Assembly (NCBI GenBank): GCA_025964325.1
Contig: JAOPZA010000213.1
Location: 1 to 33,917 of the forward strand
Length of the DNA stretch: 33,917 nt
From: Conexibacter sp.
GTDB lineage: Bacteria > Actinomycetota > Thermoleophilia > Solirubrobacterales > Solirubrobacteraceae
Direction: 5' to 3'
Below the pieces are notes generated by a model. That model was not told the origin of the DNA. It did not search any database and saw only the letters and a list, made by a program, of their open reading frames with translations. Shown piece by piece: positions 1-33,917 of this stretch. A program made the translations under genes and the position numbers. Position 1 is the stretch's first letter; every line of letters starts with the position of its first letter.

Positions 1-1487
1 CTGCCGCCGTCGCGACCGGCGCGTTCGAGCAAGGCGGCGCCGGAGGCGCGGTCCTCGACGACGGCGGCCCGCAGGCGGCCCTCGAGCGCGGCCGCGAGGG
101 CGAGCTCGTAGCCGGCGTCGACCTCGAGCGCGTCGGCGAGCGCGGGCGCACCGCCGGGCGCACCGGCCTGGGCCCGCAGGAACTGGTTCGCGGCCGCAAG
201 CTCGCCGCCGACGCGCGCCGCCTCGCGGCGCGCGGTCTCGACGACGCGCTCTGCGGCACGGCGCGCCTGGCGCGCAGCCTCGGCGCGTGCTTCCGCCTCG
301 GCCAGTCTCGCGCGGCGCTCGTCGGCAACGGCCCGCAGTCCCTCGACCTCGGCCGCCGCGCTCGCGCGGCGCTGCTCGAGCTCGGCCAGCTCGCGTTCCA
401 GCTCGGTCGTGCGATCGCGTTCGAGCGTCTCCAGCTCGGCCTGCAGCGCGGTGACGCGGCCGGCGGCCTCCTCGTCGGGCACGTCGCCGGCGGCCTGGGC
501 GTGGAGCGCGTCGAGCTCGGCCTCGTGGCGCACGATCCGCTCGGCCAGCGACGACGTGGCGCCGCGGACCGCCTCGAGCCGCATGCCGACGCGCTCGCCG
601 GCGGCGCGCGCGCGATAGGCGCGGCCCGACAGCTCCTCGCGCTGCTCGCTGCGCTCCTGCAGCGCCTGCTCCGCCGCCTCGCGCCGCTTCGCGACGGCGC
701 CGAGCGCCTGCTCGGCCTCGTCGCGGCGGGCGCGAGCGGCGACGACGGCGGCTTCCGCCTGCGCGAGCTCGAGCCGGTTCGCGCGGACGCTGTCGCGACC
801 CAGCTCCCAGCGCGCCTCGAGCGACTGGCGTTCGAGGCGCTCGTGCAGCTCGGCGGCCTCCGCCTGGCGCTTGAGCGGCCGCAGGCGCGAGCGCGCCTCG
901 CGCTCGACGTCGAGCGCGCGGTCGAGGTTGTCCTGCGTGCGCTGGAGCTTCAGCTGGGCGCGGCGACGGCGCTTGCGATGCTTGCCGAGGCCGGCCGCCT
1001 CCTCGATCAGCATCCGCCGGTCGCGCGGCTTCGAGGTCACGATCCCCTCGACGCGGCCCTGCGAGATGACCGAGTGCGACTCCTTGCCGAGCCCGGTGTC
1101 GGACAGCACCTCGAGCACGTCCGCGAGGCGGCAGCGGGCGCCGTTGAGGCGGTACTCGCCGTCGCCGGAGCGGTCGAGGCGGCGCGTGATCGAGACCTCC
1201 GCGAAGTCCATCTCGAGGGTTCCGTCGCCGTTGTCGAGCACGAGCTCGACCTCCGCCTGCTGGCTCGCCTTGCGCCCGTGGCCGCCGCCGAAGATGACGT
1301 CCTGCATCGACTGACCGCGGACGGCCAGCGGCGACTGCTCGCCCATCGCCCACAGGACCGCGTCGGTGACGTTCGACTTGCCGGAGCCGTTCGGGCCGAC
1401 GACGACGCTGACGCCCTCGCCGAACGCGAGCCGCGTGCGGTCCGGGAACGACTTGAAGCCCTTCAGCGTGAGCGATCTCAGATGCAC
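1..1487 (-). CDS. smc: Chromosome segregation protein SMC, N-terminal part (cut by window edge)
   Basis: Condensin ATPase that organises and segregates the chromosome. About 495 N-terminal codons are present. The head begins LRSLTLKGFKSF and carries a Walker A motif GPNGSGKSN near residue 33, followed by the Q-loop region (MQDVIFGGG) and the conserved LIEEAAGLGKHRKRRR stretch where the first coiled coil starts. A long Ala/Glu/Arg-rich coiled coil follows. The last readable codons (LEVDAGYELALAAALEG, then LRAAVVEDRASG) look like the start of the hinge, so the second arm, signature motif and Walker B lie outside the window. The chosen start is GTG at 1487, 4 nt after the rnc stop, because the ATG at 1495 runs into a stop after five codons. 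Last gene of the run led by the DUF177 gene. High certainty of family. Confidence 0.96.
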   Translation of the reverse strand, partial: MHLRSLTLKGFKSFPDRTRLAFGEGVSVVVGPNGSGKSNVTDAVLWAMGEQSPLAVRGQSMQDVIFGGGHGRKASQQAEVELVLDNGDGTLEMDFAEVSITRRLDRSGDGEYRLNGARCRLADVLEVLSDTGLGKESHSVISQGRVEGIVTSKPRDRRMLIEEAAGLGKHRKRRRRAQLKLQRTQDNLDRALDVEREARSRLRPLKRQAEAAELHERLERQSLEARWELGRDSVRANRLELAQAEAAVVAARARRDEAEQALGAVAKRREAAEQALQERSEQREELSGRAYRARAAGERVGMRLEAVRGATSSLAERIVRHEAELDALHAQAAGDVPDEEAAGRVTALQAELETLERDRTTELERELAELEQRRASAAAEVEGLRAVADERRARLAEAEARAEAARQARRAAERVVETARREAARVGGELAAANQFLRAQAGAPGGAPALADALEVDAGYELALAAALEGRLRAAVVEDRASGAALLERAGRDGG

Positions 1488-1491
1488 GCGG

Positions 1492-2109
1492 TCATGCTCC
1501 CATCGCCTCGAGCGCGGCGCGAGCGGCCTCCTGCTCGGCGTCCTTCTTGCTGCGGCCGCGACCGCGGCCGACCTCGGCGCCGGCGACCTCGGCGACGACG
1601 GCGAAGACGCGGTCGTGCGGCGGTCCCTCCTCCGCCGCGACGGTGTAGGCGACGACCTCGCCGCGACGGGCGAGGCGCTCCTGCAGCGCCGACTTGAAGT
1701 CGACGGGATGCTCGAGCGCCTCCTCGATCTCCGGCTCGAATGCCTCGACGACGGCCTCGGCGGTCGCCTCGTAGCCGAACGCGAGGTAGCAGGCGCCGAT
1801 CACGGCCTCGATCACGGAGGCGAGCACCCGCTCGGTGCGCACGAGCGCGCCGGCGTTCTGCCCGATCCCGTCCGGTGCCGCGGCGCGCAGTCGCTCCGGC
1901 ACGCCGAGCCGCTCCGCGACCGCCATGCAGGAGCGCCCGGAGACCGCCTGCGCGCGGATCTTCGTCAGACGCCCGGCGCCGAAGCGGTCGGCCTCGAGGC
2001 GCGGGTACAGGTGCGTCGTGACCGCGAGCCCGAGCACGCTGTCACCGAGGAAGGCGAGGCGCTCGTAGGACTCCGAGCGGCGGTCGGTCCACGAGGAATG
2101 GGTGAACAC
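1492..2109 (-). CDS. rnc: Ribonuclease III with altered active site
   Basis: Double-strand-specific endoribonuclease that matures rRNA and processes structured mRNA. 205 residues from the GTG at 2109: RNase III domain with the signature ERLAFLGDSVLGLAV near residue 16, then a C-terminal dsRNA-binding domain (DFKSALQERL to RSKKDAEQEAARAAL). The GTG start omits the family's first helix. The same frame is open to a CTG at 2163, just after the acpP stop, and those 18 codons (LRRLADLLDRLPEDLGRQ) look like that helix, so the true start is probably the CTG with coupling to acpP. Odd: by alignment to E. coli, metal ligands E41 and D114 are Ala and Ser here (ERLAFLGD; VLASVIEAVIG), while D45 and E117 are kept. 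Family assignment firm, activity uncertain. Confidence 0.9.
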   Translation of the reverse strand: MFTHSSWTDRRSESYERLAFLGDSVLGLAVTTHLYPRLEADRFGAGRLTKIRAQAVSGRSCMAVAERLGVPERLRAAAPDGIGQNAGALVRTERVLASVIEAVIGACYLAFGYEATAEAVVEAFEPEIEEALEHPVDFKSALQERLARRGEVVAYTVAAEEGPPHDRVFAVVAEVAGAEVGRGRGRSKKDAEQEAARAALEAMGA

Positions 2110-2166
2110 CTGCCGCCCCAGGTCCTCCGGCAGGCGATCGAGCAGGTCGGCGAGGCGGCGCAGCGG

Positions 2167-2430
2167 TCAGGGCCCCGGCTCGCGGTCGGCGACCCCTTCG
2201 GCGATGACGAAGTCGACCGCCTGGCCGACCGTGAGGATCTTCGCCGCCTGCTCGTCGGAGATGTGGACGCCGTAGCTGTCCTCCAGCTCCTGCACGAGCG
2301 TGTAGAGGTCGAGCGAGTCGGCCTCGAGATCCTCCCGGAAGCGGGTGGACTCGTCGACGCGCTCCGGCTGGATGGTCAGCTCGTCGACGAGATGCGCCCG
2401 GATGAGGGTGAGAACCTGCTCGCGTGTCAT
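2167..2430 (-). CDS. acpP: Acyl carrier protein
   Basis: Carries growing acyl chains of type II fatty acid synthesis on a 4'-phosphopantetheine arm. 87 residues, normal for the family, acidic and helical. The attachment serine lies in EADSLDLYTLVQELED (the DSL motif, near residue 39), with the usual hydrophobic helix II after it and the V(H)ISDEQAAKI helix III region. The ATG overlaps the plsX stop as ATGA, so the two are translationally coupled, and the stop abuts the upstream extension of rnc. The plsX-acpP-rnc-smc order is common in bacteria and supports the housekeeping role. Confidence 0.95.
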   Translation of the reverse strand: MTREQVLTLIRAHLVDELTIQPERVDESTRFREDLEADSLDLYTLVQELEDSYGVHISDEQAAKILTVGQAVDFVIAEGVADREPGP

Positions 2431-3455
2431 GGAGCCTGCACGCTAGCCGGCGTGTCGGACGGCGACTGGCGTAGTGCGCCGGCCGCGTCGAGCGCCGTCA
2501 GCGTCCGCGTGACGACGTCCTCGCGGACCGCGCGCTCGGCGACCTCGATCGCCCGCGCGAAGCCGCGGCGCGTGAAGCGGCCGTGCGCGACGACGCCGAC
2601 GCGACGCAGGCCGAGCATGTACGCCCCACCCTGCACCTCGGGGTCGATCGTCTCGTGCAGGGCGTGCAGCGGACGCCGCAGCAGCAGCCCGCCGATGCGG
2701 CCCCGCGGGCTCTGGCTGGCGACCTCTCTGATCGAGCGCATCAGCTTGTTCGAGACGCCCTCCATCAGCTTCAGCGTGACGTTGCCGGTGAAGCCGTCCA
2801 TGACGACGACGTCGGCGACGCCCTCCGTCACGCCGGTGCCCTCGACGTTGCCGACGAACGTGATGCCCGCGGACTCGGACAGGCGTTGGTGGGCGGCAAC
2901 GACGTCGGGGGTGCCGCGGCCGGCCTCCTCGCCGTTGCTGAGCAGGCCCACGCGCGGCGAGGCGACCCCCATCACGCTCTGCGCGAAGGCGGCGCCCATG
3001 TAGGCGAACTGGACGAGGTGCTCGGGCCGCACCTCGACGTTCGCCCCGACGTCGAGCAGCAGCACGGGCGCGCCCGGGACCGGCATCGGCAGCGCGAGCG
3101 CCGGACGGTGGATGCCGCGGGCGCGCTTGATGTTGAAGAGGCCGGCGGCGAGGGCCGCTCCGGTCGAGCCGCCGGAGACGAGCGCGTCCGCCTCGCCGGC
3201 GGCGACCGCCCGCGCGGCGAGCACGATCGAGGCGTCCGGCGTCGAGCGGACGGCGTTCGCGGGATCGGGCGCCTTCGCGATCGAGACCGGAGCGTCGATC
3301 ACCTCGACGCCGTCGGGGACCGGTCCGATCTCCGCGGCGGGACCGAACAGCAGTACGCGCGTGCCGCTCGCGGCCGCGATCGCAGCACCGGCGGCGACCT
3401 CGGCAGGACCGAGGTCGGCACCGTTCGCGTCCACGGCGACCGTGATCGGCGGCAC
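2427..3455 (-). CDS. plsX: Phosphate acyltransferase PlsX
   Basis: Converts acyl-ACP and phosphate to acyl-phosphate, the donor for glycerol-3-phosphate acylation by PlsY at the membrane. 342 residues, typical length. It begins with the family's N-terminal strand and motif, here VAVDANGADLGP in place of the usual DAMGGDhaP, and continues with STGAALAAGLF, RPALALPMP, LLLDVGANVEVRPEHLVQFAYMG and the conserved VVMDGFTGNVTLKLMEG segment. Start is GTG at 3455, 16 nt downstream of rpmF. The Met-to-Asn and Gly-to-Ala changes in the first motif are mild. Function confident by length, motifs and context beside acpP and rpmF. Confidence 0.95.
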   Translation of the reverse strand: MPPITVAVDANGADLGPAEVAAGAAIAAASGTRVLLFGPAAEIGPVPDGVEVIDAPVSIAKAPDPANAVRSTPDASIVLAARAVAAGEADALVSGGSTGAALAAGLFNIKRARGIHRPALALPMPVPGAPVLLLDVGANVEVRPEHLVQFAYMGAAFAQSVMGVASPRVGLLSNGEEAGRGTPDVVAAHQRLSESAGITFVGNVEGTGVTEGVADVVVMDGFTGNVTLKLMEGVSNKLMRSIREVASQSPRGRIGGLLLRRPLHALHETIDPEVQGGAYMLGLRRVGVVAHGRFTRRGFARAIEVAERAVREDVVTRTLTALDAAGALRQSPSDTPASVQAP

Positions 3456-3471
3456 GGCGAGAGGACGCGGG

Positions 3472-3663
3472 TTAGGCGTCTTCGCCGCTGGCCGTGACGA
3501 TCACGTCACGACCGGCGTACGTGCCACACGTCGGACAGACGCGGTGCGGCAGCCGCGGGCTGTGACAATGCGGGCACGCGTGGGTGCTCGGCGGCGTGAT
3601 CTTGTGCTGCGAGCGGCGCTTGTTTGTGCGCGAGTGGGATTGCTTCTGCTTCGGGACAGCCAT
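3472..3663 (-). CDS. rpmF: Large ribosomal subunit protein bL32, zinc-binding form
   Basis: Small basic 50S protein. 63 residues beginning MAVPKQKQSHSRTNKRRSQH, the standard L32 N-terminus. Two CxxC pairs (CPHC and CPTC) make a zinc ribbon, so this is the zinc-containing paralogue type. The C-terminal tail TYAGRDVIV matches the family. It precedes plsX, the usual bacterial arrangement. A TAGCCT box lies 10 nt upstream of the ATG, so besides read-through from the DUF177 gene it may have its own promoter. Confidence 0.97.
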   Translation of the reverse strand: MAVPKQKQSHSRTNKRRSQHKITPPSTHACPHCHSPRLPHRVCPTCGTYAGRDVIVTASGEDA

Positions 3664-3673
3664 TGAGCGGAGC

Positions 3674-3679
3674 AGGCTA
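3674..3679 (-). promoter_or_regulatory. Candidate -10 box upstream of rpmF
   Basis: Minus-strand TAGCCT, 10 nt before the rpmF ATG, fits TANNNT. No clear -35 is seen. Spacing suggests a transcript with little or no leader. Weak alone; supported by the same arrangement before several other genes of the window. Confidence 0.35.
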
Positions 3680-3729
3680 CCAGGCGCGGCGGCGCGGGGT
3701 CACGTGGCTGCTGGGATGGGGCATCCGAT

Positions 3730-4248
3730 CTAGAGCTCCAGCTCGCGCAGCTTGGCCCAGCGCGGGTCGGGGGCCGCCTCGTGCGCGTGGTCGGGCCCCG
3801 CTTCGTTGAGGTTCTCGCCGCAGGTCGGGCAGAGCCCGGCGCAGTCGGGTCGGCAGAGGACCTTCGCCGGCAGCGTCAGCGCGAGCGCGTCGTTGGCCCA
3901 GGCGCCGACGTCGAGGACCTGGTCGGTCACGTAGGGGCTGTCGAGCTCCTCGTCTCTGCTGCCCGGCTGCTCGACCTCGCGCGCGTCGACGGTCGAGTGG
4001 TGCCCGGCCGGCTCGAGGCAGCGCACGCACGGTCCGCGCAGCTCGGCCTCGAAGCGCAGTCGCAGCGCGTAGCCCTCGCCGGTCGTCCGCGCGATGTCGA
4101 GCCGGACGGGCAGGACGGTGGGGTCGACGGTGTAGTGTTGCCCGCCGAGGTCGAACGGCTCGAGCGCGACCTCGAGGTCGATGTGGCGGCCCTCGCCGGA
4201 GGTCAGGCGCAGCGGGGCGAGATCGAAGCTGTCAAGGCGATTGGTCAC
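3730..4248 (-). CDS. DUF177 / YceD family protein
   Basis: Member of the DUF177 (YceD) family, linked in many bacteria to rpmF and implicated in 23S rRNA or ribosome metabolism; the molecular role is not settled. 172 residues. An N-terminal beta-rich half is followed by GPCVRCLEPAG and a C-terminal metal-binding-like segment CRPDCAGLCPTCGENLNEAG, giving paired cysteines typical of the actinobacterial form, and a C-terminal DPRWAKLRELEL that matches the family's DPRWa.L..L ending. Start is GTG at 4248. An ATG at 4252 is out of frame. First gene of the run DUF177-rpmF-plsX-acpP-rnc-smc. Confidence 0.9.
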   Translation of the reverse strand: MTNRLDSFDLAPLRLTSGEGRHIDLEVALEPFDLGGQHYTVDPTVLPVRLDIARTTGEGYALRLRFEAELRGPCVRCLEPAGHHSTVDAREVEQPGSRDEELDSPYVTDQVLDVGAWANDALALTLPAKVLCRPDCAGLCPTCGENLNEAGPDHAHEAAPDPRWAKLRELEL

Positions 4249-4254
4249 GCATTG

Positions 4255-4260
4255 AGGTTA
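4255..4260 (-). promoter_or_regulatory. Candidate -10 box upstream of the DUF177 gene
   Basis: Minus-strand TAACCT, 6 nt before the GTG start, fits TANNNT. No convincing -35 hexamer is visible. The spacing would place the transcription start at or within a base or two of the start codon, i.e. a leaderless mRNA. Confidence 0.35.
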
Positions 4261-4298
4261 GCGATCTGGCAGGCGTTTCCTGACGCGCGGAGGTCAGC

Positions 4299-5921
4299 TC
4301 AGCGCAGCTCGCGCTTGACGATCTTCCCCGTCGCATTGCGCGGCAGCTGCTCGACGAACTCGACCTCGCGCGGCACCTTGTACGCGGCGAGGTTCTGCTT
4401 CACGTACCCCTTCAGCTCGTGCTCGGTCGCCTCCTCGCCCGCGTTGAGCGCGACGACGGCCTTCAGCCGCTGGCCCCACTCGTCGTCCTCGACGCCGAGG
4501 ACGGCGACCTCGCGCACGGCCGGGTGGCCGGCGAGCAGGTCCTCGACCTCGGACGGGAAGACGTTCTCGCCGCCCGAGATGATCATGTCGTCGTCGCGGC
4601 CGTCGACGAAGAGACGGCCGGCGGGGTCGAAGTGGCCGACGTCGCCGGAGGACATCAGGTCGCCGAGCAGCGCCTTGCTGCCTCCGCCGGTGTAGCCCTC
4701 GAACGGCAGCTCGTTGCCGACGAAGATGCGGCCGCTGCGGCCGGGAGCGACCTCGCGGTCGTGCTCGTCGAAGAGCTTCACGATCGTGCCACGCGGCGGA
4801 CGTCCCGCCGTGCCCGGCGCGGCGCGCAGGTCGGCCGGCGTGGCGATCGTCGCCCACGCGACCTCGGTCGAGCCGTAGAGGTTGTAGAGCGTGTCGCCGA
4901 AGCGATCCATCACGCGCTGCGCGAGCGGGCCCGGCAGCGCGGAGCCGCTGGCGGCGATCACGCGCAGCGACGAGAGGTCGTAGCGCGCGAGCACCTCGTC
5001 GGGCAGCTCGAGGATCCGCTGCAGCATCACCGGCACGACGATCAGCGCGTCCGCACGGTGACGCGCGATCGTGCGCAGCGTCCCCTCCGGGTCGAAGCGG
5101 CGGCGCAGCACGAGCGTCGCGCCGAGCGGCACGCCGAGCGTGAAGTGCGCGAGGCCCCAGGTGTGGAACAGCGGGGCGGCGATGACGGTCGTGCCGTGCG
5201 CGTGCAGCGGGATCTTCGACAGCAGCGCGGCGGCCGGGTCGAGCGAGCCCGGGCTGCTGCGGCGCGCGCCCTTCGGCGCGCCGGTCGTGCCCGAGGTGAG
5301 GATGATCACGCGACCCGGCTCGGCCGGCGCGGGCACGCCCTTCGGGTCGCCCTCGGCGATCAGGTCCTCGACGATCGGGTCGCCGCCCACGCCGTTGCTG
5401 CCGCCCTCGCCGTCGCGCCAGGCGATGAAGCGCTTGCGGTCGGCGCGAACGCCCTCGACGACGGGGGCGAACTCCTCGTCGTAGACGATCGCGGCCGCGT
5501 CCTCGCGCTCGACGACCTCCGTCAGCTGCGGCGCCGCGAACGCGGTGTTGAGGTAGATCACGTGAGCGCCGAGCTTGGCGCAGGCGACCGTGAGGTCGAT
5601 GAAGCCGCGGTGGTTGCGGCACATGATCGCGACGCGGTCGCCGGGCCGCAGGCCGTGGCGCTGCAACGAGCTCGCAAGCGCGTTCGTGCGGCGCTGCTCC
5701 TCGGCGTAGGTCAGCGTCCCGAGCTCGTCGATGATCGCCGGCTGGGCGGGCGAGCGGGCGGCGGTGACGGCAAGCGCGCCGGCCGAGGTCGTGCCCCAGC
5801 GGCGCAGGCCGTACAGGGCCCGGGCCAGGCGGTCGGGCCGCATCGGCGCGAGGAAGCCGGACCGCAGCAGCGTCGTGGCGACGTGCGCGCGCTGCAGCAA
5901 GCGGTCGTTCACGACGGGCAC
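4299..5921 (-). CDS. AMP-forming acyl-CoA ligase (FadD2/FadD12-like)
   Basis: ANL-superfamily enzyme that adenylates a carboxylic acid, probably a medium/long-chain fatty acid, and transfers it to CoA. 540 residues, full length. Motifs in order: P-loop ILTSGTTGAPKG near residue 209; APLFHTWG; SGSALPG; YGSTEVAW; SSGDVGHFDPAG; the hinge aspartate in GRDDDMIISGGENVFPSEVE; and the catalytic lysine in RNATGKIVKREL at the C-terminus. The N-terminal region before the AMP domain (RPDRLARALYGLRRWG) resembles mycobacterial FadD2/FadD12 ligases. Start is GTG at 5921. The substrate cannot be read from sequence. It stands between the phospholipid-initiation run and an unknown gene, probably as its own unit or downstream of the 314-residue protein (58-nt gap). 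Confidence 0.9.
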   Translation of the reverse strand: MPVVNDRLLQRAHVATTLLRSGFLAPMRPDRLARALYGLRRWGTTSAGALAVTAARSPAQPAIIDELGTLTYAEEQRRTNALASSLQRHGLRPGDRVAIMCRNHRGFIDLTVACAKLGAHVIYLNTAFAAPQLTEVVEREDAAAIVYDEEFAPVVEGVRADRKRFIAWRDGEGGSNGVGGDPIVEDLIAEGDPKGVPAPAEPGRVIILTSGTTGAPKGARRSSPGSLDPAAALLSKIPLHAHGTTVIAAPLFHTWGLAHFTLGVPLGATLVLRRRFDPEGTLRTIARHRADALIVVPVMLQRILELPDEVLARYDLSSLRVIAASGSALPGPLAQRVMDRFGDTLYNLYGSTEVAWATIATPADLRAAPGTAGRPPRGTIVKLFDEHDREVAPGRSGRIFVGNELPFEGYTGGGSKALLGDLMSSGDVGHFDPAGRLFVDGRDDDMIISGGENVFPSEVEDLLAGHPAVREVAVLGVEDDEWGQRLKAVVALNAGEEATEHELKGYVKQNLAAYKVPREVEFVEQLPRNATGKIVKRELR

Positions 5922-5979
5922 GGCCGGTATCCAACCATGGACGGCACCGTACGCGCCTCAGTCGTCGCGACCCGGCGCG

Positions 5980-6924
5980 TCACGGGAGCTCGAGGCCGCC
6001 CGGCGCCTCGCCGCGCTCGACGAACGCGTGGATCTCGGCGGCGCGCCGCGGATTGAGGAAGACGTGGCGCTGCCCGACGCTCGGCTTCTCCTGGAGCAGA
6101 CCGGCGTCGAGCAGCCGCTCGCCGATCTCGAGCGCGAGCGCGCGGTCGTGCCCGGCGAAGCCGCGCGCCAGATGGTCGATCTCGGTGTGGTAGCCGCCCC
6201 ACTTCCCCATGCCCATCAGGCGTTGGAGGATCCGCCGGGCGACGCGCCGACTGGGGTCGGCGTCCTCGTGCGGGCGCACGACCTCGCGCGTCGGGTCGAG
6301 CACCGCGAGGACGGCCTCCTCGTGCTCGGCGATCGAGTCGGCGTCGGCCGGGTGGCCGCCGAAGCGGCCGACCGCCTCGGCTATCCGCAGCGGGTGCAGG
6401 GCGCCGATCGGCGGCCGCAGCTCGACCGGCTCGCCGAGCGCGGCAGGGGGCGTCGCGTACGCCTCCGCGCGCAGCCGGTCGACCTCGGCGACGCTCTCCC
6501 CGAACGCCTCGACGGCCAGCTCGACCGCGTCGAGCGCGTCGGCGGCCTCGACCGGGAAGGCGAGCAGCAGCCAGCCCTCCCAGCTGCCGGCGCGCAGCTC
6601 GAGGTCCTCGGCCGCGCCGGCGTCCATCGCCACGGCGCCGTCGACGAGCGCGCCGACGAGCGTCGCGACGAGGTCCCACCCGCGGCCGGTGACCGCGTTC
6701 GGGTCGGCGCGCAGCGCCGGGTCGACGGGTGCGACCGCGACCAGCTCGCCGCCGAGCGCGGTGATCGCGACGGGCACCGGGACGGGGTAGCCGGCGCGGT
6801 TCTCGCCCAGCTGCTGCGCGCCGACGGCGAGCGCGTCGACCAGCTCGTCGCGGATCTGCGCGGCGCGCTCGCGCGGGGCGGCGATCCCGCCGGCATCGTT
6901 GAGGACGGCGGTCAGGCGGCTCAT
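5980..6924 (-). CDS. Conserved-looking protein of unknown function, possible C-terminal winged helix
   Basis: 314 residues, not recognised. No signal peptide or membrane helix. The first two thirds (about 1-190) are an acidic alpha/beta region with sequence WEGWLLLAFPVEAADALDAV. A Pro-rich linker (PPIGALHPLRIAEAVGRFGG) leads to a C-terminal part with KWGGYHTEIDHLARGF and ALEIGERLLDAGLLQEKPS, ending GQRHVFLNPRRAAEI. That last part has the helix-helix-strand feel of a winged-helix domain with an Arg/His wing. Codon usage fits a real gene. A TAGGCT box lies 6 nt before the ATG. No function is offered; a DNA-binding or nucleotide-sensing role is only a guess. Confidence 0.75.
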   Translation of the reverse strand: MSRLTAVLNDAGGIAAPRERAAQIRDELVDALAVGAQQLGENRAGYPVPVPVAITALGGELVAVAPVDPALRADPNAVTGRGWDLVATLVGALVDGAVAMDAGAAEDLELRAGSWEGWLLLAFPVEAADALDAVELAVEAFGESVAEVDRLRAEAYATPPAALGEPVELRPPIGALHPLRIAEAVGRFGGHPADADSIAEHEEAVLAVLDPTREVVRPHEDADPSRRVARRILQRLMGMGKWGGYHTEIDHLARGFAGHDRALALEIGERLLDAGLLQEKPSVGQRHVFLNPRRAAEIHAFVERGEAPGGLELP

Positions 6925-6930
6925 CGGCGG

Positions 6931-6936
6931 AGCCTA
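6931..6936 (-). promoter_or_regulatory. Candidate -10 box upstream of the 314-residue unknown gene
   Basis: Minus-strand TAGGCT, 6 nt before the ATG, fits TANNNT and would give a leaderless transcript. No -35 is recognised. Confidence 0.35.
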
Positions 6937-7009
6937 GATGGCGGGACGGTCGCGAGGCGCGCCGAGCGGCGCTGGCGCGCGGGCGCTCCGGCTCGATCGA
7001 GCTGGCGGT

Positions 7010-7198
7010 TAGATGGTCGATTCCATCGGATTCGTGGATGCGAGGGGTGCGGTGGGCGGATGCCAGACGTCGCCCGGTGTCGCAGCCGATCCTCGTTGGA
7101 TCGGCTGCGACGCCGGGTGGCGGCTGGCGCCGCCCAACGTGCGCCTCGCGCCGTGAAGGCTGGCGAAGCCAGCCCGAGATCGTGGACTCAATCATCTA
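7010..7198. repeat. Long imperfect palindrome filling an intergenic region
   Basis: The sequence folds back on itself around a 5-nt centre (7093-7097). The innermost 22 nt of the arms (7071-7092 and 7098-7119) agree at 20 positions. The outermost 16 nt also match (TAGATGGTCGATTCCA against the reverse complement of 7183-7198, 13 of 16), so the arms run the whole element. The right arm is about 18 nt longer and carries an extra perfect hairpin (7158-7174, GGCTGGC gaa GCCAGCC). A six-pair stem with loop TGGC lies at 7118-7133. The right end includes the stop codon of the neighbouring membrane-protein gene. No transposase is near. It may end transcription or be a small palindromic mobile element. 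Confidence 0.75.
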
Positions 7199-7933
7199 GG
7201 TGCAGACGCGGGCGCTTGGCGCCAGCGGGATGACGCCCCCCGCCGTGACGGCGAAGCCGGAGGGCGCGCTCGGGACGCGGAGCGGTCTGCCGTTCGCCGT
7301 GACGCGCGCGGTCGCGGCGCCGAGGCGGACGCGCAGCGAGGGCCGGCGCACCACCAGCGGCGTGGTCAGCGTGCCGTCGAAGATCCGATGGCCGGCGCCG
7401 TCGGCGACGCAGACGTGGACGGGCGCGGTCGGGGCGATGCGGAGCCGGATCGTCGTCGTGCCGGCGGCCGCCGGCGCCGTGTGGGTCCTCGCGGGTGCCG
7501 CGGCGGTCACCGGCGCGGTCGGAGCGGCCGCCGGCGCGGAGGCGGGCAGCGCGCTCACCTTCGCCCCCGTCCCGCCGGCCACGTTGCGCAGCAGCACCGC
7601 GACGACGACCAGCAGCACGATCGCGAGCAGGCCGGCGGCGCCGAAGCGGACGCGACGGTCGAGCGGGATGGCTGCGCGACGCGGCGGCGCGCGACGCAGC
7701 GTCACGACGCGGTCGAGCTCGGCGTGGGCGAGCGACGGGACGGCGACGACGCCGGCCAGCTCGAGCGCCGCCGTCGCACGCCGGCGCGTCGCCGCGTCCT
7801 CGCCGCCGAAGCGCTCCAGCAGCGCGCGGGCGGTCAGTCTGCGGCCGAACGGCGAGGCGCCCTCGCGCGCCAGCTCGGCGGCGACCTCGAGGTCCGGCAG
7901 TCGCACGGCGGGATCGTCGTCCGGCACGCTCAC
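7196..7933 (-). CDS. Single-pass membrane protein with RodZ-like (DUF4115) C-terminal domain
   Basis: 245 residues. The N-terminal ~90 residues are helical and cytoplasmic-looking (LPDLEVAAELAREG; ARALLERFGGEDAATRRRA). One strong membrane helix follows at about 98-114 (GLLAIVLLVVVAVLL), then a low-complexity Ala/Pro/Thr linker, then an extracytoplasmic beta domain. In that domain, APVHVCVADGAGHRIFDGTL, then LRVRLGAATARVTANGRPL and GGVIPL match the pattern of the RodZ C-terminal domain. A classic RodZ Xre-type helix-turn-helix is not evident. Two cysteines (VCVAD and the C-terminal VCT) could form a disulfide. Start is GTG at 7933, overlapping the rmuC stop as GTGA, so the two are coupled. A role in cell shape or envelope is inference. 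Confidence 0.7.
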   Translation of the reverse strand: MSVPDDDPAVRLPDLEVAAELAREGASPFGRRLTARALLERFGGEDAATRRRATAALELAGVVAVPSLAHAELDRVVTLRRAPPRRAAIPLDRRVRFGAAGLLAIVLLVVVAVLLRNVAGGTGAKVSALPASAPAAAPTAPVTAAAPARTHTAPAAAGTTTIRLRIAPTAPVHVCVADGAGHRIFDGTLTTPLVVRRPSLRVRLGAATARVTANGRPLRVPSAPSGFAVTAGGVIPLAPSARVCT

Positions 7934-9093
7934 GGACGCTCGCCGATCAGTGCAGTGCGGTTCGCGGCCGGCAGGTCGGCGGCCGGCAGGTCGGCGGCCG
8001 CCCGATCCGGCGCGGGCCGATCCGGCGCAAGCTGGTCCGGCGCAACTCGGACCGGCGCCGAGCGGTCGGGGGCAGCAACGGCCCGCGGTGTGAGATCGAC
8101 CGGCTCGAGCGGCTCCAGCTCGTGCCCGGCGGCGACCGCGCCGTGGTCGACGAAGCGCCGCGCGCTCGGCAGCACACGGCTGTCGAACGAGCCGACCGCG
8201 TCGTTGTAGGCGCCGACCGCGCCGCGCAGCCGCGCCCCGACGCGCTGGAGGTGCTCGGCGAACGTCCCGAGCCGATGGTGCAGCTCGCGTCCCAGCTCCG
8301 CGACCTCGCGGGCGCTCTCGGCGACCGTCTCCTGCTGCCAGCCGTAGGCGACCGCGCGCAGCAGCGCGATCAGCGTCGTCGGCGTGGCGATCAGCACGCT
8401 CTGGCGCACGCCCTCCTCGAGCAGGCCGGGATCGGCCTCCAGCGCCGCGCCGTAGAAGTGCTCCCCGGGCAGGAACAGGAAGACGAAGTCGGGCGAGGGG
8501 TCGAACTGCGACCAGTACGCCTTCGCGCTCAGCTTGCGCACGTGCTCGCGCAGCAGCCGTGCGTGGGTCGCGAGCTCCCGTGTGCGGGTCGTCTCGTCGC
8601 GCGCCTCGTAGGCGTTGAGGAACGCGTGCAGCGGGGCCTTCGCGTCGACGACGACCTGCTTGCCGCCCGGCAGCCGCACGATCATGTCGGGGCGCAGCAC
8701 GCCGTCCTCCCCGTTCGTCGAGCTCTGCTCGAGGAAGTCGACGTGGCTCAGCATCCCGGCCAGCTCGACGACGCGGCGCAGCTGCAGCTCGCCCCAGCGT
8801 CCGCGGGTCTGCGGCTGGCGCAGCGCGGCGACGAGCGCGCCCGTCTCGCCGCGCAGCCGCTCCTGCGCCTCGACCAGCAGCCGCAGCTGCTGGTCGAGCG
8901 CGCCGCGCTCACGCTGGCGGTCGCGATCGAGCTCGCCGAGCTTCGCGTCGACGCGGTCGAGCGACGCGCGGAGCGGGTCGACGAGCGCGTCGACGGCCTC
9001 CTCGCGGCGCTCCGCGTGCAGCCGGCCGCGCAGGACGAGCACCGTGACAACGGCGCCGAGCGCCAGGCCGATGAGGAGCCAGATCGCAGCCAT
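7930..9093 (-). CDS. rmuC: DNA recombination protein RmuC
   Basis: RmuC family, a nuclease-like protein that limits recombination at inverted repeats in E. coli; biochemistry is poorly known. 387 residues from the ATG at 9093. I chose it over an upstream start at 9138 because it puts a membrane helix right at the N-terminus (MAAIWLLIGLALGAVVTVLV). A coiled coil follows (to about 120), then the conserved core: TRGRWGELQLRRVVELAGM, DMIVRLPGGKQVVVDAKAPL (PD-(D/E)xK-like DAK), SPDFVFLFLPGEHFY and ATPTTLIALLRAVAYGW. The last ~50 residues are a degenerate Ala/Pro/Asp repeat (APDQLAPDRPAPDR, then AAADLPAADLPAAN), absent from typical members. The gene is coupled to the RodZ-like gene by a GTGA overlap. 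Confidence 0.92.
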   Translation of the reverse strand: MAAIWLLIGLALGAVVTVLVLRGRLHAERREEAVDALVDPLRASLDRVDAKLGELDRDRQRERGALDQQLRLLVEAQERLRGETGALVAALRQPQTRGRWGELQLRRVVELAGMLSHVDFLEQSSTNGEDGVLRPDMIVRLPGGKQVVVDAKAPLHAFLNAYEARDETTRTRELATHARLLREHVRKLSAKAYWSQFDPSPDFVFLFLPGEHFYGAALEADPGLLEEGVRQSVLIATPTTLIALLRAVAYGWQQETVAESAREVAELGRELHHRLGTFAEHLQRVGARLRGAVGAYNDAVGSFDSRVLPSARRFVDHGAVAAGHELEPLEPVDLTPRAVAAPDRSAPVRVAPDQLAPDRPAPDRAAADLPAADLPAANRTALIGERP

Positions 9094-9178
9094 GCGAGAA
9101 AGGGTCGCGCGCGCCGCGGACGGAACGCACGTTCGCATGCACGCGACGCGACGACCCGCCGTAGCGAGCCGCCGCCGG

Positions 9179-9643
9179 CTAGCCGACTTCGGCCGGCTCG
9201 TCCTTGCCCTGCAGGCGCTCGCGGCCGCGTTGCACGGCCGCGATGAACTTCGAGAGGTTGACCTCGAGGGTGTTGAGGATCTCGTCGGCGTAATCCTCGG
9301 CGCCGAGTCGGATCTCGCGCTCGCGGGCGCGGGCGTCCTCGATGATGTCCTCGGCGGCGCGCTCGGCCTGCTTCGTGACCTCCTCGTCGGAGATCAGGCG
9401 ATCCTGGCGCTCGCGCGCCTCTCTCAGGATCCGCTCCGCCTCGCGCTTGGCCTCGGCGAGCATCTCCTGGCGCTCCTTGACGATCCAGCGTGCCTGCTTG
9501 ATCTCCTCTGGGATCGTCGCACGCATCTGGTCGAGGAGATCGTAGATCTCCTCCTTGTCCACGCGCACCTGGTCCGTGAGCGGGACCGGCTTCGCGTTGT
9601 GGACAAGGTCGTCGAGCTTGTCGATCAGGACCAGGACATCCAT
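9179..9643 (-). CDS. SepIVA-like DivIVA-domain septation protein
   Basis: 154 residues resembling mycobacterial SepIVA (Rv2927c family), a DivIVA-type coiled-coil factor for septation and intracellular membrane organisation. The N-terminal block LIDKLDDLVHNAKPVPLTDQ, the motif DKEEIYDLLDQMRATIPEEI and the following KERQEMLAEAKREAERIL repeat the mycobacterial pattern (remembered alignment). The rest is a charged Glu/Arg/Ala coiled coil ending in ILNTLEVNLSKFIAAVQRGR. It is shorter than the mycobacterial protein, lacking much of its middle coiled coil. It lies 16 nt after coaD in the same direction, with an AGAGG ribosome site between, and context near coaD/recG/smc matches the actinobacterial neighbourhood. 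F-ATPase b-subunit likeness is only coiled-coil similarity. Confidence 0.8.
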   Translation of the reverse strand: MDVLVLIDKLDDLVHNAKPVPLTDQVRVDKEEIYDLLDQMRATIPEEIKQARWIVKERQEMLAEAKREAERILREARERQDRLISDEEVTKQAERAAEDIIEDARAREREIRLGAEDYADEILNTLEVNLSKFIAAVQRGRERLQGKDEPAEVG

Positions 9644-9659
9644 CGGTACCTCTGTTTCG

Positions 9660-10157
9660 TCAACGGCCGAGCTCTTCCTTCAAGCGCGCCGCCACATAGT
9701 CGGGGACGAGTTCGTCGATGTTCCCACCGAACGTCGCAAGCTCCTTGACGCCGCTGGAACTCAGGAAACTGTACTGGGGCGAGGCCATCAGATACATCGA
9801 CTCGACGTCCGGGGCCTGCCGGCGGTTCAGCTGATGCATCTCCAGCTCGTACTCGAAGTCCGAGATCGCGCGCAGTCCCTTCACGATCACACGGGCTCCG
9901 ACGGCGTGCGCGAAGTCGACGACGAGCGTCGAGAAGGGCTCCGCCCGGACGTTGCCCAAGTGGGCGGTCGCGCGCTCGATGAAGGCGACGCGCTCGTCCG
10001 TCCCGAACAGCGTGCGGCCCTTGCGGTGCGGCAGGTTGACGACGCCGACGACGACCTCGTCGAACAGCTGCGAGGCCCGGCCGATCACGTCGAGATGGCC
10101 GTTCGTGACGGGGTCGTAGGAGCCCGGGCAGACGGCGATGCGGTTATTCGTGCTCAT
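9660..10157 (-). CDS. coaD: Pantetheine-phosphate adenylyltransferase
   Basis: Fourth step of CoA synthesis: 4'-phosphopantetheine plus ATP gives dephospho-CoA. 165 residues, normal length. The nucleotidyltransferase motif CPGSYDPVTNGHLDVIGRA (T/HxGH type) lies at residues 9-27; the substrate-binding segment VKGLRAISDFEYELEMHQLN is intact; YSFLSSSGVKELATFGG stands where the family has ISST.vRE, close to the consensus. ATG start at 10157 overlaps the end of rsmD by 14 nt, the classic rsmD-coaD pair. Confidence 0.97.
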   Translation of the reverse strand: MSTNNRIAVCPGSYDPVTNGHLDVIGRASQLFDEVVVGVVNLPHRKGRTLFGTDERVAFIERATAHLGNVRAEPFSTLVVDFAHAVGARVIVKGLRAISDFEYELEMHQLNRRQAPDVESMYLMASPQYSFLSSSGVKELATFGGNIDELVPDYVAARLKEELGR

Positions 10158-10683
10158 GGATGCGGATCAGGGTGTCGCCGTAGCGGCGTTCATCGGTCAT
10201 TGGGAGCCCAAGGTCGAGCGGCGTGCGGCGGTCGCTCTCGGACACGACGCGACCGTCCGCGGCAAGCAGCTCCGCGAGCGCCGGCGAGAGCTCGCGTCCC
10301 AGCACGGCCGCGAGTCGATAGGGAGGGTCGAGAAAGACGAGATCGTATTCATGCCCCGCCGCACGTGCGGCACGGAGGAAGGCGCGCGCGTCCTGGCGGC
10401 GCACCCGCACGCCGTCGAGGACCCCGAGGGCGTCGAGGTTCGCGCGCACCGCACGCACCGCCGCCGGAGCGCTGTCGACGAAGTCGACGGCGGCCGCGCC
10501 GCGCGAGAGCGCCTCGATCCCGAGCGCACCCGAGCCGGCGAACAGATCGAGCACGCGCACGCCCTCGAGCGACCCCAGCAGCGAGAAGAGCGACTCGCGC
10601 ACGCGGTCGCTCGTCGGCCGCGTCGCTTCGCCGGCCGGCGCCGCCAGCCGGCGACCGCGGAGGGTGCCGGCGATCACCCTCAT
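10144..10683 (-). CDS. rsmD: 16S rRNA (guanine(966)-N(2))-methyltransferase
   Basis: SAM-dependent methyltransferase acting on 30S subunits. 179 residues. Start is the ATG at 10683, which overlaps the recG stop as ATGA and gives the family's N-terminus MRVIAGTLRGRRL. Then TRPTSDRVRESLFSLL, the SAM-binding loop VLDLFAGSGALGIEALSRGA, and the catalytic FLDPPYRL (DPPY) motif. The upstream in-frame reading is an out-of-frame shadow of recG and is not part of the protein. Operon recG-rsmD-coaD-sepIVA with overlaps. Confidence 0.95.
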   Translation of the reverse strand: MRVIAGTLRGRRLAAPAGEATRPTSDRVRESLFSLLGSLEGVRVLDLFAGSGALGIEALSRGAAAVDFVDSAPAAVRAVRANLDALGVLDGVRVRRQDARAFLRAARAAGHEYDLVFLDPPYRLAAVLGRELSPALAELLAADGRVVSESDRRTPLDLGLPMTDERRYGDTLIRIHEHE

Positions 10684-12824
10684 GCGCGGATCGGCGCGAT
10701 CGCGTCGGGGCCGAAGGCGTCGGCGAGCGCATCCGCGATCAGGGCGTGCTCGGGCGCCGTCACCTCGGGATCCTCGCGCAGCAGGGCGCCGGCGCGGGCG
10801 TGGGCCGCCTCGAGCAGGTCCTCGTCGTCGGGCAGCACGGCGACGCGGTAGCCGGCGTCGCCGCTCTGGCGCACCCCGACGATGTCGCCCTGCCTGCGCA
10901 GCTCGAGGTCGATCCGCGCCAGCTCGAAGCCGTCGCCGTGCTCCGCCAGCGCCTTCAGCCGGGCCGAGTCCTTCGGCCCGAACAGCAGGCAGAGCGAGGC
11001 GTGCGGGCCGCGGCCGATCCGCCCGCGCAGCTGGTGCAGCTGCGAGATGCCGTAGCGATCGGCGTCCTCGATCAGCATCACGGAGGCGTTCGGGACGTCG
11101 ATCCCGACCTCGATCACCGAGGTCGCGACGAGCACGTCGGCGCCGCCGGCGGCGAACGCTCTCATCGCCTCCTGCTTCTCCCGCGGCCGCATCTGCCCGT
11201 GCAGCAACACGACGCGGAAGTCCTTGAACTCCTCCTCGCGCAGCCGCTCGAACTCCGCTCTCGCGGCGCGCGCCTGCAGCGCCTCGGACTCCTCCACGAG
11301 CGGGCATACGACGAACGCCTGGCGGCCGGCGCGCAGGTCCTCGCGAATCCGCTCGTAGGCGCGCTCGCGCTCGCGCTCGCCACTCGCGACGTAGGTCTGG
11401 ATCGGCTGCCGGCCGCGCGGCAGCTCGCGCAGCACCGTGTGGTCGAGGTCGCCGTGCTCGACCAAGGCGAGCGTGCGCGGGATCGGCGTCGCCGTCATGT
11501 GCAGCACGTGCGGGCTGTGCACCTCGTCCCCCGCCCCGGCTCGGGCTCCCTTCGCGTCGAGCGCGGCCCGCTGGCGCACGCCGAAGCGGTGCTGCTCGTC
11601 GACGACGGCGACCGCGAGGCGCGCGAACACGACGGCCTCCTCGATCAGCGCGTGCGTCCCGACGATCAGCGCCAGCTCCCCGCTCGCGAGCTTGCCGAGC
11701 ACGTCCGCGCGGCGGGCCGCCGGCGTCGAGCCGGTCAGCAGCGCGACCGGGACCGCCTCGCCCGGCATCAGCGCCTGGATCGTCGCGAAGTGCTGCTCGG
11801 CGAGCGTCTCGGTCGGTGCCATCAACGCGCCCTGCCAGCCCTGCTCGACCGCGCGCAGCAGCGCGTAGAGCGCGACGACGGTCTTGCCGGAGCCGACCTC
11901 GCCCATCAGCAGTCGCTGCATCGGCCGCGGCCGTGCGAGATCGGCGTCGATCTGCTCGATCGCCCGAGACTGGTCGCCGGTCGGGGCGAACGGCAGGCCG
12001 TCGGCCAGCCAGCGCGCGGTCAGCGTCGGGGACGCGTCGAGCACCGGCGCCTGCGCTCCGCCCTCGCGCCGCGCGCGGCGCCGCAGCAGCGCCAGCTGGA
12101 GCAGCAGCAGCTCGTCGAAGGCGAGCCGGCGCCGACCGACGAGCGCATCGCGCTCCTCGGCCGGGAAGTGGATCGCGGTCAGCGCTGCCGGACGGCTCGG
12201 CAGGCCGCCCGGCACCGCGTGGAGGCGCATCCGCGCCGGCAGCGGCTCGAGCGTGTCGGCGACGGCGGCGCGGTGCTCCTGGATCAGCGCCAGCAGCTGC
12301 GTCGAGTTGATCCCCTCGCTCGCCGGGTACTGCGCGACCGCCTCGCTGCCGCCGATGCCCTGACTCGTGGGCGCGTGGGCGGAGACGTTGAAGTCGCCGC
12401 GTCTGCCGAAGCGGCCCGTCAGCAGCAGCCGCTGGCCGGGTCGGTAGCGGTCGACCAGCCACGGCTGGTTGAAGAAGGTCGCCTGCATCGAGCCGCTCGC
12501 GTCCGCCACGAGGGCGGAGACGAGAGGTCGCATCCCGCGCCGGTGGACCTGGCGCGATCTGATCGAGCGCACCTCCACGAGCACGGTCGCGGTCTCCTCG
12601 GGCGCGACGGTCGCGACCGTGCGCGCCTCGCCGCGGGCGCGCGGCAGGTGCTCGAGCAGGTCGCCGACGGTGTGGAGCCCGAGCGCCTCGACCGCCTTCT
12701 CGGCCTTCGGCCCCGGCGCGGCGAACGTGCCCGCCAGCCGCGAGGGCCGCGGCCAGTGGATCGGCGCGTCGCGCAGCCGCTCGTCGTCGAGCGGCTCGGA
12801 GCTGGCGAAGAGCGTCGGGACCAT
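10680..12824 (-). CDS. recG: ATP-dependent DNA helicase RecG
   Basis: Branch-migration helicase that remodels stalled forks and Holliday junctions. 714 residues, full length. N-terminal wedge/OB region (about 70-180: ATVLVEVRSIRSRQVHRRGM, then SGSMQATFFNQPWL), helicase lobe 1 with Walker A LLMGEVGSGKTVVAL, APTETLAEQH, box II VVDEQHRFGVRQR, and MTATPIPRT. Lobe 2 has VLLHGQMRPREKQEAMRAF, VLVATSVIEVGIDVPNA and the QLRGRIGRGPHASLC motif, followed by the ELRRQGDIVGVRQSG segment specific to RecG. The ATG at 12824 has a GAGGGG stretch directly against it and a TACGCT box 6 nt upstream, so it may be read from a leaderless transcript. Confidence 0.97.
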   Translation of the reverse strand: MVPTLFASSEPLDDERLRDAPIHWPRPSRLAGTFAAPGPKAEKAVEALGLHTVGDLLEHLPRARGEARTVATVAPEETATVLVEVRSIRSRQVHRRGMRPLVSALVADASGSMQATFFNQPWLVDRYRPGQRLLLTGRFGRRGDFNVSAHAPTSQGIGGSEAVAQYPASEGINSTQLLALIQEHRAAVADTLEPLPARMRLHAVPGGLPSRPAALTAIHFPAEERDALVGRRRLAFDELLLLQLALLRRRARREGGAQAPVLDASPTLTARWLADGLPFAPTGDQSRAIEQIDADLARPRPMQRLLMGEVGSGKTVVALYALLRAVEQGWQGALMAPTETLAEQHFATIQALMPGEAVPVALLTGSTPAARRADVLGKLASGELALIVGTHALIEEAVVFARLAVAVVDEQHRFGVRQRAALDAKGARAGAGDEVHSPHVLHMTATPIPRTLALVEHGDLDHTVLRELPRGRQPIQTYVASGERERERAYERIREDLRAGRQAFVVCPLVEESEALQARAARAEFERLREEEFKDFRVVLLHGQMRPREKQEAMRAFAAGGADVLVATSVIEVGIDVPNASVMLIEDADRYGISQLHQLRGRIGRGPHASLCLLFGPKDSARLKALAEHGDGFELARIDLELRRQGDIVGVRQSGDAGYRVAVLPDDEDLLEAAHARAGALLREDPEVTAPEHALIADALADAFGPDAIAPIRA

Positions 12825-12830
12825 CCCCTC

Positions 12831-12836
12831 AGCGTA
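12831..12836 (-). promoter_or_regulatory. Candidate -10 box upstream of recG
   Basis: Minus-strand TACGCT, 6 nt before the ATG, fits TANNNT; no clear -35. It would serve recG-rsmD-coaD-sepIVA. The 81-nt gap to the DAK2 gene leaves room for a promoter. Confidence 0.3.
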
Positions 12837-12905
12837 CGAACCGGCCCGGTCAGGCCACGACTGGGATGTGCGGCCCTGCCGACCGAATGGCGAGGCGCTG
12901 CGGTG

Positions 12906-14567
12906 TCATTCCGCGGAGAGCAGCCACCAGTAGCTCGGCTGGCCGCCCGCGGCCAGCTCGAGCTCGACGCCGTCGCCGGCGAGCGCGAGGACCTCGTCGT
13001 CCGCGAGCGGGGCGTCGTCGCCGCGCAGGCAGGTGATCAGCTCGGCGTCGGGCGCGAGCGTGGCGATCACCTGCGTCAGCGTCGCGGCCGGATCGCCCCA
13101 GGCGACCAGCTCCTCGTCGACGAAGCCGATCGCGTCGCCGACGTGGAAACGGCCGCCGGCGTCGTCACGCGCGGCCCGGGCGATCGCACCCGTGTGCACC
13201 CGCGCCAGCTCGCCCTCGATCGCTTCCGCGTTGGTGACGGCGCCGCGGGCCGGGTCGAACGCGACCGCGACGGCGAGGCCGGCCTGCTGCGAGCGCGTCG
13301 GCACGACGCGGACGCGCTTCTCCGACAGCTCGGCGGCGCGCTCGGCAGCCATGAAGACGTTGGAGGAGTTCGGCAGCACGACGACCTCCTCGGCGGGCAC
13401 CGCGTGGATCCCCGCGAGCAGGTCGTAGGTCGAGGGATTGAGCGTCGGGCCGCCGTCGAGCGTGCGCACGCCGAGGCTCTCGAAGGCCTCCCGGATGCCG
13501 TCGCCGGAGACGACCGCGAGGGCGCCGCTGAAGGTCACCGGCGGCGGGCCGTCGCCGTCGCCGCCGGCCGCGAGGCGGTCGCTGCGCTGCTCGACCTGCT
13601 CGTGCATGTCGGCGACGTCGAGGTGCGAGATCGCGCCGGCCGCGGCGAACAGAGCGGTCGCGGCGTCGGGCTCGTCGGTGTGGACGTGGACCTTCAGCGT
13701 CGTCGCGTCGCCGACGACGAGGACCGAGTCGCCGATCGCCTCGAGCGGCTCGACGAACGTGCGCGGGTCGAGCTCGCTGCCGGTGATCGCGAAGTTCGTG
13801 CAGTAGCGGAAGGTCTGCGACGCGTGCTGCGGACGCGTCACGCGCGCGGCGCGGTGGTGCTCGAGCTCAGGCGGCTCGGTGCCGCGCAGCGCGGCGATCA
13901 CGCCGGCGAAGACGACGGTGAGGCCGTAGCCGCCCGCATCGACGACGCCGGCGTCGCGCAGGACCGGCAGCAGGTCGGGGCCGCGTCTGACCGACTGCTG
14001 GCCGGCGTCGAGCGCGTGCTCGAGCACGTCGGCGATCAGGGCGTCCTGCGTCTGCGGCGGCGCGTCGGGGTCGAGCCGCGTCTCCTGCATGTGCGCCAGC
14101 TCGGTCATGATCCGGTGCGCCATCTCGCGCACCACGGTCAGGATCGTCCCCTCGGCCGGCTCGCGGACCGAGCCGTAGGCCTGCTCGGAGGCGCGCGCCA
14201 TCGCAGCCGCGATCAGGACCGGGTCGACCAGCTCGCCGGGACGGCTGGCGAGCTCCTCGGCGGCGCCGCGGATCAGCTGCGAGAGGATCACGCCGCTGTT
14301 GCCGCGCGCGCCGAGCAGCGCCGCGCGCGCGACCGAGCCGACGATCTCGTCGCGGCCGATCTCGTCGAGCGTGCGGTCGCCGACCGCCTCCTGGAGGCGG
14401 TCGAGCTCCTGCACCACGGCGCGCAGCGTCAGCGCCATGTTGTCGCCTGTGTCGCCGTCGGCGACCGGGAAGACGTTCAGCTCGTTGACCTCCTCACGCC
14501 GCGACTCGAGCTGCGCGAGCGCAGCTTCGATCACGGCGCGGAAGCGGACCAGGCTCGGGTCGGACAC
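12906..14567 (-). CDS. DAK2 domain protein, FakA/YloV-like fatty acid kinase subunit
   Basis: 553 residues, the length of FakA/YloV proteins. In Firmicutes FakA, with a FakB fatty-acid-binding partner, phosphorylates fatty acids to acyl-phosphate, which feeds the PlsX/PlsY pathway. The N-terminal DAK2 kinase domain (about 1-200) has the nucleotide/metal motif LNVFPVADGDTGDNMALTL, then LLGARGNSGVILSQLIRG and EGTILTVVREM. The middle has the DAGGYGLTVVFAG segment and FRYCTNFAITG, and LKVHVHTDEPD (conserved His). The C-terminal EDD-like domain includes VVLPNSSNVFMAAERAAEL and VVPTRSQQAGLAVAVAFD. No FakB gene is in the window. The rpmB-DAK2-recG order is widely conserved. The kinase role is inferred from the family. 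Confidence 0.88.
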   Translation of the reverse strand: MSDPSLVRFRAVIEAALAQLESRREEVNELNVFPVADGDTGDNMALTLRAVVQELDRLQEAVGDRTLDEIGRDEIVGSVARAALLGARGNSGVILSQLIRGAAEELASRPGELVDPVLIAAAMARASEQAYGSVREPAEGTILTVVREMAHRIMTELAHMQETRLDPDAPPQTQDALIADVLEHALDAGQQSVRRGPDLLPVLRDAGVVDAGGYGLTVVFAGVIAALRGTEPPELEHHRAARVTRPQHASQTFRYCTNFAITGSELDPRTFVEPLEAIGDSVLVVGDATTLKVHVHTDEPDAATALFAAAGAISHLDVADMHEQVEQRSDRLAAGGDGDGPPPVTFSGALAVVSGDGIREAFESLGVRTLDGGPTLNPSTYDLLAGIHAVPAEEVVVLPNSSNVFMAAERAAELSEKRVRVVPTRSQQAGLAVAVAFDPARGAVTNAEAIEGELARVHTGAIARAARDDAGGRFHVGDAIGFVDEELVAWGDPAATLTQVIATLAPDAELITCLRGDDAPLADDEVLALAGDGVELELAAGGQPSYWWLLSAE

Positions 14568-14600
14568 GGGCGTTCGAGGGACCGGCGGCTGCCGGGCTCC

Positions 14601-14789
14601 TTACGCCTTCGTGACCTTGCCGGCCTTGAGGCAGCGGGTGCAGACGTACACGCGGCGAGGCGTCCCGCCGTCGTCGATCCGCACGCGCTGGAGGTTCGGG
14701 TTGAAGCGTCGCTTGGTGGCGACCATTGAGTGGCTGCGGCTGTTCCCGAAAGCGGGACCCTTGGCGCAGACTGAGCAGACCTTAGGCAT
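14601..14789 (-). CDS. rpmB: Large ribosomal subunit protein bL28, zinc-binding form
   Basis: 62-residue basic 50S protein: [20 protein letters not shown], then [15 protein letters not shown], the L28 signature. Cysteines at 5, 8, 50 and 53 (CSVC and CTRC) make the zinc-binding version. Upstream is a perfect TATACT -10 box 9 nt before the ATG, with the two ribH-side hairpins just behind it, so it has its own promoter. Confidence 0.96.
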
Positions 14790-14798
14790 CGGTCGGGC

Positions 14799-14804
14799 AG
14801 TATA
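14799..14804 (-). promoter_or_regulatory. -10 box (TATACT) upstream of rpmB
   Basis: Minus-strand TATACT, one mismatch from TATAAT, 9 nt before the rpmB ATG; a leader of only a few bases is implied. The -35 position (about 14822-14827, AATCGG) falls inside a perfect hairpin stem and does not resemble TTGACA, so recognition may rely on the -10 alone. Confidence 0.5.
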
Positions 14805-14806
14805 GG

Positions 14807-14856
14807 GGGAATCGGCTGGCGCCGATTCCCTGGCGAGATCGGCTGCGCCGATCTCG
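14807..14856. repeat. Two tandem perfect hairpins between ribH and rpmB
   Basis: Hairpin one: GGGAATCGGC (14807-14816), loop TGGC, GCCGATTCCC (14821-14830). Hairpin two: CGAGATCGGC (14834-14843), loop TGC, GCCGATCTCG (14847-14856). Both stems are 10 perfect pairs around the shared core CGGCTG(G)CGCCG, with different but complementary flanks. They sit just after the riboflavin operon and probably end its transcription, though no T-run follows. They resemble hairpins at 7118-7133 and 26298-26316. Confidence 0.8.
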
Positions 14857-14870
14857 GGCCGTGTCGGTAA

Positions 14871-15338
14871 TCACCACGTCGTGAATCCGGGTCTCGCGCG
14901 GCTCGCGCGCACGGCGTCTCTGACGGCCAGCGAGGCCAGCACCGCGTCGGCGGCGTGGCGACCGGTGTCGCGCTTGGGGCCACCCGCGACGCGTGCCTGC
15001 GCCTGCTCCATCGTGTCGACGGTGAGGACGCCGAAGCCGACCGGGACGCCGGTCGCGAGCTGGACGTCCTGAAGCCCGCGGGCCGACTCGCCGCAGACGT
15101 AGTCGTAGTGGTCGGTCTCCCCGCGGATCACGGCGCCGAGCGCGACGACGCCGGAGTAGCGGCCCGACTCTGCCGCGTATCTGGCCGCCAGCGGCAGCTC
15201 GAAGGCGCCGGGCACGTCGTAGGCGTCGACCTCGCCGGCGCCGCCCTCCGCGAGCGCCGCGCGGGCGCTCGTCACGAGCGCGTCCGCGAGCTCCTCGTAG
15301 AAGCGCGCGACGACGAGCGCGAAGCGCTGGTCAGCCAT
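14871..15338 (-). CDS. ribH: 6,7-dimethyl-8-ribityllumazine synthase
   Basis: Joins 5-amino-6-ribitylaminouracil with dihydroxybutanone phosphate, the penultimate step of riboflavin synthesis, in a pentameric or icosahedral assembly. 155 residues. It shows ALVVARFYEELADALV, DVPGAFELPLAARYAAESG, the phosphate/lumazine loop ALGAVIRGETDHYDYVC with the catalytic His, and VPVGFGVLTVDTMEQAQARVAGG. The start at 15338 overlaps the ribBA end by 8 nt. Last gene of the operon. Confidence 0.97.
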   Translation of the reverse strand: MADQRFALVVARFYEELADALVTSARAALAEGGAGEVDAYDVPGAFELPLAARYAAESGRYSGVVALGAVIRGETDHYDYVCGESARGLQDVQLATGVPVGFGVLTVDTMEQAQARVAGGPKRDTGRHAADAVLASLAVRDAVRASRARPGFTTW

Positions 15339-16632
15339 CCTGCTCCTCTTCCCTCTTGTGGTGGTCGGCCTCGTGCTCGGCCTGGATCATCTCCTCGTCG
15401 AGCGCGAGCCCCTGGTGGTGCAGCGTGTGGCCCATGCGGTCGCGCTTGGCCCGCAGGTAGGCCTCGTTGTGCGGGTTGGGCGTCGGCTGGATCGGCACCT
15501 GGTCGGTGACCGACAGGCCATAGCCCTCCAGCCCGATGATCTTCTTCGGGTTGTTCGTGAGGATGCGGATGCTCGAGAGGCCGAGGTCGCCGAGGATCTG
15601 CGCGCCGATCCCGTAGTCGCGCAGGTCGGCCGGCAGGCCGAGTCTGAGGTTGGCGTCGACGGTGTCGAGCCCCTCCTCCTGCAGTCTGTAGGCCTTCAGC
15701 TTGTTCAGCAGGCCGATCCCGCGGCCCTCCTGCGCGAGGTAGAGGAGGACGCCCTCGCCCTCCTCCTCGATCATCGCGAGCGCCGACTCGAGCTGCTCCC
15801 CGCAGTCGCACCGGAGCGAGTGGAAGACGTCGCCGGTGAGGCACTCCGAGTGCACGCGCACGAGCACGTCGTCTCTGCCGGCGATGTCGCCCTTGACCAT
15901 CGCGACGTGGTGCTTGTCGTCGACCATCGAGCGGTAGCCGACGACCTGGAAGTCGCCGAAGGCGGTCGGCAGCGAGGTCGCGACGACGCGCTCGATCAGC
16001 TTGTCGTGCCTGCGGCGATAGGCGATCAGGTCGGCGACCGTGATCATCTTCAGCCCGTGACGCTGGGTGTAGGGGACGAGGTCCCCGACGCGCGCCATCG
16101 TGCCGTCGTCGTTCATGATCTCGCAGATCACGCCGGACGGGTTGAGCCCGGCGAGGCGGGCGAGGTCGACGGCCGCCTCGGTCTGGCCGATCCGCTCGAG
16201 CACGCCGCCCGCCTTCGCCTTCAGCGGGAAGACGTGGCCCGGCTGCACGAGGTCGCGCGGCGCCGCGTTGGGGTCGATCGCGACCTGGATCGTCTGCGCC
16301 CGGTCGGCCGCCGAGATGCCGGTCGTGACGCCCTCGCGCGCCTCGATCGAGACGGTGAAGGCGGTCTCGAAGGCGGACTCGTTCTTCGACGCCATCAGGT
16401 CGAGGCCGAGCTCCTCGCAGCGCTCGGGCGTGAGCGCGAGGCAGATCAGTCCGCGCCCCTCCTTCGCCATGAAGTTGACGGCCTCGGGCGTGACGAACTG
16501 GGCCGCCATCGTCAGGTCGCCCTCGTTCTCGCGATCCTCGTCGTCGCAGACGACGACCATCTTGCCCTCGCGGATGTCGTCGATCGCCTCCTCGACGGTG
16601 GCGAAGTGCATTGCGGTCTCGGATCGGCTCAT
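15331..16632 (-). CDS. ribBA: Bifunctional DHBP synthase / GTP cyclohydrolase II
   Basis: Supplies both precursors of lumazine. N-terminal RibB domain (about 1-205): ribulose-5-P to dihydroxybutanone-P, with the acidic loop [19 protein letters not shown] and [16 protein letters not shown]-terminal RibA domain (about 206-405): GTP to diaminopyrimidine, with zinc cysteines in [53 protein letters not shown] and the LTNNPKKI segment. Both active sites look intact. The C-terminal ~30 residues are an unusual His/Glu-rich tail ([19 protein letters not shown]). The stop overlaps ribH; the start overlaps the ribE stop (ATGA). 433 residues. Confidence 0.97.
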
Positions 16633-17219
16633 CGGCTCGCCCCCACCAGCTTCTCGACGTATTTGGCCAGCACGTCCACCTCCAGGTTCACGGGGGACCC
16701 GGGTGCGGCCGCGCCCAGGCTCGTGCGCTCGATCGTCTCCGGGATCAGCGCCACGCTGAGCGAGCTGTCGTCGACGGCGGCGACGGTCAGGCTGATCCCG
16801 TCGATCGCGATCGACCCCTTCTCGACGACGTAGCGCAACAGATCCGGCGGTGCTTCGATCCGTACGACGCGCGAGAAGCCGTCTTCGTTCACCTCGGCGA
16901 TCGTGCCGAGGCCGTCGACGTGGCCCTGCACGACGTGGCCGCCGAGGCGATCCTGCGCGCGCAGCGGCAGCTCGAGGTTGACGCGTGCGCCGGTCGCGGC
17001 CGTGGCCAGCGAGGAGCGGCGCAGCGTCTCGTTCATGACGTCGGCGCCGAAGCCCTCGGCGGTCGGCGCGACGGCGGTCAGGCAGACGCCGTTGACGGCG
17101 ACCGAGTCGCCCTCCGACAGCTCCGCCCCCAGCTCCGTCGCGATCGCGAGCCGGACGCCGTCGGCGGTCGGCTCGACCGCCGCGATCGTGCCGAGTCCCT
17201 GCACCAGTCCCGTGAACAT
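16629..17219 (-). CDS. ribE: Riboflavin synthase alpha chain
   Basis: Dismutates two lumazine molecules to riboflavin. 196 residues with two tandem barrel repeats: [27 protein letters not shown] and NETLRRSS in the first, then [31 protein letters not shown] and [10 protein letters not shown] in the second, all family hallmarks. It starts 2 nt after a His-rich mini-ORF whose last codons supply a GAAGGG ribosome site. The end overlaps ribBA as ATGA. Confidence 0.97.
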
Positions 17220-17221
17220 CG

Positions 17222-17293
17222 TCAGTGGCCCTTCTCGTGACCTTCGTGATGGAAGCGTTCGTGATGGAAGCGTTCGTGATGGAGGCCGCCCAC
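17222..17293 (-). CDS. Candidate His-rich 23-residue peptide between ribD and ribE
   Basis: Start GTG at 17293, 8 nt after AAGGAG (17302-17307), the best-spaced ribosome site in this operon; an in-frame GTG at 17299 overlaps the ribD stop as GTGA. The peptide has 8 His of 23, built from the 5-residue unit HHERF repeated from a 15-bp DNA repeat (CATCACGAACGCTTC, two full and one partial copy), and ends HHEGHEKGH. Its stop is 2 nt before the ribE ATG, so it could couple ribD to ribE translation. It may bind metal, or it may be a simple in-frame repeat with no product. I know no family for it. Confidence 0.4.
   Translation of the reverse strand: MGGLHHERFHHERFHHEGHEKGH
17242..17285. repeat. 15-bp tandem repeat between ribD and ribE
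   Basis: Plus-strand unit TTCGTGATGGAAGCG in two full copies plus a partial third (TTCGTGATGGAGGCC). The period of 15 keeps any reading frame. The flank CTTCTCGTGACCTTCGTG resembles TTCGTG-type intergenic repeats that I recall from other bacterial phyla; that link is not proven. Confidence 0.8.
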
Positions 17294-17295
17294 GC

Positions 17296-18417
17296 TCACC
17301 ACTCCTTCAGCCGCGCGGTGACCACGAGGTCCTCGCCGATCTGCTCGCACTCGAGGCTCAGCGCCCGCTGCGCCTCCGCGATCGTCTCGACGCCCTCGCC
17401 CTCGAGCGGGTCGCGCGCGGTGCGGCCGCCGAGCACGAGCGGCGCGAGGAAGAGCCGCAGCTCGTCGATCTCGCCGGCGTCGAAGAAGGCGCCCGCGAGC
17501 CGCGGTCCGCCCTCGAGCAGGACCGACGCGATGCCGGTCGCGCCGAGCTGGTCGAGCGCGGAGCTCACGCGCGCCGGCTCGTTCGCGCCGGTCGCGACGA
17601 TCACCTCGACGCCATGCGTCTCGAGTGCGTCGGTCGCAGCGCGCGGCGCGGCGCGCGAGACGACGACGATCAGCGGGATCTCGGAGGCGGCGCGGACGAG
17701 CTGCGAGTCGAGCGGCAGCCGTGCCTCGGAGTCGAACACGACGCGGCGCGGCTGGCGCGCGACGCCCTCGATGCGGGCCGTCAGCTGCGGGTCGTCGGCG
17801 AGCGCCGTGCCGATCCCGACGACGACGGCGTCGCACTCGGCGCGCCAGTGGTGCGCCAGGTGGCGGCTCTGCGTGCCGGAGATCCACTTCGAGTCGCCGG
17901 CGCGCGTCGCGACCTTGCCGTCGAGCGTCATCGCCGACTTGAAGAGGACCCACGGCCGGCCGCTGCGTCCGTGCTTGCGGAAGGCCTGGTTGAGCAGCCG
18001 CGCGCGGGCCGCCAGCTCGCCTTCGGCCAGCTCGACCTCGATCCCCTCGTCGCGCAGGATGCCGAGGCCGCGGCCGGCGGCCTTCTCGGTCGGGTCGTCG
18101 GAGGCGACGACGACGCGGCGGATGCCGGAGGCGATGATCGCGTCGGTGCAGGGCGGCTGCTTGCCGGTGTGGCAGCAGGGCTCGAGCGAGACGTAGAGCG
18201 TCGCGCCCTCGACGTCGGCGTCGCCCAGCGCGCGGATCGCCTCGACCTCGGCGTGCGCCTCGCCGTAGGCGGAGTGCCAGCCCTCCGCGAGCACCTCGCC
18301 GTCGCGCGCGATCACGGCGCCGACGAGCGGGTTCGGGCTGACACGGCCGCGTCCCTGCGCCGCGATCTCGATCGCGCGCGAGAGGTGGAGCCTGTCGGTG
18401 TCGGTGCGAAGGGGCAT
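17296..18417 (-). CDS. ribD: Bifunctional riboflavin deaminase/reductase RibD
   Basis: Deaminates then reduces the GTP-derived pyrimidine. 373 residues from the ATG at 18417. N-terminal deaminase (1-145): SPNPLVGAVIARDGEVLAEG, zinc site GEAHAEVEAI with SLEPCCHTGKQPPCTDAII. C-terminal reductase (about 150-373): RPWVLFKSAMTLDGKVATRAG, ISGTQSRHLAHHWRAECDAV, VGIGTALADDPQLTAR and VLLEGGPRLAGAFFDAG. An in-frame reading continues upstream but only the part from MPLRTDTDRLHLSRAIEIA is RibD-like. Its leader has a hairpin close to the start (18428-18450). First gene of the riboflavin operon. Confidence 0.97.
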   Translation of the reverse strand: MPLRTDTDRLHLSRAIEIAAQGRGRVSPNPLVGAVIARDGEVLAEGWHSAYGEAHAEVEAIRALGDADVEGATLYVSLEPCCHTGKQPPCTDAIIASGIRRVVVASDDPTEKAAGRGLGILRDEGIEVELAEGELAARARLLNQAFRKHGRSGRPWVLFKSAMTLDGKVATRAGDSKWISGTQSRHLAHHWRAECDAVVVGIGTALADDPQLTARIEGVARQPRRVVFDSEARLPLDSQLVRAASEIPLIVVVSRAAPRAATDALETHGVEVIVATGANEPARVSSALDQLGATGIASVLLEGGPRLAGAFFDAGEIDELRLFLAPLVLGGRTARDPLEGEGVETIAEAQRALSLECEQIGEDLVVTARLKEW

Positions 18418-18427
18418 CTCGGTGGCC

Positions 18428-18461
18428 GGGGTTGGTTGGAAACCCACCCCGCTTGAGGATA
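18428..18461 (-). promoter_or_regulatory. Candidate ribD promoter and 5' hairpin
   Basis: Minus strand: TATCCT (18461-18456) fits a -10 box. A transcript starting about 7 nt later would begin at a hairpin GGGGTGGGTT tcc AACCAACCCC (18450-18428; 10 pairs, one mismatch) that ends 10 nt before the ribD ATG and would cover the ribosome site. No FMN riboswitch consensus is visible here, so this hairpin is the only candidate control element seen. Confidence 0.4.
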
Positions 18462-18536
18462 CGCGGCCTCTGGCCACGGGCCTGCCGCGACGCGCGATTC
18501 TCAGGCGCGGCGCAGGTTCCCGCGGCGGGGCACAGC

Positions 18537-20321
18537 TCAGCCGCACCTGCCGCCGTGCAGTCGGTAGACCGCCATCTGCGGCCCGGGTCGCTCGTAGGCG
18601 AAGGGGTAGTAGTCGAACGACCAGTCGAAGTTGAAGGCCGGCGGCGTCGCGCCGGCCTTGTAGGGCGTCGCCCGCAGCACCACCTGGCCCTGCTGCTCGA
18701 GCGCGCGGTAGTAGGCGATCGCGAGCGGCGCCTGCTGCGGCTGCGCGAACGCCCGGTCGCGCTGCATCGAGGCGGTCACGACCCAGCAGTAGCCGCCGCG
18801 CACGTAGTCGTCGAGCAGCGCCGGGCGCAGCGTCCGCTCGTACTTGTCGACTCTGACGTAGCGCGTCCTGCCCCCCGGCAGCGGCCGGCCGGCGTCGTCG
18901 ACGTTCGCGCGCGCGGTGTCCCACAGCCGCCAGCGGTTGCCGTCCGGCAGCGCGGGGTGCGCGTGGTCGGGGTCGGCGTACCAGGCGTCCGGCACGACCG
19001 GTTCGACGACGACGCCGGCGCCCGCCGGGATCTGCGCGAGCATCCAGCCGCGGACGGCGTTGCGGGTGTCGGCGCGGGCGAGCACGACGTCGACGTGGAG
19101 ACTCGTGACGACGCCCTGCGCCAGCAGGGCGGCCGCGACCACGACGCCGGCGAGCGGTCCGAGCGCCGGCGCGCGGCGCGCGACCGTCCGGACGACGGCG
19201 AGGCCGAAGGAGGCGGCGAGCACGATCACGATCGGCAGCACCGGCAGGATCCAGCGGCCGAAGTAGCGGTCCTGGGTCCCCATGTAGAGGACGTAGAGGA
19301 GCGGCGCGGGCAGCAGCAGGAGCGCGAGCGCGCGGTCGCGCAGCGCCAGCCGCACGGCGCCGCCGAGCGCCGCCAGCGCGGGGACCCACCCGAGCCCCCA
19401 GGTCAGGCTCCAGAGGTAGTAGACGATCCCGCTGCGCTGCGTCAGGCCGAGCTTCGCCAGCTCGTCGCCGCCGGCCAGCCCCTGCTGCTCGGAGATGCCG
19501 GCGTGGAAGGCGGAGAAGTCGAGGAACGTGTACGGGCTCGCGACGAAGAGGCCGGCGAGCGCGGCCACCAGCGCGAGCGCGACCATCCGCGCGCCGCGAG
19601 CGACCGGCGCCGCGCCGCCGGCCCGCAGGTGGAGCGCGATCGCGGTCAGCAGCGGGAGCAGGACGATCCCGGCGGTGTACTTCGTGCCGGCGGCGAGCCC
19701 GGCCGCGAAGCCGCCCAGCAGGACGTCGAGCGTCCAGCCGCGGCGCAGCACGAGGGCGGCCCCCAGCAGCGAGAGCGTCGCGGGCGCGAGCGTCGGGACG
19801 TCGTTGAGCGCGAGGTGGCCGTAGAAGACGGGCAGGAAGGCGCAGGCGCCGAGCGCCGCCGACAGCAGCCCGACGCGGCGCTCGAAGAGGCGGCTGCCGA
19901 GCGCGTGCAGGAGCCAGACGGCGAGCGTCCCGAGCAGCGCCGTCGTGACGCGCGCGATCAGGAAGACCTGGGTGGGGTCGTTCGTGAAGGCCTTCGAGAC
20001 CGCCTCGCGGCTGCCGAACCAGACGGCGTAGATCGCGTACAGCAGCTCGGAGTAGCCGGGCGGGTTGAGGAAGTAGCGCGGGTCGAGCGAATGGCCGAAG
20101 AAGCCGATCGCGATCGGGACGAAGTGCCCCTCCTCGTCGCTGTTGTAGGAGAACGGCATGCCGTTGCCGATCCCCCAGAGGCGCAGTCCGAAGGCGGCCA
20201 ACAGGACGACGACGAGCGCGAGCGTGACCGTCCGATCGCGTTCGGGGAGAAGCCCACGACGCGACCCCGCGAGCGAGGGCGGGGCGCCGAACCGGAGCCT
20301 GTGGACGGTGGACGACGCCAT
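18537..20321 (-). CDS. Multi-pass membrane glycosyltransferase, GT39/ArnT-like
   Basis: 594 residues, GT-C fold type (PMT/ArnT/GT39 or GT83-like). First membrane helix at about 33-48 (LALVVVLLAAFGLRLW), then an outward loop with the acidic motif NSDEEGHFVPIA near residue 60, where this superfamily has its catalytic Asp/Glu, and DPRYFLNPPGYSELLYA. Some ten hydrophobic segments follow to about residue 410 (LLGGFAAGLAAGTKYTAGIV; YFGRWILPVLPIVIVLA), then a C-terminal soluble domain of ~180 residues (WMLAQIPAGAGVVVEPVVP). Such enzymes use polyprenyl-phosphate sugars, which the divergent GT2 gene could supply. The sugar and acceptor are unknown. Confidence 0.8.
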   Translation of the reverse strand: MASSTVHRLRFGAPPSLAGSRRGLLPERDRTVTLALVVVLLAAFGLRLWGIGNGMPFSYNSDEEGHFVPIAIGFFGHSLDPRYFLNPPGYSELLYAIYAVWFGSREAVSKAFTNDPTQVFLIARVTTALLGTLAVWLLHALGSRLFERRVGLLSAALGACAFLPVFYGHLALNDVPTLAPATLSLLGAALVLRRGWTLDVLLGGFAAGLAAGTKYTAGIVLLPLLTAIALHLRAGGAAPVARGARMVALALVAALAGLFVASPYTFLDFSAFHAGISEQQGLAGGDELAKLGLTQRSGIVYYLWSLTWGLGWVPALAALGGAVRLALRDRALALLLLPAPLLYVLYMGTQDRYFGRWILPVLPIVIVLAASFGLAVVRTVARRAPALGPLAGVVVAAALLAQGVVTSLHVDVVLARADTRNAVRGWMLAQIPAGAGVVVEPVVPDAWYADPDHAHPALPDGNRWRLWDTARANVDDAGRPLPGGRTRYVRVDKYERTLRPALLDDYVRGGYCWVVTASMQRDRAFAQPQQAPLAIAYYRALEQQGQVVLRATPYKAGATPPAFNFDWSFDYYPFAYERPGPQMAVYRLHGGRCG

Positions 20322-20392
20322 TGAGGGGCAGTGCGGTCCGGCGCGCGTGGCGTTCGGTCCGGACCTTTGGGATACTGCGAGCCGAGTTTACG

Positions 20393-20433
20393 GCACCGCC
20401 GTGGGCGACCGGCGAACGCCTCCCACGGCGTGC
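20393..20433 (+). promoter_or_regulatory. Hairpin in the leader of the GT2 gene
   Basis: CGCCGTGGG (20397-20405) pairs with CCCACGGCG (20422-20430) across a 16-nt loop; with one bulged C the stem extends to GCAC/GTGC. It lies 60 nt before the GT2 start, in the 172-nt divergent region. A GATACT (20369-20374), possible -10, lies upstream, so the hairpin could be in the transcript leader. Promoter assignment is weak. Confidence 0.4.
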
Positions 20434-20493
20434 GCGGGCATCCGGGAGGTCCCCCGTCCCCCTTCCGTCGGCCTCCCCGACATCTGGAATCCC

Positions 20494-21525
20494 ATGAAGC
20501 TGATCATTCAGATCCCTTGCAAAGACGAGGAAGAGCACCTTCCCGCGACGCTCGCCGACCTGCCGCGCACCGTGCCCGGCTTCGACACCGTCGAGACGCT
20601 CGTGATCGACGACGGCTCGACCGACCGCACGATCGAGGTCGCCCGCGCGAACGGCGTCAACCACATCGTCAAGCTGACGAACAACAAGGGACTCGCGGCC
20701 GGGTTCCAGGCGGGCCTCGACGCGGCCCTGAAGCTCGGCGCCGACGTCGTCGTCAACACCGACGCCGACAACCAGTACCAGGGCGCCGACATCCCGAGAC
20801 TCGTCGCGCCGATCCTCGCGGGCAACGCCGACATGGTGATCGGCGACCGCCAGGTCGAGACGATCGAGCACTTCTCGCCGCTGAAGAAGTCGCTCCAGAA
20901 GCTCGGCTCCTGGGTCGTCCGCCAGGCCTCGGAGACGACCGTCCCCGACACGACCTCCGGCTTCCGCGCCTACAACCGCGAGGCCGCGCTGCAGATGCAG
21001 GTCGTCTCGAAGTTCACCTACACGCTCGAGACGATCATCCAGGCCGGCAAGCTGCTCGTCGCCGTCGACCACGTCCCGATCCGGACGAACCCGAAGACGC
21101 GCGAGTCGCGCCTCTTCCCGTCGATGGGCGCCTACGTGCGGCGCAACTCGATCTCGATCTTCCGCATCTATGCCCAGTACGAGCCGCTGAAGGTCTTCTG
21201 GAGCGCGGGCGCGGTGATGGGCGTGATCTCGCTTGCCGTCTGGCTGCGCTTCCTCGTCTCCTGGATCGACGGTCAGGGCGCCGGCCACGTGCAGTCGCTG
21301 ATCCTCGGCGCCGTGCTGTTCATGGCCGCGATGCTGCTGTTCGCGCTCGGGGTGATCGGCGACCTGCTGGCGGCGCAGCGGACGCTCTCGCAGCGGACCT
21401 TCGAGCGGGTGCGAAGGATCGAGCTGGCGCTCGGCATCCCCCCCTCCCACTACGAGCCCGGCGCACCGCAGTCGAAGGACCGCGAGCCGGGCGGAACCGA
21501 CGATCGAGAGGCACTCGAGGTATGA
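20494..21525 (+). CDS. GT2 glycosyltransferase, polyprenyl-phosphate sugar synthase type
   Basis: 343 residues from the ATG at 20494; the longer in-frame reading upstream lacks homology. GT-A domain: MKLIIQIPCKDEEEHLPATL, VIDDGSTDRTIEVA, metal site VVNTDADNQYQGADIPRL and the acceptor motif DTTSGFRAYNREAAL. Two C-terminal membrane helices (AGAVMGVISLAVWLRFLVSW; ILGAVLFMAAMLLFALGVIG) match DPM1/GtrB/AglJ-like enzymes that move a sugar from NDP to polyprenyl phosphate on the cytoplasmic face. A short acidic C-terminal tail follows. The stop overlaps the methyltransferase ATG (ATGA). Donor for the GT39 protein is inference. Confidence 0.87.
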   Translation: MKLIIQIPCKDEEEHLPATLADLPRTVPGFDTVETLVIDDGSTDRTIEVARANGVNHIVKLTNNKGLAAGFQAGLDAALKLGADVVVNTDADNQYQGADIPRLVAPILAGNADMVIGDRQVETIEHFSPLKKSLQKLGSWVVRQASETTVPDTTSGFRAYNREAALQMQVVSKFTYTLETIIQAGKLLVAVDHVPIRTNPKTRESRLFPSMGAYVRRNSISIFRIYAQYEPLKVFWSAGAVMGVISLAVWLRFLVSWIDGQGAGHVQSLILGAVLFMAAMLLFALGVIGDLLAAQRTLSQRTFERVRRIELALGIPPSHYEPGAPQSKDREPGGTDDREALEV

Positions 21526-22145
21526 GCACGACGTCCGCCGCCGAGGCGGTCCCGACCGGCAACACGTTCGACAAGTACGGCTCGACGAACCCCGTCGTGC
21601 GCCGGCTGATGGCCCGCTTCGAGCGGACGCTGGGCGAGCTGTTCGAGGCGGCGAGGCCGGAGTCCGTGCTCGACGTCGGCTGCGGCGAGGGCGTGCTGAC
21701 GCACCAGTGGGCGGTCGCCCTCGGCGACCGCCGCATCGTCGGCATCGACCTGCCGGACGAGAAGCTCGCGGCCGAGCAGGCGACGCGCCGGCGGGAGAAC
21801 CTCGAGTACCTCACGATGAAGGCCGAGAACCTGCCGTTCGCCGACGACGAGTTCGACCTCGCGAGCGCGATCGAGGTGCTCGAGCACGTGCCCGATCCGG
21901 CGCACACCGTGGCCGAGATGGCACGCGTCGCGCAGCGCCACCTGCTCGTCTCGGTTCCCCGCGAGCCGCTTTGGCGCGGCCTCAACGTCGCCCGCGGCGC
22001 CTATGTGAAGGACCTCGGCAACACGCCCGGCCACGTCAACCACTGGTCGAAGCGATCGTTCGTCGCGCTGCTCTCGCAGCACGGCGAGGTCGTCGAGGCG
22101 CGCTCGCCGTTCCCGTGGACGATGCTGCTTGTCCGACTCGGATAG
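21522..22145 (+). CDS. Class I SAM-dependent methyltransferase
   Basis: 207 residues, Methyltransf_11/UbiE-like. N-terminal NTFDKYGSTNPVVRRLM; SAM motif I SVLDVGCGEGVLTHQ (about 49-63); motif II acid in IVGIDLP; KAENLPFADDEFDL; and motif post-I AIEVLEHVPDPAHTV. No membrane segment. The coupling on both sides (ATGA with GT2, 17-nt overlap with the flippase) ties it to the glycan pathway, possibly methylating a lipid-linked sugar; the substrate is not shown by sequence. Confidence 0.85.
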   Translation: MSTTSAAEAVPTGNTFDKYGSTNPVVRRLMARFERTLGELFEAARPESVLDVGCGEGVLTHQWAVALGDRRIVGIDLPDEKLAAEQATRRRENLEYLTMKAENLPFADDEFDLASAIEVLEHVPDPAHTVAEMARVAQRHLLVSVPREPLWRGLNVARGAYVKDLGNTPGHVNHWSKRSFVALLSQHGEVVEARSPFPWTMLLVRLG

Positions 22146-23466
22146 GGACTCCTCCTACGGTTCCGGCGCGCGCATCCTGACGGTCGGGATCGCGTCGACC
22201 GGGATCTTCACGTTCGCGTACCTCGCGCTCGCGAGCCACTCGCTCGACAAGACGGCGTACGGCCGCGTCTCGCTGCTGTGGTCGGTCATGTTCGTGATCC
22301 TGTCGGTGATCTACCGGCCGATCGAGCAGCTGCTCTCGCGCACGATCGCCGACCGCCGCGCCCGCGGCGCCGCGAGCCGGTCGCTGCGCGTGCCGGCGCT
22401 GATCCAAGCTGCCTTCGCGCTGCTGTTCCTGGTCGTCGCGCTGGCGCTGCGCCCGCGCATCGAGACCTCGCTGTTCGACGGCTCCTCGTCGCTCTACTGG
22501 ATCCTCGTCGTCGGCGTGCTGGCCTACGCCGGCAGCTACTTCGCGCGCGGCTGGCTCGCCGGCAACGAGCGCTTCGCGCTCTACGGCGGCCTCGTCTTCC
22601 TCGAGTCGACCTCGCGCTTCCTGTTCGCGCTGGCGGCCGCGCTCGGCATCGCGCACGGCCAGACGGCCGTCTCGATCGGCATGGCGGTCGCGCCGTTCGT
22701 CTCGCTCTGCGTCGTGCCGTTCGCGCTCACGCGCCGCGGCGGCGCGCTGCGGCGCGCGAGCTACGAGGAGCGCGAGGCGCCGGCGGTCGAGGCCGCCTTC
22801 GAAGGGCCCGCGCACGCGCAGGCAGAGGACGCGGCGACCGACCTGTCGATGGCGCACGGCGCTCGCTTCGCGGTCTCGGTCTTCGGGATCATGCTGGCCG
22901 AGCAGGCGCTGATGAACGCGGCGGTGCTGATCGTCAACGCGAAGTCGGGCGCGGCGCTGGCCGGCTTCGTCTTCAACGTGCTGATGATCGTGCGCGCGCC
23001 GCTGCAGCTCTTCCAGGCGGTGCAGACCTCGATCCTCCCCCACCTCGCCGGGCTCGAGGCGCGCGAGAGCGCCGACGAGTTCGCGCGCGCGATCCGCATC
23101 ACGGTTCTGGCGATCGCCGCGTTCGCCGGCGTCTGCGCGGTCGGGCTGCTCGCGATCGGGCCGTGGGTGATGTCGGCGGCGCTCGGCGACAAGGGCTTCA
23201 CCTACGAGCGCGGCGGCCTCGCGCTGGTCGCGGTCGGGATGGGCTTCCACCTCGTCGCCGGCACCCTCAACCAGGCGGCGCTGGCGCGCCATCGCGCCGG
23301 TCTCTCGGCCGCTGCCTGGCTGCTGTCGGCCGCGCTCTTCGTCGGCTGGGTCGCCTCGCCGATCATCAGCGACGTCGTGCTGCGGGTCGAGTCGGGCTAC
23401 TGCGGCGCCGCATTCATCCTCTCGTGCCTGCTGTTCGCGCTCTACCGGCGGCCGGTGGACGCGTAG
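22129..23466 (+). CDS. Polysaccharide flippase, MATE/MOP (Wzx-like)
   Basis: 445 residues, about 12 predicted membrane helices starting at about residue 14 (ILTVGIASTGIFTFAYLALA). The N-terminal SLDKTAYGRVSLLWSVMFVI and RPIEQLLSRTIADRRARG fit the polysaccharide/MATE flippase pattern (helix 2, then a basic loop). A ~45-residue acidic, probably cytoplasmic loop divides the two halves (AHAQAEDAATD). The second half has VLMIVRAPLQLFQAVQTSIL, a hallmark position of Wzx-like proteins. Start is TTG at 22129, overlapping the methyltransferase end by 17 nt; no other start gives the N-terminal helix. It would move a lipid-linked glycan across the membrane. Confidence 0.82.
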   Translation: MSDSDRDSSYGSGARILTVGIASTGIFTFAYLALASHSLDKTAYGRVSLLWSVMFVILSVIYRPIEQLLSRTIADRRARGAASRSLRVPALIQAAFALLFLVVALALRPRIETSLFDGSSSLYWILVVGVLAYAGSYFARGWLAGNERFALYGGLVFLESTSRFLFALAAALGIAHGQTAVSIGMAVAPFVSLCVVPFALTRRGGALRRASYEEREAPAVEAAFEGPAHAQAEDAATDLSMAHGARFAVSVFGIMLAEQALMNAAVLIVNAKSGAALAGFVFNVLMIVRAPLQLFQAVQTSILPHLAGLEARESADEFARAIRITVLAIAAFAGVCAVGLLAIGPWVMSAALGDKGFTYERGGLALVAVGMGFHLVAGTLNQAALARHRAGLSAAAWLLSAALFVGWVASPIISDVVLRVESGYCGAAFILSCLLFALYRRPVDA

Positions 23467-23889
23467 CGCCTGGTGGTGCGCCCCGGCCGAGTGCGCCCTG
23501 CTCCCGCGTGCCCGGTCGCGCGGCGCGTGCGCTGAACGGCGGCCACGAGGGAGGGTGGGCGCCCGGCGAGGTCGGCGGTCCTTTGGCCGCCCCGGTCTCC
23601 CGGATCTCCGTCAACCACTTCGATGACCTCACCTTTTGCCCCCGTAGAGGGGTAAAAGGCTGCACTCATCGGCAACGCGCCAAGCTATTGCGCAGGCCGG
23701 CGCGCGGTTCATCACGGAAGAGCGGAGCGCCAACGACGCCCAAACCCCTCCCCCTCGATGCCCGCCGTTCAGCGCACGCCGCGCGCCACCAGTCCCGGGG
23801 CGGACGGCGCGCCACCGACCCCCGCGCCCCGGCGCCAGCCGCGCGCCCGGCATGCACACGGTGCGCGCACCGTCGTCCATTGAGCAGGC
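23467..23889. other. 423-nt non-coding stretch between the flippase and GMC genes
   Basis: No reading frame here looks coding. The middle (about 23600-23700) is less GC-rich than its surroundings. It holds a large imperfect palindrome (23518-23784) with a central hairpin, described separately. From 23785 to 23889 I see only GC-rich sequence with GCGCGC runs and no recognisable site. It lies between convergent genes, so it could serve termination. Confidence 0.6.
23518..23784. repeat. Large imperfect palindrome with central hairpin
   Basis: Outer arms share an exact 15-bp inverted match, TGCGCTGAACGGCGG (23528-23542) against 23762-23776, plus GCGCGGCG at 23518-23525 and its complement at 23777-23784. 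The inner arms share CGATGA (23621-23626) and TCATCG (23666-23671), leading to a central hairpin CCTTTTGCCCC cgtaga GGGGTAAAAGG (23632-23659; 11 pairs with one G-T). Between inner and outer matches the arms have diverged. It may be a decayed foldback element, a structured RNA gene or a large bidirectional terminator. Confidence 0.7.
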
Positions 23890-26511
23890 TCAGGCCAGCC
23901 GCTGCGCCGCGTAGTGCGCCAGCCCCATCGTGGTCAGCTGCGGGTTGACGGTCAGGCTGCTGGGGAAGACGCTGGCGTCGACGACCGCGAGGTTGTCGTA
24001 GCCGTGGACGCGGAAGTCGGGGCCGATCACGCCCCGTGACGGGTCCCGGCTGAGCGCGTTGCCGCCCTGCGGATGGCCGGTCCCGAGCGAGATGTAGTCG
24101 GGGTCGGCGGCGAGCGCGTCGATCCGTCCGAGCTCCTGCGGCGAGCGGAACTCGTCGTAGCCCCACGTGTTCAGCATCACGCGCTCGGCGCCGGCCGCGA
24201 ACAGTAACGAGCCGAGCGTCTGCAGCCCGCGCGCAAGCGTCCGCAGGTCGCCCTGCGTCGGCACGTAGTGGATGTCGGGGCCGCCCGTCAGCGCCCTTCT
24301 CACGCGCGCGTTGCCCTCCGTCCCGACCAGCACGCCGACCGCCATCATCTGGTCGTAGCGGCGCATGTTCTCGAAGTGCTGCTCGAACCATCCGGGCATG
24401 TTGAGCGCCTGCGCGACGGGCGGGTTGAACCACAGCTCGAAGACGTAGCCGGCGTCGATCCGCGGCACGCCCGCATGGGAGATCTGGAGCCCGTCGTAGG
24501 CGTCCAGCTTGCGCCCGAAGTCGGCCGTCAGCGGCGCCCCCATGTTGAAGCAGAGGCCACGCCCGACGGGCAGCCGCCGGCCGATCCCGCTGCGCAGCAG
24601 CAGGAAGCTGGAGCCGACCGCGCCGGCCGAGAGGACGGCGTCTTCGGCCGTGATCGTGACGGCGCGACCGCCGTCGAGCGTCGCGCGCAGCTCGGTCACG
24701 CGGCGGCCGCGCGTGCGCAGCCGTTCGACTTCGCAGTCGGCGACGATCCGCACTCGCTCGGCGCCGAAGTCGGCCTGCGCGCGCGGCAGCGTGACGTCGA
24801 GCATCGAGAGCTTGTGACCGTAGGCGCAGCCGATGTTGCAGTAGCCGCAGCCGACGCAGCCGTCGATGTTCGCGCGCACGACGCCGGCTGCGAGCGCGTC
24901 GGGCGACATGCCGCTGGCGCGGGCGCCCGCGAGGTACTCCGTCGCGGAGCGGTTCGGGACGGCGTCGTCCTGCGCCCGCACGCGCAGGAACGCCTCGACC
25001 GCGTCGAGGCTCGCGGTCAGCGCGTCGCGATCGAGCGCGGCGTCGTGGCGCCGAGGGTCGTTCCAGCGGTCGAGCACGTGCTCGGGCGGGCGGAAGCAGA
25101 CGGCGTTGTTGACCGTCGTCGAGCCGCCGACGCACTCGCCCTGCAGCACCGTGAAGCGGAAGTCGGCGGTCTGCTGCATGATCCCGTCGCGGTAGAGGCG
25201 GCCGAACATGTCCACCTCGTTCTCGCTGAACTCGTGCGGCTGGACGTAGCTTCCGCGCTCGAGCAGCAGCACGTCGCGGCCCGCCTTCGCGAGCTCGTAG
25301 GCGAGGATCGAGCCGCCCGCGCCGCTGCCGACGATCACGACGTCGGCCTCGAGCCGCTCCCCCACCTCGGCGGCGGCCGTGACCTTCAGCTTCAGCGGCG
25401 GCGATCTGGTCGCCGGCCGGCCGCGCTGCGAGAACGGCACGTAGCCGATCGCCGGCCACGTGCGGCGGTCGTCGTAGTAGCCGGAGAAGACGAGCTGCTG
25501 GCCGACGCGGATCACGACCTGCGTGAGGTGCTTGACGAGCGGCGGCCAGCGCGGCGGCCTCAGGAAGTGGCGCTCGAGGAAGGCACGGCGCCTGACCGGC
25601 TCCAGCTGCGAGAGGACCGGCCAGCCGGACAGCAGCGGGCGCAGCTGGAGCGCCAGCAGCGCGACGCGATAGACCCAGACGCGGTGGGCTCTGACGCTGC
25701 GCATGTAGGACTCGACGTTGGCGGCGACCTCCTCCGGAGGCACCTTCTCGTCGGGGCCGGCGACGAGCACCTCGGCAAGCGCGACGAGCGCGCGGTACTC
25801 GCTCGCGCCGAGGAACGTCAGCCCGTAGCGGGCGCTCCAAGCGGCGTGGCTGGCGAGCGGCAGCGCGACGATGATCGCGACGTCGACGATCACCCAGCCC
25901 CACTGCAGCGGCACGACGCTGATGCGCGCGCCGAAGATCGGCAGCTCGCGGCCGGTCTCGGCGAAGGCGAGGAACGCGAGCCCGACGAACGGCTTGACGG
26001 CGTAGACGCCGATCAGCGGGCCGACCCACTGCAGGCGGCCGCGCAGGTCGCGCGCGATCCAGCCGCAGAGCACGGCGATCGCGGCCGCGCCGAGCGCGGT
26101 GCAGAGCACGAACGGCCAGCGCGCGAAGGCGTCGTGCGTGCCGTTCAGCAGCGCGCCCACCACGGTCGCCACCGCGTCGCCGGCGAACAGCACGCCGAGC
26201 ACGACCAGCACGAGGCGGGTCCGATGCTCCGGCTTTGTTGGCGAGGCCGCGGGCATCTGTCCCACTGCGGGATGTTGGCCGTCAGGCCAACTCCCAAGGC
26301 TCGGCGCAGCCGAGCCCGTGCGCCACAGGAGGAGCAACCCCAACAGCAGCGGCAGCGCGACCGTCGCGTGCACGAACGGCAGCTCGCGGAAGGCGCGCTG
26401 CCAGACGAATGGGGCCGCCACCACGCCCGCGGCGACGAGCAGCAGCACGGCCGCGAGCGCGCGCAACGCCGTCTGGGCACGTCGTCCCGGCGCGTCGGCG
26501 CCACCCGCCAT
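23890..26511 (-). CDS. Membrane-fused GMC oxidoreductase with gluconate-2-dehydrogenase-subunit-3-like middle
   Basis: 873 residues from the ATG at 26511, chosen over an upstream in-frame start for its AAGGAGG site 7 nt before. Residues 1-230: about six membrane helices. 230-330: a helical segment (GLTFLGASEYRALVALAEVL to LEPVRRRAFLERHF) resembling the gluconate 2-dehydrogenase subunit 3 domain (tentative). 385-873: GMC flavoprotein with FAD loop DVVIVGSGAGGSILAYELAK, GECVGGSTTVNNAVC, a CVGCGYCNIGCAYGHK motif (Cys 552, 555, 558, 562) as in cholesterol oxidase or long-chain alcohol oxidase relatives, and C-terminal GTGHPQGGNAL with the NPQLT active-site block. Substrate unknown, likely a lipid alcohol or sterol. 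Residues ~65-80 are encoded by palindromic DNA (see 26274). Confidence 0.85.
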   Translation of the reverse strand: MAGGADAPGRRAQTALRALAAVLLLVAAGVVAAPFVWQRAFRELPFVHATVALPLLLGLLLLWRTGSAAPSLGSWPDGQHPAVGQMPAASPTKPEHRTRLVLVVLGVLFAGDAVATVVGALLNGTHDAFARWPFVLCTALGAAAIAVLCGWIARDLRGRLQWVGPLIGVYAVKPFVGLAFLAFAETGRELPIFGARISVVPLQWGWVIVDVAIIVALPLASHAAWSARYGLTFLGASEYRALVALAEVLVAGPDEKVPPEEVAANVESYMRSVRAHRVWVYRVALLALQLRPLLSGWPVLSQLEPVRRRAFLERHFLRPPRWPPLVKHLTQVVIRVGQQLVFSGYYDDRRTWPAIGYVPFSQRGRPATRSPPLKLKVTAAAEVGERLEADVVIVGSGAGGSILAYELAKAGRDVLLLERGSYVQPHEFSENEVDMFGRLYRDGIMQQTADFRFTVLQGECVGGSTTVNNAVCFRPPEHVLDRWNDPRRHDAALDRDALTASLDAVEAFLRVRAQDDAVPNRSATEYLAGARASGMSPDALAAGVVRANIDGCVGCGYCNIGCAYGHKLSMLDVTLPRAQADFGAERVRIVADCEVERLRTRGRRVTELRATLDGGRAVTITAEDAVLSAGAVGSSFLLLRSGIGRRLPVGRGLCFNMGAPLTADFGRKLDAYDGLQISHAGVPRIDAGYVFELWFNPPVAQALNMPGWFEQHFENMRRYDQMMAVGVLVGTEGNARVRRALTGGPDIHYVPTQGDLRTLARGLQTLGSLLFAAGAERVMLNTWGYDEFRSPQELGRIDALAADPDYISLGTGHPQGGNALSRDPSRGVIGPDFRVHGYDNLAVVDASVFPSSLTVNPQLTTMGLAHYAAQRLA
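26274..26316. repeat. Two hairpins inside the GMC reading frame
   Basis: GTTGGCC gtca GGCCAAC (26274-26291) and GGCTCGGC gca GCCGAGCC (26298-26316), both perfect stems. The second has the same 11-bp core (CGGCGCAGCCG) as the hairpin at 14834-14856, with a different but complementary flank. They encode a low-complexity Gly/Ser/Pro stretch in a loop between two membrane helices, as expected of an in-frame insertion. Confidence 0.7.
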
Positions 26512-26528
26512 CCCGGCCCCTCCTTGAT

Positions 26529-26545
26529 GGACCGTGAAGCGGTCC
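26529..26545. promoter_or_regulatory. Operator-like palindrome before the GMC gene
   Basis: GGACCG tgaag CGGTCC, a perfect six-base inverted repeat with a 5-nt spacer. It lies between the -10 box (26564-26569) and the ribosome site, starting about 12 nt after the expected transcription start. Could be a repressor site or a leader hairpin; no regulator is adjacent. Confidence 0.45.
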
Positions 26546-26563
26546 GTCGCCCTGGTGCGGGCC

Positions 26564-26592
26564 ACGGTACCCGCCCGCCGGCGGAGGGTCAA
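26564..26592 (-). promoter_or_regulatory. Sigma-70-type promoter of the GMC gene
   Basis: Minus strand: -35 TTGACC (26592-26587), 17-nt spacer, -10 TACCGT (26569-26564). It is the best promoter match in the window. Expected start near 26557, giving a leader of about 46 nt with an AAGGAGG ribosome site. Confidence 0.6.
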
Positions 26593-26753
26593 GCCGGCGG
26601 GCGGGGGTGCGCGGGGAAGGTCGACGCGGCGGGATCCTCATTCGTAGGCGAGGCTCTCAGCACGTCGAGCTCGGCGGCGCGGCGAGCCGCCCCGATCGCC
26701 GCCAGCAGGCCCGCGATCGCCGCCAGGATCAGCAGGACGATCAGGTTCGGCAG
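26589..26753 (-). CDS. Possible small membrane peptide or gene remnant
   Basis: About 54 codons between rpe and the GMC gene: a CTG (26753), PNLIVLLILAAIAGLLAAIG (one membrane helix), then ARRAAELDVLRASPTNED and a Pro-rich end. There is no ATG, GTG or TTG in the frame after the preceding stop, so it is either CTG-initiated or the tail of a lost gene. The stop lies within the -35 box of the GMC promoter. Low confidence that it is expressed. Confidence 0.25.
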   Translation of the reverse strand: MPNLIVLLILAAIAGLLAAIGAARRAAELDVLRASPTNEDPAASTFPAHPRPPA

Positions 26754-26838
26754 GGGATCGAGAGCGCAAGCCCTCGCTGCGCAGGGGGATCGTCACGAGC
26801 ACGGGGCAGACCCCGCCGCCCGCCCGGGGGCGCCGCCC

Positions 26839-27525
26839 TCAGACGGCGCCGGCCGCCGCTGCGATCGCGGCGTAGGCGGCGGCCGGGTCCGCCGCGCCGA
26901 AGATCGCGGAGCCGGCGACGAACACGTTCGCGCCCGCCTCCGCGCACGGTCCGGCGGTCGCCGGATCGACGCCGCCGTCGACCTCGAGCGCCGTCCCCGC
27001 CGGCAGCAGGTCGCGCAGCCGCGCGACCTTGTCGAGCGAGGCGGGGATGAACGGCTGGCCGCCCCAGCCGGGGTTCACGGTCATGCAGAGCGCCATCTCG
27101 AGCAGGTCGGCGACCTCCGCGAGCGCGCTCGGCGGCGTGCCGGGGTTGATCGCCGCGCTCGGACTGGCGCCCGCCTCGCGGACGGCGGAGAGCGCGTAGT
27201 TCAGGTGCGGGGTCGCCTCGACGTGGACCGTGATCGAGTCGGCGCCGGCGCGCGCGTACTCGGCGACGGTGCGCTCCGGCCGCTCGATCATCAGGTGGAC
27301 GTCGAGGATCGCGCCGGCGGCGTGGACCTGGTCGGCGAGGGCGCCGACGACGAGCGGGCCGATCGTGATCGGCGGGACGAAGTGCCCGTCCATCACGTCG
27401 ACGTGGATGACGCGCGCGCCCGCGTCGAGCACCTCGCCGACCTGGGCGCCGAGGCGCGCGAAGTCGGCCGACAGGATCGATGGCGCGATGCGCCGCCGGC
27501 GCAGCAGCTCGGTGGTCGTGGTCAT
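26839..27525 (-). CDS. rpe: Ribulose-phosphate 3-epimerase
   Basis: Interconverts ribulose-5-P and xylulose-5-P in the pentose phosphate pathway. 228 residues, TIM barrel. IAPSILSADFARLGAQ, metal-site VIHVDVMDGHFVPPITIG, LDVHLMIERPE, ITVHVEA, MTVNPGWGGQPFIPASLDKV and LEVDGGVDPATA all match the family, with the catalytic Asp pair and metal His kept. The start at 27525 gives the standard N-terminus. It supplies ribulose-5-P, the RibB substrate, and its usual neighbours rsmB, fmt and ribD are in this window. Confidence 0.97.
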   Translation of the reverse strand: MTTTTELLRRRRIAPSILSADFARLGAQVGEVLDAGARVIHVDVMDGHFVPPITIGPLVVGALADQVHAAGAILDVHLMIERPERTVAEYARAGADSITVHVEATPHLNYALSAVREAGASPSAAINPGTPPSALAEVADLLEMALCMTVNPGWGGQPFIPASLDKVARLRDLLPAGTALEVDGGVDPATAGPCAEAGANVFVAGSAIFGAADPAAAYAAIAAAAGAV

Positions 27526-27574
27526 GCGGCGCAGTCTGCCGCACGGGGCGCGTCGGCGGCGCGCCGGGGCGCGC

Positions 27575-27802
27575 TCAGACCGGGGTGAGCATGCTGCCTC
27601 TGCAGTGGTTGCACATCACGATCGCGGTGCTCGCCATGCGCACGATCGTCGAGTGCTCGCCGCAGTTGGGGCAGACCGAGGTCAGCTCGTAGCGGCGCAG
27701 GCAGTAGACGCAGCGGTAGCGGCCCGGGAGCGTCGTCGGCCGCAGCCAGGGCTCGCCGCAGCCCGGGCACTCCGGTCCCAACTTGACGGGGTCGTCACTC
27801 AT
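27575..27802 (-). CDS. Small zinc-ribbon protein, unknown function
   Basis: 75 residues with four CxxC pairs: CPGC, CVYC, CPNC and CNHC, spaced as two zinc ribbons. No catalytic motif and no membrane segment. It lies between rpe and rsmB in the same direction. Not recognised as a named family; a role in RNA or protein binding would be a guess. Codon use fits a real gene. Confidence 0.7.
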   Translation of the reverse strand: MSDDPVKLGPECPGCGEPWLRPTTLPGRYRCVYCLRRYELTSVCPNCGEHSTIVRMASTAIVMCNHCRGSMLTPV

Positions 27803-27849
27803 CGCGCTGCCGTCCGCACTCCCCCGTCATAGCGCATCCGCCGGATCCT

Positions 27850-27871
27850 CGCGCACGGACGGCCGTGCGCG
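27850..27871 (-). terminator. Hairpin after rsmB
   Basis: CGCGCACGG acgg CCGTGCGCG, nine perfect pairs, beginning 7 nt after the rsmB stop. No T-run follows in either direction, as is usual in high-GC actinobacteria; a terminator role is inferred from position. Confidence 0.45.
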
Positions 27872-27877
27872 GCCGCA

Positions 27878-29245
27878 TCACTCTGCACGGCGCAGACGTG
27901 CCAGGAAGAAGCCGTCGGTACCGTCGCGATGCGGCAGCGTCTGCAGCATCTGCGGCTCGCCGGGATGCCGCAGCGCGGGCTCCTCGGCGCCGAGATCGTC
28001 GAGCGAGAAGCCCTCGTTCGCGGCCAGGAAATGGCGCACGACCGCCTCGTTCTCGCGCGGCGAGATCGTGCACGTGGCGTAGAGCAGGGTGCCGCCGGGG
28101 GCGAGCGCCACGGCGCCGGCGGCGAGGATGGCGCCCTGCAGCGCGGCGACCTCGTCGATCCGCTCGGGCGCGGCGCGCCAGCGCAGGTCGGGCCGGCTCT
28201 GGAGCGTCCCGAGCCCGGAGCAGGGCGGGTCGACGAGCACGCGTGCGAATCGTCCGTCCTCGCGCGGGAGCGCGGCGTCGCCGGTCTCGACGCGCACGAC
28301 ATCGGCGGCGCGGAGGCGCTCGCTCGTGCGCCGCAGCGCGTCGGCGCGGCCGCGGTGGCGCTCGACCGCGACGACCTCGCCCTCGCCGCCCATCAAGGCC
28401 GCCAGGTGCGTCGTCTTGCCGCCTGGAGCCGCGCACAGGTCGAGCACGCGCTCGCCCGGCTGCGGCGCGAGCAGGCGGGCCGGCAGCATCGCCGCGCGCG
28501 ACTGCGCGACGAGCGCACCGGATGCCCACAGCGGGTCGGCGCGCGGGTCGAAGGCGCCCTCCGTCACGACGAGGCCCTCCGGCAGCCCCGGCGCGGGGGC
28601 GGTGACGACGCCGCGGGCCGCCAGCTCGGCGGCGACAGCGGCCGGCTCGGCGACGAGCGCGTTGACGCGCAGCGCCGCCTCGGCCGGCTCGTTCACGCGC
28701 GCGAGCAGGGCGCGCGCCTGCTCGGGGCCCAGCGCCTCCCACCACATCCGCGCGAGCCAGTCGGGCACCGAGTGCAGCAGCGCCGCCCGCTCCGGGGTCG
28801 TATCGTCGAGCCGCGCGAGGATGCCGGCGCCGTCACGCGCCGCCTTGCGCAGCACGGCGTTGACGAGCTTGAAGCCGGGGCCTCCGTCCGCCTTCGCCAG
28901 CTCGACGCTCTGGTCGACGGCCGCATGGGCGGCGACGCCGTCGAGGAACAGCAGCTGCAGGCAGCCGAGCCGCAGCGCGGTGCGGACGGCCGGGTCGAGC
29001 TGCTCGACGGGCCGCCGCGCGAGCGTCGCGATCACGTGGTCGAGCGTGCGCCGGCGCTGGACGGCGCCGAAGGCGAGCCGCATCGCGAAGCCGTGCTCGC
29101 GCGGCTCGAGCCCGAGACGCGCCGCCTCGCCGGCGAGCGCGCGGTCGGCGTAGGCGTCCTCCTCCTCGACGCGCCGCAGCACCGCTGCCGCGACCTGCCG
29201 GGCGGGCGACACGGAGCTGCTCGGACGGGTGACGGTCGGGGACAT
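27878..29245 (-). CDS. rsmB: 16S rRNA (cytosine(967)-C(5))-methyltransferase
   Basis: Methylates C967 of 16S rRNA. 455 residues. N-terminal NusB-like RNA-binding domain (about 15-145: SPARQVAAAVLRRVEEEDAY; AAVDQSVELAKADGGPGFKL). Rossmann methyltransferase with VLDLCAAPGGKTTHLAALM, VAVERHRGR, VLVDPPCSGLGTLQSRPDLR (catalytic-site Cys) and LLYATCTISPRENEAVV (second Cys). The long in-frame reading upstream is a shadow; the start at 29245 gives MSPTVTRPSS. Normally in a def-fmt-rsmB run; here cydAB lies between. Confidence 0.96.
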   Translation of the reverse strand: MSPTVTRPSSSVSPARQVAAAVLRRVEEEDAYADRALAGEAARLGLEPREHGFAMRLAFGAVQRRRTLDHVIATLARRPVEQLDPAVRTALRLGCLQLLFLDGVAAHAAVDQSVELAKADGGPGFKLVNAVLRKAARDGAGILARLDDTTPERAALLHSVPDWLARMWWEALGPEQARALLARVNEPAEAALRVNALVAEPAAVAAELAARGVVTAPAPGLPEGLVVTEGAFDPRADPLWASGALVAQSRAAMLPARLLAPQPGERVLDLCAAPGGKTTHLAALMGGEGEVVAVERHRGRADALRRTSERLRAADVVRVETGDAALPREDGRFARVLVDPPCSGLGTLQSRPDLRWRAAPERIDEVAALQGAILAAGAVALAPGGTLLYATCTISPRENEAVVRHFLAANEGFSLDDLGAEEPALRHPGEPQMLQTLPHRDGTDGFFLARLRRAE

Positions 29246-29381
29246 CCCATCATCGTGGCAGCTCGCGCCGTCCCGCCCCGTGCGGGCGGCCGGCCCGCGG
29301 CCCGGCGGCCCTTCGGCGCCGTCGCGACAGATGTGCGCAGCATCACGTTTGGCGGCCGAGCGCCGGGATACTCTCGCCGCC

Positions 29382-29492
29382 ATGGACCGCGCCCCGCTCC
29401 GCAACGCCGCGCTGCTCCCGGCGGGAACGCCCGTGCACCCGCGACGTCGCTGGCGCTCCGGCGCTCGGGGCGTAGACTCCGTGCCGGCATGA
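29382..29492 (+). CDS. Possible 36-residue leader ORF before cydA
   Basis: ATG at 29382 to a TGA that overlaps the cydA ATG (ATGA). It encodes a Pro/Arg-rich peptide (MDRAPLRNAALLPAG at the start). A GATACT box lies 9 nt before its ATG, and a TAGACT box lies inside it, 10 nt before cydA. It may be a leader peptide coupled to cydA, or chance in a high-GC region. Low confidence. Confidence 0.25.
   Translation: MDRAPLRNAALLPAGTPVHPRRRWRSGARGVDSVPA
29473..29478 (+). promoter_or_regulatory. Candidate -10 box upstream of cydA
   Basis: TAGACT, 10 nt before the cydA ATG, fits TANNNT; no clear -35 (CTGGCG at the 17-nt spacing). Would give a nearly leaderless cydAB mRNA. Confidence 0.35.
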
Positions 29493-30862
29493 TCGCCGCT
29501 CTCATCGGGACCGCGCTCGGCCCCGTCCAGCAGCATTATCTGGACGAAGCGCGTCAGATGCAGGCGCTGTCGTTCGCGGTGCACATCCCGCTCGTGTGCT
29601 TCGGGGTCGCCTTCCCCGCGATGGTGCTCCTCGCCGAGTGGCTCCACCTGCGGACGGGCGACGACCTCTACCGCACGCTCGCGCGCCGCTGGACGCGGAT
29701 CATGGTCGCGCTGTTCGCGATCGGCGTCATCACCGGCACGATCCTGTCCTTCGAGATGGGCCTGCTGTGGCCGAACTTCACCGCCACCTTCGGGGACGTC
29801 TTCGGACTCGGCTTCGCGATCGAGGGCTTCTCGTTCTTCCTCGAGGCGATCTTCATCGGCATCTACGTCTACGGCTGGGAGCGGATGCCGCCGAGATGGC
29901 ACCTGCTGAGCGGGCTGCCGATCGTCTTCACCGGCTTCAGCGGCTCGATGATGGTGATCGCCGTCAACGGCTGGATGAACCACCCGAGCGGGTTCAAGCT
30001 CGTCAACGGCAAGACGACCGACGTCCACCCGTGGGCTGCGCTGTTCGGCAACAGGTTCTTCTGGCACGAGCTCGTGCACATGTACATCGCGGCGTTCATC
30101 GTCGCCGGCTTCGTCGTCGCGGCCGCCTACGCCGTCGGCAGACTGCGCGGCAACTGGGGCCGCTACGAGCGCATCGCGCTCGCGATCCCGCTGACGATCG
30201 CGGCGCTGGCGGCGCCCGCGCAGCTGCTCGTCGGCGACTGGGCCGCGCGCACCGTCGCCACCGACCAGCCGACGAAGCTGGCCGCGATGGAGGGCCTGCA
30301 GAAGACGACGAAGGGCGCGTCCGAGCACGTCCTCGGCTGGTACGACGCGAAGACCGGCGACATCAAGTGGGGGATCGAGATCCCCTATCTTCTCTCGCTG
30401 CTCTCGACGCACGACCCGAACGGGAGGGTCCAGGGGCTCGACGCCGTGCCGGCCGCCGACCGGCCGCCGGTCAACGTCGAGCGCTTCGCGTTCCAGACGA
30501 TGGTCGGGATCGGCACGCTGCTGGCGCTGATCGGCGTGCTGACGCTGCTCGTGCGCTGGAGACGGAGACGGCTGCCGCAGAGCGTCTGGTTCTATCGCGC
30601 GCTCGTCGTGGCCGGCCCGCTGTCGCTCGTCTGCCTGATCGCCGGCTGGGTGACGACCGAGGTCGGCCGCCAGCCATGGGTCGTCTACGGCGTGATGCGC
30701 ACCGCCGACGCCGTCACCGGCGCCGGCGGGGTTCCCGTCGGCTACGCCGTGCTGGCGCTCGTCTACGTCGGCGTGGCCGTCGCGCTCGCCTGGATCCTGC
30801 GCCGCCTCGCGCGCTCGCCGTTGGCGCCGCACGCCGATCCGCAACCGACGACGCAGGTGTAG
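29489..30862 (+). CDS. cydA: Cytochrome bd ubiquinol oxidase subunit I
   Basis: Haem-bearing subunit of the terminal oxidase that reduces oxygen to water using quinol. 457 residues, about nine membrane helices. MQALSFAVHIPLVCFGVAFP supplies the N-terminal haem His (H32). The segments FGLGFAIEGFSFFLEAIFIG, VNGWMNHPSGF, FWHELVHMYIAAFIVAGFVV and VTTEVGRQPWVVYGVMRT (the GRQPW signature) are all present. The loop between helices 6 and 7 is short, as in CIO-like/actinobacterial forms without the long Q-loop. cydB follows 7 nt after the stop. No cydCD or cydX is seen in the window. Confidence 0.95.
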   Translation: MIAALIGTALGPVQQHYLDEARQMQALSFAVHIPLVCFGVAFPAMVLLAEWLHLRTGDDLYRTLARRWTRIMVALFAIGVITGTILSFEMGLLWPNFTATFGDVFGLGFAIEGFSFFLEAIFIGIYVYGWERMPPRWHLLSGLPIVFTGFSGSMMVIAVNGWMNHPSGFKLVNGKTTDVHPWAALFGNRFFWHELVHMYIAAFIVAGFVVAAAYAVGRLRGNWGRYERIALAIPLTIAALAAPAQLLVGDWAARTVATDQPTKLAAMEGLQKTTKGASEHVLGWYDAKTGDIKWGIEIPYLLSLLSTHDPNGRVQGLDAVPAADRPPVNVERFAFQTMVGIGTLLALIGVLTLLVRWRRRRLPQSVWFYRALVVAGPLSLVCLIAGWVTTEVGRQPWVVYGVMRTADAVTGAGGVPVGYAVLALVYVGVAVALAWILRRLARSPLAPHADPQPTTQV

Positions 30863-30869
30863 GCGCGCG

Positions 30870-32135
30870 ATGGGGCTCAAGGAGATCCCCCTGCTGTTCG
30901 TGCTCGCCGGCCTCGTGCTCTACGTCACGCTCGCGGGCGCCGACTTCGGCGCCGGCTTCTGGCAGCTCGTCGCCGGCAGAGGCGAGCGCGGCGAGCGGAT
31001 CCGCGAGCACGCGCACGATGCGATGGCGCCGGTGTGGGAGGCGAACCACGTCTGGCTGATCTTCGTGCTGACGGTCTTCTGGACCGGCTACCCGACCGCG
31101 TTCGGCTCGATCGCCTCGACGCTCGCGGTGCCGCTCTTCATCGCGGCGATCGGGATCATCTTCCGCGGCGCCGCCTATGCGCTGCGGGCCGGCACGACCT
31201 CGCTGCGCGAGCAGTCCGCCGTCGACACCGCCTTCTCGATCTCGTCGGTGCTGACGCCGTTCGCGCTCGGCACCGTGATCGGCGCGATCGCCGACGAGCG
31301 CGTGCCGGTCGGCAACGCCGCCGGCGACATGTTCAGCAGCTGGCTGAATCTGACGGCGGTCACGATCGGCGTGCTGGCGGTCGTGATCTCGGCCTACCTC
31401 GCAGCCGTCTACCTCGCCGCCGACGCGGTCCGCGCCGGCGACGCGGAGCTCGAGCAGGCGTTCCGCCGGCGCGCGCTCGGCACCGGCGTCGTCGCGGGCG
31501 CGCTGGCCGTCGTCGGGCTCGTCGTGCTGCACCACGAGACCCACCACCTCTATCACGAGCTGGTCGCCGGCCGGGGGCTGCCCGCGCTGATCGTCTCGGT
31601 GCTGGCGGGGCTCGCCACGCTCGTGCTCGTGGTCGTGCGGCGCTACGAGCTGTCGCGCTACACGGCGGCGCTCGCGGTCGCGGCGATCGTCGCCGGCTGG
31701 GCGCTCGCGCAGGAGCCCGTGCTGCTGCCCGGGCTGACCGTCTCGCAGGCGGCGGCGCCCCACGACACGCTCGTCGCGATCGTCGTCGCCGTCGTCGGCG
31801 GCGGCCTGATCCTGTTCCCGTCGCTCGCGCTGCTGTTCTCGCTCACGCTGCGGGGCCACATCGGCTACATCGGCGGCGGCCCCGCGTCGGCGGAGCAGCT
31901 GCCGGACGGCGGCCCGACGTCAGGCGGCGTGCGCGGCGTGGTCGCGCGCTCCTCGACCGGCCTGCTCGTGCGCGCCGCGGGCGCCTGCCTCGTCGGCGCG
32001 CTCGGCTTCCTGACCGCGGCCGACGCCGGCTGGGCGCACGTGATCGGCGTGCTCTCGCTCGTCGGCTTCATCGTGCTCGGCGTCTGCGCGGCGCTGCCGC
32101 TGGCGCTCCAGGAGGACTCGGCGGCGGGCGATTGA
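30870..32135 (+). CDS. cydB: Cytochrome bd ubiquinol oxidase subunit II
   Basis: Partner of CydA in the bd oxidase. 421 residues, longer than many CydB. LKEIPLLFVLAGLVLYVTLA, GADFGAGFWQLV, WEANHVWLIFVLTVFWTGYP (the family's WEANHVWL), FRGAAYALR and AFSISSVLTPFALGTVIGAIA match. The second half adds several membrane helices and a Gly/Pro-rich hydrophilic loop (GHIGYIGGGPASAEQLPDGG) before a final pair of helices. It ends nine bases from a convergent hairpin. Same operon as cydA. Confidence 0.94.
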   Translation: MGLKEIPLLFVLAGLVLYVTLAGADFGAGFWQLVAGRGERGERIREHAHDAMAPVWEANHVWLIFVLTVFWTGYPTAFGSIASTLAVPLFIAAIGIIFRGAAYALRAGTTSLREQSAVDTAFSISSVLTPFALGTVIGAIADERVPVGNAAGDMFSSWLNLTAVTIGVLAVVISAYLAAVYLAADAVRAGDAELEQAFRRRALGTGVVAGALAVVGLVVLHHETHHLYHELVAGRGLPALIVSVLAGLATLVLVVVRRYELSRYTAALAVAAIVAGWALAQEPVLLPGLTVSQAAAPHDTLVAIVVAVVGGGLILFPSLALLFSLTLRGHIGYIGGGPASAEQLPDGGPTSGGVRGVVARSSTGLLVRAAGACLVGALGFLTAADAGWAHVIGVLSLVGFIVLGVCAALPLALQEDSAAGD

Positions 32136-32143
32136 GCGGGCGT

Positions 32144-32171
32144 TGAGCGCTCAGAGCGAGACGAGCGCTCA
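32144..32171. terminator. Convergent hairpin between cydB and fmt
   Basis: TGAGCGCTC (32144-32152) and GAGCGCTCA (32163-32171), nine perfect pairs around a 10-nt loop. It begins nine bases after the cydB stop and includes the fmt stop codon, so it could end transcription from both sides. No T-run. Confidence 0.5.
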
Positions 32172-33086
32172 GCGCGAGGCTTCGCCGAGGCCTCGCCCGC
32201 GCAGGAACGCGGCGCCGTCCATCGGGCGGCCGCCGGGCGGCTGGACCTGCGTCAGCTCGAGCGTCCCGTCGGCGGTGCCGAGCAGCAGCCGGCCGCCGTC
32301 CTGCGCGAATGCGCCGGCGGCGGGCGTCGCGGCGGGGTCCTCCGCCGGCACGACGCGCGCCGCTCCCACGCCGAGCAGCGTCCCGTCGGGCAGCGGCAGC
32401 AGCGCGCCGATGTGCGGCGTGAGCGCGCGGACGGCGCGCTCGAGCTCGGCGGCGCCGTGCCGCAGCGGATCGAGCCGGCGATCCTCGGGCCCGATCTTCT
32501 CGGCGTAGGTGACGCCGTCCTCGACCTGCTCGACGAACGCCGGCCGCTCGTCGAGCGCGCGCACGAGCAGGTCGCCGCCGACCCGCTGGAGTCGGGCGGC
32601 GAGCGAGCCGTAGGTGTCGCCGGGGGCGATCGGCTCGCGCGCGAGCAGCGCGACGGGGCCGGAGTCGAGCCCGGCCGTCAGGCGCATGATCGCGACGCCG
32701 GTCTCCGCGTCGCCGGCCATGATCGCCCGCTCGAGCGGCGCGGCCCCGCGCCAGCGCGGCAGCAGCGAGGGATGCACGTTGAGCAGCTCGTGCTCGGACA
32801 GCAGCGGCTCCTTGATCAACGCGCCGAAGGCGCAGACGATCACGGCGTCGGGCCGGGCGGCCGCGATCCGGGAGCGCGCCGCCTCCGCGTTGACGTCGTC
32901 GGGCTGGTCGAGGTCGATCCCGAGCGCGACCGCGGCCTCCGCCACCGGCGGCGGCTGGAGCGTCCGCCCGCGTCCGCGACGACGGTCCGGGCGGGTGACG
33001 ACGAGCTGGGGGCGGTGCTCGCTCTCGGCCAGCCGCTCCAGGACGGCGGCGGCGAAGGTCGAGGTGCCGAGGTAGACGGTGCGCAC
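32169..33086 (-). CDS. fmt: Methionyl-tRNA formyltransferase
   Basis: Formylates initiator Met-tRNA using 10-formyl-tetrahydrofolate. 305 residues. MRTVYLGTSTFAAAVLERL, PDRRRGRGR, VNVHPSLLPRWRGAAPLERA-type core (seen as LLNVHPSLLPRWRGAAPLER) with the catalytic His/Asn region, AETGVAIMRLTAGLDSGPV, then the C-terminal tRNA-binding domain (about 205-305: YAEKIGPEDRRLD; MDGAAFLRGRGLGEA). Start is GTG at 33086, 19 nt after def in the same direction. Usual def-fmt pair. Confidence 0.96.
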   Translation of the reverse strand: MRTVYLGTSTFAAAVLERLAESEHRPQLVVTRPDRRRGRGRTLQPPPVAEAAVALGIDLDQPDDVNAEAARSRIAAARPDAVIVCAFGALIKEPLLSEHELLNVHPSLLPRWRGAAPLERAIMAGDAETGVAIMRLTAGLDSGPVALLAREPIAPGDTYGSLAARLQRVGGDLLVRALDERPAFVEQVEDGVTYAEKIGPEDRRLDPLRHGAAELERAVRALTPHIGALLPLPDGTLLGVGAARVVPAEDPAATPAAGAFAQDGGRLLLGTADGTLELTQVQPPGGRPMDGAAFLRGRGLGEASR

Positions 33087-33105
33087 GGAGACGAGCGGGC
33101 CGCGC

Positions 33106-33699
33106 CTAGGACGCGCGCTCGGGCTCCCGCTCCGCTTCGCGCATCGCCCGCATCGCCTGCTTGCGCTGGTCGCGCGAGGTGCGCTCGAGGATCAGGACGC
33201 CGTCGAGATGGTCCATCTCGTGCTGGATCACGCGCGCCTCGAGGCCGCTCGCCTCGATCACGAGCGGCTCGCCGTGCTCGTCCTGCGCGCGGACGCGCAC
33301 GTGCACGGGGCGCTCGACCTCGACGAGCACGCGCGGCAGGCTGAGGCAGCCCTCCTCGGCCGTCTCGAGCTCGTCGCCCGACCACTCGATCACGGGGTTG
33401 ACGAGCGCGTTGACGGGCGAGTCCTGCTCGACGCGGTAGACGAGCAGGCGCTGGAGGTTGCCGACCTGGGTCGCAGCCAGGCCGATCCCGAGCGCGTCCT
33501 CCATCAGGTGGCCCATCCGCACGACCTCGTCGCGCAGCGCGTCGTCGAAGCGCTCGACCGGCAGCGCCCTCGTCTTCAGCACCGGATCGGGGAACTGGCG
33601 CACCTGGCGCAGCGCGGCGTTGCGGCGCGCGGCGACCTCGGGGTCGAGCGACGCACGCTCCCGCTCCTCTTCGACCCGCTCTTGAAGCTCTTCCGACAT
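33106..33699 (-). CDS. def: Peptide deformylase
   Basis: Removes the formyl group from nascent proteins. 197 residues. All three metal motifs intact: GIGLAATQVG (motif I), EEGCLSLPRV (motif II, metal Cys) and QHEMDHLDGVLILERT (motif III, HExxH). An N-terminal ~25-residue acidic/basic helix (EELQERVEEERERAS) precedes the usual core RQFPDPVLKTRA. A TATCCT box lies 9 nt before the ATG. Followed by fmt. Confidence 0.97.
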   Translation of the reverse strand: MSEELQERVEEERERASLDPEVAARRNAALRQVRQFPDPVLKTRALPVERFDDALRDEVVRMGHLMEDALGIGLAATQVGNLQRLLVYRVEQDSPVNALVNPVIEWSGDELETAEEGCLSLPRVLVEVERPVHVRVRAQDEHGEPLVIEASGLEARVIQHEMDHLDGVLILERTSRDQRKQAMRAMREAEREPERAS

Positions 33700-33708
33700 A
33701 CCGGAGGG

Positions 33709-33714
33709 AGGATA
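33709..33714 (-). promoter_or_regulatory. Candidate -10 box upstream of def
   Basis: Minus-strand TATCCT, 9 nt before the def ATG. Fits TANNNT; no -35 seen. Would serve def-fmt with a very short leader. Confidence 0.4.
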
Positions 33715-33750
33715 GACGGCGTTCCGGAGCGCCCGTCGGGCGGGCGGGGC

Positions 33751-33917
33751 TCACCGCGACCCGAGCACCTCGGCCAGTTGCGCGCGTCGGCGCACGCTGA
33801 GCTTGCGGAAGGACTGACTCAGGTGGTACTCGACCGTCTTGGGGCTGATGTAGAGCTCGCCGGCGATCTCGCGGTTGGTCCGTCCCTCGGCGGCGAGCAG
33901 CGCGACCCGGCGCTCGC
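33751..33917 (-). CDS. LuxR-type regulator, C-terminal HTH only (cut by window edge)
   Basis: About 55 codons of a LuxR/GerE-type DNA-binding domain at the C-terminus of a protein whose start is outside the window. It reads ERRVALLAAEGRTNREIAGE, then LYISPKTVEYHLSQSFRKLS, the standard recognition helices, ending RRRAQLAEVLGSR. The sensor or ATPase domain is unseen, so its signal is unknown. It lies upstream of def in the same direction with a 51-nt gap. Confidence 0.85.
   Translation of the reverse strand, partial: ERRVALLAAEGRTNREIAGELYISPKTVEYHLSQSFRKLSVRRRAQLAEVLGSR

What the first reader, a model, noticed from the sequence alone, without database searches (positions are those of the whole stretch)
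23518..23784. Second long palindrome in the only large non-coding stretch
Seen: exact 15-bp outer inverted match, inner CGATGA/TCATCG match and an 11-pair central hairpin, concentric on about 23645-23651, with less GC-rich sequence in the middle. It lies next to the inserted surface/GMC genes. Inference: remnant of a mobile foldback element that came with the cassette, or a non-coding RNA.
Basis: partly seen in the sequence, partly recalled or inferred. Interest (0 to 1): 0.55.

Follow-up and report, generated by a model that had tools for sequence, protein, structure and literature searches.

The report
Dispersed framed palindrome in soil actinobacteria
The palindrome is real and is one worn copy of a family of roughly 49-letter hairpins scattered between genes in Conexibacter and a related genus, where they probably help end transcription of facing genes; how they spread is unknown.

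Summary
Between two convergent genes (23467-23889) lies an 18-bp exact inverted repeat (23525-23542/23762-23779), inside 42-nt arms, around a hairpin at 23621-23671. No shuffle matched it (0/200 folds, 0/1000 for arm length).

It is not a one-off. The hairpin belongs to a dispersed family in Conexibacter: about 23-25 bp of stem with a short loop in a fixed register, and stem sequences that differ between species but are similar within one. Of 66 fetched copies, 61 lie between genes and 31 of those between convergent genes (control 48/345). No Rfam family matches. There is no U-tract, and no Y1 (REP-type) transposase in 7 Conexibacter genomes.

The outer arms are a second repeated module. In another genus (genome G014) the same box recurs between genes and frames 47-49-bp palindromes of at least five unrelated sequence types.

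Best reading: the window copy is a degenerate composite of frame plus hairpin, acting as a bidirectional 3'-end/termination hairpin. Dispersal is shown; the mobilising process and the termination activity are not. There is no evidence that it arrived with the GMC gene, and a one-strand ncRNA is disfavoured. New variant of the REP/MITE kind.

The parts
23467..23889 (.). non-coding spacer between two convergent genes
23504..23545 (+). left outer arm (42 nt, 81% complementary to 23759-23800); exact 18 bp at 23525-23542
23759..23800 (-). right outer arm; exact 18 bp at 23762-23779
23529..23568 (+). left copy of the repeated C-box (GCGCTGAACGGCGGCCACGAGGGAGGG)
   Evidence: R3 match 29.1 bits (this copy is in the training set)
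23739..23775 (-). right, inverted copy of the C-box; core AACGGCGGGCATCGAGG exact only here and at G000:C214
   Evidence: R3 match 27.4 bits (in training set); pattern search
23621..23671 (+). central hairpin, a degenerate member of the dispersed 49-bp palindrome family
   Evidence: R1 68.9 bits and R2 34.9 bits, both models trained with it
23666..23682 (+). TCATCGGCAACGCGCCA, 3' base and flank of the hairpin, also found at G000:C26 (L007)
23703..23724 (+). B-box CGCGGTTCATCACGGAAGAGCG, resembling CGCGGTTCGT..CGAAACCGCG at G000:C214 and G000:C109
22129..23466 (+). left gene, 445 aa; no Pfam match at 1e-5
23890..26466 (-). right gene, GMC oxidoreductase

Best explanation
The feature is a composite, partly decayed copy of a dispersed extragenic palindrome of Conexibacter and relatives. 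Its core is a hairpin of one fixed geometry (about 23-25 bp stem, short loop, 47-49 bp in good copies). In some copies, as here, the core is framed by an inverted pair of C-boxes, giving a concentric palindrome of about 250-330 bp. Shown: the family exists, its pairing is conserved while its sequence is species-specific, it lies between genes with a strong excess between convergent ones, and the frame recurs in another genus with several unrelated hairpin types. Inferred: each copy works as a hairpin at the 3' ends of both facing transcripts, i.e. a bidirectional terminator or 3'-end stabiliser without U-tract. Also inferred: copies spread by an unidentified copying process and are then kept or replaced by other hairpins.
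For: Own-genome BLAST matches to the window spacer: C214 E 7.5e-11 (74% over 115 bp), C118, C59, C26. Same register and covariation in 4 seeds: 84% of cells paired and 13 of 25 pairs with double changes, against 35-45% and 2-6 when the 3' side is slid. 56 copies: 87% paired, 23 of 25 pairs with double changes, slid versions 35-43% paired (rows were found with R1, so this leans to the structure). Stem identity within genomes 0.80 (G004), 0.66 (G001), 0.64 (G003), 0.56 (G000), 0.46 (G002), between genomes 0.52. Context: 61 of 66 loci between genes, 31 convergent, 24 tandem, 6 divergent, 5 inside; control pairs 48 of 345 convergent; Fisher p 1.2e-9. At two orthologous convergent pairs (PrmA/GDSL and MurG/right gene), 5 of 5 comparisons without the family hairpin show unrelated strong hairpins at that place, as expected if a hairpin is needed there. 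C-box hits in G014: 12 of 15 fetched non-training hits are between genes, and 7 of those 12 have a hairpin of score 15 or more within 200 bp downstream; controls 4 of 172 coding and 2 of 43 intergenic windows.
Against: No U-tract on either side and no terminator-like site by the simple scan. Copies also sit between tandem and, in 6 of 66 loci, divergent genes. Stem identity within G002 (0.46) is not above the between-genome mean. The window copy is weak against R2 (34.9 bits) although R2 was trained with it, and it is not among the listed hits at E <= 1e-4. Copy numbers found (tens) look far below the likely number of convergent pairs, so these are not the general terminators of the genome (inference). 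No transcript data were available.
Confidence: 0.55

Rival explanations
1. A MITE-like mobile element: the C-box arms are terminal inverted repeats recognised by a transposase, the hairpin is cargo, and the preference for convergent spacers only reflects where insertions do no harm.
For: Arms are inverted, recur in several species and in at least 15 loci; repeat families are mostly species-specific; 61 of 66 copies avoid genes.
Against: No autonomous parent seen: no transposase among the neighbours scanned, no Y1_Tnp in 7 genus genomes; most Conexibacter copies have the hairpin without arms; orthologous sites hold other hairpins instead of clean empty sites. Other transposase families were not searched and target-site duplications were not established.
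Confidence: 0.22
2. A DNA-level site (cruciform or protein-binding palindrome, e.g. for a nucleoid or repair protein) with no role in RNA.
For: Symmetry is equal on both strands (G-U 51, A-C 42, p 0.41); fixed geometry with variable sequence.
Against: Excess at 3' ends and between convergent genes is not predicted by it.
Confidence: 0.12
3. A structured non-coding RNA made from 23518-23784.
For: Strong fold on both strands.
Against: No Rfam match even at E 10; no strand bias; arms and core occur independently; no sigma-70-like promoter in 23300-24000.
Confidence: 0.06
4. A chance palindrome in GC-rich spacer DNA.
For: GC-rich sequence makes inverted repeats common (one search lists 36 pairs).
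Against: 0 of 1000 shuffles reach the 18-bp repeat, fold z -7.2, homologues of both modules.
Confidence: 0.02

Closest known systems
REP elements / BIMEs with RAYT (IS200/IS605-type Y1) transposases
   Same: Dispersed extragenic palindromes, species-specific sequence, imperfect palindrome, several types per genome.
   Different: Stem about 23-25 bp against mostly 6-9 bp (PMC3733652, passages read); no GTAG/GTGG or CGTC tag above control; no Y1_Tnp in the genus; tens of copies found rather than over 100 (PMC2817692, passages read).
CGTC-tagged REPs (no dedicated transposase; PMC3733652, passages read)
   Same: Short palindromic repeats without associated transposase.
   Different: No CGTC tag above control (11 of 57 against 7-10 of 57 for control words); much longer stem; a frame of C-boxes.
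MITEs (Correia, RUP and others; named in the passages read)
   Same: Inverted arms, a few hundred bp, between genes, fold into hairpins.
   Different: Arms optional, core exchangeable, no parent element found; target-site duplication not established.
Uptake-signal terminators of Neisseria/Pasteurellaceae (PMC1852404, passages read)
   Same: A dispersed repeat that forms hairpins at gene ends.
   Different: Here the whole 49-bp palindrome is the repeat; no U-tract; tens rather than about 1000 copies.

Membership tests
REP/BIME (RAYT-associated) | Y1 (RAYT) transposase in the genome | tested here: not met
   PF01797: 0 of 7 genus genomes, control rings in 5 of 14; not tested in G014
REP/BIME (RAYT-associated) | GTAG/GTGG tag at one end | tested here: not met
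   GTAG 3, GTGG 2 of 57 copies; control words 7-10 of 57
REP/BIME (RAYT-associated) | dispersed extragenic palindrome, many copies | tested here: met
   copies in the tens, fewer than usual for REPs
CGTC REP | CGTC tag at one end | tested here: not met
   11 of 57 against 7-10 for control words
MITE | terminal inverted repeats | tested here: inconclusive
   window arms 42 nt at 81%; both arms recognisable in only a few other copies
MITE | target-site duplication | not tested
   element ends not sharp; no close empty site at hand
MITE | parent transposase in trans | tested here: inconclusive
   no transposase among neighbours scanned; only Y1_Tnp searched genome-wide
Intrinsic (rho-independent) terminator | GC-rich hairpin followed by T-run | tested here: not met
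   hairpin present; no T enrichment on either side, 0 terminator-like sites in 23300-24000
Bidirectional terminator of convergent genes | location between convergent gene ends | tested here: met
   31 of 61 intergenic copies against 48 of 345 control pairs
Bidirectional terminator of convergent genes | stops transcription | not testable with these tools
   no RNA data
Known structured RNA family (Rfam 15) | covariance-model match | tested here: not met

The most novel reading that the evidence does not exclude
A modular class of mobile palindrome: a conserved frame (inverted C-boxes) that carries exchangeable 47-49-bp hairpin cores of unrelated sequence but identical geometry. At least five core types share the frame in one genome (G014). 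It would be mobilised by something other than a REP-type Y1 transposase and domesticated as bidirectional gene-end hairpins in Solirubrobacteraceae.
Probability: 0.3. Interest if true: 0.65.

Novelty: new variant of a known kind. Interest (0 to 1): 0.45.

Why it matters
It gives a named, searchable repeat family in a poorly studied actinobacterial lineage. It also raises a testable question: how can hairpins of fixed size but changing sequence multiply in genomes without a REP-type transposase, and do these high-GC bacteria use them in place of U-tract terminators.

Tried and rejected
Rfam, including E up to 10: nothing. Plasmid and phage collections: no match. Matches of the spacer in relatives at E 1e-3 to 1e-5: those I read (L021-L025, L028, L043, L044, L047) lay mostly in what looked like coding DNA and seemed to be chance matches of GC-rich codons, also the 23/23 match in G026; dropped. 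The pattern CTCATCGGCAACGCG with 2 mismatches gave 115 hits in the own genome, mostly of the kind expected by chance (reversed control 47). All-against-all tblastx of the loci gave only 4 weak pairs and no orthologous pair useful for a site comparison. R1 on 33 of the 35 left-gene relatives found no family hairpin: 8 hits, best 16.2 bits, E 0.28; the relatives' next gene differs from the window's, so this is no clean empty site. REP/RAYT membership rejected.

Weak points: the gene caller is my own and crude. R1 has 4 seeds, including the window. The context count rests on 65 places taken from those listed plus C214; matches in G005, G006, G008, G032, G063, G073, G075, G111 and G116 were not read, and not every listed match in the genomes I used was taken. 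In A2, 2 of 58 Conexibacter rows were dropped (a near-duplicate in L148, and L180), and the G014 rows were left out as another type. The 15 G014 C-box loci were my choice, mostly the higher-scoring non-training hits plus some that came in pairs. In one search the two L304 hairpins are counted again in L344. One search scored at most 18 candidates per genome, so absence outside Conexibacter is a weak negative.

Full report
Observation. The spacer 23467-23889 lies between a + gene ending at 23466 and a - gene (GMC oxidoreductase) ending at 23890. It holds the longest inverted repeat listed for the window: 42-nt arms, 81% complementary, with an exact 18-bp core (23525-23542/23762-23779). Inside lies the hairpin 23621-23671. 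The region folds far better than shuffles (z -7.2 and -6.6, 0 of 200 each), and none of 1000 shuffles of the spacer has an exact inverted repeat of 18 bp.

Relatives of the hairpin. BLAST of the spacer in the own genome found C214 (E 7.5e-11, window 23665-23779, 74%), C118, C59 and C26. At C214 and C26, and at a place in a second Conexibacter genome found by a pattern that fixed only the 5-bp base and five letters of the flank, the same palindrome stands in the same register with a different stem sequence. On these four the stem is 84% paired with 13 of 25 pairs doubly changed; sliding one side drops this to 35-45% and 2-6. A covariance model from the four (R1) found 27 matches in the own genome, 35 in G004, 29 in G001, 23 in G003 and 22 in G014 at E <= 0.5; palindromes are often hit on both strands, so loci are about half of these. 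Overall 65 of 146 family genomes had a match at that loose limit. I examined 65 of the listed places plus C214. The 56-row alignment shows a fixed stem with a short loop; 87% of cells pair and 23 of 25 pairs show double changes, with the caveat that rows were found with the model. Stems are alike within three genomes (0.80 in G004, 0.66 in G001, 0.64 in G003), less so in G000 (0.56) and not in G002 (0.46), against 0.52 between genomes. With the larger model, 3 of 299 class genomes, all of the window's genus, had a match at E <= 1e-4 (at most 18 candidates scored per genome). The genus is Conexibacter by the closest named relatives of the left gene.

Place and symmetry. With a simple codon-based gene caller, 61 of 66 copies lie between genes: 31 convergent, 24 tandem, 6 divergent; 5 were inside predicted genes. 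Control gene pairs were 48 of 345 convergent, Fisher p 1.2e-9. Several copies are squeezed between two stop codons, and in the G004 PrmA/GDSL pair the base of the hairpin supplies a stop codon. No T-run follows the stem on either side. G-U and A-C oppositions are about equally common (51 and 42), which speaks against a function on one strand only.

Orthologous sites. PrmA/GDSL is shared by G004 (family hairpin), G002 and G005; MurG and its convergent neighbour by G003 (family hairpin), G002, G004 and G005. In 5 of 5 comparisons without the family hairpin, another, unrelated strong hairpin fills the spacer. A hairpin of some kind seems to be wanted there, and the dispersed palindrome is one way of providing it (inference).

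The outer arms. The arm is a second repeated module, the C-box. Its core AACGGCGGGCATCGAGG is exact only in the window's right arm and at C214. Related boxes stand beside hairpins in G001 (C291 on both sides, C659), G002 and G014. A sequence model of 15 boxes (R3) gave 48 hits at E <= 1 in G014 against 7-15 in each of nine other genomes. Of 15 further G014 hits that I fetched, 12 lie between genes; 7 of those 12 have a hairpin of score 15 or more within 200 bp downstream and 9 of 12 at 13 or more, against 0 of 3 inside genes at either limit, 4 and 15 of 172 coding windows, and 2 and 4 of 43 intergenic windows. The G014 cores are palindromes of the same size class but several unrelated types (GTGAGTGGGGA, CCTGGAGTTGACC, CCTGTCATC, ACGCCTCGTGCATGC and GGGGACTTGGGGTC series), and a 351-bp element from G014 has 61 BLAST matches in that genome. 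In Conexibacter most copies have the hairpin without the frame; the window is one of the few with both arms.

What it is and how it works. Shown: a dispersed family of gene-end palindromes with conserved geometry, and a frame that can hold different cores. Inferred: it acts as a hairpin at the 3' ends of both convergent transcripts, and copies spread by an unknown copying process. REP membership fails on the transposase (0 of 7 genomes) and on the end tags; a canonical intrinsic terminator fails on the T-run; MITE membership is open. The GMC gene is not beside the left gene in any of 35 relatives, so that junction is variable, but nothing ties the palindrome to it.

Literature. Searches for such repeats in Conexibacter, Solirubrobacter/Solirubrobacterales and for dispersed terminator palindromes listed no paper whose title or shown abstract describes them. 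Seen: passages of PMC3733652, PMC2817692, PMC1852404, PMC3035278 and PMC5294841; abstract, outline and one passage of PMC12306157. The C. woesei genome paper has no 'palindrom', 'hairpin' or 'intergenic' in its held text. The library is open-access only, so this is a weak negative.

Noticed in passing
7062-7128: The other long palindrome: 31-nt arms, 87% complementary, 5 nt between them, in a gap between predicted tandem genes. It scores only about 12 bits with R1, so it is not clearly of this family.
   Followed up: partly
23467-27525: The genes next to the left gene differ between Conexibacter relatives (FtsX/MacB permease, RHS, PIN, VTT-domain protein; GMC here), which suggests a variable insertion spot.
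   Followed up: partly
L306, L308, L298, L191 (G014): Some intergenic regions of G014 carry two or three hairpins of different types with C-boxes between them, like small arrays.
   Followed up: no
L296, L299, L304 (G014): A further hairpin type, GGCGGATTCTCCG and its complement, recurs near these elements.
   Followed up: no
L247, about 2340-2390: In the PrmA/GDSL pair of G004 the palindrome base CTCATC provides the stop codon of the facing gene.
   Followed up: no
C. woesei (PMC5294841, passage): That paper names C. woesei among genomes with unexplained false-CRISPR repeats; whether these overlap the palindromes was not checked.
   Followed up: no
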